A stretch of DNA of 54,769 nucleotides. Origin: Candidatus Zymogenus saltonus. Its GTDB lineage: Bacteria; Desulfobacterota; Zymogenia; Zymogenales; Zymogenaceae. The stretch is from contig JAFGIX010000007.1 in assembly GCA_016929395.1 (NCBI GenBank), forward strand, positions 1-54,769. The letters run 5' to 3'. Positions 1 to 54,769 of the stretch are shown here, piece after piece. The position numbers and the translations under genes are program-made. Each line of letters begins with the position of its first letter. Position 1 is the stretch's first letter. The notes below the pieces were generated by a model that saw nothing but the letters and a program-made list of their open reading frames with translations, did not search any database and was not told where the DNA came from.

Positions 1-77
1 ATTGCCTCTCCTTTCTAATTTGGAGAACAGTACCATCTTACATCCAACTATCCCCCTTGTCTACTTTTTGGGGTCCA

Positions 78-335
78 TTACACTATTCCACTCTCGTATA
101 AAGTTCTAAAAGGGATAATGTTTTTCATCTCAAGAGCATACATATCATCATCTACTAGACCACTACTTCCTGTGGCAAATTTGGAGTTATTCGGATAATA
201 AGCAGCACCCATCGAAACCTCAGCGTCCGGATGCTTTTTAATAAATTCCTCGATAGTAATCGAATACGCTGCCGTGGTATTTAGTAGAATCAGGAAAGCA
301 ATAATTATATAAAGCGATCCTTTGGCAAACTTCAT
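78..335 (-). CDS. Small secreted protein of unknown function
   Basis: An 85-residue protein with a clear signal peptide: a Lys-containing start, a hydrophobic stretch at about residues 7-22 and a likely cleavage after Ala-Tyr-Ser near residue 25. The mature part is about 60 residues, soluble, without cysteines or repeats, and I recognise no family. A strong AAGGAG ribosome-binding site lies 7 bases before the ATG, which supports a real gene. The upstream region, read on the minus strand, has TTGAAC at 391-396 followed by an AT-rich spacer and a TAATGA/GATAAT -10-like box, so it may be transcribed alone. Function unknown; probably periplasmic. Confidence 0.7.
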   Translation of the reverse strand: MKFAKGSLYIIIAFLILLNTTAAYSITIEEFIKKHPDAEVSMGAAYYPNNSKFATGSSGLVDDDMYALEMKNIIPFRTLYESGIV

Positions 336-719
336 TTTTAGCTCCTTAAGAGATTTTTTTTACCTTTTCATTATCACATTTTTTTAATATGTTCAATCGT
401 TATATTCAGTTTCACCACCGAAACGCCTCCGTATATTCTTCCCGACCCTCCACTCCCAATCCATGCTCAACGGATGGCGACGTCATGCGCCTGGTTTTCG
501 GTGCCTGAGGTTCAAACCATCTCGTCCCGACCATTCTTTCAAGGGGTTGCGGTTTTTTCCGCTACCCCATTTTTTTATACTTACCGAGAAAAAACAGGAA
601 ACATGGAGAGGCGCTTCGGATCAAGTCCGCTGGAATCCCTTGACACAGCGGGCGTCTTGATGTTAAGTTCGTACCAAGTGGTTTTTATTCCTTATTGGTA
701 AAATCGGGAGACCCCTTCG
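336..719. other. Intergenic region between divergent genes
   Basis: No gene is supported here. It should carry the divergent promoters of the small secreted protein (minus) and the phosphatidyltransferase (plus). On the plus strand TTGACA at 640-645 is followed 17 bases later by TTAAGT, a weak -10. The short open frames in this stretch have Arg/Phe/Pro-rich translations and no ribosome-binding sites. Confidence 0.4.
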
Positions 720-1478
720 ATGCCTCGATATTCCCTGGACGACGTGAGAGAGGTTGTGCTTTTGGACAGCTGGTGGGGGAGATACTTCCTTGACCCTATC
801 TCCATACGGCTCACGTGGCTTATCGCCAACTTCACGAGGCTCTCCCCCAACGCGGTGACGTTTTTCTCCTTTCTCTTCGCCCTTGTGTCCGCGTACTTGT
901 TCTACAGGGGAGAAAGGCTGTTTTTAGTAGCAGGGGCGGTCGTATACGAGTTCGGATTTATCCTCGACACCGTCGACGGAAAGCTGGCACGCCTGACGGG
1001 AAAGTCCTCCACGGCCGGCGCCTTTCTGGACGTCTATCTCGACAATATCAGCGTCTTTCTGAACCTCTTCGCCCTGGTCATGGGCCGGTTTTTGATCTCG
1101 GGCGAGAAGAAATACATCATCGTGGGCCTTATCTATATCTTCGTCCATTTCCTGCAGATCCTGTCGAAATACCAGGCCCTTCATTTCCTGGGGAGGGGAT
1201 ACAAACAGGAATTCTACGGCGGGGAGAGAGCCGATGTAGGAAAGAATTTGTTCGCCTCCATAAAAGGTTTTTTCGCAAGGAGGAAGTTGAGCATGGTGCT
1301 CTTTTCCACCGTCGAGGGGGAGGCGATCGTATTTTTCATAGGACCCCTGACGGGCCTCGTTTTTGAATCCATACTGGTATCCCTCGTTCTTGTCTTTCTG
1401 TTTTTCATATTGAAGTCGATCCTATTCTTCAAAAGCTCGATGGCCCTGGACAGGAAGGAACGACCGGCGGATAAATGA
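720..1478 (+). CDS. CDP-alcohol phosphatidyltransferase family protein
   Basis: A 252-residue integral membrane enzyme. The family transfers a phosphate-linked alcohol from a CDP-activated donor or acceptor during phospholipid or polar-head-group synthesis. The signature D-x2-D-G-x2-A-R-x8-G-x3-D-x3-D is complete at about residues 81-106 (begins DTVDGKLAR, ends at the Asp of DVYLD), so the Mg-binding catalytic residues are intact. Several hydrophobic segments flank it (about 30-75, 110-150, 195-240). The ATG follows a GGGAG site. It faces the cytidylyltransferase gene at 1860-2411, which could supply a CDP-activated substrate. The exact alcohol cannot be read from sequence; phosphatidylglycerol, inositol-type and choline/ethanolamine-type enzymes share this motif. 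Confidence 0.9.
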   Translation: MPRYSLDDVREVVLLDSWWGRYFLDPISIRLTWLIANFTRLSPNAVTFFSFLFALVSAYLFYRGERLFLVAGAVVYEFGFILDTVDGKLARLTGKSSTAGAFLDVYLDNISVFLNLFALVMGRFLISGEKKYIIVGLIYIFVHFLQILSKYQALHFLGRGYKQEFYGGERADVGKNLFASIKGFFARRKLSMVLFSTVEGEAIVFFIGPLTGLVFESILVSLVLVFLFFILKSILFFKSSMALDRKERPADK

Positions 1479-1859
1479 TCCGGGATTGATCGATTGATCG
1501 GGCTTACGGGCCGCCGCCAAAGGGCGTTCGTAAATGGATAGATGCACCAACAACCTTTTACCTTCGCCAAGGCTGCGAACGCCGAGAGCATCTCAGAGGA
1601 CAGCGATAATCTCTTTATTGCGGGTCGGACCTCAATAGGGCGTCATCTCAGGGCGGGATCGGATCGGGAAATAGGTTTGGTGAAATCCCTGAATTTCTCA
1701 CCTGCCAATTCCACTGACTTCAAATTCCGACGAATAGACGAATGATATATGTACTGTGGGTCATGGCTCTTCCTCATTCTGTCAGGATGTTTCGGTTTGT
1801 CCATCTCAACGGGAGGTCCATGACCCGTCACTTTTCGACGCTTTAGTGACCGAAGTGTT
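1479..1859. other. Intergenic region between convergent genes
   Basis: No gene supported. It lies between convergently transcribed genes. The only structure I see is a long-armed inverted repeat of 9 bp, GGGTCATGG at 1758-1766 and CCATGACCC at 1818-1826, separated by 51 bases. It has no adjacent T-run, so it is not a convincing intrinsic terminator. Confidence 0.4.
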
Positions 1860-2411
1860 TTAGGAAAACAGGAGCTTGATGTCTTCCTCGGTGAGGTCCA
1901 GCTCCTCCCCCTTCTCGTCCAACAGTTTTTTCAGCCTTTCCTTTTTCGCCTGGATCTCTTCTCTCGTCTCTACGAGTATCTGGTTTATCATGGTTGACGA
2001 GGTCCCCTTGGTGTACGGGAAGTAGATGATCTTGACGCCCACTTTCTCGAACTGCCCCTCGATTTTTTTCCACTTGTCCGATTCGTACCAGTCGTCCCCT
2101 ACGAACATGACGTTGAACTTGAGCTTTTTGAACGCCTCGATCTTGTCCATGGTGTCCTGGGCGACCACCACATCGACGTATCTGATGGCCCGGACAATCT
2201 CGCAGCGCTCGACGAAGGGGATGACCGCCTTCTTCTTCTTGTAATCCATAAGGAGCTCGTCGGTGGTGACGCCGACTATCAGCTTGTCGCAGAGGCGCTT
2301 GGCGTTTCTCAGGATGTTGAGATGTCCGATATGGAAGAGGTCGAAAACACCCGTGGTGTATCCGATGACGTCCGACTTTTTCTTCTTCATTTTTTTAAGA
2401 TTCCAGATCAT
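1860..2411 (-). CDS. Cytidylyltransferase-like protein (TagD/CCT family)
   Basis: A 183-residue nucleotidyltransferase of the cytidylyltransferase-like family, which makes CDP-alcohols such as CDP-glycerol or CDP-ethanolamine from CTP and a phosphorylated alcohol. The HxGH motif is HIGH at about residue 27, preceded by GVFDLF. The C-terminal nucleotide-binding motif (RTxGISTT in TagD) appears as YTKGTSST around residue 138. A Lys/Glu-rich tail of about 30 residues follows. It is the third gene of a minus-strand operon, starting 5 bases after the DUF362 stop codon and lacking a strong ribosome-binding site, so reinitiation is likely. An alternative start is the Met at residue 8. Substrate unknown; adenylyltransferases of the same fold are an alternative. 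Confidence 0.85.
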   Translation of the reverse strand: MIWNLKKMKKKKSDVIGYTTGVFDLFHIGHLNILRNAKRLCDKLIVGVTTDELLMDYKKKKAVIPFVERCEIVRAIRYVDVVVAQDTMDKIEAFKKLKFNVMFVGDDWYESDKWKKIEGQFEKVGVKIIYFPYTKGTSSTMINQILVETREEIQAKKERLKKLLDEKGEELDLTEEDIKLLFS

Positions 2412-2416
2412 TTAAA

Positions 2417-3628
2417 TTATCTATGTAATGCGATGTTTTCCCAGCCATGCGGCGGCATGAATCTCAGGTACTCGTTTGAGCTGTCGAAAAAATCCTCCGC
2501 AATAAAATCCTCCGATATAACCTCGATGTCGTTTAGGGCAATATTTCTCTGATTGATAAGGTAATCGAGATACTTGATCTTTCCTATATCGAAGTCCATC
2601 AGCCTCGCCGCCGCGCAGTCAGCGGCCAGGAGGTCTTCCGAGGCGATCAGGACGTTCGCGCGCCTATTCTGCGGGCAGAACGGGCCGTTTTTTTCACCTG
2701 CTACTATCCCGTCGATTACGGTGAATGTCCTCCCGACCCTTTCGGCAAAGGCGTTGTAGATGTCGACGACCATACGCCACGCCGTGTCGTTTCCGTGCCA
2801 CGCGCCCCTGTGGGTCACCTTTTGGCGCTTGCTTTTCAGCCACGACATAAAGTCGGGATATTCATCCCCCCCAATCATCGGGAAGCCGACCCGCCAGTGG
2901 ACGAGATAGTTCTTGACCGAGTTCGTCCCCACAAGCCCTTTTATGTTCAGGGTTGCCCCGACCTTTCTGTGGGTCTTCAATTTCGGGATCGAGATATATG
3001 CATCGGCGTTTATAATCGAGTTGGAAAAGGAGTACTCGTGCCTCCTGCCGAAGTGGTGGAGCACCGTCTCCCAGCGGCTGTCGAAGACGCCCCGGTAGAG
3101 AAGGGGGGTAACGTCGTAAAAGAGTGACTTCCTGCCCAGGTTTACGGTGGTGAAGCCGAGTGGATCGCCCGGCTGTTTTTTCATCTTTGATTTCTTCCCG
3201 TAGTCCTTGAGGTCAGTGCAGACGAGGGGCCTGAGGTCCACGATCCGGCATCTTATGTCGGTCATCTTTTCCAGGTCGTCCAGCCTGACGAGGTCCCTCA
3301 GTCTTGAGAAGTCGGCATCTATGGAGGGATTGTCGCCGATGATGATCTCGCCCCTTCCGCCGAGCGCCTTAGCGACGTAATCGACCACCCCCCTTATGAC
3401 CGACGGGTGGGTGATGACGGAATAGACATCCCCCTTTTTGTCAAAGTCGCACGACTTCCTGTACTCGTGGGCCACCCAGTTCGGCTTTATGAATACCGTG
3501 TCGTTGGGCCTTACGATATGTCCGAGGGGATTTTCGCGGTCGTACCCGAGCATCCGAAACATATCGGCGAGGGCTTCGGAGACATCCTTGATGTTGTAAC
3601 CTTCGACTCTCTTTAGGGCTACTTTCAT
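2417..3628 (-). CDS. DUF362 domain-containing protein
   Basis: A 403-residue cytoplasmic protein that looks like the DUF362 family: an N-terminal KVALKRVEGY strand, 'VFIKPNWV' near residue 45, 'HPSVIRGVVDYV' near 93, and a central 'SIPKLKTHRKVGATLNIKGLVG' type segment near 213-235. The biochemical activity of DUF362 proteins is poorly known, and this one lacks the ferredoxin domain some members carry. Its start overlaps the stop of the asparagine-synthase-like gene by 4 bases (ATGA), and the cytidylyltransferase follows after 5 bases. All three are therefore probably made from one mRNA and act in one pathway. I infer a role in modifying or handling the same small molecule, but the sequence does not show which. 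Confidence 0.85.
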   Translation of the reverse strand: MKVALKRVEGYNIKDVSEALADMFRMLGYDRENPLGHIVRPNDTVFIKPNWVAHEYRKSCDFDKKGDVYSVITHPSVIRGVVDYVAKALGGRGEIIIGDNPSIDADFSRLRDLVRLDDLEKMTDIRCRIVDLRPLVCTDLKDYGKKSKMKKQPGDPLGFTTVNLGRKSLFYDVTPLLYRGVFDSRWETVLHHFGRRHEYSFSNSIINADAYISIPKLKTHRKVGATLNIKGLVGTNSVKNYLVHWRVGFPMIGGDEYPDFMSWLKSKRQKVTHRGAWHGNDTAWRMVVDIYNAFAERVGRTFTVIDGIVAGEKNGPFCPQNRRANVLIASEDLLAADCAAARLMDFDIGKIKYLDYLINQRNIALNDIEVISEDFIAEDFFDSSNEYLRFMPPHGWENIALHR

Positions 3629-4662
3629 AGTTCGTGAATATCCAGGAATCTCTCAAGGCAGTACAGGAGCCATCTCTGGTCGCCGGTAAACTTGGTCATG
3701 TCGAGGTCATCCATAAATTCGCCCCGCTTGGGCCCTTCCCAGTCGGAGAGCCACCGATCCATCGGCCGGGCGAAAGGTATCTTTTCCGGCACCTCGAGGT
3801 CTCTGTAAATATCCTTGAAGATCTTTCTAAGAATGTATTTGCTTTCTCCCCCCCTGATCCTCGCTATGTCGAGGGGCGCATCGAGAAGAAGCCGCTCGTA
3901 GGGCGCCATGATTTCGCACCCCCCGCAGTGGATGGCGTTGTCAAAGGCCTGGATGACACCGAAGCCGTGGACTATCTTGAGAAAGCGTATAACATCGATC
4001 CGGTCTCCGGTTCTGTAGTCTTCGTAGGTGTCGAGCATGGAGACCGGTTTTTTGGCGACGCCTTTGGGCTTAACGAAGGTGTAGCGCTCGACGAACTCGT
4101 CAAACGTCCAGTCCCTGGAGAGGAGCTTGTCCAGTCCGCCGAAGGTGGAGTCGGCGCCGTTTCCCAGTATGAGGTTCTTGATGCCGTTTTCCTTGGCCCT
4201 GAGGGTGCTCTTGAAGAGGCCAACCTCCACGGCGTGAAGGGGGGACTTCTTGTTCTTCATCAGGTAGTCGCCGTATTCGAGGTAATCGTCCCAGGTCACG
4301 TCTATGACTGTGTGGTCGAGTCCGCATCTTTCGGCGTATATCTTTGCGGTCATGCTCTCGTCGACGGCGTTATCAGCGACGAAGCGGACGGTATAAGTGG
4401 GGGTGTCTTTGGGGAGGAGGGCCGCCAGGATCGCGGAGTCGATCCCGCTGCTCAGAAGGAGGCCGGTGTCTTTTTTCAGCTCCTCCGCCAGGATCGCCTT
4501 TAGAGCCTCCAAGACATCTTCGGAACTCTTGACCTTGAAGAGGTCCGATTCCTCTACCTCCGGAAACTTCGGGACCAATCCCTCGCCCCAGCCGATCCCC
4601 TTTTTCACTATATAGCGAAACGCCAGATAGGAGCTGAAAGAGAAGTCCTTGTCTATGACCAT
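3625..4662 (-). CDS. Asparagine-synthase-related ATP pyrophosphatase (no glutaminase domain)
   Basis: A 345-residue protein corresponding to the C-terminal synthetase half of class-B asparagine synthetases. The ATP-binding PP-loop is SSGIDS at about residues 72-77, and the region 'GNGADSTFGG' near 178 matches the conserved acceptor-side loop. The N-terminal Ntn glutaminase with its Cys2 is absent: the protein begins with a short non-homologous stretch. It must therefore use ammonia or another amine, or work with a separate amidotransferase. Family members adenylate a carboxylate and form an amide. It is first in the operon with the DUF362 and cytidylyltransferase genes. An inverted repeat at 4689-4709 lies 27 bases upstream. 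True asparagine synthesis seems less likely than amide formation on a specialised substrate. Confidence 0.85.
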   Translation of the reverse strand: MVIDKDFSFSSYLAFRYIVKKGIGWGEGLVPKFPEVEESDLFKVKSSEDVLEALKAILAEELKKDTGLLLSSGIDSAILAALLPKDTPTYTVRFVADNAVDESMTAKIYAERCGLDHTVIDVTWDDYLEYGDYLMKNKKSPLHAVEVGLFKSTLRAKENGIKNLILGNGADSTFGGLDKLLSRDWTFDEFVERYTFVKPKGVAKKPVSMLDTYEDYRTGDRIDVIRFLKIVHGFGVIQAFDNAIHCGGCEIMAPYERLLLDAPLDIARIRGGESKYILRKIFKDIYRDLEVPEKIPFARPMDRWLSDWEGPKRGEFMDDLDMTKFTGDQRWLLYCLERFLDIHEL

Positions 4663-4688
4663 AGCGATTCACTCTTACAGTTTTGATA

Positions 4689-4709
4689 TTCAATTCTGTC
4701 GGAATTGAA
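4689..4709. promoter_or_regulatory. Inverted repeat, possible operator
   Basis: Perfect 8-bp arms TTCAATTC and GAATTGAA separated by 5 bases. It sits just upstream of the asparagine-synthase-like gene and could be a repressor site for the three-gene operon. No T-run follows, so it is not an intrinsic terminator. Confidence 0.35.
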
Positions 4710-4802
4710 CCAGTTGCCGGGTGAGCCGGAAGAAGTTGAGTTCCCGGATAAATAATCCTTCATACCTGAATGTATTTTATCAAATCAAGGGGTGAAAGGA
4801 AA

Positions 4803-4974
4803 GTGAAAAAGTTAAGACTCAATCCAGACCCTTACTGACGTTGGAGCGACCGTTGCGGCCCTTGTCAAGTTGGCTTTTTTTGCTGGTTATACTTGGTTTG
4901 TCGGAAAATGGCATGGAGGAGGTGCGGCGCAAAAATATTCGGCAGGGCAAAATATTTTTGCACAATGTAGATAG
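4803..4974 (+). pseudogene. Possible frameshifted small membrane peptide
   Basis: A GTG at 4803 after a GGGG/AAGGA-type site opens a frame (VKKLRLNPD...) that stops at 4836-4838. From 4816 a +1 frame runs open to the stop at 4972-4974 without its own start. It encodes a hydrophobic, Gly-rich segment including LVKLAFFAGYTWFVGKW and GGGAAQKYSAGQ. The second part looks like a transmembrane peptide rather than random sequence. The two parts use overlapping bases, so one simple frameshift does not cleanly join them. This may be a decayed small gene or chance. No neighbour suggests a function. Confidence 0.2.
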
Positions 4975-5107
4975 AGCGTATTTTCATAACTGCTTGAAAT
5001 AATTGAATAAATAGCAATAGAGCTAAATTCTACGATTTCAGGCTGAATTAGTCGGGAAAACCGAAAATACCTAAAGATATCAGGCAGATACAATTTGTTG
5101 GAAATAA

Positions 5108-5124
5108 TGGCAAAAATTTTGCAT
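5108..5124 (+). promoter_or_regulatory. Sigma-54 promoter (-24/-12)
   Basis: TGGCAAAAATTTTGCAT: the -24 GG (5109-5110) and -12 GC (5121-5122) are separated by exactly 10 bases, and TGGCA and TTGCA both match the consensus. It lies 82 bases before the ATG at 5206. The NtrC-family activator encoded at 11911-13317 is the obvious candidate partner. Confidence 0.7.
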
Positions 5125-5205
5125 ATGTAATAGAAGATGGATGCTTTTAAAATCCTTGAACTGACAACCTTTTTTAAAAGGTTTAGAAAATTGAGGAGAA
5201 ATAAA

Positions 5206-6306
5206 ATGAAAAAACTGATTAAGAAAAGGATGCTTCTTTTCTTCATGCTTTTCGTCTTCCTGACGGCAATCACTGTAACTACGGCCGTTATAGCGCAGGA
5301 TGCAACGGATCCGGGTACGTCGACGGGAACGACCGATGTTGCGGATTCTACCGGTACGACGGATACCACGGACTCCAACGACATAACGGAAGATACTTCT
5401 AAAGACGTGAACTGGAACAACGCGCAGCTTGAGAAGGCGGAAAACCTCGCAGAGGCGGCGGTGTCTCCCGTGGATGAGGCTCAGTCAGATCTAGATGAAG
5501 CCAACAGCGCATTGGCAGCGGCCGAGGAGAATCTTGCGGCGGTGAGTGCGGATCCCAATTCTACACCGGAGGCTATCGCTGCCGCTGAGGATGCGGTGAA
5601 CAGCGCAAAGACGGACGTTGAGACCGCCACGGCCGCGGTGGAAGAGGCCCAGGCAAACAAGGATGCGGCGGAAGCGGCGCTTTCAGACCTTGAAGAGGCA
5701 AAGGCCGCTGTTGTTGCGGCGGAGGAAGCCCTGGCGGCTTTACAAACTGATCCGAATGCCGCACCGGAAGATATTGCCGCGGCGGAGGCGGCTCTGAGCG
5801 ATGCCAAGGCGAACCTCGCAGATGCGGAGACTACGGCCGATGAAGCCGTGGCGAAAGTGGGCGCCGTAAGTGTAGATACGATCAAGGGGATGCGCGAGGA
5901 TGGACTGGGATGGGGGGTGATTTGCCATGAACTCGGAATTCATCCGAGCGCCCTCGGCCTCAGGAAGGGACAGGATAAAGAGGGTTTTATGGCCAAAACC
6001 ATGGGAAAGGTTAAGGCCGGTTTCGTAAACACGGTAAGAAATACGGTAAAGGCCGTAAAGGAGAATAAGTCGACGATCTACGGCCAGTCAAAGAAGGACA
6101 GCAACAAAACGGATGTAGCGAATTCAAACAACGCAAACAAGGGAAAGAACGCAAACAGTAACAACAGTAATAGCAGTAACAACGGCAACAACGGCAACGG
6201 CAACGGCGGCGGCAACGGCGGCGGAAACGGGGGCGGAAACGGCGGCGGAAACGGAGGCGGCAACGGCGGCGGCAACGGCGGCGGAAACGGAGGCGGACAT
6301 AAATAG
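5206..6306 (+). CDS. Secreted Ala-rich coiled-coil protein with (GGGN)n tail
   Basis: I place the start at ATG 5206, because a GAGGAG site lies just upstream and the resulting 366-residue protein begins with a good signal peptide (Lys-rich start, hydrophobic to about residue 30, cleavage near AQD). A Thr/Asp-rich linker follows. Then comes an Ala/Glu-rich helical region (about 60-215) with two related units, seen in the pair DPNSTPEAIAAAEDAV and DPNAAPEDIAAAEAAL. A small conserved-looking module around 'DGLGWGVICHELGIHPSALGL' (about 225-245) follows, and finally an Asn/Ser/Gly tail ending in eight GGGN-type repeats and HK. Probably extracellular or periplasmic; function unknown. A sigma-54 promoter precedes it and a terminator follows. 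Confidence 0.85.
   Translation: MKKLIKKRMLLFFMLFVFLTAITVTTAVIAQDATDPGTSTGTTDVADSTGTTDTTDSNDITEDTSKDVNWNNAQLEKAENLAEAAVSPVDEAQSDLDEANSALAAAEENLAAVSADPNSTPEAIAAAEDAVNSAKTDVETATAAVEEAQANKDAAEAALSDLEEAKAAVVAAEEALAALQTDPNAAPEDIAAAEAALSDAKANLADAETTADEAVAKVGAVSVDTIKGMREDGLGWGVICHELGIHPSALGLRKGQDKEGFMAKTMGKVKAGFVNTVRNTVKAVKENKSTIYGQSKKDSNKTDVANSNNANKGKNANSNNSNSSNNGNNGNGNGGGNGGGNGGGNGGGNGGGNGGGNGGGNGGGHK
6202..6297 (+). repeat. GGGN-coding tandem repeat
   Basis: A 12-base unit (aac ggc ggc ggc, with gga/ggg third-base variants) repeated about eight times, encoding the Gly-Gly-Gly-Asn tail of the secreted protein. The synonymous variation between units means the protein repeat is older than a recent slippage event. 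Confidence 0.85.
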
Positions 6307-6353
6307 AACTCCTTTCTGAAACAGGCAAAGAATATATTGCTTCAATCTTATAT

Positions 6354-6390
6354 GGCCCATTGTTTACATCGAAATAATGGGCCTTTTTTT
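6354..6390 (+). terminator. Intrinsic terminator
   Basis: Perfect 8-bp stem GGCCCATT (6354-6361) with AATGGGCC (6376-6383), a 14-base loop, and seven Ts directly after. It ends the transcript of the secreted GGGN protein. Confidence 0.85.
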
Positions 6391-6572
6391 GAGTTTTTTT
6401 GGTGATATCCTTTAATCACATATTGATTGAATCATGATTGACGAAGCTTAAAGCAATTAGCTGGAAAAATCTCCGGGATTGTGGTAAAAAAGATATTAAC
6501 AGCAAATTGGTAAACAAAAGATCGGTCGGGGGTGGATTATTGATGGAGTTTGACAAATAAAGGAGACAATTG

Positions 6573-7397
6573 ATGGTAACTCGAAGAGATAAAGGGGCTA
6601 AGGTTAAAAAGAAAAGCATCGGAACAACCCCTGGGCGGATTGTGAGGATTGTTTCTCTCGTGGCGGGATTTGTCCTTCTCGGGACGATATTTCTGATGAT
6701 TGTCATTCCCAGGGAGAGGGGAACCGTAGCGCCGCCTGCAGGGGATTTTTCTGCCAAAGACGGGGCCGCCGAAAAGATTAAGGAGAACGAGACGAAGGAA
6801 GCTCCAGAGACGGATGACGACAACACGGTAATCGAAGACAGTGAGGAGCCTGCCGAGTTGGGAGAGGAGGAAGTAGATGCGGACAAGGATGTGGTGGGGG
6901 AGGAGAAGGGAATACCCGATTTTTCCGGGGTCTACACGGGAACCGGTGAAAGCGAAACCGCCGACTCAAAGACGGTGTGGGAGGTTTCGATGGAGCTTTC
7001 CGGAGACAGCTATGTATACATAGAGGGTAAGGTCAATCACGTAGAGGACACTGTAAAAGGGACCGGCAGTGGGATGGAATTTACTATTTCGGAAAACAGT
7101 GTTGAGCTGAAGATCTCCGCTACGGACAAAGACGATATCTTGATTTCGAGTAGATTCGATAAGAACACGGTCAATATCTTTTCGCTCAACGAGCAGAGGC
7201 AGTTTTTCCTTTACGTCACTCCAAAGAAGGTAAATATCAATACGGTTTTATTGCGCGAAAAACTGCCGTCCGTAAAGGAACACACGCCGTTGATTGATAT
7301 GTCAGGTTTTATGAAAGAGGACGGAGATGTTGTGGGGATGTTGCGTTCTCCGTTCGTACCGATGGTGGAATACAGTTTAGAGCTCGTTGGTGATTGA
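6573..7397 (+). CDS. Membrane-anchored protein of unknown function
   Basis: A 274-residue protein, starting at ATG 6573 because AGGAG at 6561-6565 is well spaced from it (a TTG one codon earlier is also open). It has a basic cytoplasmic N-terminus and one transmembrane helix at about residues 25-48. An acidic low-complexity linker (about 60-108, rich in Glu/Asp) follows, then a beta-rich extracytoplasmic domain beginning at 'DFSGVYTGTGES'. No cysteines or known catalytic motif are visible. Its gene stops 68 bases before the PotD-like lipoprotein gene on the same strand, so it may belong to the same sensing unit. I do not recognise the family. Confidence 0.75.
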   Translation: MVTRRDKGAKVKKKSIGTTPGRIVRIVSLVAGFVLLGTIFLMIVIPRERGTVAPPAGDFSAKDGAAEKIKENETKEAPETDDDNTVIEDSEEPAELGEEEVDADKDVVGEEKGIPDFSGVYTGTGESETADSKTVWEVSMELSGDSYVYIEGKVNHVEDTVKGTGSGMEFTISENSVELKISATDKDDILISSRFDKNTVNIFSLNEQRQFFLYVTPKKVNINTVLLREKLPSVKEHTPLIDMSGFMKEDGDVVGMLRSPFVPMVEYSLELVGD

Positions 7398-7465
7398 TAC
7401 TATTGCCAATTATCTGGGCGAGATGATGTTTAAGCCGGGAGAGGCTCATATAAAGGAGGGAAGAA

Positions 7466-8560
7466 ATGGGGTTCAGAGATTTATATCGAAAAACAGGAAA
7501 ATTGCTTCCAATGGTTGTCGTTGCTCTGTTGTTGTGTGTCTCCGTCCTCTTTTGGGGATGCGCAAAAGAGGAGCCCGCCGAAAATAAAAAACTGCCCGAC
7601 AAAATAACGATTCTGAACTGGGAAGAATATATGGAAATGGATGTGGTGAAGGAGTTCGAAAAGGAGTATAATATAAAAGTTGAATTTGTATATTACGTCA
7701 ATGAACACGAAATGATAAGCATCATTCAATCAGACCCGGGAAACTATGACCTTGCCGTTGCCAGCGGAAGTATTGTCGAGACGATGATCAACCTGAAGCT
7801 CTTGGAGAGGATTGACAAAAATAATATACCCAATCTATCCAAAGTAGATAAAAAATTTAGAATCCCCCCGTTTGACAAAAACCTCGATTACTCCATTCCT
7901 TATCTATGGGGAACTTCCGGCCTAGCCGTGAACAGGAAATATGTAAAGGATGAAGATATAGGATGGGAGATCCTCTTTGACAAGAGGTTCAAGGGCAAAA
8001 TAGATATTCTGGATGATATTCAGGAGATTTTCGCTCCTCCATTGAAGATATTGGGCGTTTCCATAAACACCGAAGACGAACGGTCTTTAGAGGCGGCGAA
8101 GGCATTGCTGGTTGAGCAGAAGGGGATAATCAGGGGTTATTTTGACACCATTGAGATAATGAAGCATCTCGAAGACGGTACCACATACGTGGCTTACCTC
8201 TACAGCGGTGATACTTATACGGCAAAAGACAAGAACGAGTATTTGGATTATATAGTTCCGGATGATGGGGCCCCCATGTGGATCGACAACTTTGTCATCC
8301 CGACAAACTCAAAAAACAAGTACGCGGCCGAGTTGTTCATAAATTATGTCCTTAAGCCGAAGAACATCGCAAGGATATCGAACTATCTCTGGTATGCAAA
8401 TGCCGTGCCCGAATCGAAGAGATTCCTGAACGAAGAGCTTCTAAATACGGAAAACATCTATCTCACGGATGAAGTCCTGAAAAGATGTGAGTACTACAAG
8501 CCCCTTATGGGCAAAAGAAACATATTTATGAACAGGGTATGGGCAGAACTCACAAGATAA
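7466..8560 (+). CDS. PotD-like polyamine-binding lipoprotein
   Basis: A 364-residue substrate-binding protein of the spermidine/putrescine type. The N-terminal signal ends in a lipobox (LFWGC, Cys at residue 29), so it should be anchored to a membrane facing the periplasm. It aligns by eye with E. coli PotD along its length: LNWEEY (Trp52, Tyr55), 'DYSIPYLWG' and 'WIDNFVIP' (Trp272, Asp274), with Glu187 at the position of PotD Glu171. Those positions contact polyamine in PotD and are kept. No ABC permease or ATPase gene lies nearby. Its 3' end overlaps the histidine kinase gene by 22 bases, suggesting a sensory rather than transport role. A strong AAGGAGGG site precedes the start. Confidence 0.88.
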   Translation: MGFRDLYRKTGKLLPMVVVALLLCVSVLFWGCAKEEPAENKKLPDKITILNWEEYMEMDVVKEFEKEYNIKVEFVYYVNEHEMISIIQSDPGNYDLAVASGSIVETMINLKLLERIDKNNIPNLSKVDKKFRIPPFDKNLDYSIPYLWGTSGLAVNRKYVKDEDIGWEILFDKRFKGKIDILDDIQEIFAPPLKILGVSINTEDERSLEAAKALLVEQKGIIRGYFDTIEIMKHLEDGTTYVAYLYSGDTYTAKDKNEYLDYIVPDDGAPMWIDNFVIPTNSKNKYAAELFINYVLKPKNIARISNYLWYANAVPESKRFLNEELLNTENIYLTDEVLKRCEYYKPLMGKRNIFMNRVWAELTR

Positions 8561-11500
8561 AAAGGGGGAGATCACTAAAGAACGACATCTTCCTCTTTAT
8601 GGTGTTTATCGCCATATTGCCGATGGCGATTTATCTCTACCTCGATATATTCATCACAAGGGAGAAATACAAGGCGGAGATAGACGAGTTCCTCTTTTTG
8701 TCTTCCGATCACGTTGCGGAAGAGCTCAACAGGATGTTCGTCGATCGATACAACGATCTGATGATCCTTGCCAATAATCCAATCATCAAATCAGCGAAGT
8801 ACACCAACGAAGAAAAAATAGCCGAGATGCAGAAGGTACAGGATCTGTACCACTACTTCGATGATATTTCTTATGTGGACTCGTCCGGGACCATTACCCT
8901 CTCAACCACATACAATTACTTCTACGATATCGACAAGACGATCTGGTTCAAAGATGCGATGAAAGGGAAACCGGTGATAACTTCTCCATATCTGATTTCC
9001 ATGGGAAATCGAATGGTCATGAGTTTTTTTCAGCCGGTGTTTAGTAAGGACAATGTGGTGGGCGTCTTGACGGCGAGAATGGATATGAAAAAGGTTTGGG
9101 ATATAACCAATGCGGATACGCTGAAGTGGAATGATTACGGATATATAATTGTGCTGGATAATTTCCTGAAGATCGTCTCACACCCCAATAAAGAGACGCT
9201 ATATAAAAAGCTTAAGGGCATTGATTTAGAAAAGGTTCTTGACAAGAAAAATGAGAGGAAGGTCATAGGGTTTTTGGATGATTCGGGGATGGAGTTTGTG
9301 GCCGGAGTGAATGTACTTGATACAATACCGGGGGTTGTATCGAGTCCCTATTTTGTATTAGCCGTTCAGGCAAAGGATGAAGCCTACGCCCTGTCAAATT
9401 ATATGATAATCAGGGACCTCCTGCAGCTTACCGCCATGGCTTCCCTTATTATTCTAATAAGCCTCTATTTTTCAAACAGATTGACGCGTCCCATTGAAGA
9501 AATAATCGAGGGGACGAAGAGCATCTCGGAGTGGAAACTCGGAAAGACCGTTGATATAAAGAGCTGGGAGGAAATAAACGACATAGCCCGGGCTTTTAAC
9601 AGTATGAGCCTCGCCTTGAAAGATAACACCGAGAGACTCGTTCAATCGGAGAGAAGATACAGGACGCTGGTGGAGGATATCGATGACGGATACTTTATAC
9701 TTGAAGATAAAAAAATAATATATTACAACGAGGCCGCCGCAAGGATTACAGGCTACGACAATGAAGAGGCCCTGGGTAAGAACATAACCGATTTTTACCC
9801 CGAGGAAATGAGGCCTTTAATAGAAGAAAAGTATCAGGAAGTTTTCAAAGAGTCGGGACCGGGAGATGCCAAAAAATTTGAGATGCCTTTTTACAGAAAG
9901 AATGGGGAGCAGATATTTGTAGAATTCAGACCAAAGCTGATTTCGAGCGTAAAGGATAGGATCGTAGCAGGGATAATGGTCGATATCTCCGCCAGGAAGA
10001 GGCGGGAGATGATCGAGAAGGAGTATCAAAAAACTCTCAAAAGGGAGGTGATGCTGAAAACCAAGGAGCTTTCCGAATCCGAAACGAAATATCGGACCCT
10101 GTTTGAAAACATGGATCAGGCGATATTTGTGGTTCAGGATGGATTGGTGACATTTTTTAACCCAAGTGCTCTGGAATTGACCGAATACTCAGAGGAGGAA
10201 CTCAAAGACAAGCCTTTCCTCGATCTTGTTCACCCCGAGGATCGGGATTTGATGGTCGACAGATACATAAAGCTCTACAGGGGTGAAAGCCTTACTTACC
10301 CTTATATCTTTAGAATGGCTGATAAAGGGGGAAAGATGATCTGGGTTGAGGGCATGGGAGTGACGATAAAGTGGGAGGATACAAGGGCGGACCTGGCCTT
10401 TATTAATAACGTTACCGAGAGGATATTGGCGGAAAGAGCCCTTAGAGAATCGGAGGAGAAATACAGAAATCTCTTTGAGACGTCCAAGGATGTCATTTAT
10501 ATATCTACCATTGAAGGCAGACTTATAGATATGAATCCGATTGCGGAGGAATTTTTTGGATACACGAGAGACGAGCTTCTTGCCCTGGACACAAGAGACC
10601 TGTATATAAATTCCGAAGAGAGAGAGAGATTTCAGAGGGATATTGAGAAAAATGGTTTTGTAAGGAACTACGAGCTGACGCTGAAGAGGAGTGACGGGGC
10701 GATTTTGGACTGCATTGAAACGTCGACGGTGTTAAGGGATGACGACGGAAACATCACCGGTTATCATGGGACGATTAAGGATATTACAGAGCGTAAAAAA
10801 ATGGAGACCTTGATCTTGAATTCCAGGAACCGCCTCATGACGGCCTTTGACGCCGTTTCAGACCGTATGTTCATAGTAGACGAAGACTATCGGATGAAGT
10901 TTATCAACAGGAAGATCTGTGAAGAGCTGGCATCAGGATTCGATATGCTACTGAATACAAAGTGTTATCTGCAATTCAATACGAAGGACGAACCCTGCCC
11001 GGAGTGTCCGCTCCAGAGGAGCATCGAGTATAAGGAGGGGACAAGCGGTGAAGTATTCATCGGCGGTAATGGTGAGGGTAGTTGTTTTTTCGTATCCGTC
11101 TATCCAATTGAATCGGAAGAGGGTGATTACGACTACCTGATTTATTCGAGGGATATTACAGAGGAGAAGAGATTCTCGGAGAGGTTGATACAACAGGACC
11201 GGCTGGTTTCTCTCGGCCAGCTCTCCGCCGGGGTTGCCCACGAGATAAACAACCCGCTGACGGCGATTTTAGGATACGCGCAACTGTTGCTGAAAGATGT
11301 AGATAAAGAGAGAAGGGAATATAAAGACCTCAAGATAATTGAGGAGCAGGCCTTAAACTGCAAGACCATTCTTGAAGAGATGCTTATCTTTTCGAGATCA
11401 AGGGTGGATAAGAGAGAGTACTTCTTATTCAAAGATATACTCCACAACGTGATAGTACTAAATAAGAAGGAGCTGAAAGAGAAGAACATCAATCTGATAA

Positions 11501-11880
11501 AGAAAATCAAAAATGATCTCCCCACCTTTTATGGAGATCAGATAAAGATGACCCAGGTGTTTTTAAACGTACTTCAAAACTCGATTTACGCTGTTGAGAA
11601 CGGAGGAGAGATTATAATCGAGACATCATGGGATAAAGAGAACAATATGGTTTTGGTAACGTTTATGGACAACGGTCCGGGAGTGCCCGAGGAAAACAAG
11701 AGAAGGATATTCGACCCTTTTTTTACCACAAAACCGGCGGGACAGGGAACAGGTCTCGGGCTTTCTGTAAGCTACGGAATTGTAAACGAGCATGGGGGAG
11801 GGATAGCCATAGAAAATGCCCCCGGGGGAGGGGCGAAATTTATCATTGCACTTCCAGTCGAGGAGGAACTCCCCGACTAG
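8539..11880 (+). CDS. Hybrid-input sensor histidine kinase (dCache-HAMP-4xPAS)
   Basis: A 1,113-residue membrane kinase. Domains in order: TM1 (about 17-38); a periplasmic dCache-type sensor (about 40-300, with 'YVDSSGTITLST' and 'TIWFKDAMKGK'); TM2 (about 300-320); HAMP; four PAS domains (about 370-490, 510-635, 640-755, 757-880); HisKA with the H-box 'GVAHEINNPL' (His901); and an ATPase domain with N, G1 (DNGPGV) and G2 (GTGLGLS) boxes. PAS4 carries a CPECPL cysteine pair. No receiver domain is fused. The start overlaps the PotD-like gene by 22 bases, implying translational coupling and a physical partnership. Its cognate regulator should be the NtrC-type protein 30 bases downstream. The architecture resembles PilS/ZraS-like sigma-54 systems, with a much larger input module. 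Confidence 0.93.
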   Translation: MGRTHKIKRGRSLKNDIFLFMVFIAILPMAIYLYLDIFITREKYKAEIDEFLFLSSDHVAEELNRMFVDRYNDLMILANNPIIKSAKYTNEEKIAEMQKVQDLYHYFDDISYVDSSGTITLSTTYNYFYDIDKTIWFKDAMKGKPVITSPYLISMGNRMVMSFFQPVFSKDNVVGVLTARMDMKKVWDITNADTLKWNDYGYIIVLDNFLKIVSHPNKETLYKKLKGIDLEKVLDKKNERKVIGFLDDSGMEFVAGVNVLDTIPGVVSSPYFVLAVQAKDEAYALSNYMIIRDLLQLTAMASLIILISLYFSNRLTRPIEEIIEGTKSISEWKLGKTVDIKSWEEINDIARAFNSMSLALKDNTERLVQSERRYRTLVEDIDDGYFILEDKKIIYYNEAAARITGYDNEEALGKNITDFYPEEMRPLIEEKYQEVFKESGPGDAKKFEMPFYRKNGEQIFVEFRPKLISSVKDRIVAGIMVDISARKRREMIEKEYQKTLKREVMLKTKELSESETKYRTLFENMDQAIFVVQDGLVTFFNPSALELTEYSEEELKDKPFLDLVHPEDRDLMVDRYIKLYRGESLTYPYIFRMADKGGKMIWVEGMGVTIKWEDTRADLAFINNVTERILAERALRESEEKYRNLFETSKDVIYISTIEGRLIDMNPIAEEFFGYTRDELLALDTRDLYINSEERERFQRDIEKNGFVRNYELTLKRSDGAILDCIETSTVLRDDDGNITGYHGTIKDITERKKMETLILNSRNRLMTAFDAVSDRMFIVDEDYRMKFINRKICEELASGFDMLLNTKCYLQFNTKDEPCPECPLQRSIEYKEGTSGEVFIGGNGEGSCFFVSVYPIESEEGDYDYLIYSRDITEEKRFSERLIQQDRLVSLGQLSAGVAHEINNPLTAILGYAQLLLKDVDKERREYKDLKIIEEQALNCKTILEEMLIFSRSRVDKREYFLFKDILHNVIVLNKKELKEKNINLIKKIKNDLPTFYGDQIKMTQVFLNVLQNSIYAVENGGEIIIETSWDKENNMVLVTFMDNGPGVPEENKRRIFDPFFTTKPAGQGTGLGLSVSYGIVNEHGGGIAIENAPGGGAKFIIALPVEEELPD

Positions 11881-11910
11881 TTTGGTAACAATATCTATAA
11901 TAGGTATATT

Positions 11911-13317
11911 ATGTTGAATACTTATCTGGATGAGTCGATATTGGTAGTTGACGACGAAGAGGGCGTTTTGCTGCTCCTTGACAGGATGCTGGAGAGGGAG
12001 GGATACAAAAACGTGTTTCTTGCGGACTCCGCCGAATCCGCCCTTGAGAAGATTTACAAGGAGAACATCACCATTGTCCTGACCGACGTCAGGATGCCCG
12101 GGATGGACGGGATAGAGCTGTTGGAAAAGGTAAAGGTGATCGATCCTTCGATCATAGTTATTATTATAACGGCCCACGGATCTATAGACCTCGCAGTAGA
12201 ATGCATCAAGAAGGGCGCCTACGACCTTATAACCAAGCCCTTCGGTTCCGAGATTGTGACAATGACCATCGAGAAGGCGTTGGAGGAGAGAAGGCTCAAA
12301 GACGAGATTTATGATCTCAGGATGAGCGTGACCAAGAGCGCTGATTTCATGGATTTTGTCGGCGTTTCCGAGCCTATGCAGAGGGTGTATGAAAAGATCA
12401 AGGCCGTGGCGCCCACGGACGCTCCCGTCCTCATAACCGGCGAAAGCGGCACGGGAAAGGAGCTGGCAATAAGGGCCATCCACGAGCTCAGCACGAGAAA
12501 GGATATGCCCCTCGTTTCGGTCAGCTGCCCTAATCTTCCTGAGCAGATGCTCGAGAGCGAGCTGTTTGGTCACGTAAAGGGGGCCTTTACGGATGCTTAC
12601 AGGGACAAAAAGGGGTTGTTTGAAAAGGCGGATAAGGGCACGCTCTTTTTGGACGAGATCGGGGACATCTCGCCCGATGTCCAGGTCAAGCTTTTGAGGG
12701 CCCTCCAGGAGGGGGAGATTCTGCCCCTTGGGAGCGAGAAGGTAAAGAAGCTCGACGTAAGGGTGATCACATCGACTAATAAAGACCTCACCAAAAAGGT
12801 AAATCAGGGTAAGTTTCGCGAGGACCTTTTTTACAGAATAAACGTCATTAATATTTGCATGCCGCCTTTGAGGGAGAGGTCCGAAGATATAAGGAGGCTT
12901 TCAAGCTATTTTCTGGCCATGTACTCCGCCAAGCTTTCCAAGCCGATCAAGGGGATAACGGATGAGGCGCTGGAATACCTGAAGAACAGGGATTGGAACG
13001 GGAATGTGAGGGAATTGATGAACAAGATATACAACGGCGTGGTTTTTGCCAAGGGGGATTTGATCGAGATTTCGGATATTACACCGGAGGACGGCATAGT
13101 CAAAGAGGATCAAAAGAGTCCTGTGGATTTGTCGGGCGAATCTTTCAGGGATTTGAGGGGCAACCTCCTCGATCGCTTCGAGTCCAATTTTGTGAAGGAC
13201 GCACTGAAAAGTGCGGACGGAAATGTCTCAAAGGCCGCCAGGGAGAGCGGTCTCTCCCGCCAGTCGTTTCAGCACCTAATGAGGAAGTACGGTATCAAGT
13301 CAGACGACATTGAATGA
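11911..13317 (+). CDS. NtrC-family sigma-54-dependent response regulator
   Basis: A 468-residue activator. The receiver domain (about 9-120) has the acidic pocket DDE at 14-16, phospho-acceptor Asp59 in 'LTDVRMPG' and the conserved Lys in TKPF. The AAA+ domain (about 145-375) has Walker A GESGTGKE, Walker B 'LFLDEIGD' and the arginine finger region 'FREDLFYRINV'. The sigma-54 contact loop reads GAFTDA rather than the usual GAFTGA. A Fis-type helix-turn-helix ends the protein ('NVSKAARESGLSRQSFQ'). It lies directly after the kinase and before a terminator and a sigma-54 promoter for minor pilins. I infer that it drives 13564 and perhaps 5108. Confidence 0.93.
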   Translation: MLNTYLDESILVVDDEEGVLLLLDRMLEREGYKNVFLADSAESALEKIYKENITIVLTDVRMPGMDGIELLEKVKVIDPSIIVIIITAHGSIDLAVECIKKGAYDLITKPFGSEIVTMTIEKALEERRLKDEIYDLRMSVTKSADFMDFVGVSEPMQRVYEKIKAVAPTDAPVLITGESGTGKELAIRAIHELSTRKDMPLVSVSCPNLPEQMLESELFGHVKGAFTDAYRDKKGLFEKADKGTLFLDEIGDISPDVQVKLLRALQEGEILPLGSEKVKKLDVRVITSTNKDLTKKVNQGKFREDLFYRINVINICMPPLRERSEDIRRLSSYFLAMYSAKLSKPIKGITDEALEYLKNRDWNGNVRELMNKIYNGVVFAKGDLIEISDITPEDGIVKEDQKSPVDLSGESFRDLRGNLLDRFESNFVKDALKSADGNVSKAARESGLSRQSFQHLMRKYGIKSDDIE

Positions 13318-13355
13318 TAATAATAATGGATTAGTCTTCAATATTTCGTAAAATG

Positions 13356-13384
13356 AAGTGCAAATGGATTTTGCACTTTTTTTT
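13356..13384 (+). terminator. Intrinsic terminator after the regulator gene
   Basis: Perfect 9-bp stem AAGTGCAAA (13356-13364) with TTTGCACTT (13370-13378), a 5-base loop, and a run of eight Ts from 13377. It separates the kinase/regulator transcript from the pilin operon. Confidence 0.9.
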
Positions 13385-13507
13385 CACATTTGCACCCACC
13401 GCTCACCGCTCCAAACGTAACTAATTGAAATCATTATGTATTTGCTATACGACCTAACTTTTCGGCTGGTATATCATCAAATCCTGTTAAAAAAAGTAAT
13501 ATTAAGC

Positions 13508-13559
13508 AAAAAACCGCTGTGATTTCGGGTATTTATAAAGCCGCATTTCGCGGTTTTTT
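13508..13559. repeat. Inverted repeat before the pilin promoter
   Basis: AAAAAACCGC (13508-13517) and GCGGTTTTTT (13550-13559) are perfect 10-bp arms. Inside the right arm a short CCGC-atttc-GCGG hairpin followed by six Ts could also act as a weak terminator. It ends only 4 bases before the sigma-54 promoter, so it could insulate the promoter or form part of an activator or IHF site. Confidence 0.5.
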
Positions 13560-13563
13560 AATG

Positions 13564-13580
13564 TGGCATAGTCTTTGCAT
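13564..13580 (+). promoter_or_regulatory. Sigma-54 promoter of the minor-pilin operon
   Basis: TGGCATAGTCTTTGCAT: GG at 13565-13566 and GC at 13577-13578 are separated by exactly 10 bases, with TGGCA and TTGCA boxes. It lies 49 bases before the first pilin ATG and just downstream of an NtrC-family gene, the arrangement known from PilR-controlled pilin genes. Confidence 0.85.
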
Positions 13581-13628
13581 TATAAATAGGCAAGGTCAAT
13601 GTATAGAAGAAATTGAGAGAAGGGGAAA

Positions 13629-14084
13629 ATGATGAAAAGAATAGTGAGAGAAGGCGGTTTTACCTTGTTGGAATTGTTGGTTGTCGTTTCGATCATCGCA
13701 ATATCCACATCGATTGCGGTGCCTACATTCATAAGCTGGGCGCCCAAGTTCAGGCTCAACTCAGCGGCGGACAACCTCGAGAAGAACCTGATGCTTGCGA
13801 GAATCAGCGCCATATCGCAAAACTCCAATGTCATTGTCAACTTCTTTGAGTCGCAGAGGAAGTACACGGTTACATACAAGGATAAGACCGAGATAATCGA
13901 ACTGCCTGAGGGGACACATTTCAGCGGAATAGGAACAAGTACTTTGACTTTTAACAAAATCGGCCAGGCGGATTCGAACATGGAGATAAAAATTTATTCC
14001 GATTCGAACAAGCTGACCGACAAGAAGAGGAAGATAACCGTAAGGGCCGTAACGGGAATAGCAAGAGTTTCAAGGGGGTGGTGA
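13629..14084 (+). CDS. GspH/FimT-type pseudopilin
   Basis: A 151-residue minor pilin. The prepilin leader is short and basic and is cut before Phe in 'GG|FTLLELLVVVSII' (after residue 10), with the conserved Glu at +5. The hydrophobic helix (about 11-33) is followed by 'FRLNSAADNLEKNLMLARISAI', typical of GspH/FimT/FimU proteins, which serve in the tip complex of type II secretion or type IV pili. Translation starts at one of two adjacent ATGs after AGGGG. It is the first gene of a four-gene operon behind the sigma-54 promoter at 13564. The major pilin and assembly ATPase genes are not in this window. Confidence 0.9.
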   Translation: MMKRIVREGGFTLLELLVVVSIIAISTSIAVPTFISWAPKFRLNSAADNLEKNLMLARISAISQNSNVIVNFFESQRKYTVTYKDKTEIIELPEGTHFSGIGTSTLTFNKIGQADSNMEIKIYSDSNKLTDKKRKITVRAVTGIARVSRGW

Positions 14085-14085
14085 A

Positions 14086-14496
14086 ATGATTACGAAAATG
14101 AGAAGGCTTATGAGACCTTTAAGATTCGATTGCGGATCGGAAAGGGGTTTTTCCATCCTCGAAAACATGATCTCGATGGCTATCTTTTCGGTGGGGATCC
14201 TCTCGATCTCCATGCTGTTCACCCAGACCATGACCTTCACCCACAACAGCGAGAAGATGAGCGTGGCCACGAACCTCGCCAAGGGCAAGCTCGAGGAGTT
14301 GAGAAACACCCCCTATGCCAATATAGTTCCGGGAACCGACAGCGAGACCGTGGACAATGTGAAGTTCGATCTCGAATGGACAGTCACAAATGACTCGCCG
14401 GTGAAAGGTGTAAGAAAGGTCGTCATGGAGATATCTTGGACCGATTTAAGAAAGGACCATACCATAGAGTTCGAGACGCTGTTCTCGAGATTTTAG
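14086..14496 (+). CDS. PilV/GspI-type minor pilin
   Basis: A 136-residue minor pilin with a longer leader (about 20 residues, Arg-rich) cut before Phe in 'RG|FSILENMISMAIFSVGIL'. Glu at +5 is present. The segment 'TNLAKGKLEELRNTPY' after the helix is characteristic of PilV/GspI-type proteins. The start lies 1 base after the preceding stop, with AAGGGGG as ribosome-binding site. In known systems this class joins PilW/GspJ and PilX/GspK in the complex that primes pilus assembly at the tip. Confidence 0.88.
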   Translation: MITKMRRLMRPLRFDCGSERGFSILENMISMAIFSVGILSISMLFTQTMTFTHNSEKMSVATNLAKGKLEELRNTPYANIVPGTDSETVDNVKFDLEWTVTNDSPVKGVRKVVMEISWTDLRKDHTIEFETLFSRF

Positions 14497-14505
14497 GGGT
14501 TGAAA

Positions 14506-17500
14506 ATGAAGAAGTTAAAAGAGAGAAAAGGTTTTACGCTGGTTGAGATAATGGTCGCCCTCTTAATTGCGGCGATATTGATTGCCGCCATATACGAGGT
14601 GTTTCTCTCCGATTATAAGGCGTTTATTTCCCACAACCTCATCCTGGATACGCACCAGGAGGAGAAGATGGCCCTGGAGTTCATGACGAGGGAGATCCAG
14701 CTTATCGGGTATGACGCGCAGACCTCTCCGATTACGGCGGATATAATTACGGCCAAGGAGGACATGATACAGTTTGAGGAGTACAACACCTTGAACTTGA
14801 CAAGGGCGAAGATCCTCTACGAATACAAGCCGGCGGACGATAAGGTAATCAGGCGGATGAACCTTTATGATGCGTCTGCCTCAAGCTGGATCCCTGGAAC
14901 TGATGAGACTATTATAGAGAATGTAAGCACATTTAGGATAACGTATTACTCCGGTGATAACGTAAAGATTGATTTTGATCCATCTTCCGGTGAGATAACC
15001 GCGGCCGATCTTCCCAATGTGAGGAGAATGGATTTAAAACTGAAGGTCAAAACGGCAAAGAAGGATCCTATCAGGAGGAAATTTCTCACAAGGGACCTTT
15101 CCACCAGCATTTATATAAGGAATCTCGGGATCGACGTGAACCTATTGGATACGAACCCCCCCGATCCACCGACTAATGTAAAGGTTTCAGATCCCCACAG
15201 ATGCGGTGAGCTGGCCTTAACTTGGGATAAAAACACGGAGGGAGACCTTGCGGGATACATTATCTACTTCCACGTTGAGAGCAGAACCGTATCGCCGTAC
15301 ACACAAAAGGTCATAATAAACAGCCCGGATGCAGAGTCTTATACCCTGACAGGGCTGGACATAGCTCCGTCAAACGATCCCGACTCGATCATGTACTACG
15401 TAGCGATGTCGGCCTTTGACCGCTCGATGAATATAAGCGAGTATTCGACCGAGGTAAGCGGGGACGGCGATGTGGACGAAAATGACACGATTCCTAATCC
15501 GAACAAGCCCACGCCGCCGGAGAATTTCATCGGCGAGGATTCCGGCGAAGGGGGCGTAAAACTAACATGGAGCCCCTCCACGGATAAAGATATAGTCGGA
15601 TACAGGATATACAGAAGCTCGACCCCGATAACCACTTTCCCCCTAAGCGCCGGCTATAATCCGGACGATCTTATCGGGCTTGTCCTTGTGGCCGACGAGG
15701 GATCGACGCCCACGATCCTCGACAGCGCCAAGTCGGAATTCACCGATACGGGACTTGTCGGATGCAGGAAATACTACTACGCCATAACCGCCGTCAACTG
15801 TGACCTCACTCTTATTTCCAACGACGCCGGCGATGACGACACCAAGAGATACACGTCATCAGACTACAGGCTGACCAGCGGAGACGGGCTGAGCGGACCG
15901 GAAACCGATACCCCGACCGGCTCGGACACAACCCCCGGAGACACAATTCCCATCGATCACGATCCCTACCCGGTGCCGGAGCTGACCTCCAAGGCTGGGT
16001 GGAAGAGGGTCTTTCTGAGCCTCACCAATCCGAACAGGTCCGACGATCCGGATTTCAAGGAGACAAAGGTCTACTTCAGCACCACCGGATACCCGACCAT
16101 AGATGGAGATGGGAACGTTTCCGGAGGTACGCTCATTCCTGACGGCGGGGGGGTCTTTGCGCAGGAGGGGTCCGTCCCCCCGATCATCTTCGATTCGGAA
16201 GTGGATGAAACGCCCCTGATCCCGGAGCTGGAGGTCAACGGGACATACTATTTTCTGGCGGTCTCCTTTGACCTCTGCGGCAACCCGAGCGACGCCACCG
16301 ATGTTGCAATAACCCTGTCCGAGCTCTGCGGCGACGACCCCGACTATGCGGGCGCGCCCCCCGTCCCGAACGGCCTCACGTCGGAGGGGTGTTATTCATA
16401 TGCGCGTCTCAGCTGGAATCACCAGGGAATTACGATTGTGGATCTCGCCGGTTACCACGTATACAGAAGCGTAGGTAATACCTTCAATCTCTCCTCAAGC
16501 ACCGAGCTTACCGGTGGCGCGCCCCAGTGGTTCAACTACTACATGGATGCGAGCGTCGTGGAGGGAGGCACGTATTCGTACGGGATAAGGGCGACCGACT
16601 GTTACTATGAAAACATCTTACCATCGGATCCGGACTACGCCACTGCCAAGGCAAACAACATATCAGCGCCGGCGGTCCTTGAGGGGATAAAGCCCGGAAG
16701 GGTCAAGACCGATAGTGAAGTCACCTATGCGCTGACCGGCGATATTACGCTGACAACGCCTACTTTTTATCACAACTCCGTTACATACTACATCGAGAAT
16801 ACGAGCGCGGGGCCGATTGAGCTTACCGAGCTGGAAATGGAATGGACGAACGGTTATTCGTATCTCAGCGAGGTCTACATCGGGAGCGACGATGCCGCAA
16901 GCAATACGCCCCTGGAGCTTATTTGGTCCGGGAAGAAGACATCCACGGCAAATATGAGTTTCAGCAAGGTGCTCTACGACTACGGCTCGACCGCCTCGGG
17001 CTCGATAGCCATCCCCGTGACTCTCGTATTTACCGATGCCAACGGCGACGTGGATAAGACGATAAATATGAGGGAGGATGCCCTGGTCTTCAGCTTCACC
17101 TACATCAATAAGTCTATGCCGACCGTAAAATCTTGCAGCTATGATGGCTTCAAGAATATCCCCCTGGGGCCGACGATAGAAAACGTGACGCAGAATAAGC
17201 CCGGCGTGGCGACTCCGGCCTGGGTGGTTCCCGGGGATGAAGGGCTCAATCCTTCTGGAGAGCTGGTTGAGCCGGGCGGAGTAAGCCTATCTGTCAGCGC
17301 CAACGTTTACGACAACTCCCTCGCTGGTATAAAAAGCGTGGACCTATACTACTTCGTTGACAGCCTGAATATTTACGATGAGACGACCGGTCCCCCGCCC
17401 TTTGTCTTCGGCGACGCCACGTATACAAAGGTGGCGATGGTGAACGTAGCCGGAAGCCTTTACAGGACATCAACCAATATACCCAACAACGATGATTGTA

Positions 17501-18657
17501 CTATATGGTTCTTCATCCTTGCGATGGACAACAACGGAAATTTCGACAGGGGACCGGAGATCGGCTCCGGCTTCTTCAACTACTATCAGCAGGAAGGGGA
17601 CGTATGTAACAACGTTCCAAATCCGCCCACTAATCTGGTTGGGACGATTAGCGCCGGTCTTGACTCCATAGATCTTTCCTGGGATGCGCCGACCGAAAAC
17701 ACCGACGGATCGGCAATCGGTGTCGATCTCAAGGGATACAACGTATTCAGAAGCGTAAGCGGCGGCGAGTGGGAACAGATAAACAGCGATGCAGTCGTAG
17801 ACCTGTACTACACCGATGCGGGTATTACGGATCTCGCCGCGGAAGAGTATTCCTACTACGTAACCGCTCTCGACTTCTGTGAGCCGACTCCAAACTCCAG
17901 CGAGGCCTCAAGCATCTATTCCGAGTGTGAAGGCGCCGCCGTTTGCTCCATCTATGTAAACGTTACCGAGATTAACGCGGGCGATGCTTTTCGGCCGAAC
18001 GTAAAGGTATGTGAGAAGGCGCTGGGCGGCATCAACGACATGGGAGCCGGGGAGATAATCTACATACAGGTATGCTCCACGGCGGGGGACGCGGACCCGA
18101 TCAAGATGAAGGAAGACGGAAACACGGGTGTTTTCTACATCGATGAGAGCTCCTACGGAGGGAGGGATTACATCAAGGTCTACCGCATAAGCGACTACCC
18201 CAGCTCTCCAACTAACCTCGATCTGTACGTGAACAACAGCGATACAATAACGGTTGGAGGAGCAAGCGACATATCTTATAGCAGCAGCAGCTGTGATGAC
18301 GCCCTCTTCGACTGCTCTGTTGCGATCACCGTTGTTCCGGATCCTTGTGATGATGTGCCGAACGCGCCTACGGGGCTCTCTATGTCAACCCTCGGTCAAA
18401 ATAGTGTGACATTGGTCTGGACCGCCCCGACGAAGAATACGGACGGAAGCACCCTGACCGACCTTGTAGGCTACAGAATATACAGAAACTACGACAGCCA
18501 CGGATTCGTGTTGCATGCGATTGTGGGGAACGTTACCACCTGGTCGGAGACGGTCAGCGGAAAGCTGAAAGATCACACCTACGAATACTACATCAAGGCG
18601 ATAGACAGCTGTGATCCGGCAAACGAGGGCGCAGGATCAAACCACGTGAGCAACTAA
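14506..18657 (+). CDS. Giant PilW-type minor pilin with fibronectin-III-like domains
   Basis: A 1,383-residue protein. The start is ATG 14506 (AGGGG six bases upstream; a TTG two codons earlier is also open). Residues 8-30 are a prepilin signal and helix, 'KG|FTLVEIMVALLIAAI', with Glu at +5. Up to about 210 it resembles PilW/GspJ ('EKMALEFMTREIQLIGYDA'). The rest is a modular beta-rich extension. FN3-like domains with the 'L-W--------GY-IYRS' pattern lie at about 217-310, 335-435, 620-715, 1040-1140 and 1285-1383, with a more divergent one at 490-600 and other beta domains at about 748-870, 925-1025 and 1146-1265. About 18 cysteines lie in the extension, suggesting disulfides outside the cell. 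PilW proteins are usually a few hundred residues. I infer a pilus-tip adhesin. Confidence 0.9.
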   Translation: MKKLKERKGFTLVEIMVALLIAAILIAAIYEVFLSDYKAFISHNLILDTHQEEKMALEFMTREIQLIGYDAQTSPITADIITAKEDMIQFEEYNTLNLTRAKILYEYKPADDKVIRRMNLYDASASSWIPGTDETIIENVSTFRITYYSGDNVKIDFDPSSGEITAADLPNVRRMDLKLKVKTAKKDPIRRKFLTRDLSTSIYIRNLGIDVNLLDTNPPDPPTNVKVSDPHRCGELALTWDKNTEGDLAGYIIYFHVESRTVSPYTQKVIINSPDAESYTLTGLDIAPSNDPDSIMYYVAMSAFDRSMNISEYSTEVSGDGDVDENDTIPNPNKPTPPENFIGEDSGEGGVKLTWSPSTDKDIVGYRIYRSSTPITTFPLSAGYNPDDLIGLVLVADEGSTPTILDSAKSEFTDTGLVGCRKYYYAITAVNCDLTLISNDAGDDDTKRYTSSDYRLTSGDGLSGPETDTPTGSDTTPGDTIPIDHDPYPVPELTSKAGWKRVFLSLTNPNRSDDPDFKETKVYFSTTGYPTIDGDGNVSGGTLIPDGGGVFAQEGSVPPIIFDSEVDETPLIPELEVNGTYYFLAVSFDLCGNPSDATDVAITLSELCGDDPDYAGAPPVPNGLTSEGCYSYARLSWNHQGITIVDLAGYHVYRSVGNTFNLSSSTELTGGAPQWFNYYMDASVVEGGTYSYGIRATDCYYENILPSDPDYATAKANNISAPAVLEGIKPGRVKTDSEVTYALTGDITLTTPTFYHNSVTYYIENTSAGPIELTELEMEWTNGYSYLSEVYIGSDDAASNTPLELIWSGKKTSTANMSFSKVLYDYGSTASGSIAIPVTLVFTDANGDVDKTINMREDALVFSFTYINKSMPTVKSCSYDGFKNIPLGPTIENVTQNKPGVATPAWVVPGDEGLNPSGELVEPGGVSLSVSANVYDNSLAGIKSVDLYYFVDSLNIYDETTGPPPFVFGDATYTKVAMVNVAGSLYRTSTNIPNNDDCTIWFFILAMDNNGNFDRGPEIGSGFFNYYQQEGDVCNNVPNPPTNLVGTISAGLDSIDLSWDAPTENTDGSAIGVDLKGYNVFRSVSGGEWEQINSDAVVDLYYTDAGITDLAAEEYSYYVTALDFCEPTPNSSEASSIYSECEGAAVCSIYVNVTEINAGDAFRPNVKVCEKALGGINDMGAGEIIYIQVCSTAGDADPIKMKEDGNTGVFYIDESSYGGRDYIKVYRISDYPSSPTNLDLYVNNSDTITVGGASDISYSSSSCDDALFDCSVAITVVPDPCDDVPNAPTGLSMSTLGQNSVTLVWTAPTKNTDGSTLTDLVGYRIYRNYDSHGFVLHAIVGNVTTWSETVSGKLKDHTYEYYIKAIDSCDPANEGAGSNHVSN

Positions 18658-18683
18658 AAGATTCGAGGTATAGGGTGATTACA

Positions 18684-20021
18684 ATGAAGAGGCTATTGAA
18701 TAAAATAAAAGGCGACGAGTCGGGCCTGACGCTGATAGTCGTGATGATGTTTCTCTTCCTCCTGACTATACTCGGGATGACCATGTACTTTATGTCGTCT
18801 ACTGACCTTAACATCAGCAGGAACGTGTTCAGGGGGGCAAGGTCTTTTTACGCCGCCGAGGCGGGGGTAAGCGAGGCGATAGCAAGGCTAAACCTCTCCG
18901 CATCGGACCCCAAATACGACGCCGCGATGTACGATTCCGCCCCCTTTGACATAAACTGGTCATACGATCTTTCGACAGCACCGCAGTTTAAGGGGAAGCT
19001 CGATAACGGCGATTCATATGAGGTTAACATCAAGCACAAAACGATCGATGACGACGATGACCCCACAACGCCCGACGTTGTGGTGACATACGACAAAGGA
19101 TACTTCCCGTCCATCACCTATCCCGCGGCGGGGGAGGGATATGCCGTGGAGGTTATAACGTCAAAGGGCCGCTCCTCGGACGGAGAGACGGTGGTGGTCC
19201 TCGAGATATCCAAGATACCCATGGACATCAAGGTGGAAGGGGCGATAACCGCAAACTCTGAAGTTAATGTGATAGGAAACTTCTGTGCGGACGGACGCGA
19301 CCACGATATGGAGGGAAACCTGGGGGGGGCCGGGAACGATACGGCTGGGGTAAGAACCACGTCAGGAAACAGTATCACATTGCAAGGATCGGCCGATGTC
19401 TATGGAACTCCTCCAACCGACAACACCCTCGATCCGAACACATACCCCAACTCCCCCGAGGAGGTGTTGGGCCTCACGGGAGCGAGCGCTTCCGACTATC
19501 TCGATCCGGCAAACTGTGACTACTACGGCCCCTATGACGGCTCGATCGGGATGAACAACGGCGATCCCCTTACGGGAATTACCTATATAACGGGCGACTA
19601 CCCCGGCCCGAAGGAGAACGGCAGCGGGATATTAATTATCCACAATCCGAACTTCAACCCCTGCAAGTACGAGGCGTCAACGTCCGTGGACAACACACAC
19701 CCCTGCTGGGACACGGCCTGGGAGAATCCGGCCGACCCTCACTATTATCTCGGCGCCAATCCTTACCATTCAGACTCAACGGTACAGCCGGCGAAATTGG
19801 GCAATTACACCTCGAACGCGACTTTCAAGGGGCTCATCATTGCTGATCTGGTTGACAAAATAGCTGGGACTCCCGTTATCATCGGCGCAATGGTCTCGTT
19901 GTCATCGATCGACATTCAAAAGTACGGCACCGGAAATGCGGATGTACTGTACAGCTCCGAGGCCCTTAACAACTTCGCCTCAATGGGATTTTCCAAGAAA
20001 ATAAGCTGGCATAAGGAGTAG
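18684..20021 (+). CDS. PilX-type minor pilin with large C-terminal domain
   Basis: About 445 residues from ATG 18684 (a GTG at 18675 is also possible). The N-terminus matches PilX_N: 'ESG|LTLIVVMMFLFLLTILGMTMYFMSS' followed by 'ARSFYAAEAGVSEAIARLN'. As usual for this class, and as in GspK, the +5 Glu is absent. The long C-terminal domain (about 165-445) starts with 'IKVEGAITANSEVNVIGNF', a beta-helix-like pattern seen in PilX-related proteins of deltaproteobacteria. It contains a pair of cysteines near 'NPCKYEA...HPCWD'. It is last in the pilin operon. PilX/GspK proteins sit at the very tip and start assembly. Confidence 0.85.
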   Translation: MKRLLNKIKGDESGLTLIVVMMFLFLLTILGMTMYFMSSTDLNISRNVFRGARSFYAAEAGVSEAIARLNLSASDPKYDAAMYDSAPFDINWSYDLSTAPQFKGKLDNGDSYEVNIKHKTIDDDDDPTTPDVVVTYDKGYFPSITYPAAGEGYAVEVITSKGRSSDGETVVVLEISKIPMDIKVEGAITANSEVNVIGNFCADGRDHDMEGNLGGAGNDTAGVRTTSGNSITLQGSADVYGTPPTDNTLDPNTYPNSPEEVLGLTGASASDYLDPANCDYYGPYDGSIGMNNGDPLTGITYITGDYPGPKENGSGILIIHNPNFNPCKYEASTSVDNTHPCWDTAWENPADPHYYLGANPYHSDSTVQPAKLGNYTSNATFKGLIIADLVDKIAGTPVIIGAMVSLSSIDIQKYGTGNADVLYSSEALNNFASMGFSKKISWHKE

Positions 20022-20070
20022 AGGGGAATTGATACTGATTTTTACTAAGCCTAAAACAGTGTTTCATATA

Positions 20071-20099
20071 TTGGACCTAATTTTATTAATCTTGATATA
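20071..20099 (+). promoter_or_regulatory. Sigma-70-type promoter
   Basis: TTGGAC (20071-20076), 17-base spacer, GATATA (20094-20099), just upstream of the REC-only protein gene. It suggests that this gene is expressed independently of the sigma-54 pilin operon. Confidence 0.5.
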
Positions 20100-20112
20100 A
20101 AGGGGTGGGAAA

Positions 20113-20526
20113 ATGAAGATATTAGTTGTAGACCACGATACCGCCTTTAGAGAGTATCTCGAGGAAATCCTCTCCTTGTTGGGTCATCGCACGGTTTGCG
20201 TCTCCGATGGCTACGATGCAATAGATTATGTAATGGAGCACAACGTCGACCTCGCATACATCGATATAAATATCCCCGGAATGGACGGCTTTCAGACGTT
20301 CAGGAAGATCAGGGAGATAGATCTCAACGTATCAAGCGTTATGATATTCAAGAATATCGATAAGGAGAAGGTGGGTAAAAGGGATCAAGAAGGCGTGGTC
20401 TTCTTCTTGGAAAAGCCGTTTACGGTATATGAAATTGAGCTGATCGACAACAGCTTCAAGGATGTTTTGCCGATCCAAGAAGATGACATGATAATCGAGG
20501 CGCTATCTCTGGTTGAGAACTTCTGA
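20113..20526 (+). CDS. Stand-alone receiver-domain protein
   Basis: A 137-residue single-domain response regulator with no output domain. The acidic residues Asp7 and Asp9, phospho-acceptor Asp51 ('IDINIPGMDG') and the conserved Lys ('EKPF') are present. The Thr/Ser that normally follows beta-4 is replaced in 'VMIFKN', so the phosphorylation-coupled switch may differ from the standard one. AAGGGGTGGG precedes the ATG. It follows the pilin operon by 90 bases and has its own promoter and terminator. It may accept phosphate from the large kinase or another partner, or act through protein contact like CheY/PilG-type proteins. Confidence 0.88.
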   Translation: MKILVVDHDTAFREYLEEILSLLGHRTVCVSDGYDAIDYVMEHNVDLAYIDINIPGMDGFQTFRKIREIDLNVSSVMIFKNIDKEKVGKRDQEGVVFFLEKPFTVYEIELIDNSFKDVLPIQEDDMIIEALSLVENF

Positions 20527-20588
20527 GTTAGGATGTAAACAATAAAATGGGCGGATAAAACAAACCAACATTTTTTGTAAATCTCTAT

Positions 20589-20626
20589 TGTGGACGATCT
20601 CATCTAAGACCGTCCACATTTTTTTT
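20589..20626 (+). terminator. Intrinsic terminator
   Basis: Perfect 8-bp arms TGTGGACG (20589-20596) and CGTCCACA (20611-20618), extendable inside by TCT/AGA after one mismatch, followed by eight Ts. It ends the receiver-domain gene. Confidence 0.88.
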
Positions 20627-20632
20627 GGGTTA

Positions 20633-20799
20633 TTGATCGATCCAATCTTGGAAGAACTCTCTGAAAGACGAGCGGCAGCGGTTTTTCAGCCGTTTGCATT
20701 GCAGTTGCTGATACAGGCTTTGCGGAATCGAACTCCGTCCTGCCAAATTTCTTGATCGGTCCAATCCGTGGGAGACTATCTAAAAGTCGATCGGCAGCG
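20633..20799. repeat. Imperfect 48-bp direct repeat at the 3' end of the barrel gene
   Basis: Copy A (20633-20680) and copy B (20752-20799) share roughly four fifths of their bases, including TTGATCG, TCCAATC and CGGCAGCG. Copy B contains the last codons and stop of the outer-membrane protein gene; copy A lies 119 bases beyond, outside the gene. It looks like a partial duplication of the gene end that has decayed. Confidence 0.6.
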
Positions 20800-22291
20800 C
20801 AACTCCGAAGTTCGCCGTCCAATCCGGGTCGTTATTAGCAAATCCTGTTCCTCCCGATGCCGAGACGATTATCTTTTTGTAGAGCATAAACCTGAATCCG
20901 CCCTCGAGGAGGTAGCTGCAAAGTCGATCCGTGTGAAAAGTTTTTCCGTAAAAATTGCCGTAGAGGGAAAGCCAGTCCGTAAGGGCGTACTCGGCCCCGG
21001 CGCCAAAGATCAAGAAGTCTCTTTGGGAGCTCGTCTCTTCGGGATTTCCCTCTATGGAGAAGCCGAGATTCAGATGAACCAAAAACCTGTCCAAGGAGGC
21101 GGACGTCAGAAAGAGCAGTGTGTAGTCCATCTCCTTTTTCCCCAGGCCTTCACTGTCGTTAGTCGAGGGCATCTTGATCTCGTTCAGAACCCCGAATTGG
21201 AACTTGCCCAGGCGCCAGGGGGATATCTTGAAGCCGACCCGGACGTCGCTAAGTCCGTCCGTTCGTCCGTATATGGGGGAGTCTTCAAGGAAGGAGTAGG
21301 GGATTTCCACTTGTACGTCGACTCCCTCGGCTATCCCGTAGCGAAGGTCGAGGCTCGGGGTATAGAGGTTGTAGCGTTTGAAGCCCATAGCCGAGAATTC
21401 GGCCTCAAAATAAAGGCTTCCATGCCCGATCGTGGCGGCTTCCTCTAAATCCAGGGGGAATGGATAGAGGATGACAATCGTGGGATTGCCGCCCGAAGCG
21501 GGTGAGGTGTCCGGGATCAAGCCGTCAAGGCTCCACTCTCTGGAGAAGTGGAGTCCCACAGACCAATCCGGGGTTTCAGAAGTCAAACCGGCGGAGGCGG
21601 TCAGCCCCCACTCCCAGCCGTTGGCTATGGGTGCGACGAAGCCTAAGGTGGCCTTGCACCACTCAAAGTCGTCCCTGCCGCCCGTCGCTCCCGATACGTC
21701 GCCTACAATTGAAAAATGGTCGGAGATCATATATTCAAAGCCGACGCCATAACCGAACAGATAGTGATATTTACGCATCTCGGTAGTATCGCCGATTATG
21801 TGAAGCCCAGCGTTAAAATTCAGAATGAGGCTTTTTAAAGCCAAGGTATAAAGCCCTACGAGGTGAAAATCCTGCACATCCGTTCCCAGGCCGTCTTTAT
21901 CGTTTGCGTTAGGAAGCTTCGTTGAGATCAGAAAGCCGAGGGTGCCCCAATCACCGCTGAAGGGCGAGGCCTTGAGCCCAACGGTGAGGTCGCCGGGGCC
22001 GATCGCGTCGTTAAAATCTGGGCCCTCGCGATAAGTAAGACCCCTATATTTCAAGAACAGGTCGGCGTTTTCCGCGACCCCTAATATCAGATTCAACGAG
22101 GAAAAATGGTAAAGCCTGGTGTTGTCATTCAGATAATCCAAACTACTACTATTGTTTAGTCTCAGGTGCCCCTTTCCGATGGTCTCGGCCCTCTCTGTGG
22201 GGAGAGGATTCATGTCCGCGGCGTAGGCTGTGGATAAAATAACTATCAGCAGAGCCGAAAGGATTACAGTAAATAGCTTCTTCTGAATCAT
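20780..22291 (-). CDS. Outer-membrane beta-barrel protein with two homologous halves
   Basis: A 503-residue exported protein with a signal peptide cut after 'STAYA' (about residue 24). The mature part alternates short polar/hydrophobic strands and ends in Phe ('LPIDF'), the C-terminal signal of barrel proteins inserted by BAM. The two halves are alike. Each begins with 'TIG(K/H)G(H/S)L', has an 'A(E)N/GVD' strand, a 'GDLTVGLKASP' / 'SDVRVGFKISP' strand, 'LPNANDKDGLG' / 'MPSTNDSEGLG', and closes with 'PDW(S/T)'. So it is an internal duplication of a barrel unit of about 235 residues. Function unknown; channel-forming or structural roles are both possible. A 26-bp palindrome lies about 40 bases upstream of the start. 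Confidence 0.85.
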   Translation of the reverse strand: MIQKKLFTVILSALLIVILSTAYAADMNPLPTERAETIGKGHLRLNNSSSLDYLNDNTRLYHFSSLNLILGVAENADLFLKYRGLTYREGPDFNDAIGPGDLTVGLKASPFSGDWGTLGFLISTKLPNANDKDGLGTDVQDFHLVGLYTLALKSLILNFNAGLHIIGDTTEMRKYHYLFGYGVGFEYMISDHFSIVGDVSGATGGRDDFEWCKATLGFVAPIANGWEWGLTASAGLTSETPDWSVGLHFSREWSLDGLIPDTSPASGGNPTIVILYPFPLDLEEAATIGHGSLYFEAEFSAMGFKRYNLYTPSLDLRYGIAEGVDVQVEIPYSFLEDSPIYGRTDGLSDVRVGFKISPWRLGKFQFGVLNEIKMPSTNDSEGLGKKEMDYTLLFLTSASLDRFLVHLNLGFSIEGNPEETSSQRDFLIFGAGAEYALTDWLSLYGNFYGKTFHTDRLCSYLLEGGFRFMLYKKIIVSASGGTGFANNDPDWTANFGVALPIDF

Positions 22292-22746
22292 TTTATCTGT
22301 CCTATATAAAATTTTAATAAGAATTAGATAAAATTTATCTTAAATAAGATAAATTTGTAATATTGATACAAAATAGTAGTCAAAATTAGAGGTTGTGTCA
22401 AGGAAATTATTTGAATTCTTTAATGACTTATGATAGCAATCCTGATTTGGGAGTATCGAGGGGACGGAAATGATATTGACAGACAACACTCTTGGGGGGG
22501 AGACCGCCTGCGATTCGTATAGGCGTCCACGGCAAAGCAAATGGTCGTTAAATCAAGTCGAAGAAACTCGTTTCAATTCGTATCGGAATATGGAAATATG
22601 CAGTTGCAGTATGAAAGATATGAGCGAAAGGCCTTCTCAACAAAACTCCACTGTCCTCAATGCCCGATCCGTCCATCCCTCCCTTGACGATGAGAGTTCT
22701 GCCCGGGCTTCAGGCCGCGGGACTCGTCTCCGTTAAGGAGGAAATC
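22292..22746. other. Intergenic region
   Basis: Between two minus-strand genes. The right-hand part of the plus strand is open for about 90 codons from 22470, but its translation is rich in Ser/Arg with no recognisable feature, so I do not call a gene. The palindromes at 22326-22356 are the only clear signals. Confidence 0.4.
22331..22356. promoter_or_regulatory. 26-bp palindromic operator candidate
   Basis: Perfect 12-bp arms (left arm AAATTTATCTTA) around two bases, 40 bases upstream of the outer-membrane protein start. An overlapping 15-bp palindrome AGATAAAATTTATCT lies at 22326-22340, so the GATAA half-site is repeated in alternating directions. This recalls Fur-type boxes, but the match is not to the letter and the regulator is unknown. 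Confidence 0.5.
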
Positions 22747-24537
22747 CTATTCGATGTCTCTTCTTACCATCTCCCTGTTGTACGCGTCAATCACATCCTT
22801 TCTCTTGATCATAGCCACAACCCGGCTTGAATCCCTGCTCTCCATTACCGGTATCTCGTCGATGTTGAGCTTGGAGAATTTCTTGATTACTTCGCTCAGG
22901 TTTTCGTCGGGAAACGTAGTTATGACGTCCGTTGCGGCTATGTCTTTTGCAATGATAAGGTGTTTCAGGTGTTCTTCCTCCTTCATAAACTTCCTGATGT
23001 CGTTCAGGGAGAAAACACCGGTCATCTCCCCGGTTTCGTTTATCACCGGGAAGTAGAAATCGCGGCTTCCGGAGACGAGATCGATTATTGAAGAGCATGA
23101 CATGCTTTCAGGAATCTTTTTAAAGTCTGTGTGCATGACTCCCTTTACATTAAGGGATTTCAAGACGTTCTGCTCGCGGCCCTCTAAAATGTTTACGCCC
23201 CTTCTTACCAGCTTCATGGTGTAGATCGAGTCTTTCTGGATGGCCCTTGCCACCATTGTGCTGGTGACGCAGGCGGTCATCAACGGGAGGATGATCTCGT
23301 AGTTTCCGGTCATCTCGAATATTATCATCATGGCGGTCAAGGGGCCGTGGGTGGTCCCTGCAACGAGCGCCCCCATCCCCACGACCGCGTAGGCCCCCAC
23401 GTCTCCCGTTGTGCCGGGCATGAGGATGTTGAAGAGGTTTCCCAGGGCGGCCCCCACGGTGGCGCCGATAAAAAGGGACGGAGCGAATATCCCCCCAGAT
23501 CCCCCGGTGGCCAGCGTTGTCGATGTGGCGAATATCTTTACAAATATGAGGATAATCAGAAATATCCATATAGTGTTTTGTTTAAAATTAAGGAGATTTA
23601 TCCCCTCCATATCATTTACCAACAGCTTGTCGATTGTCTCGTAACCCACGCCGAAGATATGGGGGAAGCCGATGATGGCAAGAGTGCCGATAACCAACCC
23701 TCCGACGGCCGGCTTAAAATATTCCGGGATATTGATCCCGTCTACGAAGTCCTCTGTCTTATAAAGGAAGTTCGTAAAAAGGATGGCCACAAGCGCCGCG
23801 CAAAGACCCAGGACGGCGTAGTTTCCAAGCTCCTTAAAGCTTGCCAGTTCGTACGCGGGGACGATAAGGGACGGGGCGTTACCCAAAAGCCATCGGGAGA
23901 TCGCGGTGGCGATAACGGAGCTCACGACGATCGGGGAGAAATGCTCGAGGGTTATCTCGCCCACGATTATCTCCAGAGAGAAGATGACTCCGGCGATCGG
24001 CGCGTTGAAGGTGGCGGCGATTCCCGAAGCGGCGCCGCAGGCCACAAACGTCCGCATCCTCTGGGTGGAAGTCCTGAAGAGCTGGCCCATGTTGCTGCCC
24101 ATCGAGGCGCCGATCATTACAATGGGGCCCTCCCGGCCAACGGAGCCCCCGGAGGCGATGGTGACCGCCGACGCCAGGGTCTTGAAGAGAAAGGTAAATG
24201 GGGGAAGTCTCCCCCCCTTGGTCACCACGGCGTCCATGACCTCGGGGACGCCGTGTCCCTTGAGGACCTTGTATTTATAGATCAAGGGGCCAAGGGCCAG
24301 CCCCGCCCCAGCCGGGACCAGGAGCTTCCAGTACCAGGGGGTTTCTATTATCCTGTACAGATAGTTCGTGAAATCGCCGTAGAAGACTTCCTGTAACAAT
24401 AGGATCAGGTACCTGAAGCCTGCGGCCCCGAAGCCGCCCATGATGCCGATTATGATGGCTAACGTGAAAACAAAGGCATTCTGCGTCTGCTCGAAACGCT
24501 CCGATAAATGGAAGATCTTCTTTTTAAGCTCGATCAC
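22747..24537 (-). CDS. ClC-family chloride channel/antiporter with CBS domains
   Basis: A 596-residue membrane protein. The ClC core (about 1-430) shows the selectivity motifs GHGVP near 94, GREGP near 132 (with the gating Glu) and GGIFAP near 347, spread over about ten hydrophobic segments. The C-terminus (about 455-590) contains two CBS repeats, ending in 'VVAMIKRKDVIDAYNRE', which usually bind adenine nucleotides and tune transport. It moves chloride or similar anions across the inner membrane, often in exchange for protons. Translation starts at GTG/ATG-type context near 24537. The neighbours do not suggest a special role; ion homeostasis or acid tolerance are plausible. Confidence 0.93.
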   Translation of the reverse strand: MIELKKKIFHLSERFEQTQNAFVFTLAIIIGIMGGFGAAGFRYLILLLQEVFYGDFTNYLYRIIETPWYWKLLVPAGAGLALGPLIYKYKVLKGHGVPEVMDAVVTKGGRLPPFTFLFKTLASAVTIASGGSVGREGPIVMIGASMGSNMGQLFRTSTQRMRTFVACGAASGIAATFNAPIAGVIFSLEIIVGEITLEHFSPIVVSSVIATAISRWLLGNAPSLIVPAYELASFKELGNYAVLGLCAALVAILFTNFLYKTEDFVDGINIPEYFKPAVGGLVIGTLAIIGFPHIFGVGYETIDKLLVNDMEGINLLNFKQNTIWIFLIILIFVKIFATSTTLATGGSGGIFAPSLFIGATVGAALGNLFNILMPGTTGDVGAYAVVGMGALVAGTTHGPLTAMMIIFEMTGNYEIILPLMTACVTSTMVARAIQKDSIYTMKLVRRGVNILEGREQNVLKSLNVKGVMHTDFKKIPESMSCSSIIDLVSGSRDFYFPVINETGEMTGVFSLNDIRKFMKEEEHLKHLIIAKDIAATDVITTFPDENLSEVIKKFSKLNIDEIPVMESRDSSRVVAMIKRKDVIDAYNREMVRRDIE

Positions 24538-24690
24538 CGTTCCCGATTCCTAATCTGGAAAAATCGCATAAATTACCTTTATAACATAGTGATTTTGTAA
24601 TGGAAAGTGTTTTGTCAAATATTTTATCAATTTTATTGCCTATTTCTCTCTCTGATTATAAAATGGGGAAAAACATTATCGGAGCAATAA

Positions 24691-25560
24691 ATGAAATCTT
24701 TCGATTCGGTCGACAGGGGAAGGAGTATACATGGAATCGGTAAATATCCCTATCTTTTGATCTTGCTTTTTTCCGTCTGTATTTTTATGATTCCAAAAGC
24801 GCTCTATTCCCAGGAGCCGGGAAAGGCCGTCTCCGGCGATCCAAAGGAGCTTTTGGAGCTGGGAGACGCTTCATGGGAGAAGAGGGGCACGAAACTCGAT
24901 ACCGATAACGCAAGGGCCGTGGAGTACTATAGGGCGGCCGCCGCGGCCGATCCATTCAGCTACGAGGCCCACTGGAAGTGCGCCCGGGCCCTTTGGTGGC
25001 TCACAGACCAGATGCTTGCAGCCGCAAATGTAAAGGGGGGAGAGCACGAAAAGCTCGGCAGGGAGGGGATGGAGCTGGCCGGACGGGCGAAGCTGATAAA
25101 TCCGGACGGGATCGAGGGACACCTATACTACGCCCTTACGGCCTTTCATTACGCGTTCGGAATAGGGATGATAGAGGCGATGAAGGGGGGGGTGTTTGAC
25201 GCAATCTGCGAAGACCTAACATGGTGTCAGAAGAGGGATGAAACCTACGGAGGCGGTATCGTTTTGAGGGGGCTGTCATCCTACTTCAGGATAGTACCGT
25301 GGCCGAAGAGGGACAACGACAAGTCCTTGAAGCTCTCGACCGAGGCGGTCAAGGCGGACGAAACGAGTGTCAGAAACGTGGTCTACCTCGCCGCGGCCTA
25401 TGAGATGCTGGGGATGGGAGACAAGGCCGTTAACATTTTGGAGGTCGCCGTAGCGATGGAGGGCGACAAGGAGCAAGAGCCGGATTTCAAGCGCTGGAAG
25501 AAATTCGCCAAGAGGTGCATCGATGAGGGGAGGGTGATAGAGACCGAGACTCTGTTTTAA
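24691..25560 (+). CDS. TatT-like (TRAP transporter T-component) helical repeat protein
   Basis: A 289-residue exported protein with a signal peptide or anchor (hydrophobic about 20-38, then 'ALYSQEP'). The rest is TPR-like: 'ARAVEYYRAAAAADPFSYEAHWKCARALWWLTDQ', 'AGRAKLINPDGIEGHLYYALTAF', 'VYLAAAYEMLGMGDKA'. This order matches TatT proteins, periplasmic helical-repeat partners of TRAP transporter binding proteins in Treponema and proteobacteria. No TRAP permease or DctP-like gene is near, so the partner is unknown. GGAG is spaced 7 bases from the ATG. A general TPR protein is the alternative. Confidence 0.75.
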   Translation: MKSFDSVDRGRSIHGIGKYPYLLILLFSVCIFMIPKALYSQEPGKAVSGDPKELLELGDASWEKRGTKLDTDNARAVEYYRAAAAADPFSYEAHWKCARALWWLTDQMLAAANVKGGEHEKLGREGMELAGRAKLINPDGIEGHLYYALTAFHYAFGIGMIEAMKGGVFDAICEDLTWCQKRDETYGGGIVLRGLSSYFRIVPWPKRDNDKSLKLSTEAVKADETSVRNVVYLAAAYEMLGMGDKAVNILEVAVAMEGDKEQEPDFKRWKKFAKRCIDEGRVIETETLF

Positions 25561-25684
25561 GATGTCTGTTTATTCCTTTTCCACGAAATTGGGGAAGGGA
25601 ATTTTTATAGCCGCTTTTTATTAAATACCTACCCGTCACTACCCGTCTAATAAAAAAATAGATCATTTCTAAGTCGGATTTTCC

Positions 25685-25713
25685 TTGACAATGAGAATAA
25701 AGATTAATATAGT
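25685..25713 (+). promoter_or_regulatory. Strong sigma-70-type promoter
   Basis: TTGACA (25685-25690), 17-base spacer, TATAGT (25708-25713), upstream of the thioesterase gene. Confidence 0.7.
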
Positions 25714-25725
25714 GAACAATGTTCA
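25713..25725. promoter_or_regulatory. 13-bp palindrome, probable operator
   Basis: TGAACAATGTTCA is a perfect palindrome around one base, starting on the last base of the -10 box and covering the expected transcription start. This placement is typical of a repressor site, for example of the TetR type. The regulator gene is not in the window. Confidence 0.55.
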
Positions 25726-25808
25726 ATATATAGTACATATGTTTTCGTCACTGATGAATCATCAATGAAAAAGCGCATTTAAAGGCCTAAAAATTGTAGG
25801 AGGGAGAA

Positions 25809-26351
25809 ATGACCGAAATTGAGACGAGAAAAGCTGTAAACAAAAACGGCTGCATCAAGCTCATCAACAGCGACAGACACAACTGTTTTGGGTGCAGCCC
25901 GAAGAACGACTCGGGATTACAAATGGAATTCTACACCAATGAAAAGGTCGATATGGTCGTGTCGTGGTTTTCCGTTCCCAGCCGCTTTTGCGGCTGGAGC
26001 AATGTCGTCCACGGGGGGATAGTTTCAACCATGCTCGACGAGGCGATGGGATGGGGGGGTCTCGTTATACTCAAAAAGCTTATTCTCTCAAAGACGTTGA
26101 ATGTGGAGTTCAAAAGCCCGGTATTTACGGACACGGGGATAAGGGTCGAGGGGAGCGTTCTCGAGGTCAAGGGGGAAAAAAAGGCGGTGATGGAGGGGCG
26201 TATCTATGACGGAAACGACAATATCTGTGCTCAATCTTCCAGCCTCGTTTCCCTCTTCACGGTAGAGAGCATCAGAAAGATGGGCGTCGTGGACGAGGGG
26301 ATGCTAAACGACATGGATTTGATCACGAATTTCGTATCATCAATCAAATAG
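25809..26351 (+). CDS. PaaI/4HBT-type hotdog thioesterase
   Basis: A 180-residue hotdog-fold protein. The 'VVHGGIVSTMLDEAMGW' segment (about 76-92) is the hotdog helix with its active-site Asp/Glu. 'NCFGC' near the N-terminus and 'LNVEFKSPVFTDTGIRVEG' match small acyl-CoA thioesterases. The likely reaction is hydrolysis of an acyl- or aryl-CoA in the cytoplasm. AGGAGGG precedes the ATG. Its promoter overlaps a palindromic operator, so it is probably induced by a metabolite. Two crotonases further along (30505, 34760) give a loose CoA-metabolism context. Confidence 0.85.
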   Translation: MTEIETRKAVNKNGCIKLINSDRHNCFGCSPKNDSGLQMEFYTNEKVDMVVSWFSVPSRFCGWSNVVHGGIVSTMLDEAMGWGGLVILKKLILSKTLNVEFKSPVFTDTGIRVEGSVLEVKGEKKAVMEGRIYDGNDNICAQSSSLVSLFTVESIRKMGVVDEGMLNDMDLITNFVSSIK

Positions 26352-26374
26352 GTTGTTTGGAAAACGATGATTGG

Positions 26375-26398
26375 GAGATTGATTGCGAATCCAATCTC
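26375..26398 (+). terminator. Weak hairpin after the thioesterase gene
   Basis: GAGATTG (26375-26381) pairs with CAATCTC (26392-26398) across a 10-base loop. The following bases are only partly T-rich, so termination would be weak. Confidence 0.35.
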
Positions 26399-26416
26399 GT
26401 TAGTTTGCATAGAGCT

Positions 26417-26445
26417 TTGCTAACTTTCATTTTAGGTGTTATACT
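26417..26445 (+). promoter_or_regulatory. Sigma-70-type promoter
   Basis: TTGCTA (26417-26422), 17 bases, TATACT (26440-26445), upstream of the MBL-fold gene. This places the transcription start near 26452, in front of the ATG at 26490 that I chose. Confidence 0.5.
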
Positions 26446-26489
26446 GCCGAAAATCTCTGAATTTATTTAATATTATTGAGGCTAATGTA

Positions 26490-27305
26490 ATGGCAGTGGA
26501 TTTTAGTTTCAAGTGGATCGGCGGGGCGACGTGGATTTTGGAGGGCGGGGGCTTGAAGATCGCCTGCGATCCGGTTCTGTCTCCCTCGGGGACCGTTCAG
26601 GACTACTTCTGGTTCAAGTCCAAGAGGAGGGAGGAGCCTGAATACGAGACCGGGGATTTTAAAGACGTGGATCTCTGGCTCATCACCCACGGGCACGAAG
26701 ATCACCTGGATGAGGCGGGCCTTGATTTCATAGATAAGAAATCGGTTGTTATTACCCACAAAAACGGACTCCCGAAACTTAAAAAGACCAAGCTGGATGA
26801 GATAACCACGCTTTCATGGGGCGAGGTAGTGAGGCTGACGTCTAAAGGTTTCAAGATCACGGTGGAGGCGATGCCCGCCGTCCACGGCGTCAATCCACTC
26901 GTCGCATTGCTTGCCGGCGGTGTCAACGGCTACTGGGTCACACTGGAGAAACCTGACGACAAAATCTCTATCTATATCCCTTCCGATACTGTGATAAAAA
27001 AGAAGGTCATCGATTCGCTTGAAGGTCGAAAGTGCGACCTTTTTATTCCGAATCTCGGGGCCGCGAGAATAGGCGCCGGCATAAGGGGAAGGCTGTTGAT
27101 GGATCTGACCCTCACGGCCGAGAAGATCGGTAAAATAATCGAGGTCATCAACCCAAAGATAACGATTCCAGTCCACTTCGGGACATTTTCCCACTACACG
27201 GAGCCGGTCGATAAAATAAGGGCGTTAGCAGAAGAGGCGGGCGATAAGGTAAAGATGTTGAAGCCGGGTCAGGAGATCAAATTTACCCTTTGGTCAAGGC
27301 AATGA
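26490..27305 (+). CDS. MBL-fold metal-dependent hydrolase (UlaG-like)
   Basis: A 271-residue metallo-beta-lactamase-fold protein. The start at ATG 26490 fits the family N-terminus ('FKWIGGATWILEGGGLKIACDP') and the promoter position. The metal motif HGHEDH lies near residue 70, with further ligands likely at 'PAVHG' near 131, 'IPSDT' near 165 and 'VHFGTFSH' near 227. Members of this group cut lactones, phosphoesters or N-acyl bonds; the substrate cannot be read here. No signal peptide, so cytoplasmic. Transcribed alone. Confidence 0.85.
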   Translation: MAVDFSFKWIGGATWILEGGGLKIACDPVLSPSGTVQDYFWFKSKRREEPEYETGDFKDVDLWLITHGHEDHLDEAGLDFIDKKSVVITHKNGLPKLKKTKLDEITTLSWGEVVRLTSKGFKITVEAMPAVHGVNPLVALLAGGVNGYWVTLEKPDDKISIYIPSDTVIKKKVIDSLEGRKCDLFIPNLGAARIGAGIRGRLLMDLTLTAEKIGKIIEVINPKITIPVHFGTFSHYTEPVDKIRALAEEAGDKVKMLKPGQEIKFTLWSRQ

Positions 27306-27410
27306 GAGATTTCAGGGTGTCGGGAGGCTGTCTTTAATCGACCGGGTGCCTAAATTCAATATGGTCAAAAGGTTTTTCATCGAGAGACTGCGGTTTTGAA
27401 TTAAGCCTTT

Positions 27411-28556
27411 CTATTTACCCTTGAGTTTTTTTAGCACAGTGTCCGGCTCACGATACCGCCCCCAGAAGGGGAGGTGGGTCAGGGTTGTGTAGGTGAAAAG
27501 CCGGTTGAAAAAAGGTATCCTTATCAGGGCGTAGAAGACGTAGTACAGGGTGAAAATCGCCAGATAAAAAAACATTAGATCAATAACCGTGCCAAGCCAT
27601 TCTCCCTTGGATTCCGCGAGGCCGTGGATAAGGGTTCCAAGATACGATAAGATATACATAGATGAAGGTATTGTGGTCGCCAGGTAAAGGATAACCCCCC
27701 AGGAGTGCCCCGCCTCGACACAGTTCTGCGGGCAGACGGCGGCGCACCTCATGCAGCTTTCGCAGTTGTATTTCCAGAAGGGTCTGGGCCTGTTTTTGCC
27801 CCGCATCTTTATACCCCCGACCGGGCAGTTCTTTGCGCAAATACCGCAGCCGTTGCAGCGATCGTTTGCGAAAAATAGCTTTGCCAGAAAGAAGCGCCCC
27901 ATTAGAAGGTATGCGAATGATATGAGAGACAGTAGGGCCCCCAGCAGGAGCTCGTAGAGGTTGTTTAAAGTAAACAGCACCCTGCCGCCGGAGTGAATCT
28001 TTCTAATAAAACCCTCGACAGCCGGTTTGCTGCGCTCGATTATCTCACGCTGCTTTTTTCTGCCCTGAATTTTATGCAAGGAAAACCAGTTCGAGGGCAT
28101 ATCGACGCTCATCAGGCCCCGTACCCTGTAGCCCTTCAGGAAAAGTATCAGGGCCGTGATGAAAGTGGCGCTGCCGGCGATGCCTGGCAGAAACAGACTC
28201 CCGAACTTGAGCCCGGCCCTCGTGGCGACCGTAAAGGCGCGGGTTGATCTCCCCCTCGGCAGGCGGGACGCAAATTTTATGACGTGCCAGGGTGCGGTAA
28301 AGCCGTGGGTGGGATGGACGATACCCAACAGGTCACGGCTCGTCTCTTTTATCCTGTCTTCACTTCCGATCCCATCGACGGAGCGAATTTGGGAGTCGGC
28401 CCCCTGTTTTCTGAGAAACTCGTCAATCCATGCCGCAACGCGGTAGGAGTTACCGGTTCCGCTCATGTAGAAGATTCTGATTTTGCCGATTTTGCCTATT
28501 TTGATATTGGAATAGTTTTTCAAGTTTTTCGGGTCTTTCGGGGTCGTTTCGGGCAA
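27411..28556 (-). CDS. EFR1-type ferredoxin/flavodoxin membrane protein
   Basis: A 381-residue protein. The N-terminal third is flavodoxin-like with the FMN phosphate loop 'MSGTGNSYRVA' near residue 30. A hydrophobic segment lies at about 205-230. Two 4Fe-4S motifs follow: CNGCGICAKNCP near 232 and CESCMRCAAVCP near 260. Two or three more hydrophobic helices (about 285-350) anchor it to the membrane. This is the EFR1 family layout; members move electrons between flavin and iron-sulfur centres, with partners mostly unknown. The residues before the flavodoxin strand are low complexity (GKIGKI), so the start is uncertain. The serA-like gene lies upstream on the same strand. Confidence 0.85.
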   Translation of the reverse strand: MPETTPKDPKNLKNYSNIKIGKIGKIRIFYMSGTGNSYRVAAWIDEFLRKQGADSQIRSVDGIGSEDRIKETSRDLLGIVHPTHGFTAPWHVIKFASRLPRGRSTRAFTVATRAGLKFGSLFLPGIAGSATFITALILFLKGYRVRGLMSVDMPSNWFSLHKIQGRKKQREIIERSKPAVEGFIRKIHSGGRVLFTLNNLYELLLGALLSLISFAYLLMGRFFLAKLFFANDRCNGCGICAKNCPVGGIKMRGKNRPRPFWKYNCESCMRCAAVCPQNCVEAGHSWGVILYLATTIPSSMYILSYLGTLIHGLAESKGEWLGTVIDLMFFYLAIFTLYYVFYALIRIPFFNRLFTYTTLTHLPFWGRYREPDTVLKKLKGK

Positions 28557-28637
28557 TTTTTTGCTTATCTAAAATCAAATAATATGTCTTTTTCCCTGGC
28601 CGGTCGATCCACACAAGACCGATACCGGTTGGCCGCT

Positions 28638-30245
28638 CTAAAGCTCTATCTGCCTGACCTCGTTTACGTTTGGGAGTTTCCTCAAGAGGTCGAGGATCGT
28701 ATCCTCCACGGGGCTGTCCGCGCTTATCAATATCAGGTTCTTCTTTTTCTCGATGTCTCTGGCAAGCTGCATCCTCCCGATGTTCACCTGAGCGAATCCG
28801 AGGGAGGTACCTATGCTGCCGACAACACCCGGGTTGTCGTCGTTTACAACGAGGATGATTATCCCCTCGGGGATCGTCTCGATAAAGTAGTTATCGACCC
28901 TGACAATGCGCGGCCTGTTGCCGACGATTGCCCCGGATATGAATCTCTTCCAATTCTCCCCCGAGACCGAGACCGTGATCTCGCTGGAGTAGTCCCGAGA
29001 TGACGAGGAGGTATCCTCTTCAACTTCGATGCCGTATTCCCTGGCCATGACGGGGGCGTTAATCAGGTTGATCTTCTCCTGTGTGATAAAAGATAAAAGC
29101 CCCCTTAAGATGTTGAGGGAGATGAGGCTCGTCTCGTACTCCTCGATCTTGCCCAGATAGCCGATCTCCACCCTCTTTATCTTTTCCGATGTGAGTATCT
29201 GTCCCATGAAGCTCCCGAGCTTTTGTCCCAGGTCCATGAACGGCTTTAAAGTCTTCAGCGTCTCTTGCCCCAGGGCTGGGAAGTTAACGGGATTCTGGAC
29301 TATTCCGCTCCGGTAATACTCTATGATCTGTTCCGACAGGGATCGGGAGGTCTTCTCGTAGGCCTCCTCTGTGTCTCCTCCGAGGTGAGGCGTCAATATA
29401 ACCTTTTCGTTTTCAAGGAGCCTCTTGTTGTCCGGGGGCTCGGTCTCGAAGACATCCAGCGCTGCCCCGGCCACGATCCCCTCGTCAATCGCCCAGAGGA
29501 GATCGTCCTCGCTCAAGACGCCTCCGCCCGTCAGGTTTATTATCCTGACGCCCGGCTTCATCTTTGAAAAGAGCTCCCGGGTAAACAGCACCTTATCCCT
29601 TTTCATCTTCGGGGTGTGGATCGTTATGTAGTCCGACTCGGACAGGAGCCTGTCCATATCCACCAGCTCCCCGCCGCTCCTTAAGGCTATCTCTTCGGTG
29701 ATCAGGGGATCGTTCACCAGAATCCTCATCCCGAATCCCCTTGCCCTGTCCGCCACCATCCTCCCGATCCGCCCGAGGCCGACGACTCCCAGGACCTTGT
29801 TCAGCACCTCGGTTCCCGTAAACCTCTTCTTCTCCCACTTCCCCACCTTCATGGAGGCCGTGGCCTGGGGGATGTTTCTGGAGAGGGCCATCAACATAGA
29901 TATGGTGTGCTCGGCCGTAGTCACCGTGTTTGCGAGGGGGGTGTTCATAACGAGGATGCCCCGGGAGGTGGCGTAATCGAGGTCTATGTTGTCGAGCTCC
30001 GTCCCGACAAGACAAATGGTTTCGAGCCTTTTCCCGGCGGAGATGATCTTCTCGTCGATCGTCATCGAGTCCGATACTATGAGAGCGTCGTACTTGTCTA
30101 TCAGCTCCGTTATGGAGCCGATCTTGTCCGGGGAAAGAAGATCGACAGTAAATCCCTCCATCTTCTTTATCGATCCGAGGGCAGACTCGGTTATCTGGAA
30201 GGGCGAGAGAATTTTTATCGGACCACTTTGAGATTTTCTTTTCAT
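28638..30245 (-). CDS. SerA-type D-3-phosphoglycerate dehydrogenase-like protein lacking the catalytic Arg
   Basis: A 535-residue protein with the long SerA layout: substrate and NAD domains (about 1-315), an intervening domain (about 330-450) and a C-terminal ACT domain ('NPGVVGSIGTSLGFAQVNIGRMQL'). The Rossmann motif is GLGRIG, followed by Asp at the end of the next strand (NAD preference). The catalytic Glu (DVFETEP) and His (LTPHLGG) are present. But the strand that reads 'NASRGTVVD' in E. coli SerA reads 'NLTGGGVLS' here, so the substrate-binding catalytic Arg is Gly. Serine synthesis would be the normal role; this change makes a different 2-hydroxyacid, a weak activity or a regulatory role possible. 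Confidence 0.8.
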   Translation of the reverse strand: MKRKSQSGPIKILSPFQITESALGSIKKMEGFTVDLLSPDKIGSITELIDKYDALIVSDSMTIDEKIISAGKRLETICLVGTELDNIDLDYATSRGILVMNTPLANTVTTAEHTISMLMALSRNIPQATASMKVGKWEKKRFTGTEVLNKVLGVVGLGRIGRMVADRARGFGMRILVNDPLITEEIALRSGGELVDMDRLLSESDYITIHTPKMKRDKVLFTRELFSKMKPGVRIINLTGGGVLSEDDLLWAIDEGIVAGAALDVFETEPPDNKRLLENEKVILTPHLGGDTEEAYEKTSRSLSEQIIEYYRSGIVQNPVNFPALGQETLKTLKPFMDLGQKLGSFMGQILTSEKIKRVEIGYLGKIEEYETSLISLNILRGLLSFITQEKINLINAPVMAREYGIEVEEDTSSSSRDYSSEITVSVSGENWKRFISGAIVGNRPRIVRVDNYFIETIPEGIIILVVNDDNPGVVGSIGTSLGFAQVNIGRMQLARDIEKKKNLILISADSPVEDTILDLLRKLPNVNEVRQIEL

Positions 30246-30504
30246 CAGATACTCTTTTCCTCTGTTTTTTTTGAAATAATATAATTAAACAAATCGGGCC
30301 TTGTGTCAATATCAAACGAGGAAAAAAGATGAAAATATATAATAAAAAGTGAGACAACCGTCATCTTAATTGTATCGGCCGTGGTCGCGGGAGAGCCGAA
30401 TTCTGAGGATGCCGGACAAAAAAGTACTCCACGCGAGTTTCTGATTGGATTATAGCTTCAGTTGGGGTAAACTTAGGACGACCTTAATGGAGGGGAGGAC
30501 TTGA

Positions 30505-31299
30505 ATGAACTATAAGTATCTAAAAGTCGAAGAAGAGGGGGTTCTTGCCGTTGTCAGGCTTTATCGTCACGAAAAGAAAAACGCGCTCTCGACGGACCTC
30601 ATCGAAGAGCTCTTGGTCCTTGCCGGGGAGTTCGACCAAAGGAGTGATATTACAACAATAATACTCACAGGCAGTAACGGATTTTTTTCGGCGGGCGTAG
30701 ACCTCACAGACCCGAAGATCTACGAGATCTTTTCCGCCCCGATCTCTGCCAGGAGGAAGATGATCGATTTCGGCCCGAAGATGTGCAAGGCATGGGAGAG
30801 CCTCGATCAGATCACCATCGGGGCTATCGAGGGATTCTGTATCGGGGGCGGAGTCTCGCTCGTCTCCTCCCTCGATTTTCGGGTAATGGCCGAATCATCC
30901 TATATACGGGTGCCGGAGATATCCCTCGGTATGAACATGAGCTGGGCCACGCTACCGAGGTTAGTTCATCTCGTCGGCCCGGCAAGGGCGAAGGAGATCG
31001 TCATATTTGCGGAGCGGGTATACGGAAAGGACGCGTACGACTGGGGCTTCGCTCAGAGGCTTTGTCCCGACGGTAAGGCTATAAACGAGGCCAAAAAAAT
31101 CGCCGGGAAGGTGTCGAAGATGCCGCCCGTGCCCGTCATGATGACGAAGCAGACGATCAACGCCCTGACGACCGCCCTCGACAGGACGGCGTCGTACATG
31201 GATACGGATCAGTATATCCTTTCGATCATGACCGAGGACTTCAAGGAGGGAGTGGCAGCATTCATGGAGAAGAGAGACCCGAAGTTCAAGGGGGAGTAG
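30505..31299 (+). CDS. Enoyl-CoA hydratase/isomerase family protein
   Basis: A 264-residue crotonase-fold protein. The oxyanion-hole segments are 'GFFSAGVDL' near 60 and 'GFCIGGGVSLVSSLDFR' near 111. The second catalytic Glu is kept ('VPEISLG'), but the first (Glu144 of rat hydratase, in GGG-x-E) is Ser here, so classical hydration is doubtful and isomerase, hydrolase or other crotonase chemistry is more likely. GGAGGGGAGGA precedes the ATG. It is transcribed alone, away from the SerA-like gene. Confidence 0.85.
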   Translation: MNYKYLKVEEEGVLAVVRLYRHEKKNALSTDLIEELLVLAGEFDQRSDITTIILTGSNGFFSAGVDLTDPKIYEIFSAPISARRKMIDFGPKMCKAWESLDQITIGAIEGFCIGGGVSLVSSLDFRVMAESSYIRVPEISLGMNMSWATLPRLVHLVGPARAKEIVIFAERVYGKDAYDWGFAQRLCPDGKAINEAKKIAGKVSKMPPVPVMMTKQTINALTTALDRTASYMDTDQYILSIMTEDFKEGVAAFMEKRDPKFKGE

Positions 31300-31349
31300 G
31301 GTGGCATCTTTTGCGGGATTAAATTACCATTAAATATCGACACACATCC

Positions 31350-31378
31350 TTGACACATTTGACAAAATGTAATATCTT
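31350..31378 (+). promoter_or_regulatory. Sigma-70-type promoter
   Basis: TTGACA (31350-31355), 17 bases, TATCTT (31373-31378), upstream of the GH57-like gene and its two followers. Confidence 0.6.
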
Positions 31379-31424
31379 TATAACTCCTTTATATTTATAA
31401 TGGACTGTTTTTTTGGAGCGACCG

Positions 31425-32666
31425 ATGGTAGATACTTCTTTACTCCTTCACGCAAACCTCCTCTATGCCGAGTTCCCTTTTTCAGAAATTCCGAATGTGG
31501 TGGATAAGAGCTATCTCCCCGTGTTGGAGATGCTCGAAAGCAATCCCGCATACAAGGTAATCCTCAATTGGACCGGATTTACCCTGGAGGTTATGGAGGG
31601 AAAATTTCCTGAATACGGCAAGTACCCGGAGGTGATCGAGCTTCTGAGGCACCTCATAAAGAGGGGCCAGGTCGAGATCACCGGGACGAGCTGGGCCCAC
31701 TCGATCCTTCCCATGTCCCCCATCGACGAGGTCGGGCTCGATATCGACAATTACCTGGAGACGGCAAAGAGGGTCTTGAAGGTCAGGCCGAGGGGCTTCT
31801 TCCCGCCGGAGCTGGGTATAGACCCCCTCCTCGGCATGGTGCTGAAAGAGAAGGGATTCGATTACTGCTTTGTGGATAACGACATCCTAAGATATACCGT
31901 TCAGGACAGGCTCAACACGAGAAACGACTTCAAGCTTCCCGAGCCGTCGTTTCTGAAACAGGTCTCTCAGGTCTCAAAGAAGAACGTGATTTTCCAGCTC
32001 CTGTTTTTGCTTAAATGGAAGAGGCTGGTTCTGGGGCTCACCGACATGAACCCGGTTACCTGGGAGGCCGCCGGCGAAAAAGAGATCGTAGCTTTTAGAA
32101 GCTACCAGCCCTGGAACTCCTACACCCTATCCTGTCTCGGCCGGATGGCGATCATGAACGAGAAGAGGCTCTATAAAATACTGGACACGGTGACGCCCAC
32201 AATAGAAGGCTATTTTCTCCCATTCTCGACCGACTTCGAGTTTTACGGCTACGGCGGAAACGTCAAGGAAGACCCGATCCCCGTGTCGAGGCTCAAAAGC
32301 CTCCTCGAATATATTCACCAGAGCCCGAACATGCAATTCACGCTCCCGTCGGAGTATATAAATAAGAGGAGCAAGGACGGCTTCAAAAGCCTGTATCTCA
32401 GGACCGGGAGCTGGAGCACCGACGGCGATTTCGCCCTGTGGGACGCGGACCCTGACAACAAGAGGCTCAACGAGTTCGTCCGGGAGGTAAGGGAGAGGTA
32501 TCATCGAACCAAGGCGAAGCTCTCTAAGAAGGAGAGGGACGAGGTTGTGAAATGTCTCCTCCTCTCTCAGAACAGCGACGGCAGGGGCTGGACGCCCATT
32601 CCGGAGCACAGGCTCTTCTGCTATAATTTAGCCCTAAGGGCGCTCAAGATAATGGAGAAACAGTGA
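31425..32666 (+). CDS. GH57-like glycoside hydrolase domain protein
   Basis: A 413-residue protein; ATG 31425 is chosen because GGAG lies 6 bases upstream. The (beta/alpha)7-type pattern of family GH57 / polysaccharide deacetylase-like domains is visible: 'LLLHANLLYAEFPF' at the start, 'VILNWTGFTLEVM' near 47, 'GQVEITGTSWAHSILPM' near 85 and 'RGFFPPELGID' near 124, with a conserved Glu. 'STDFEFYGYGG' near 268 would hold the second acid. GH57 members include amylases, glucanotransferases and branching enzymes acting on alpha-glucans; I cannot choose. No signal peptide, so cytoplasmic. The deacetylase gene overlaps its end by 4 bases. Confidence 0.8.
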   Translation: MVDTSLLLHANLLYAEFPFSEIPNVVDKSYLPVLEMLESNPAYKVILNWTGFTLEVMEGKFPEYGKYPEVIELLRHLIKRGQVEITGTSWAHSILPMSPIDEVGLDIDNYLETAKRVLKVRPRGFFPPELGIDPLLGMVLKEKGFDYCFVDNDILRYTVQDRLNTRNDFKLPEPSFLKQVSQVSKKNVIFQLLFLLKWKRLVLGLTDMNPVTWEAAGEKEIVAFRSYQPWNSYTLSCLGRMAIMNEKRLYKILDTVTPTIEGYFLPFSTDFEFYGYGGNVKEDPIPVSRLKSLLEYIHQSPNMQFTLPSEYINKRSKDGFKSLYLRTGSWSTDGDFALWDADPDNKRLNEFVREVRERYHRTKAKLSKKERDEVVKCLLLSQNSDGRGWTPIPEHRLFCYNLALRALKIMEKQ

Positions 32667-33496
32667 AGATGAGGATAGCCCTCTCCTTTGACGTCGAGGA
32701 CTGGTATATGGGCCTGGAGCTTCCCGTAAGCGAATGGAAGGGCAAGGAGCGTCGCCTCAAAGTCGGGCTTTCAAGGATACTCTCACTCCTGAATGAGAAG
32801 AAGATCAAGGCGACATTCTTCATACTCGGGGTCGTCTGCGAGATGTACCCGGACGAGGTCAAGATGATCGCTGACTCCGGCCACGAGATCGGCTCTCACG
32901 GCTACTCCCACACGATGGTATACAAGCTCGATCCGAAGTCCTTTCGGGACGAGGTCAGAAAGACCGACGCCCGTATCGTAGAGATTACTGGGAAAAAGCC
33001 AGTAGGCTTTCGGGCCCCATATTTCTCGATCACCGAAAGGTCGCTCTGGGCGCTGGACATCTTAATCGAGGAGGGATACATTTACGACGCCAGCATCTAC
33101 CCCGGCTACAACTACCGCTACGGCATCCCGGACACACCCATAGGCAGCTACCGCTATCCCGGAAAGGAGATCGTGGAGTTTCCCGTATCCACGATGGAGC
33201 TTTTAGGCAGACGCATCGGGATTGGCGGGGCCTATTTTCGGATACTCCCCTTATTTTTAACAAGGAGGGGGATCAAAATGCGGGGGGCCGAAGGGATAGA
33301 CACCGTGATATACCTCCACCCCTGGGAGTTCGACCCGAAGCACCCGAAGATCAAGGTGGCGCCCCTGGCCACCCTGACACACTACATAAACCTGAAAAGG
33401 ACCTATCCCCGGATGAAGAGGCTCTTGAATACCTACTCCTTCGCCACGTGCCGGGAGCTGGTCGAGGGGAGGTACGGCCGGGGTTCGGGCCGGTAG
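32663..33496 (+). CDS. Polysaccharide deacetylase (XrtA/DUF3473-like)
   Basis: A 277-residue NodB-fold protein. The GTG start overlaps the stop of the previous gene (GTGA) with GGAG 5 bases before. The metal triad is 'SFDVEDW' (Asp near 10) and 'SHGYSH' (two His near 75-79); 'GFRAPYFSIT' near 112 and 'IYLHPWEFDP' near 213 complete the family pattern. The C-terminal part resembles the DUF3473 extension of deacetylases from exopolysaccharide/exosortase loci. It probably removes acetyl groups from a surface polysaccharide or its precursor. No exosortase gene is in the window. Confidence 0.88.
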   Translation: MKMRIALSFDVEDWYMGLELPVSEWKGKERRLKVGLSRILSLLNEKKIKATFFILGVVCEMYPDEVKMIADSGHEIGSHGYSHTMVYKLDPKSFRDEVRKTDARIVEITGKKPVGFRAPYFSITERSLWALDILIEEGYIYDASIYPGYNYRYGIPDTPIGSYRYPGKEIVEFPVSTMELLGRRIGIGGAYFRILPLFLTRRGIKMRGAEGIDTVIYLHPWEFDPKHPKIKVAPLATLTHYINLKRTYPRMKRLLNTYSFATCRELVEGRYGRGSGR

Positions 33497-33539
33497 GGGG
33501 GATGAGGTTGGGTTGGGTTTGTTGAGGGGGGATGAGGTT
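33495..33539 (+). repeat. 15-bp direct repeat
   Basis: AGGGGGGATGAGGTT occurs at 33495-33509 and 33525-33539, a 30-bp period, at the junction of the deacetylase stop codon and the next gene. Each copy offers an ATG too close to its G-run to be a good start. Confidence 0.7.
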
Positions 33540-33567
33540 TAGGCAAGTCAAGGGAGATAAAGGCGGC

Positions 33568-34650
33568 ATGGCTAAAGAAAAGATCACGGCCGGGCTTCTG
33601 ACCGAAGTGGAGATCGGGGGCGCGGTCGACCTCCTGAAGGAGGTCTTCGAAGAGACCGGCGCCCAAAAGCGAAGCCTCATGAATAAGGATTTCTATCGAT
33701 GGCAGTACATCGATACAAGAAGCCCCGTAGTTGTCGCGAGGGAGGGAAAGGCTATCGTCGCCCATTACCCTCTGACGACCTATAACTTCTTGCTGGGCAA
33801 AGAAGTCGGCAAGACCGCCGTGATTCAAGACCTGGTGACAAAGAGCGACTGCAGGAAGAGGGGGGCTTTCAAGCTGATGGGGGACGTCGCAAACGAGGTT
33901 TGTGAGAAGTACAAATACGACCTCATCTACGCCTTTCCGAACCCGAAATCTTTTCCCGGCTTCGTCAAGCATCACGGGTACACGCACCTGTTGACCATTC
34001 CCCTTTTCGTCTCTCCCGTAAGCCTTTCGGAGATAGTAAGGGCGAAGCTGAAGTTCCCACCGGCGGCCTGGCCCTTTAAACCGATAGATTATCTGCTGCG
34101 GATTTTTACAAGGAGAAAATCCGGGAGGTTCAAGGTCGAGGAGCATGACGCCGTCCCTGAGGGGATAGACCGGCTGTGGGAGTCGTCAAAAGATAAATAC
34201 GGCTCCGCCCTCGTCCGCGACAGCGGCTACGTCCGTTGGCGATTCAGGGGACGCCCCGGCTCGGTCTACCGCATCTTCACGGCAACCGACGGGGACGAGA
34301 TCGTCGCGTACGCCGTCCTCGGCTCCGGCCTTTTTTTCGGCCTCCCAACGGCCGTTATCATGGACTTCTTTGCCGCCGAGGGAAAAGACGGGCTGCGAGC
34401 CTTCAAGTATCTGATCAGGGAGATAAAGGGGGCGGCCCACGAGCGAGGTGACGGGCTGATCCTCACGGCGACCAGGGCGGAATCGGGGATAAACCGTGTA
34501 TTGTATCGTGCGGGATTCATCAGGGTGCCCGACCCCGTCAACCCGAGGAAGCTGAAGCTTGTGGTAAGGCCAATCAGCGGGCGGGCAAAAAAGTATGTAC
34601 TTTCAAAGAGGGAGTGGTTTTTGACCCTGGCCGACTGGGACGTCCTGTAG
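33568..34650 (+). CDS. GNAT-family acetyltransferase
   Basis: About 360 residues from ATG 33568 (AAAGG just upstream; an in-frame ATG at 33532 is also possible). Two GNAT-like halves are suggested: 'VIQDLVTKSDCRKRGAFKLM' near 85-105 matches the acetyl-CoA loop of the first, and the second half (about 190-350) has 'AVIMDFFAAEGKDGLRAFKYL'. Such double-GNAT proteins occur in exopolysaccharide loci and may acylate sugars or peptides. It follows the GH57-like and deacetylase genes on the same strand and is likely part of the same transcript. Substrate unknown. Confidence 0.75.
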   Translation: MAKEKITAGLLTEVEIGGAVDLLKEVFEETGAQKRSLMNKDFYRWQYIDTRSPVVVAREGKAIVAHYPLTTYNFLLGKEVGKTAVIQDLVTKSDCRKRGAFKLMGDVANEVCEKYKYDLIYAFPNPKSFPGFVKHHGYTHLLTIPLFVSPVSLSEIVRAKLKFPPAAWPFKPIDYLLRIFTRRKSGRFKVEEHDAVPEGIDRLWESSKDKYGSALVRDSGYVRWRFRGRPGSVYRIFTATDGDEIVAYAVLGSGLFFGLPTAVIMDFFAAEGKDGLRAFKYLIREIKGAAHERGDGLILTATRAESGINRVLYRAGFIRVPDPVNPRKLKLVVRPISGRAKKYVLSKREWFLTLADWDVL

Positions 34651-34759
34651 CTGTAAGTTGGGGCCGGGGTGCCGTTTCGCTGGCAATTTGCATCGGGGGC
34701 GAGTATTTGTTTTTTTGAGTTGTCGATAAAATTTCGGTTTTCAATGTTGAGGTTTTAAA

Positions 34760-35545
34760 ATGTCCGAGCTGCTATTCGATAAAGACGGAGACGTGGGCAC
34801 CGTAACGCTGAACAGGCCCGACAGGATGAACTCGCTGAATTTTAACATGGTAAAGGGGCTGATCGATTACTTCGCCGAGGCGGAGCAGGACGACTCCATC
34901 AGGGCGATCGTCTTAACGGCGAACGGAAGGGCCTTCTGCACCGGGGCCGACCTAGTCGGCGGCGCCGGCAGGGCGGATATTAGCACCCCCGTGGGGATGA
35001 AGCTCTCGGCCCACCTCTACGGGAAACTCTTCTTCACCATGTTCACTACGGAAAAGCCGATCGTGAACGCAATCAACGGGACTGCAGCAGGGGCCGGGGT
35101 GAACATTGCCCTTGCGGGCGACATAGTTGTCGCCGCCGAGGGGGTCAAGTTCATCGAGGTCTTCGTGAGGCGGGGAATGTTTCCGGACGCCGGGGGGATG
35201 TTCCTATTGCCGAGGCTCGTGGGGCTGGCAAAGGCTAAGGAGATCATGTTCTTCGGCGAAGACATCCCGGCGGAAAAGGCGCTGGAGATGGGGTTGATAA
35301 ACAGGGTGGTCGAAAAGGACAAGCTGATGGATGAGGCGATGGCGCTGGCAAAGCGCCTTGCGGCCGGGCCGACGAGGGCCATCGGCATGATGAAAAAGCT
35401 CTTGAACCGCTCCTTCGAGCTCGACATCCAGACCGTCCTCGAGTTCGAGGCGGCTTTTCAGGGAATCCTCGTCTCCACCGACGACGTGAAGGAAGGGGTA
35501 CAATCTTTCTTGGAAAAAAGGCCCCCCGAGTTCAAGGGGAAATAG
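34760..35545 (+). CDS. Enoyl-CoA hydratase/isomerase family protein (PaaG/ECI-like)
   Basis: A 261-residue crotonase. Motifs: 'AFCTGADL' near 60, 'NGTAAGAGVNIALAGDIV' near 104, and 'RRGMFPDAGGMFLLPRLVG' near 134. The first hydratase Glu is Asn, while the PDAGG Asp typical of PaaG and delta3,delta2-enoyl-CoA isomerases is present, so an isomerase is more likely than a hydratase. The C-terminal 'FLEKRPPEFKGK' is also typical. The enolase-superfamily gene follows after 39 bases and is probably cotranscribed. Confidence 0.88.
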   Translation: MSELLFDKDGDVGTVTLNRPDRMNSLNFNMVKGLIDYFAEAEQDDSIRAIVLTANGRAFCTGADLVGGAGRADISTPVGMKLSAHLYGKLFFTMFTTEKPIVNAINGTAAGAGVNIALAGDIVVAAEGVKFIEVFVRRGMFPDAGGMFLLPRLVGLAKAKEIMFFGEDIPAEKALEMGLINRVVEKDKLMDEAMALAKRLAAGPTRAIGMMKKLLNRSFELDIQTVLEFEAAFQGILVSTDDVKEGVQSFLEKRPPEFKGK

Positions 35546-35584
35546 ATTCAAGATTGTTTTAATATTTTTTTAAGAGGATTGATT

Positions 35585-36721
35585 ATGAAGATCAGCGAGA
35601 TTGATTTTTACCTGTGTCACTACCCGCTGCCGGAGACCTTTTACCCGTCGTGGATACCCGGTTATCCCCAGAGCAACAACAGCACCCTGATCGTTGTGGT
35701 CAAGACCGACGAGGGAATAGAGGGTTATTCGGCGATGGTCGGCTTTTTGGACGAGGCTAGGGGGCTTCCCGGTATGATGAGGCCATTCATGGTAGGGCGC
35801 GACCCCTTCAGGGTGGAAAACATCGTTCAGGTAATCAGGAGCGCCCACTACCTGGGCTACAAGGCGTTCTTCATCGAGGTGGCGATTTGGGACATCATCG
35901 GCAAGGCCGCGGGACTTCCGGTCTACAAGATGTTGGGCGGAGGCATCGGGAAACTCAAGGCCTACGCCTCGTCCGGCGAGATTATGGAGCCGAAGAAGCG
36001 GGTCGATTACGTCAAGATGATAAGGGACATGGGGTTCAAAGCCGTGAAGCTTCGCATCCGCTCGATGGAGTTCAAGAAGGATATCGCCGTCGTGGAGGCG
36101 GTCAGGAGAGAGGTCGGGGACGATTTCGATATCATGGTGGACGCAAACCAGGGGTGGCCCATCCACCTGGGGTTGGTCGAGTGGCCCCGCTGGGACCTCA
36201 AGAGAGCGATGAAGACCGCCGATGCGCTGGAGGAGTATGACGTCAGGTGGATAGAGGAGCCCCTCTTCAAGCACGACTTCGAGGGAATGGCGGCGTTGAG
36301 GGCGTCTACCTCGATCCAGATAGCGGGCGGCGAGTTCAACACCGACCTCTACGAGTTCCGCGACTTGATCGCCCACGGCAGCCTCGACATCCTCCAGCCG
36401 GACGTCACCCTCTCCGGGGGGATACTCATGGGCAAGAAGATAGCGGGAATGGCAGAGGCCTCCAACCTCCAATTCTCGCCCCACACCTGGACCAACGGGG
36501 TCGGCCTTGCGGCGAACCTCCAGCTCATGGGATCGGTCATGAACTGCCCCTACTGCGAGTTTCCCTTCGAGCCTCCCGGATGGGTGCCGGAAGCGAGGGA
36601 TTTCATGCTCAAGGAGCCGTTCTCCGTGGACAAGGAGGGATTCATACACCTGCCGGAGGGGCCGGGGCTCGGTATCGAGCTCGACATGGAGAAGATCATG
36701 GCCCACGGCGAGAAGCTCTAA
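35585..36721 (+). CDS. Mandelate racemase/muconate lactonizing-type enolase superfamily enzyme
   Basis: A 379-residue protein; ATG 35585 follows AGAGGA at good spacing. The capping domain (1-120) precedes a barrel with metal ligands in 'MVDANQGW' (Asp), 'WIEEPL' (Glu) and 'GGEFNTD' (Glu). The general base on one face is His in 'SPHTWTNG'. The other face reads K-L-R ('AVKLRIR') where mandelate racemase has K-x-K, so the second Lys is Arg and a one-base dehydratase (sugar acid dehydratase type) is more likely than a racemase. Cytoplasmic, Mg-dependent. Substrate unknown. Confidence 0.88.
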   Translation: MKISEIDFYLCHYPLPETFYPSWIPGYPQSNNSTLIVVVKTDEGIEGYSAMVGFLDEARGLPGMMRPFMVGRDPFRVENIVQVIRSAHYLGYKAFFIEVAIWDIIGKAAGLPVYKMLGGGIGKLKAYASSGEIMEPKKRVDYVKMIRDMGFKAVKLRIRSMEFKKDIAVVEAVRREVGDDFDIMVDANQGWPIHLGLVEWPRWDLKRAMKTADALEEYDVRWIEEPLFKHDFEGMAALRASTSIQIAGGEFNTDLYEFRDLIAHGSLDILQPDVTLSGGILMGKKIAGMAEASNLQFSPHTWTNGVGLAANLQLMGSVMNCPYCEFPFEPPGWVPEARDFMLKEPFSVDKEGFIHLPEGPGLGIELDMEKIMAHGEKL

Positions 36722-36984
36722 TATTGCTTCGGCGCTTTGGCGCTCCGGCCGGGCCAAGAGTCGCTTCGTTGGGGGAGGGTGATCCAATTGTCTTGAAGGT
36801 CGAGCTTACAAAGGTTTTGTAAGCGATGAAAATTGTGAGATGTACTGGTGTCATGTGTCCGATAGATACGGGAGCAAAATCTCGATAAAATTGACCGTAT
36901 CCGTTGACAATAGAGGCGATTTATAAAGATCGACCAACCCAACGGGTTTTATGCTATTATAGGAACTGGGGCGGGTGGGGGCAA

Positions 36985-37105
36985 ACGGCCCCGGGCAGAC
37001 CAGGCCCCGACAGTATACGATAGGGGGAGATCAACACCATTTCCCCCGCTGTGGACTCGGCCGTCCTTTTGGCACCGACCATGCGGAAGGACGAAAACGG
37101 TTTTT
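36985..37105 (+). ncRNA. Possible structured leader RNA with alternative pairings
   Basis: Perfect pairings: ACGGCC (36985-36990) with GGCCGT (37059-37064); ACAG (37010-37013) with CTGT (37049-37052); GGGGGA (37023-37028) with TCCCCC (37042-37047); and CGTCCTT (37062-37068) with AAGGACG (37087-37093). The first and last share CGT at 37062-37064, so they exclude each other, as in attenuators or riboswitches. T-runs follow at 37101-37105 and 37112-37117. I cannot match it to a known riboswitch class. Confidence 0.3.
37070..37085 (+). promoter_or_regulatory. Sigma-54-like promoter candidate
   Basis: TGGCACCGACCATGCG: GG at 37071-37072 and GC at 37083-37084 are exactly 10 bases apart and the -24 box is perfect; the -12 box (ATGCG) is weaker than TTGCW. 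It lies 46 bases before the alanine dehydrogenase ATG. Confidence 0.4.
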
Positions 37106-37130
37106 AACAGGTTTTTTAAAGAGGGCGAAA

Positions 37131-38228
37131 ATGATAGTAGGTGTTCCGAGGGAGGTAAAGGAGGAGGAGTACAGGGTCGCCATAACTCAGTCGGGGGTTT
37201 CCGCGCTGACAGGGCGCGGGCATAAAGTCCTGATCGAGAAGGACGCCGGCCTGGAGAGCGGCATAACGGACGCGGACTACGAGGAAGCAGGCGCTAAGAT
37301 GGTCCCCTCGGGAAAGGACGTCTGGGAGGGGGCGGAGTTTATCCTGAAGGTCAGGGAGCCGGAGGGGCTTGAGCTCGATATGCTGTCCGGGCACCTCATA
37401 TTTTCCTACCTCCATCTGGCGGCCAACGAACCCCTCACAAAGATGCTCCTGAAAGAGAAGGTGACCGCGATAGCCTACGAGACGGTGGAGACGAAAGAAG
37501 GTTACCTGCCCCTCCTGGCGCCGATGAGCCAGGTCTGCGGCAGGCTCTCCATTCAGGTGGGGGCCTACGGACTCGAGCGGACAAACGGCGGATCGGGAGT
37601 CCTTCTCTCCGGCGTGGCGGGCGTTGCCCCGGCCAAGGTTACGATAATTGGGGGCGGCGTCGCCGGGTTCAACGCGGCCCAGGTGGCCGTCGGGATGGGC
37701 GCCGAGGTCTTTCTCATAGGCATCTCCCCTGCAAAGCTGAAATACACCGGCGATATGCTCAGGGGAAGGGCGGTGACGGTCATGAGCAACAGCGCAAACA
37801 TCGAGGAGCACATCCTCGATGCCGACCTCGTGGTGGGGGCGGCGCTTATCCCTGGGGCCAAGACCCCGCTCCTCATGAGCCGCGATCTCGTGTCAAGGAT
37901 GAAGCCGGGAAGCGTGATAGTCGATCTCTCCATCGACCAGGGGGGATTGGCCGAGACCTCCAGGCCTTCCTCCCACAAGAATCCGTTCTATAAAGATGAA
38001 GGGGTAATACACTACGCAGTCCCGAACATGCCGGGGGCCGTCCCCAGGACTTCGTCTTTTGCTCTGTCGGGGGACAACAGCACTTACGTCCTTGAGATCT
38101 GCGACAAGGGATTCGAGGGGGCAATAGGCGACAATCCCGACCTGAAAAGGGGCGTGAACGTCCACAACGGGAGCGTAACCCATAAGGGTGTTGCCGAGGC
38201 GTTGGGCCTCGATCTCACCGAACCCTAA
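37131..38228 (+). CDS. ald: Alanine dehydrogenase
   Basis: A 366-residue protein, close to the family's usual 370. It catalyses reversible NAD-dependent conversion of L-alanine to pyruvate and ammonia in the cytoplasm. The N-terminal 'MIVGVPREVKEEEYRVAI' fixes the start at ATG 37131, preceded by GAGGG. Substrate and catalytic residues are visible in 'LKVREP' (Lys) and 'YLHLAAN' (His), the dinucleotide loop in 'IGGGVAGFNAA', and 'VDLSIDQGG' provides the Asp near the nicotinamide. It may be governed by the sigma-54-like promoter or leader structure upstream, which would fit nitrogen control. Confidence 0.93.
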   Translation: MIVGVPREVKEEEYRVAITQSGVSALTGRGHKVLIEKDAGLESGITDADYEEAGAKMVPSGKDVWEGAEFILKVREPEGLELDMLSGHLIFSYLHLAANEPLTKMLLKEKVTAIAYETVETKEGYLPLLAPMSQVCGRLSIQVGAYGLERTNGGSGVLLSGVAGVAPAKVTIIGGGVAGFNAAQVAVGMGAEVFLIGISPAKLKYTGDMLRGRAVTVMSNSANIEEHILDADLVVGAALIPGAKTPLLMSRDLVSRMKPGSVIVDLSIDQGGLAETSRPSSHKNPFYKDEGVIHYAVPNMPGAVPRTSSFALSGDNSTYVLEICDKGFEGAIGDNPDLKRGVNVHNGSVTHKGVAEALGLDLTEP

Positions 38229-38366
38229 GGCGTGATCTTGCCCTATGGGAAGTGGAGGTAGGGGGGCCGAGCTGCAGGACGGTTCTGGGGGAAATGTTGG
38301 GAATAGGGGGTAATGGGGAAAGGGAGTGTTTTTTCGTCGGGAAGTTTTTAATAAGGTTTGCATATC

Positions 38367-38395
38367 TTGAAAAGCAAAAGATTTGCGGTTATAAT
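38367..38395 (+). promoter_or_regulatory. Sigma-70-type promoter
   Basis: TTGAAA (38367-38372), 17 bases, TATAAT (38390-38395), upstream of the 4Fe-4S protein gene; expected transcription start near 38402. Confidence 0.65.
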
Positions 38396-38503
38396 TGACT
38401 TAGATAATCTGAAGGTTTAATGGGAATTCAAATCGAATCGAGGCGTGGGAAAGAACCATCTACCCCGCCGCTCATTTTATTAGCTGACGAAAGGACCGAG
38501 AAT

Positions 38504-39586
38504 ATGACCGATGTTTACAAGAGCCTCGCCGTAAAGCTCGACGAGCTGCCCCAGGGTTTTCCGAAGACCGAGACCGGAGTCGAGATCAGGATATTAAAGA
38601 AGATATTTTCGCCGGAAGACGCAGAGATCGCCCTCAAATTGAGGCCGTACCCGGAGACGGTTGAGGAGATAGCGGAGCGGCTTGGAAAGTCCCCGGACGA
38701 GATGCGGAATACCCTCTTCTCCATGGCGGAGAAGGGGCAGATAGCCTCCTACAGATCGGGGGGGGTGCGCAGGTTCTTCTTCGCCCCCTTTGTCGTAGGT
38801 ATATACGAGTTTCAAATTTATAAGATAGATAAGGAGCTTGCGGAGCTCTTCGAGGAGTATCTCCCCACCCTAATGAAAACCCTCGGGGGCCACAAGCCGG
38901 CCATAGCCCGCGTGGTGCCCGTAAATACGGAAATAAAGGGAAGATCGGAGATCGTCCCTCACGACGACATACGGAGAATGATCGAGGACTCCAGCTCCTT
39001 CATCTTGAACGACTGTCTATGCCGAAAGGAGCAGGCTCTGGCCGGAAACCCGTGCAAACACGAGATCGCCACATGTCTCGGTTTTTCAAAGGATGAGGAC
39101 GCCTACGAAGACTTCACGCTGGGGGGAAAGATAATCACGAAGGAGGAGGCCCTGAAGGTCCTTTCCGACGCCGAGGAGGCGGGCTTGGTTCACAACCTCT
39201 TCTACAACACGATCAAGGGACACATCGGCGTCTGCAACTGCTGCCCCTGCTGCTGCGGCGTTATCAGGGGGGTAAGGGAGTTCGGGGCGGAGCATATCCT
39301 TGCCAGGAGCAACTACCTGGCGAGGATAGACGACCAGACCTGCACCGCCTGCGGGATATGCGCGGATGAGCGGTGCCCCGTGAACGCCATCGATGAGACA
39401 GACGGCATCTACAGGGTGATAGAAGAAAAATGCATGGGATGCGGACTCTGCCTGGTTACCTGTCCTGTGGAATCCATCACGCTCGAGGAGAGGCCAAGCT
39501 CCGAGAGGGAGGACCCTCCCAGAAACATGATCGAGTGGAGCATCCAGCGCGCCCAGAACAGGGGACTGGAGCTGAAGCTGAAATAG
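38504..39586 (+). CDS. Winged-helix and 4Fe-4S domain protein
   Basis: About 360 residues from ATG 38504, chosen because 'DVYKSLAVKLDELPQGFPKTETGVEIRIL' looks like the family N-terminus; an in-frame ATG at 38420 with AAGG is also possible given the promoter. The first 110 residues look like a winged-helix fold ('EEIAERLGKSPDEMRNTLFSMAEKGQI'). A Cys-rich middle follows (CLC...C...C, then CNCCPCCC near 245). Two ferredoxin motifs end it: C-x2-C-x2-C-x4-C-P (one residue longer than usual) and CMGCGLCLVTCP. It probably shuttles electrons or senses redox state. I know relatives only as uncharacterised 4Fe-4S proteins. Confidence 0.8.
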   Translation: MTDVYKSLAVKLDELPQGFPKTETGVEIRILKKIFSPEDAEIALKLRPYPETVEEIAERLGKSPDEMRNTLFSMAEKGQIASYRSGGVRRFFFAPFVVGIYEFQIYKIDKELAELFEEYLPTLMKTLGGHKPAIARVVPVNTEIKGRSEIVPHDDIRRMIEDSSSFILNDCLCRKEQALAGNPCKHEIATCLGFSKDEDAYEDFTLGGKIITKEEALKVLSDAEEAGLVHNLFYNTIKGHIGVCNCCPCCCGVIRGVREFGAEHILARSNYLARIDDQTCTACGICADERCPVNAIDETDGIYRVIEEKCMGCGLCLVTCPVESITLEERPSSEREDPPRNMIEWSIQRAQNRGLELKLK

Positions 39587-40386
39587 CGGGGGTGGGATGG
39601 AAGTTTTAAGGGAGTCGGAGGATAATGGGGGGGTTAGAGGATGATAAGGGAGATGGTAGTTGATGAAGGTGGGCAAAGCCTCTTGCCGTAAATCGGGGGC
39701 CAATGGGGAGACGATAATTTGTAAGGGCAGGATAGTTGGTGAGGGGAACGAAGTCCCTCTCCGTAAACCTGGGGCCGGAAGCTGACATGGGGTGTAAAAC
39801 TGATGAGGGGTCTGAAGGGCGCAATCTCTGGCGTCCGACCGGCCCCTTTTCCTTTATGCGGCGGAAGGGGGGAGCAAGGGAGAGGTCTTAAAACCTAAAT
39901 CCGTAAAGCAGGGTGTCAATGGAGTGGGACGGTTGACGGGGGGTATGCGGTGGAAAAAATAAGAAAGGGGAGGTTTGATCGATTCCTGCTCGTTTTGGGT
40001 TCTTATGAGGCGACTCTTTTGAAGCTTTGCCGCCTTATCTCTTGGTGCCGTCGTCAATTCAAATGAAGTGAGTTTGACAAAAGCTTCGTTTTCCCGCCAA
40101 AGACAAACCTAATATCCTAACACCCTCGAATCACGGATATTACTTTTCGTTCCAAAACAGGTTTGAAATAGAAACCGAGGACTTGTTGTTTTCCCAGGTC
40201 GTACATCCCCTAAAGAGGCGTCGTAAGGACAAAAGAGCAAGCAGGGAGTCGCTTACCAAAAACCCGTCTGTTGTATCGCCCTGATTCTTGAAAAGGATAA
40301 TCTCCCCGATCCTGCTCCAGGCGGCCGCACAGAAAATCGTCTCTTCCGTCAAGGGCAATGATGGGGATAGCTAAAAGCGGCGAATC
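39587..40386. other. Long non-coding region with degenerate repeats
   Basis: About 800 bases without a supported gene. The left half contains imperfect tandem repeats with about a 76-bp period (39657-39776) and a further related fragment near 39920. A minus-strand open frame at 40140-40358 (72 codons) just downstream of the lipoprotein gene has no recognisable feature and no clear ribosome-binding site. I see no RNA gene. Confidence 0.4.
39657..39776. repeat. Imperfect tandem repeat, about 76-bp period
   Basis: Copies at 39657-39701 and 39733-39776 share TAGTTG, TGA-GG, AAG, CCGTAAA and GGGGCC in the same order; a third partial copy (CCGTAAA...AATGG) lies near 39920. Probably decayed intergenic repeats. 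Confidence 0.5.
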
Positions 40387-40962
40387 CTACTTATTCATTC
40401 CCTCCCTTATCGTGCGTTCAATATCGGATATCCGCTTCGAATCGTAAAGAAAAGTCTCAAAGTAGTTCTTCGGCTTTGTCTCCCGCCACTTTTCCAGATA
40501 CTCGAGGGCCTTCAAATAGTGTACATTAGGATCGGAGAAGAACGGGGCGTAGCTCATGTAATAATAAGTATAGAGACATGGTATGTAGAGGGAGTCTTTG
40601 TCGATGTTTTCGAGGTTATTTATATCCTCCATCCCCTTGTCGAGTTTATATAGGATGATATAGGAGTATCCCCGCATGGCGTAGAAAAAGGCGAACATGC
40701 TCCTGTATTTTGGGATGCTGTCGATCCCATCCGTGGCGGACTTGATGACCCCCTTGAAATCTTTATTGGAGAGATGGCGAATAACGTCATAGTAGTTATC
40801 CATGACGATCCCCTTCTCTTCGCTTGCCACCTCTTTGAAGTAGTCTTCGGAGAGGTAATACGATGCCGATTTCGGCTGGGTGGTTGCACAGCCCCCTATC
40901 ATCAGTATCAGGAGGGCGATAAGGACGGAATAATATAAATTTTTCATGGTTTTCTCTTTCAT
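40387..40962 (-). CDS. Lipoprotein with TPR-like helical region
   Basis: A 191-residue protein with a lipoprotein signal: basic start, hydrophobic stretch, lipobox 'MIGGC' (Cys near 25; the start may be the internal Met at residue 6). The mature part is predicted helical, with Tyr-rich pairs such as 'SMFAFFYAMRGYSYIILYKLDKGMEDINNL' and 'CLYTYYYMSYAPFFSD', resembling TPR-type repeats. It is anchored to the inner or outer membrane on the periplasmic side. Transcribed alone on the minus strand. Function unknown. Confidence 0.75.
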   Translation of the reverse strand: MKEKTMKNLYYSVLIALLILMIGGCATTQPKSASYYLSEDYFKEVASEEKGIVMDNYYDVIRHLSNKDFKGVIKSATDGIDSIPKYRSMFAFFYAMRGYSYIILYKLDKGMEDINNLENIDKDSLYIPCLYTYYYMSYAPFFSDPNVHYLKALEYLEKWRETKPKNYFETFLYDSKRISDIERTIREGMNK

Positions 40963-41084
40963 TGACCTGACATATTATCCAACAAAACGCTCTCTTTTAC
41001 AAGAAATTTTTAGTGGAATGTTTGGGATACCCGGATATCGTGGAGAATCGAATTTGTGAAAATGCACGGATGTCAAAAGAGTTC

Positions 41085-41114
41085 TTGACTTTATACCTTT
41101 TTTAAGAGTACTAT
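41085..41114 (+). promoter_or_regulatory. Sigma-70-type promoter
   Basis: TTGACT (41085-41090), 18 bases, TACTAT (41109-41114). It lies in the 407-base gap (40963-41369) before the glmU-like gene. A second start signal, the extended -10 TGCTATTATAGG at 41228-41239, is closer to the gene. Nothing else is visible in that gap. Confidence 0.5.
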
Positions 41115-41369
41115 ATGTCAGGATAATAACCGGGATTTCAGACAGCGACCGCGACATATTGATATTGAAGTCTTGTCATATGGACAAACGGATATATAAG
41201 TATAGCCCCGCCTCAAGGCCGGGCGATTGCTATTATAGGGCAATTCGGCAATTTCGGTTAAGATTTTTTTTGGGGGATGGGTGGGCGATTTTATATACGC
41301 TGAACCGCCTTCTCTTTTAATAAACGGCCAAGAGAAGAGTTGGACAGGAAAGGGAGGGACTGCAGGAAG

Positions 41370-42158
41370 ATGGAAGAAAAGGATCGGCTCAAGGTCTCCG
41401 ATAACGAAGCATTTCGGTCTGTTAAAGACAAGGAGGGATTTGCCCGCTCCTACAGGGACGAGAGGGAGAGAGTGGTTAATAAGCTGATGGAGGCGGGAGT
41501 CGTGGTGATCGATCCTTCGGTCACATACGTCGACGATTCGGCGGTAGTGGGTGAGGGGACCGTTCTTTACCCGAATACGTATATTGAGGGGAATACGACA
41601 ATAGGCAGGGGGTGCGTGATAGACCCCAACGTCAAGATAGTGAACTCAAGGCTCGGAGACGGTGTTAAGGTCCTGATGAGCACCCTGATTATTGAGAGCA
41701 GAGTCGGGGACGGGGTCACCATAGGGCCGTTTGCGCACCTAAGGCCCGGGGCGGAGCTGGGGGACGGCTCGAAGATAGGGAATTTCGTCGAGGTCAAGAA
41801 GTCGAGGATCGGGAGGGGATCGAAAGCGAACCACCTGTCTTACATAGGAGATGCGGAAATAGGGGAGGGGGTGAACGTGGGCGCGGGAATGATAACCTGC
41901 AACTACGACGGGGTAAACAAGCACAAGACCGAGATAGGGGACAACGTATTTATAGGCTCGGACGTCCAGCTGGTGGCGCCGGTCAGGCTGGGGAAAAACG
42001 CCTTAATAGGCGCTGGGTCCACGATAACGAAAGACGTCCCGGAGGATGCCCTGGCGGTGACCAGGGCAAGGCAGACTAATCTGCCCGGAAAGGGTTTTTT
42101 GAAATTCAAGGAGAAGCTTAATCTGAAGTCTGACCAAAAAGCTAAAAAGGGGAAATAG
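41370..42158 (+). CDS. glmU: GlmU acetyltransferase domain only (left-handed beta-helix)
   Basis: A 262-residue protein matching only the C-terminal half of bifunctional GlmU. The linker '[22 protein letters not shown]' leads into hexapeptide repeats, and the acetyltransferase landmarks are present: '[27 protein letters not shown]' region (Arg/Lys), 'NHLSYIGDA' (His) and 'NYDG' near the acetyl-CoA site. The N-terminal pyrophosphorylase with its G-x-G-T-x-M loop is absent; only about 30 unrelated residues precede the linker. It should acetylate glucosamine-1-phosphate, leaving UMP transfer to another protein. glmS starts 5 bases after it, so the two share an amino-sugar operon. Confidence 0.85.
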
Positions 42159-42163
42159 GTATC

Positions 42164-44002
42164 ATGTGCGGAATAGTCGGTTACATAGGCCCTAAAAAGG
42201 TTACTGGACTTTTGATAGAAGGCCTGAAGAGACTTGAATATCGGGGTTACGATTCCGCCGGGGTCGCGGTCATTACCGGAGGGAAGGTCACCATAAAGCG
42301 GAGCAAGGGAAAGCTCGCGATCCTGGAGGAGATCGTATCGAAAGAGTCGCTGGACGGCAACGTGGGGATAGGTCACACAAGATGGGCCACCCACGGCAAG
42401 CCCTCGGACGAAAATGCGCACCCCCACAAGGCGGGGAGCATCGTCGTGGTCCACAACGGCATCATCGAGAATTATCTCGAGCTGAAGGAGCTCCTCAAAA
42501 GCGAGGGACACGAGTTCTCGTCCGAGACCGACACCGAGGTGATAAGCCATCTCATCTACAAGTTTGTGAAAACGGGGAAAGGCTTTAAGGACTCTGTTTT
42601 GAGCGCTTTAAACATGATCGAGGGGTCTTACGCCCTGGGGATATTGAAGGAAGACGAGCCCGATGTCCTTATGGCGGCGAGGAACGAGTCCCCGTTGATT
42701 TTAGGACTCGGGGATGGGGAGTTCTTCATAGCCTCCGATATTCCGGCGATCATAAACCACACGAGGGACGTCGTTATCCTGGACGACGGCGAGGTGGTGG
42801 AGTACAGGGACGGCCAATACAGCGTCACCGACCTTGACGGCAACAAAAAGGTAAAAGAGTCCCGGCGGATAGACTGGAGCCCCGTAATGGCGGAGAAGGG
42901 CGGCTACAAGCACTTCATGTTGAAGGAGATATTCGAGCAGCCCCAGGGTATCATCGACACAATCCGGGGGAGGATATCGTCGGAGGAGGGGGAGGTGTAC
43001 ATGTCGGAGATCAACCTGACGCCGGAGGAGATCAAGAAGTTCAACAAGATCACCATAGTAGCCTGCGGGACATCGTGGCACGCCGGACTCGTGGGGAAGT
43101 TCATGATGGAATCGATCTTGAGGATTCCCGTGGACGTTGAGCTGGGTAGCGAGTTCAGATACAGGGATCCCATCGTGGATCAGAAGACACTGATCATCGC
43201 CATTACGCAGTCCGGCGAGACGACCGACACCTTGGCGGCGGTGAAGGAGGGAAAGGGCAAGGGGGCCTGGGTGATCTCGATCTGCAATGTGGTGGAATCG
43301 AGCGCCGCCAGGGCGGCGGACGGCGTCATCTATACGCACGCCGGCCCGGAGATAGGGGTTGCGTCCACCAAAGCCTTCACCACGCAGCTGACGTCCCTTT
43401 ACCTCTTGACCCTCTACTTCGCCCAGATAATGGGAAAGCTCAAAAGCGACGGGATAAGAATGAGGCTCCAGGAGTTCATCAAGGTTCCGGGATATGTGGA
43501 GAAGGTTCTTGCGGGCAACGACGATATAAGGGCGATAGCAAGAAAATATATGAACGCCAGAGATTTTCTCTACCTCGGGAGGGGGATAAACTACCCCATC
43601 GCCCTTGAGGGGGCGCTCAAGCTCAAGGAGATATCTTACATCCACGCGGAGGGCTACCCCGCCGGCGAGATGAAACACGGCCCCATAGCCCTCATCGACG
43701 AGGAGATGCCGGTCGTCGCCGTTGTTACAAAAAACAACACCTACGAGAAGGTCCTCTCAAATATTAAGGAGGTCAAGGCGAGAAACGGCATAGTCATCGC
43801 CGTCGCCAACGCGGGGGATAAAGAGGTGATAAAGGATGAGTACGAGATTGACGATATCATCTACATCCCCGAGACCGATCCCTTGATTACCCCCATCGTC
43901 CTCGTCGTCCCCCTGCAGCTTTTGGCCTATCACGTAGCCGACCTGAAGGGGACAGACGTGGATCAGCCGAGAAATCTTGCCAAGAGCGTGACAGTCGAAT
44001 AG
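42164..44002 (+). CDS. glmS: Glutamine-fructose-6-phosphate aminotransferase (isomerizing)
   Basis: A 612-residue enzyme of normal length that makes glucosamine-6-phosphate from fructose-6-phosphate and glutamine, the first step to UDP-GlcNAc. It begins 'MCGIVGYIG' with the catalytic Cys2 of the glutaminase domain and has 'GHTRWATHG' near 73. Two SIS domains follow ('CGTSWHAG' near 304, '[12 protein letters not shown]' near 347, '[26 protein letters not shown]' near 485), and it ends '[11 protein letters not shown]' as usual. It is coupled to the acetyltransferase gene upstream, and the TrkH gene follows without a spacer. Confidence 0.97.
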
Positions 44003-45364
44003 ATGATTGTCTACTATAAAACCAATCCCGCAAGATTCATGCTTACGGGGTTTATACTCGGGATACTGATAGGCACATTCGTGCTCCTGCTTCCCCATTC
44101 CACGACCGCCGGAGAGATTTCCCTAATAGACGCCCTCTTTACCGCGACCAGCGCAGTTTGTGTGACGGGGCTTATCGTCCTTGACACGGCGCGAGATTTT
44201 ACGACGACGGGTCAGGTGGCGATTATCACCATGATACAGCTTGGAGGGATAGGGATCGTCTTCTTCTCCGTGCTCTTTACCTTCGTATTCGTTGGAAGGG
44301 TGAGCGTCGGGCATAAGTCGATTTTTTCATCGATGATGGCTCCCAAGACCAAGTGGGACATGTGGGGGATATTCAAAACGATATTCATCTTTACGATCAC
44401 TGTAGAGATACTGGGCGCCCTGTTCATGTTCTACCCTATATTTCAGGTCACCGGTGGTGATACGATAAAGGCGGTATACTTTTCCGTTTTTCACTCGGTA
44501 TCCGGCTTTTGTAACGCCGGATTTTCACTTTTTCCCGACAGCTTCATGAGCCTAAGATACAACCTCCTTGCATTGATCCCGCTGATGGTCCTTATAGTTT
44601 TAGGCGGCGTCGGCTTTTTTGTCATCGACGATATTATTCAATACATTCGAATGAGAGGAACATACAGGATAACGCTTCATACCAAGATGGTATTGATGGT
44701 ATCGGGAGTTCTGATTATTGGGGGCGCGGCCCTCATCTTTCTCTTCGAGAGTTTTAATCCCGCCATGGACGCAACCCTGGGCCAGAAGATCGTGGATTGC
44801 CTGTTTATGTCGGTTACCTCCAGGACGGCCGGCTTTAATACGATCGACATAAATGCATTGACTAATCCCACTCTGATGACGGTGATAATCTTGATGTTTA
44901 TAGGGGCCTCTCCCGGCTCCACCGGCGGGGGAGTTAAGACCAGCACGACGGCCGTGATCTGGGCGCTGATCATCTCCCGCTACAGGTCGAAGGAGGATGT
45001 CTCGATCTTCAGAAGAAGCGTTCCCAAAGAGACCGTATCCCACGCGCAGGCGATAGTGGCGTCCTCCTCCATACTGGTCATAATCGTAATGCTTCTGATC
45101 TTGATCTTCGAGATCTGGGGAGGGGACATTATATTGAGAGATCGCGAATACTTCGTGTCGTCCCTGTTCGAGGTGGTCTCGGCCTTCGGAACGGTGGGGC
45201 TTTCCATGGGGATAACGAGCGAGCTCCATCCGATCAATAAAATGCTCATAATTCTCACCATGTTTATTGGGAGGCTGGGGCCCCTGACTTTTCTCCTGGC
45301 GCTGCAGAAGCGCAAACCGAAGGCGGTTTTTAGATACGCCGAAGAGGACATTCTGGTTGGGTAA
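44003..45364 (+). CDS. trkH: TrkH/KtrB-type potassium uptake protein
   Basis: A 453-residue inner-membrane protein with the four-fold repeated membrane-pore-membrane plan of Trk/Ktr channels. The pore-loop regions are seen in 'ATSAVCVTGL', 'SVSGFCNAGFSL', 'TSRTAGFNTIDI' and 'VVSAFGTVGLSMG', each with the selectivity Gly. Its ATG follows directly after the glmS stop codon. The length is closer to KtrB. It works with the TrkA-like regulator encoded 16 bases downstream. Coupling to glmS is unusual but may simply reflect operon growth. Confidence 0.93.
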   Translation: MIVYYKTNPARFMLTGFILGILIGTFVLLLPHSTTAGEISLIDALFTATSAVCVTGLIVLDTARDFTTTGQVAIITMIQLGGIGIVFFSVLFTFVFVGRVSVGHKSIFSSMMAPKTKWDMWGIFKTIFIFTITVEILGALFMFYPIFQVTGGDTIKAVYFSVFHSVSGFCNAGFSLFPDSFMSLRYNLLALIPLMVLIVLGGVGFFVIDDIIQYIRMRGTYRITLHTKMVLMVSGVLIIGGAALIFLFESFNPAMDATLGQKIVDCLFMSVTSRTAGFNTIDINALTNPTLMTVIILMFIGASPGSTGGGVKTSTTAVIWALIISRYRSKEDVSIFRRSVPKETVSHAQAIVASSSILVIIVMLLILIFEIWGGDIILRDREYFVSSLFEVVSAFGTVGLSMGITSELHPINKMLIILTMFIGRLGPLTFLLALQKRKPKAVFRYAEEDILVG

Positions 45365-45380
45365 GGAGAGGGGGTAAAAG

Positions 45381-46034
45381 ATGAGAAACTTTTTGGTAAT
45401 CGGCCTTGGGAAATTCGGTTTTACAGTGGCCAAAACCCTGTATGAGCTGGGACAAAACGTGACGGCGATGGATATAGACGAAGATGTAATCCAGAGGATA
45501 CGCGATTACTCGAATCAGGCCATAAAGGGGGATGCGGTATCGATGGACAACCTTTCCGGTATCGGCAAGGAAAACGTGGACGTCGCCGTTGTCAGCCTTG
45601 GGGAGAGGATGGACGCCTCCGTCTTGGTGACCCTTCACCTGAAAGAACTCGGGATTGAAGAGATCTGGGTCAAGGCCATAAACGAAGACCACGGAAAGAT
45701 ATTGAAGAGACTCGGCGTCACAGAGGTGATTCACGTGGAGCAGGAGATGGGGGAGAGGGTGGCCCACAACCTCTCAAGGCCGAACGTTCTCGATTACCTG
45801 CCGGTTTCCAAGGGGTACAGCATTCAGGAGTCTCCGGTGCCCAAGTCTTTTACGGGAAAGAGCCTTTTGGATCTCGGCCTCAGAAAAAAATACGGTATCT
45901 TCGTGATAGCCGTAAAGGAGCTTATTCCGGAGAGGATGGTTATAAATCCAGAGGCCAAATTCGTCTTGAAGGACAGCGATATAATGGTAATCCTCGGCAA
46001 GGACGAAGACCTGGACAAGTTGAGGAACATGTAG
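45381..46034 (+). CDS. trkA: TrkA/KtrA-type RCK regulatory subunit
   Basis: A 217-residue cytoplasmic protein with an RCK N domain (nucleotide loop 'GLGKFGFTVAKTL' then 'AMDIDED', typical for NAD/ATP binding) and a C-terminal RCK_C domain (about 135-215, 'LGLRKKYGIFVIAV...DIMVILGKDEDLDKL'). It gates the adjacent TrkH/KtrB channel in response to nucleotides. The single RCK unit is of KtrA size rather than the double unit of E. coli TrkA. GGAGAGGGGG precedes the ATG. Confidence 0.94.
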   Translation: MRNFLVIGLGKFGFTVAKTLYELGQNVTAMDIDEDVIQRIRDYSNQAIKGDAVSMDNLSGIGKENVDVAVVSLGERMDASVLVTLHLKELGIEEIWVKAINEDHGKILKRLGVTEVIHVEQEMGERVAHNLSRPNVLDYLPVSKGYSIQESPVPKSFTGKSLLDLGLRKKYGIFVIAVKELIPERMVINPEAKFVLKDSDIMVILGKDEDLDKLRNM

Positions 46035-46147
46035 GTGAAGCAAAAGATTTTTTCATCACCGTAACAGCTTTTTTTACGCATATTTTTTCCTCCCGACGAA
46101 TTTATATTCAACTTTAAAAAAAAACGAATGGGCGGGTTTTGCCGAAG

Positions 46148-48328
46148 ATGGACAAGATCCTAAAGAACTTAAACGATACCCAGAGAGAGGTGGTGACATT
46201 CGATCAAGGCCCTGCCCTTGTCCTTGCGGGCGCCGGGTCCGGGAAGACCCGGGTCTTGACCCACCGGATCGCCTATCTCGTCGCCTCCGGGATACACCCG
46301 GATCGGATCCTCGCCGTTACCTTCACAAACAAGGCCGCAAAGGAGATGAGGGAGCGGGCGTCAAGGCTTATTCCGTCTCCCGGCGCACTCCCCTGGATTA
46401 CGACCTTTCACTCCGCCTGCTTGAGGATATTGAGGATAGAGGCGAAATCGGCCGGCCTGAATCCGAACTTCGTCATATACGATTCAACGGATCAGGTACA
46501 GCTTATGCGCAGGATTCTAAAGGACCTTGACATCGGCGAGAGGAGTCTGAGTCCCCAGGGTGTTTTATATGCGATAGAGATCGCAAAAAACAGGCTCATG
46601 ACCCCGGACCTGTTTCGGGAGACGTATCAGGACCCCTTCAGCCGGAGGACTGCCAGGGTCTATGCACGGTATCAGGAGGAGCTAAAAAAGAGCTCGGCTC
46701 TCGACTTCTCCGATCTGATAATGGGCTGCGTAATCCTGTTTGACGAGAATCCCCAAATACTCGACAAGTATCGGGAGAGGTTCATTCACCTTTTAGTTGA
46801 CGAATATCAGGATACGAACTTCGCCCAGTATGAGCTGATAAAGCGTCTCGTTTCAAAACACAGAAACCTCTGCGTTGTAGGCGATGATGACCAGTCGATA
46901 TACCGCTGGCGGGGGGCCGACCTCGGGAATATCCTCGATTTTGAAAACGACTTTCCGGACTGCGTGGTCTTTCGGATGGAGAAAAACTACCGGTCGACGA
47001 AGAGCATCCTGGCTGCATCCGGATCGGTCGTAGAAAAAAACACGGGCAGAAAGGGAAAGACGCTCTACACCGACAACGAAGAGGGGAACAAGGTCGTCTT
47101 TTTCGAGGGATACGACGATCGAGACGAGACCGGGTACGCCGTCAGGACGATCGCAGGTCTCATGGAGGACTTCGGATACGACGCAAAAGATTTTGCGATA
47201 TTCTACAGGACAAACGCCCAGTCGCGGCCATTCGAGGACGAGCTTATGGGGGCCGGGATTCCCTACCAGGTGGTGGGGGGTATGCGCTTCTACGAGAGGA
47301 TGGAGATAAAGGACGTGGTGGCTTATCTAAGGTTGGCCGGTTCCCCCGACGACGCCCAGAGCTTTCTCAGGATCGTCAACGTGCCGCCAAGGGGCGTGGG
47401 GGCAAAGACGATCGAGAAGATCGAAGAATTAGCAAAAGAGAAAACCGTCAACTTGGTCGACGCCTCCGAGTCTCTTTTAAAGGAGGGAAGATTATCTAAG
47501 AAGGCGGCGGACGGGATAGATATGCTGCTTAAGGTCTTGAAAAGCATATCCGAAAGCGACTCCCTATACGGGGCAGCGATGGGTGCGGTGTTCGACTCCG
47601 GGATGTTTGACTATTACCGGTCGATGGGAACCGTAGAGGCGGAGGGGAGAATAGAAAACCTGAACGAGTTTATTACGGCCGTAAGCGAGTTCGAGGAGAA
47701 AAACCCCGACGCCCCCCTCTCAGACCTCCTCGATCAGATAGCCCTGGTAAGCGATGTCGACGGACTCGATGATGTGAGGACGAGGGTCTCCCTCTTGACG
47801 ATCCACAGCGCCAAGGGGCTCGAATTTCCCGTCGTTATAATCGCCGGGATGGAGGAGGGGCTTTTCCCCCACGGCCGGTCCCTCGACACCATAGAGGACA
47901 TCGAGGAGGAGAGGCGCCTCTGCTACGTGGGAATGACAAGGGCAAAGGAGAGGCTATATCTCACATCGGCGAGGAGGAGAAGGGTGTTCGGCACCGAGAG
48001 GATAAACAGCGTTTCGAGGTTTGTCCACGAGGTGGACAGAAACTATATCGAGACGGCGGGAAGTGGGTTCAGGGCTCACGATGAATACAAGCTTGAGCTT
48101 GACGAGGACTACGCCCGGGAAAATCGGGGAATTACAGGGCGTTTCGATAAAATCGGGGGATCGACGCAAACAATCGCCCCGGGAGTCAGAATAAAGCACC
48201 CGGATTTCGGCTACGGCATAGTCAAGGGCGTGGAGGAGATCGGCGGAAGGCTGAAGCTTACGGTCCTATTTTCGGGCTACGGGATCAAAAAGGTAATCAG
48301 CGGTTACGTCCCGATAGAGATAGTATAG
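46148..48328 (+). CDS. pcrA: UvrD/PcrA-type superfamily 1 DNA helicase
   Basis: About 726 residues, the normal PcrA/UvrD size. Q motif 'LNDTQREVV' and Walker A 'AGAGSGKTRVLTHR' lie near the start, 'VTFTNKAAKEM' is motif Ia, 'VDEYQDTN' is motif II, 'VGDDDQSIYRWRGA' motif III, and 'LLTIHSAKGLEFPVV' and 'YVGMTRAKERLYL' are motifs V-VI. The C-terminal 'GVRIKHPDFGYGIVKGVEE' forms the Tudor-like domain that binds RNA polymerase. ATG 46148 is chosen over an upstream TTG; the ribosome-binding site is weak. Roles are DNA repair and clearing of replication-transcription conflicts. Confidence 0.95.
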   Translation: MDKILKNLNDTQREVVTFDQGPALVLAGAGSGKTRVLTHRIAYLVASGIHPDRILAVTFTNKAAKEMRERASRLIPSPGALPWITTFHSACLRILRIEAKSAGLNPNFVIYDSTDQVQLMRRILKDLDIGERSLSPQGVLYAIEIAKNRLMTPDLFRETYQDPFSRRTARVYARYQEELKKSSALDFSDLIMGCVILFDENPQILDKYRERFIHLLVDEYQDTNFAQYELIKRLVSKHRNLCVVGDDDQSIYRWRGADLGNILDFENDFPDCVVFRMEKNYRSTKSILAASGSVVEKNTGRKGKTLYTDNEEGNKVVFFEGYDDRDETGYAVRTIAGLMEDFGYDAKDFAIFYRTNAQSRPFEDELMGAGIPYQVVGGMRFYERMEIKDVVAYLRLAGSPDDAQSFLRIVNVPPRGVGAKTIEKIEELAKEKTVNLVDASESLLKEGRLSKKAADGIDMLLKVLKSISESDSLYGAAMGAVFDSGMFDYYRSMGTVEAEGRIENLNEFITAVSEFEEKNPDAPLSDLLDQIALVSDVDGLDDVRTRVSLLTIHSAKGLEFPVVIIAGMEEGLFPHGRSLDTIEDIEEERRLCYVGMTRAKERLYLTSARRRRVFGTERINSVSRFVHEVDRNYIETAGSGFRAHDEYKLELDEDYARENRGITGRFDKIGGSTQTIAPGVRIKHPDFGYGIVKGVEEIGGRLKLTVLFSGYGIKKVISGYVPIEIV

Positions 48329-48446
48329 TCCGCCCGATGATTCAAAACGGTTTAAATTGCCTTGAATACCCGCGTTAAATAGTGATTTGGGTCGTTTTGT
48401 GACCAAGCTTACTTAATAAAATTAAAACATTATGCAATATTTTTCA

Positions 48447-48475
48447 TTGACACTTTAGATTCAATAAAGTATAAA
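48447..48475 (+). promoter_or_regulatory. Consensus sigma-70-type promoter for a leaderless transcript
   Basis: TTGACA (48447-48452), 17 bases, TATAAA (48470-48475). The expected start of transcription, 6-8 bases further on, coincides with the ATG at 48484. Confidence 0.75.
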
Positions 48476-48483
48476 AAAGTGGT

Positions 48484-49053
48484 ATGACTAAATTCATTAA
48501 AGCCACGTGTCCGAGCTGCTCAAAGGAGATATTCCTCGATCCGACCGAGGTGCCGGACCAAGGGAAGAGCGTTATATGTTCGTCCTGCGCAACCCCGTTT
48601 AAGGTCAAGATCGGAAAGAGAGATGCGGGGGGAGGTGGTGCGAGAGACAAAGTGGCCACCGACACCGCCAAGCGGGGACTCGTTGTCGTCATAGAGGATT
48701 CAAAATTTGCGAGGACCCAGATCGTCGAGGCGCTCTCCGAAGAGGGAATAGAGGTCGTGGAAGCGGAGACGGCCGAAGACGGTATCAACTGGATCTTGGA
48801 GCTTCATCCCAAAGTGATTATCGTTGACCTCTTCCTCGGCACCGGGAATCCCCAGGGTCTCGATATAATAAGGAACGTGAGGAAGAGGATAGACAAGAGA
48901 ATCCCCGAAGGAATAAGGATCATTACATACACCATAATGTCCGAGGAAAAGGTGCCCTTGGCCATAAGGAAGATGACCGATTCCTTTGTTCACAAGGGGC
49001 CCACAGCCCTCTTTCACCTGAGGGAGGAGGTTCTTCGCCTCCTTAATGAGTAG
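48484..49053 (+). CDS. Zinc-ribbon and receiver-domain protein
   Basis: A 189-residue protein with an N-terminal MJ0042-type zinc ribbon (Cys9, Cys12, Cys32, Cys35), a Gly/Lys linker and a receiver domain (about 64-185): acidic pocket 'IEDSKFARTQIV', phospho-acceptor Asp in 'IIVDLFLG', Thr in 'ITYTIM' and Lys in 'VHKGP'. No output domain follows. Similar zinc-ribbon/REC proteins occur in deltaproteobacteria, with unknown targets. There is no Shine-Dalgarno sequence, and the promoter is so close that the mRNA should be leaderless. Confidence 0.85.
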   Translation: MTKFIKATCPSCSKEIFLDPTEVPDQGKSVICSSCATPFKVKIGKRDAGGGGARDKVATDTAKRGLVVVIEDSKFARTQIVEALSEEGIEVVEAETAEDGINWILELHPKVIIVDLFLGTGNPQGLDIIRNVRKRIDKRIPEGIRIITYTIMSEEKVPLAIRKMTDSFVHKGPTALFHLREEVLRLLNE

Positions 49054-49499
49054 TTGCCGCCGTTCTTTTTTTGCCCCCCGACCCGCTGCTCACCAGCAAT
49101 TTTTTAACTGCCGTTGCCGACATTTTTCCCTGCCGTCGACTTTTTATTTCTTCAGGACTCCCGTTTTTTTGAATCCCATTTGTTTTTCACGCCGCTCACC
49201 GCCAATTTGTATTTTCCAAAGCCCAATTTATAGAGTAAACTTGTTTGCATTCTCACCAATGCCCCGTTTGTATTTACATTTACCCATTGTCCCTATTAAA
49301 AAAGGAGTTGGCCGTAAAAATTTTTTGATAGAGTTATTTAATCGCCTGGGGTGGGCGCAAAGTGGTGGGGGAGACGACCTCGGTTAATCCTTGCTTCAAA
49401 TGGGTCTCTTTTGATATAAAAAACATATCTATCTAAAACACGATTTAAAAACGCGACTTAAAAGCGATGAATTTGTCGAAATCCTGAAAAAGTGTGACA
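49054..49499. other. Intergenic region
   Basis: No gene supported. A plus-strand frame runs open through most of it, starting inside the end of the previous gene, but its translation is Phe/Pro/Cys-rich with no ribosome-binding site and reflects the T- and C-rich sequence. A weak GCTG/CAGC hairpin before six Ts near 49094-49111 may terminate the preceding gene. Confidence 0.35.
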
Positions 49500-49928
49500 A
49501 TGAGACCTGAACAGATAGTCCTGGTATCCGCCGCCCTTATCGTAAAGGAGGGGAGGGTCCTTGTGGGGAAAAGGAGAAGGGGGAAGAGCGATCCGGAAAA
49601 GTGGGAGTTCCCGGGCGGGAAGATCCGCCCCGGAGAAGACCCAAGGGACAGCATCGTGAGGGAGATAGAGGAGGAGCTTGGAATCGGGCTTTCGGTGGGA
49701 AGGCTCTTTGACGCGGTAAACCACGCCTATCCCGACAAGAGCGTCCTTATCCTCTTCTATCTAGCGGAGATGGCACCTTCGGGCGCCTCTTCTGAATATT
49801 CGTCCAGGGATCACGACGAGATCCTGTGGGCGGGGCCGGAGGAGCTTTTGAGGCTCGATTTTCTGGATGCGGACAGAAAGGTGGCGTTAAGCCTCGCCGA
49901 GGCTATGGCGACCGGAGGGGTTTCCTGA
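49500..49928 (+). CDS. Nudix hydrolase (MutT-like)
   Basis: A 142-residue protein with a complete Nudix box, G-x5-E-x7-R-E-I-x-E-E-x-G-I, in the segment beginning 'GKIRPGE' and ending 'EELGI' (about residues 38-60). 'VSAALIVKEGRVLVGKRRRGK' and 'WEFPGGK' match the MutT / CTP pyrophosphohydrolase branch. It hydrolyses a nucleoside diphosphate linked to another moiety, probably an oxidised or damaged dNTP. ATG 49500 is preferred to a GTG two codons earlier; neither has a strong ribosome-binding site. Confidence 0.9.
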   Translation: MRPEQIVLVSAALIVKEGRVLVGKRRRGKSDPEKWEFPGGKIRPGEDPRDSIVREIEEELGIGLSVGRLFDAVNHAYPDKSVLILFYLAEMAPSGASSEYSSRDHDEILWAGPEELLRLDFLDADRKVALSLAEAMATGGVS

Positions 49929-50356
49929 AGCTTTCACCGATGACCTCTCTAAGCAAGGGAGACGGCGGGGCAAAGCCGGCCGCTCTGTATCGCTTTGGAA
50001 TACGGGGACCGTTTTCGGATTAAACTCGGGATTTTTTAGAAATCAGACGTACGATGCAGGAATCGGAGAATTGCCTCATGTTCACGACATGTCGTTGCCA
50101 AAGGCGATATTAGGATTAAAAAAAGTGGCCTGACGGGGCGTGTATCCTGTTAGATGCTAATGCCCTTCGGATTATCCGAAGGGCAAAACGAAGGTTTTCT
50201 TTATGTCCTTCCTCTCCATTTACATCTCCTCACCCAGCGTGTTTCCTCGCTTTTTCCAATCCCCCACCGACCGTTATTGCAGAGAGGTTTGATACTCGCT
50301 ATCACTTACCATCTCTCAAGAAAATCTACTGAACCCCACGCTGTGAAAAGGTCGAC
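49929..50356. other. Intergenic region between convergent genes
   Basis: No gene supported. The one clear element is the palindrome at 50161-50185. A small CATGT/ACATG hairpin lies near 50077-50091. No T-run-based terminator is evident on either strand. Confidence 0.4.
50161..50185. repeat. 25-bp near-perfect palindrome
   Basis: TGCCCTTCGGA pairs with TCCGAAGGGCA around a 3-base centre (TTA); as a DNA palindrome only the central base breaks the symmetry. It lies between convergent genes. No T-run follows on either strand, so it may be a rho-type or processing hairpin or a protein-binding site. Confidence 0.6.
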
Positions 50357-52036
50357 TCAGTTTCTGCCGGTGATTTTCTCGTTCAAGATGGTAATCTGCA
50401 TCGCCAATGAAGCCGTGTCCGCGAGAATTTTAATCTGGTCGAGGTTCGTGCTGGCGAGACTTCCCGGCTCCCCATCGCAGTAGATGATTGCGATAGGCTT
50501 GTTGTAGATTTTAAACGGTATTATAATGCTGTTTGTGGGCCTGTATCCGCCGATGTAAGACTGTATGATTTGGCTGTCCTCGTCCGATATCTTGCCCGCA
50601 AACACCTTGCTTGACTTCAATACATCCTCGAAGGATTTGAATTCGTAAGTTCCGATGGTCAATTGCGAGGGATTCTTATTCAGCTCAGGGATATTGTCGT
50701 TATCCATCTTTGTAAAGCCCCTGTAGTATTTCAGATCACCCCTTTTAATCACTCCCACAAAACCCCTGTTGTGATCTATCTGCAAAAACTTGAAAATGGT
50801 ATCAACAATAAAGGAAAAGCTCTGTTCCCTCAGCAGGTCCTGGGTTGTCCTCTTCAGAAATGTAAGGTCGAATATATCCCTTTCCAGTTCCTTTTCGGCC
50901 GATCCCAGCTCCAGCTTTGCGTCAAGAAGCTCGTTTATCAGCTGTTCCCTGATAAAGGCGAGCTGCTCTTTTTCGTGGCTGATCCGTTTGTTTCTGAAGA
51001 GGTTTTCCACGCATAATGAAAGCTCCTCCACAAACTGATCTAACTCTGATCTGAGGTGGCCGGAAGAGAGCATCGATTTATCCGGCTTGTTTAAAAAGTA
51101 GCTTGCCCCCATGAAGAGCGATTTCAGCCTTATCTCCTTATCCATAAGGGATGTCATGATTATGACCGGTATGTGCGGGTAATTCTGGTTTATCTCGGTC
51201 AGGAGCTCCAGCCCGCCGTAAATCTCCGTAGTGGATGAGATACCCGGCATCACCAGATCAAGGATCATAGCGGGAGAAACCCTGGAGGGCTCCAACGTCT
51301 TGATCTTTTCGAGGGCGTCTGCGGGATTGTCGTAGCTTTCAATACGGTAGCCGAAGTTCGCAAGGCCGTCGGAGAAGATCGTCCTCATCAGTTTTTCGTC
51401 CTCAACCAGGATAACGACCTCCTGGGGCGAGAACGAGGAGATGCTTTGAGTCACGTTCTCGATCGATTTTATGATCTCCTCCTTCAGGTTCGATTTTTCC
51501 GGGTGGAAGGAGCGATCCCTTTTGGGTTCCAGGTCTTCTTCCGTGATGTCAAAATCCTCTTCGAGCATGGAGAAAGATTTGTTGACTTCTTCGAGGAAGT
51601 GATCTACGTCGATGGAGAGGTCCATATCATTCTCGGAGATTTTTTCAGATTCAAATCGATATATCCCGTCCCAGAAGAACATGGAGTAGAGGATGTCTTC
51701 CATAATCTCGTTGAGGGCTGTCTTTAGGTCTTGCTCTGAAACGTAACCAGACCTTATAAGGATGTCGCCTATGCGGAGGTTTTTGCCCTCCTTCTTTTGA
51801 TACATCAAGGCCTTTCTCAAGTCCTTCTCGTTGATCAGGCCCTTTTCTATAAGGCGGCGTCCGAGGCGCTCCCTGAAGATCGGGGAATACGCTTTTATGA
51901 TAACGCCGTTATGGAAGTAGATCGTGCCGAATCCCTCCTGGGATTTGATGGCGAGGACACCAGTGAGCTTTTCCTGTTTTATCTCCCTTAAGATATCGCT
52001 CAATTTGTTTTTCTCAAGACTGCCTGAGAGTTTCAT
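50357..52036 (-). CDS. PATAN (DUF4388)/MshEN-like/REC/GAF regulatory protein
   Basis: A 559-residue cytoplasmic protein. The first 165 residues look like a PATAN/DUF4388 domain ('SGSLEKNKLSDILREIKQEKLTG', 'GTIYFHNGVIIKA'), with an inserted segment at 57-108. There Arg57 to Gln80 fits the MshEN c-di-GMP motif RLGxx[LVI]2xxG[LVI]2x4[LVI]x3LxxQ exactly, followed by a weaker second copy from Arg88. A receiver domain follows (about 208-335, 'LVEDEKLMRTIF', 'AMILDLVMPG', Lys in 'LNKPDKS'), then a helical linker and a GAF domain (about 400-555). It has no DNA-binding or enzymatic output. It probably integrates phosphorylation and nucleotide signals for motility or surface behaviour. Confidence 0.85.
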   Translation of the reverse strand: MKLSGSLEKNKLSDILREIKQEKLTGVLAIKSQEGFGTIYFHNGVIIKAYSPIFRERLGRRLIEKGLINEKDLRKALMYQKKEGKNLRIGDILIRSGYVSEQDLKTALNEIMEDILYSMFFWDGIYRFESEKISENDMDLSIDVDHFLEEVNKSFSMLEEDFDITEEDLEPKRDRSFHPEKSNLKEEIIKSIENVTQSISSFSPQEVVILVEDEKLMRTIFSDGLANFGYRIESYDNPADALEKIKTLEPSRVSPAMILDLVMPGISSTTEIYGGLELLTEINQNYPHIPVIIMTSLMDKEIRLKSLFMGASYFLNKPDKSMLSSGHLRSELDQFVEELSLCVENLFRNKRISHEKEQLAFIREQLINELLDAKLELGSAEKELERDIFDLTFLKRTTQDLLREQSFSFIVDTIFKFLQIDHNRGFVGVIKRGDLKYYRGFTKMDNDNIPELNKNPSQLTIGTYEFKSFEDVLKSSKVFAGKISDEDSQIIQSYIGGYRPTNSIIIPFKIYNKPIAIIYCDGEPGSLASTNLDQIKILADTASLAMQITILNEKITGRN

Positions 52037-52396
52037 ATTAGTTCCTGTAACATTAAAAGCGATAAAAAAAGCAAATAACTTGTGTGTCTACATTACAAAT
52101 TTTTGATTTCTTAAAAAATTATACTAATAAAAGCTCGAAATTGCCAGAAGAAAATGAAATGAGCTGAAAAGAGTTTTTCCATATATATCCTTTTTTTACG
52201 CTTTTCCTCAAATAAAGGTGTGAATAATTCACGTTTTTGAGGGATCTGTTTGGGAGGTGGTTGAGGTTAAAAAAAACCTCTTCAGAATCACTCCCGTATA
52301 TGAGACACGCCCAGGCGGAAGCTATTCCTCATCATAAAGGGGTTCGAGAAATTCAAGATGTGAGATAAATAGTGAAGGCAAAGAACAAGATAGACC
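52037..52396. other. Intergenic region
   Basis: AT-rich leader of the minus-strand regulator gene plus the 3' flank of the SRPBCC gene. A small GAGGTT/AACCTC hairpin with an A-run loop lies near 52262-52279. Reading the minus strand, a TATAAT box occurs near 52119-52124 without a good -35. Nothing else is seen. Confidence 0.35.
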
Positions 52397-52828
52397 CTAT
52401 CTCTCCATCTTTGTCTTGATGTTATTCATTATTTGATCGGCTACCTTTTCGTTTTGCCCCAAAATGGCTCTCTCGGCCAGCTTTCCCAAAATAGGAACTG
52501 GAATGGTGTATTCTATATCCAAGTTCAACTTCGTGTCTCCGTCGTAATATTTTTCCAGGACAAATACCCATTTACTAATGATTCCCGCGACACTCTCGAG
52601 AACGTAGCGATCCGGGGGATTCAATTCTTTTACAACCGACTCTCCATTGAATTTCATTCCGGCCATCTTATATTCCCACTTATCCCGTCTCCCGACTCCA
52701 CTGCCGATAACTCCGGTTATTTTTTCTAAACCCGGGCTCCACTCCTCGGAAGACATCGGATCGGTAATGTAATTGAAAACCTTCTCGATGGGTGCTTTGA
52801 TGGCGATATTTCTTTGAACGTGTGCCAT
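52397..52828 (-). CDS. SRPBCC (START-like) family protein
   Basis: A 143-residue protein; the start at 52828 follows a strong AAGGAGG site, and the codons upstream do not resemble the family. The fold is seen in 'AHVQRNIAIKAPIEKVFNYITDP', a central 'GMKFNGESVVKELNPPDRYVLES' and the long final helix 'KLAERAILGQNEKVADQIMNNIKTKM'. SRPBCC proteins bind hydrophobic ligands such as lipids or polyketides; some are cyclases. No catalytic residue can be picked. It has its own promoter upstream. Confidence 0.88.
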   Translation of the reverse strand: MAHVQRNIAIKAPIEKVFNYITDPMSSEEWSPGLEKITGVIGSGVGRRDKWEYKMAGMKFNGESVVKELNPPDRYVLESVAGIISKWVFVLEKYYDGDTKLNLDIEYTIPVPILGKLAERAILGQNEKVADQIMNNIKTKMER

Positions 52829-53222
52829 GTTGAATCCTCCTTTTATAAAAGAAAATGTATGTTGTTTGGAATAAAATCGGAAGTGTTGAGATATCCCGTG
52901 TTCAGTGGAATTATAGCGCATTTTTAAGAATGGTGTCAACAGCAATAATAAGCATATATAACAAATGTTACAATGTATTGAATAGATGAAAAAGAAGTTT
53001 TGAAAAAATCGGCCGTTTGAAAGGGAGCCGAAAAGACACTCGTATTTGAATAGGTAGTTTAAAGCTTTAAGCCGCAGTCATACCTTGAAACTAAAAACTG
53101 TTTTTACATAATCGCCGTACTGCGAATCTGCGGATTCAATGACGTGTTGTTCCCTCTAAACCGAACCCTTAATCCTTCGCGTCTTTGTTTATTTTTCCGG
53201 TCAGTGCCGTCAACAAATGAAA
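52829..53222. other. Intergenic region with the SRPBCC promoter
   Basis: Contains the minus-strand promoter at 52910-52939. The remainder (about 52945-53222) is AT-rich with no gene, tRNA or hairpin with T-run that I can support. Confidence 0.4.
52910..52939 (-). promoter_or_regulatory. Sigma-70-type promoter
   Basis: Read on the minus strand: TTGACA (52934-52939), 18 bases, TATAAT (52910-52915). It lies about 80 bases before the SRPBCC start codon. Confidence 0.7.
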
Positions 53223-53738
53223 TCAGTCAATCTTGATATTCAACTTCTTCAAGATGCGATCCATATAGGGGTAGACGTAAAGCTCACCCCTGTTTGCGGC
53301 GATCGAGGCAAGAATAGTGTACACGATGTGAAAGACCGCCACAACGGGAAGGAGGAGAAATCCGATTAGGACAAAACAGAGGAGACCGGAGATCAAATAG
53401 GCGGCGATGATCAATATCTGAAAGAAGGTGCTCTGTCTCGCATGATGCCTTATATAGGCGTTCTCCTCGCTCTTGATAAGCCAGATTATAAGCGGAACTG
53501 CGATCTGGAACGGGGGAACTAAGTACATAAGGAGTCCCGAGAGATGGCTGATGACGGAAAACAGCTTATCATCCGAGCTTATCTCCGCTTCCCCGCCCTT
53601 TTTAACATCGTCATTCGAGCCGGCTATCCTTTTTGCTCCATTGGATTCCCCCTTCGGTTCTTCAATCTTCTTTTTACCCTTGGGTTCTCCATCTTCTCCG
53701 CCGGGCCCGATCCCCTTTACGTCTTCACTTTCGGCCAT
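53223..53738 (-). CDS. DUF4870 (Tic20-like) membrane protein
   Basis: A 171-residue protein. The first 55 residues are charged low complexity (Glu/Gly/Lys, 'GKKKIEEPKGE'). The rest is a DUF4870-type membrane domain: 'DDKLFSVISHLSGLLMYLVPPF', 'IIWLIKSEENAYIRHHARQSTFFQILI' with its conserved 'HARQS'-type motif, then two more hydrophobic helices and a short cytoplasmic tail. The molecular role of the family is unknown. It lies in the inner membrane. The long charged N-terminus is the odd feature; most members lack it. Confidence 0.85.
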   Translation of the reverse strand: MAESEDVKGIGPGGEDGEPKGKKKIEEPKGESNGAKRIAGSNDDVKKGGEAEISSDDKLFSVISHLSGLLMYLVPPFQIAVPLIIWLIKSEENAYIRHHARQSTFFQILIIAAYLISGLLCFVLIGFLLLPVVAVFHIVYTILASIAANRGELYVYPYMDRILKKLNIKID

Positions 53739-53901
53739 AATACCACCTCAAAAAAACTATAAAAAAACCTTCATGTGCCCAATCGATAAAGAATTATGTC
53801 GATGGAGTCTTTACTGACTAAAGATGTTTTTTTAACCGTACCTTTGAGCCTACATACATTACAAACTCTCTTTCTTATTTGATAACAAAAACCACTCACT
53901 T

Positions 53902-54630
53902 TCATCCTATGTACATCATGATTGTGTCGAAATCGGTGAAAAAAAGGAACAATCCGAGTACGATCAAGATTATACCGCAGATTATGTTTATCGCCGGTAT
54001 GAAGCGCTTGAATCTGCCGAAGGCGGAGAGAAACCAGTTAAAGGCGAGCGACGAGATGAAAAACGGGATGGCGAGCCCAAGAGAAAATACAAGAAGGAGA
54101 AGCGTTCCGTATACCGGGTTTTCCGAGGAGCCGATAACGGCAAGCCCGAGGATGGAGGCGATTATAGGCCCTATGCAGGGCGTCCAGCCGGCGGCAAAGG
54201 TGACCCCGACAATGGAAGACCCGAAATAACCCGCGGGCTTGTCCCTTAAGTGTATCTTCTTTTCCATGTCCAAAAACGGTATCCTGATTATTCCCGTTAT
54301 AAATATCCCGAAGAGGACAATGATCACCCCCCCGACCCGTCTCAGTATCTCCTTGAACTCCAAGAGCGTCCCGCCGATGATGTTTGCCAGCGTCCCGAGG
54401 GTCACAAAGACGACGGTAAAGCCGAGGATGAAAAAGAGGGAGTGCAGGATCGTCGCCTTTATCACCGAGCGGCGGTTAATATTGACATCGGTGTCCTTGA
54501 GGTCTTCAAAGGAGATCCCCGTGATGAAGGTCAGGTAGCTTGGGAAGAGGGGCAGGACACAGGGTGAGAAGAAGCTCAAAAAGCCGGCCGAAAATGCTAT
54601 TATAAAAGAGAGATCAACAACGCTTTCCAT
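53902..54630 (-). CDS. ccdA: CcdA-type thiol-disulfide transporter (cytochrome c biogenesis)
   Basis: A 242-residue membrane protein of the CcdA/DsbD-gamma family, with about six helices. The redox Cys pair is in 'FFSPCVLPLFPSY' (first helix) and 'GWTPCIGPIIAS' (fourth helix), each with the conserved Pro residues. It carries electrons from cytoplasmic thioredoxin to periplasmic thiol proteins, for heme-protein maturation or disulfide handling. That would suit the Cys-rich exported proteins of this genome. No thioredoxin-like partner is in the window; the next gene upstream lies beyond its end. Confidence 0.92.
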   Translation of the reverse strand: MESVVDLSFIIAFSAGFLSFFSPCVLPLFPSYLTFITGISFEDLKDTDVNINRRSVIKATILHSLFFILGFTVVFVTLGTLANIIGGTLLEFKEILRRVGGVIIVLFGIFITGIIRIPFLDMEKKIHLRDKPAGYFGSSIVGVTFAAGWTPCIGPIIASILGLAVIGSSENPVYGTLLLLVFSLGLAIPFFISSLAFNWFLSAFGRFKRFIPAINIICGIILIVLGLFLFFTDFDTIMMYIG

Positions 54631-54769
54631 ATATACTATTTTCCTTTTTCAAAAATTTTTCCTGGTTTGAGGTTGCTAATGAGAGGTGAATTCAACTCAC
54701 AAGTGCAACTTTTATAGTCGTAAAAAGGGGTAAGATGATGTAGGATTTGTGCTTCTTTTAACGGCTAAA

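Follow-up and report, generated by a model that had tools for sequence, protein, structure and literature searches.

In diderms, PilY1 is regarded as standard for the priming of type IVa pili and for their adhesion. What, then, does a minor-pilin operon do that lacks pilY1 and encodes a PilW-type subunit of 1,383 residues? We addressed this question in a window of 54,769 nucleotides (the whole stretch of DNA analysed), which is contig 7 of the 3.76-Mb genome, in 92 contigs, of Candidatus Zymogenus saltonus (G000). A first-pass annotation of the window had described the protein as a PilW-type pilin with fibronectin-III (FN3)-like domains and had proposed that this fusion may take over the tip-adhesin role of PilY1. 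The gene and its pilin part are as follows.

14506 to 18657, + strand: PilW-type modular minor pilin with FN3 modules (PilW-FN3), 1,383 aa
14506 to 15141, + strand: pilin module of PilW-FN3, residues 1-212, with the RKG/FTLVE prepilin cleavage motif, Glu5, alpha-1, a beta sheet and an N_methyl match

The reading frame is intact, with ATG at 14506, a stop ending at 18657 and 1,383 codons for the 1,383 residues. Pfam N_methyl matches residues 6-30 above its cut-off (8.4e-8), which together with the RKG/FTLVE site identifies a class III signal peptide, and fn3 is likewise above cut-off in the same protein. On these grounds the description of a 1,383-residue PilW-type pilin with FN3-like domains holds. 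Its pilin part, put at about 210 residues, comes to about 212, a normal size for a pilin; the cysteines, put at about 18, number 19, of which 14 are invariant across five orthologues. The Pfam search did not report the PilW domain (PF16074) for PilW-FN3. A profile built from the protein retrieves the PilW genes of the phylum, and the place of the gene, flanked by pilV and pilX, suits a pilW. In the AlphaFold2 model the N-terminus is pilin-like, with modest confidence (pLDDT of about 60-70 over parts of the helix and sheet).

What makes up the rest of the protein? Beyond residue ~212 we cut it into nine modules, M1 to M9.

15151 to 15486, + strand: FN3 module M1, residues 216-327 (Pfam fn3, profile comparison)
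15502 to 15840, + strand: FN3 module M2, residues 333-445 (Pfam fn3, profile comparison)
15955 to 16332, + strand: beta module M3, residues 484-609, possibly a divergent FN3 (35% probability against M9)
16333 to 16710, + strand: FN3 module M4, residues 610-735 (96-97% probability against M2, M7 and M9)
16711 to 17151, + strand: beta module M5, residues 736-882 (no FN3 match by Pfam or profile comparison)
17152 to 17604, + strand: beta module M6, residues 883-1033 (no FN3 match by Pfam or profile comparison)
17605 to 17931, + strand: FN3 module M7, residues 1034-1142 (Pfam fn3, profile comparison, PDB)
17932 to 18342, + strand: beta module M8, residues 1143-1279, cysteine-rich (no FN3 family membership)
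18343 to 18654, + strand: FN3 module M9, residues 1280-1383, C-terminal (Pfam fn3, profile comparison, PDB)

Against the whole protein, Pfam fn3 scores 1.5e-17 over three stretches. Singly it matches M1, M2, M7 and M9 with E values from 0.011 to 3e-5, each of them under the curated cut-off when the module is taken alone, and it misses M4 alone. In an hhalign profile-profile comparison with five orthologues per module, M1, M2, M4, M7 and M9 form one family (best pairs 94-99.8% probability), M5, M6 and M8 are unrelated to it, and M3 is borderline. A profile of M7 and M9 matches FN3 domains of titin, gp130 and chitinase A1 (ChiA1) in the PDB; profiles of solved structures gave no significant match to M5 or to M3 (best 0.06). 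The search of residues 210-1383 thus found FN3 domains by Pfam, hhalign and PDB comparison, and the at least five FN3-like units and other beta modules seen at first resolve into five FN3 modules and four others. In M4, M7 and M9 one cysteine lies near the module start and another closes the F-strand motif (629/699, 1034/1125 and 1281/1369), and these positions suggest one predicted disulphide per module. AlphaFold2 models of residues 1-740 and 606-1383, run on two-sequence alignments, had a mean pLDDT of about 31, the FN3 modules mostly 20-40. Because the models beyond the pilin module are unusable, we assign the FN3 fold from sequence profiles only.

Might so long a fusion be an artefact? 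Full-length orthologues are encoded by the Zymogenaceae genomes G002 (61% identity) and G003 (59%), and G001 of the same family holds the C-terminal 208 residues of one at a contig start. Beyond this family, the full-length matches among 297 phylum genomes are G118 and G196 (E 1.6e-189 and 4.3e-185), both of a second Desulfobacterota family, f58, with about 35% identity and the same gene order. These orthologues rule out the misassembly that the first-pass annotation had allowed for; we found no point in favour of it, or of a pilin gene having been joined by chance to an unrelated FN3 gene, and consider either vanishingly improbable. Between Zymogenaceae (family f1) and f58, identity is 39-48% over residues 301-700 against 22-27% over the pilin module, a level close to that of residues 701-900 and 1101-1200 (26-28%). 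That several beta modules are better conserved than the pilin module, together with the 14 invariant cysteines, argues for a specific function over that of a generic spacer.

The gene lies in a fimT/gspH-pilV-pilW-pilX operon that follows the genes for a binding protein, a kinase and a regulator, all on the + strand.

7466 to 8560, + strand: PotD/PotF-like periplasmic substrate-binding protein (NCBIfam PotD 2.4e-45, below the equivalog cut-off)
8539 to 11880, + strand: PAS/dCache sensor histidine kinase (Pfam)
11911 to 13317, + strand: NtrC-family sigma-54-dependent response regulator (NCBIfam NtrC/AtoC-type matches)
13564 to 13579, + strand: sigma-54 (-24/-12) promoter-like site TGGCATAGTCTTTGCA, one mismatch to TGGCACN5TTGCW
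13629 to 14084, + strand: FimT/FimU/GspH-type minor pilin, 151 aa (N_methyl 4.4e-6, weak GspH; NCBIfam ComGD/GspH below cut-off)
14086 to 14496, + strand: PilV-type minor pilin, 136 aa (TIGR02523 PilV 1.5e-9, below cut-off)
18675 to 20021, + strand: PilX-type minor pilin, 448 aa, without Glu5 (PilX_N 1.3e-9)

The PotD-like gene overlaps the kinase gene by 22 nt. The orthologous locus of G002 (L051) has the same overlap and keeps the binding-protein, kinase and regulator arrangement; the f58 counterpart of the regulator combines Response_reg, Sigma54_activat and HTH_8. The putative promoter TGGCATAGTCTTTGCA sits about 50 bp upstream of the first pilin gene, and -24/-12 sites with both core dinucleotides and one or two mismatches precede all five orthologous operons. 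Across the window such motifs occur at the chance rate (13 found, 13.2 expected), so the evidence for the site is its position and its recurrence before the orthologous operons.

The PilX N-terminus reads DESG/LTLIVV and lacks Glu5, which the other three pilins of the operon carry. H-, I-, J- and K-type subunits are thus encoded together, the K type without Glu5, as in a PilHIJK-type operon; the H, I and J assignments rest on weak family matches and gene order. Tip complexes of four minor pilins have been described (PMC10191384, PMC7541494, PMC13190605), in which the K subunit without Glu5 caps the tip and the other pilins carry Glu5 (PMC10191384). The window operon resembles them in gene content and in its PilX without Glu5. 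Could it instead build the pseudopilus of a type II secretion or competence system? In NCBIfam, leaving the prepilin motif aside, the first pilin indeed matches ComGD/GspH best and PilW-FN3 matches ComGF best, though none of these reaches its cut-off. However, the operon has PilX_N and PilV matches, the genome encodes adjacent PilB, PilT and PilC and has major-pilin-like genes, and in G196 pilM, pilN and a gene for a pilQ-type secretin come after the orthologous operon. A pseudopilus is therefore improbable. In G118, a prepilin peptidase gene lies upstream of the kinase gene of this locus.

We consider it fairly likely that the tip complex of a type IVa pilus contains PilW-FN3 as its J-type (PilW) subunit, extended by a stalk of some nine beta modules of which five are FN3; the stalk is probably disulphide-stabilised. 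Counting for this reading are a pilin signal with Glu5 joined to FN3 modules, the recurring sigma-54 site, the presence of PilB, PilT and PilC, and the pilMN and pilQ-type genes adjoining the f58 operon. From these we infer the following course. A signal relayed by the PotD-like protein and the kinase would reach the NtrC-type regulator and cause it to turn on the sigma-54 promoter of the pilin operon. Prepilin peptidase would process FimT, PilV, PilW-FN3 and PilX, which may assemble as a tip complex that primes the pilus, with PilX as the cap. The pilus would exit through the secretin with the FN3 string projecting from just below the tip; the string could then touch a partner cell, matrix or surface before PilT retracts the pilus. 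At this operon, PilW-FN3 would fill the place that a short PilW and PilY1 occupy elsewhere.

Does the string itself bind? Counting against an adhesin are the Pfam, profile and PDB searches, in which nothing in M1-M9 was recognised as a lectin, a vWA or another binding domain of known kind, and the PilY1 that f58 keeps beside the fusion. In models, PilW is placed below PilV and PilX and not at the extreme tip (PMC13190605), which also counts against a tip adhesin. FN3 domains commonly serve as spacers, and the string might be a passive stalk, or a docking scaffold that holds a separate secreted adhesin, with no target binding of its own. The enlarged PilX of the same operon could then be the binder, and CofB of ETEC, which holds CofJ, offers a precedent (PMC8179133). 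We nonetheless think a passive role unlikely: across families, several beta modules have diverged less than the pilin module, and no gene for a secreted partner was recognised beside PilW-FN3.

If PilW-FN3 is a tip subunit, is PilY1 truly missing? As the first-pass annotation had claimed, no pilY1 was found 3' of the window pilX gene. PF05567, the C-terminal beta-propeller of PilC/PilY1, has no match in PilW-FN3. The first control genomes gave no PF05567 match either; given this, we re-tested the absence in relatives, in the 297 phylum genomes (158 of which have PF05567) and with a profile built from nine PilY1 proteins of the phylum. This profile matched strongly in G022, G053, G118 and G196. 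In Zymogenaceae it hit isolated PQQ-repeat-like stretches, mostly of about 25-60 residues, in other reading frames, with a best E of 8e-4; families f21, f45 and f88 gave no hit below E 0.9. Neither PF05567 nor the phylum profile found PilY1 in the four Zymogenaceae genomes (G000-G003), the genome of the window included, where a PilY1 gene elsewhere would have spoken against the proposed replacement.

The PilY1 operon of G022, minus pilY1, has the layout of the window operon; PilX measures 146-182 aa in three PilY1 operons of the phylum against 448 aa in the window. Giant PilW and PilY1 seldom share a genome: PilY1 is present in 2 of 14 giant-PilW genomes and in 72 of 94 with normal PilW only (Fisher 1.1e-5), in one of five against 31 of 42 families (p 0.03), and pilY1 lies within 12 kb of none of 20 giant pilW genes but of at least 59 of 110 normal ones (p 2e-6), all three comparisons being without phylogenetic correction. 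The tree indicates that giant PilW may have as few as two origins, hence few independent replicates and a small effective sample for this association. Both PilY1-positive giant-PilW genomes are the f58 ones, with the FN3 type; besides the fusion, G118 and G196 have a separate canonical pilV-pilW-pilX-pilY1 operon whose PilW is 297-300 aa.

A second giant bears on this pattern. G000, G002 and G003 each carry a further operon of regulator, fimT/gspH, pilV, pilX (760-805 aa) and pilW (1,680-1,708 aa), preceded by a sigma-54 site in two of the three; in G003 both giant-pilW operons lie on one contig. In G000 this Ig-type PilW has 1,706 aa and a Big_1-like region below cut-off. It was not found in G001, an 88% complete genome in 550 contigs whose FN3 copy is itself fragmentary, so that its absence there is not established. 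Each Zymogenaceae genome has two pilX genes (one found in G001, which is fragmented), all within giant-pilW operons, and each minor-pilin set found in the family thus has a giant PilW. Families f21, f45 and f88 have Ig-type giants of 1,534-2,103 aa, the label referring to Big_1/Big_2 matches in three giants and to a shared PilW clade for the others. They form one clade (SH-aLRT 98), and FN3-type giants fall on one side of a weakly supported branch (SH-aLRT 72). One Ig-type giant carries H-type lectin domains near its end.

All four families with an Ig-type giant (f1, f21, f45 and f88) lack detectable PilY1, while the f58 bearers of the fusion have it; PilY1 absence hence tracks the Ig-type giant and not the window fusion. 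The proposal that the fusion takes over from PilY1 fares accordingly. In its favour, PilY1 is missing from the operon and from all four Zymogenaceae genomes, giant pilW and pilY1 were never found side by side, and the window layout is that of a PilY1 operon without pilY1. Against it, fusion and PilY1 coexist in f58, the Ig-type giant is the better correlate and is present in three Zymogenaceae genomes as well, and independent origins are few. We therefore regard the fusion itself as a rather doubtful functional replacement; more likely, the role of PilY1 in Zymogenaceae is shared with, or held by, the Ig-type giant. A broader reading, which we put forward tentatively, is that several Desulfobacterota lineages have lost PilY1 and build type IVa pili whose tips are based on giant PilW proteins (1,383-2,100 aa), adhesin and pilin in one. 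The giants concerned are of both FN3 and Ig type, including the one that ends in H-type lectin domains.

Zymogenaceae, which have a PilB/PilT pilus and two giant-PilW operons in parallel and in which no PilY1 is detectable, offer a natural test of the need for PilY1, and PilW-FN3 is a concrete candidate for the attachment of these uncultured bacteria to partners or surfaces. Our literature search, limited in range, found no report tying giant PilW subunits to PilY1 loss.

How does PilW-FN3 compare with known systems? The operons of PilC/PilY1 with PilVWX (Pseudomonas, Myxococcus, Neisseria) are alike up to the last gene, and their large protein is of similar size; PilW-FN3, however, has no beta-propeller (PF05567), is a pilin and not a non-pilin, and has its modules grafted on PilW, not seated on PilX. 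CofB of ETEC, for which we know of no FN3 match, is likewise a minor pilin of large size; it too has added beta domains and is predicted to be at the tip. It differs in belonging to a T4b pilus, in being a trimer and in having two added domains (PMC8179133). The Streptococcus sanguinis modular pilins PilB and PilC set a precedent for our reading of PilW-FN3, as they carry the adhesive domains of a pilus that has PilABC in place of PilHIJK (PMC8179133, PMC10191384); these are also modular minor pilins, but with vWA and lectin-like modules and in a monoderm host, whereas PilW-FN3 has an FN3 string and an operon that encodes minor pilins of the H, I, J and K types. More than 1,200 modular pilins in 264 architectures have been catalogued (Raynaud et al. 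2021, PMC8179133), N_methyl with FN3 (IPR003961) being among the 15 commonest and the most extreme by number of added domains having 860 residues. PilW-FN3 shares their pilin module with grafted domains; it differs in its 1,383 residues and nine modules, in its conserved operon with a sigma-54 site, and in the two giant PilW per genome without PilY1. We conclude that PilW-FN3 is a large, conserved variant of the modular pilins already described, FN3 ones included: an extreme case of a known design, which it extends to proteins the size of large adhesins.

Candidatus Zymogenus saltonus encodes a second giant PilW at L041 (G000:C86:28000-45000), where two ORFs of the minus strand lie side by side:

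L041 3859-8979, giant PilW, 1,706 aa
L041 9012-11429, enlarged PilX, 805 aa

This PilW has a Big_1-like region and 26 Cys, and the two genes belong to a minor-pilin operon parallel to that of the window. The second giant PilW was present also in G002 and G003; none was found in G001, a fragmented genome. Because both giant-pilW operons of G003 lie on a single contig (L043, G003:C38:1-20000), with about 8 kb between the giant genes, we suggest that they arose by tandem operon duplication. Two other loci, L072 (G284, family f88) and L078 (G175, family f21), each hold two giant PilW genes no more than about 7 kb apart.

Long pilins were also seen in two further genomes:

L045 7328-13117 (G023), PilW-type pilin, 1,929 aa, carrying Big_2 and a pair of H-type lectin stretches close to the C-terminus
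L049 1532-4651, minus strand (G018), pilin, 1,039 aa, N_methyl its sole Pfam match

The former gene is preceded by one for a PilX ending in YWPPYVPSIYSVERASW, an ending common to other Ig-type giant operons. The latter pilin is excluded from the PilW tree; its genome has a weak PilY1 match.

By eye, pilX is followed by a receiver-like (CheY-type) gene in three Zymogenaceae genomes, and the halves of a 503-aa protein in the window resemble a tandem duplication:

window 20113-20526, L047 2042-2854 and L043 11092-11490, receiver-like gene
window 20780-22291, minus strand, the protein of 503 aa, which weakly matches outer-membrane beta-barrels

Upstream of the window's pilin operon, two genes overlap:

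window 7466-8560, PotD-like binding protein
window 8539-11880, dCache histidine kinase

This overlap recurs in L051, the G002 locus of the FN3-type orthologue. The arrangement suggests polyamine-type sensing upstream of the operon.
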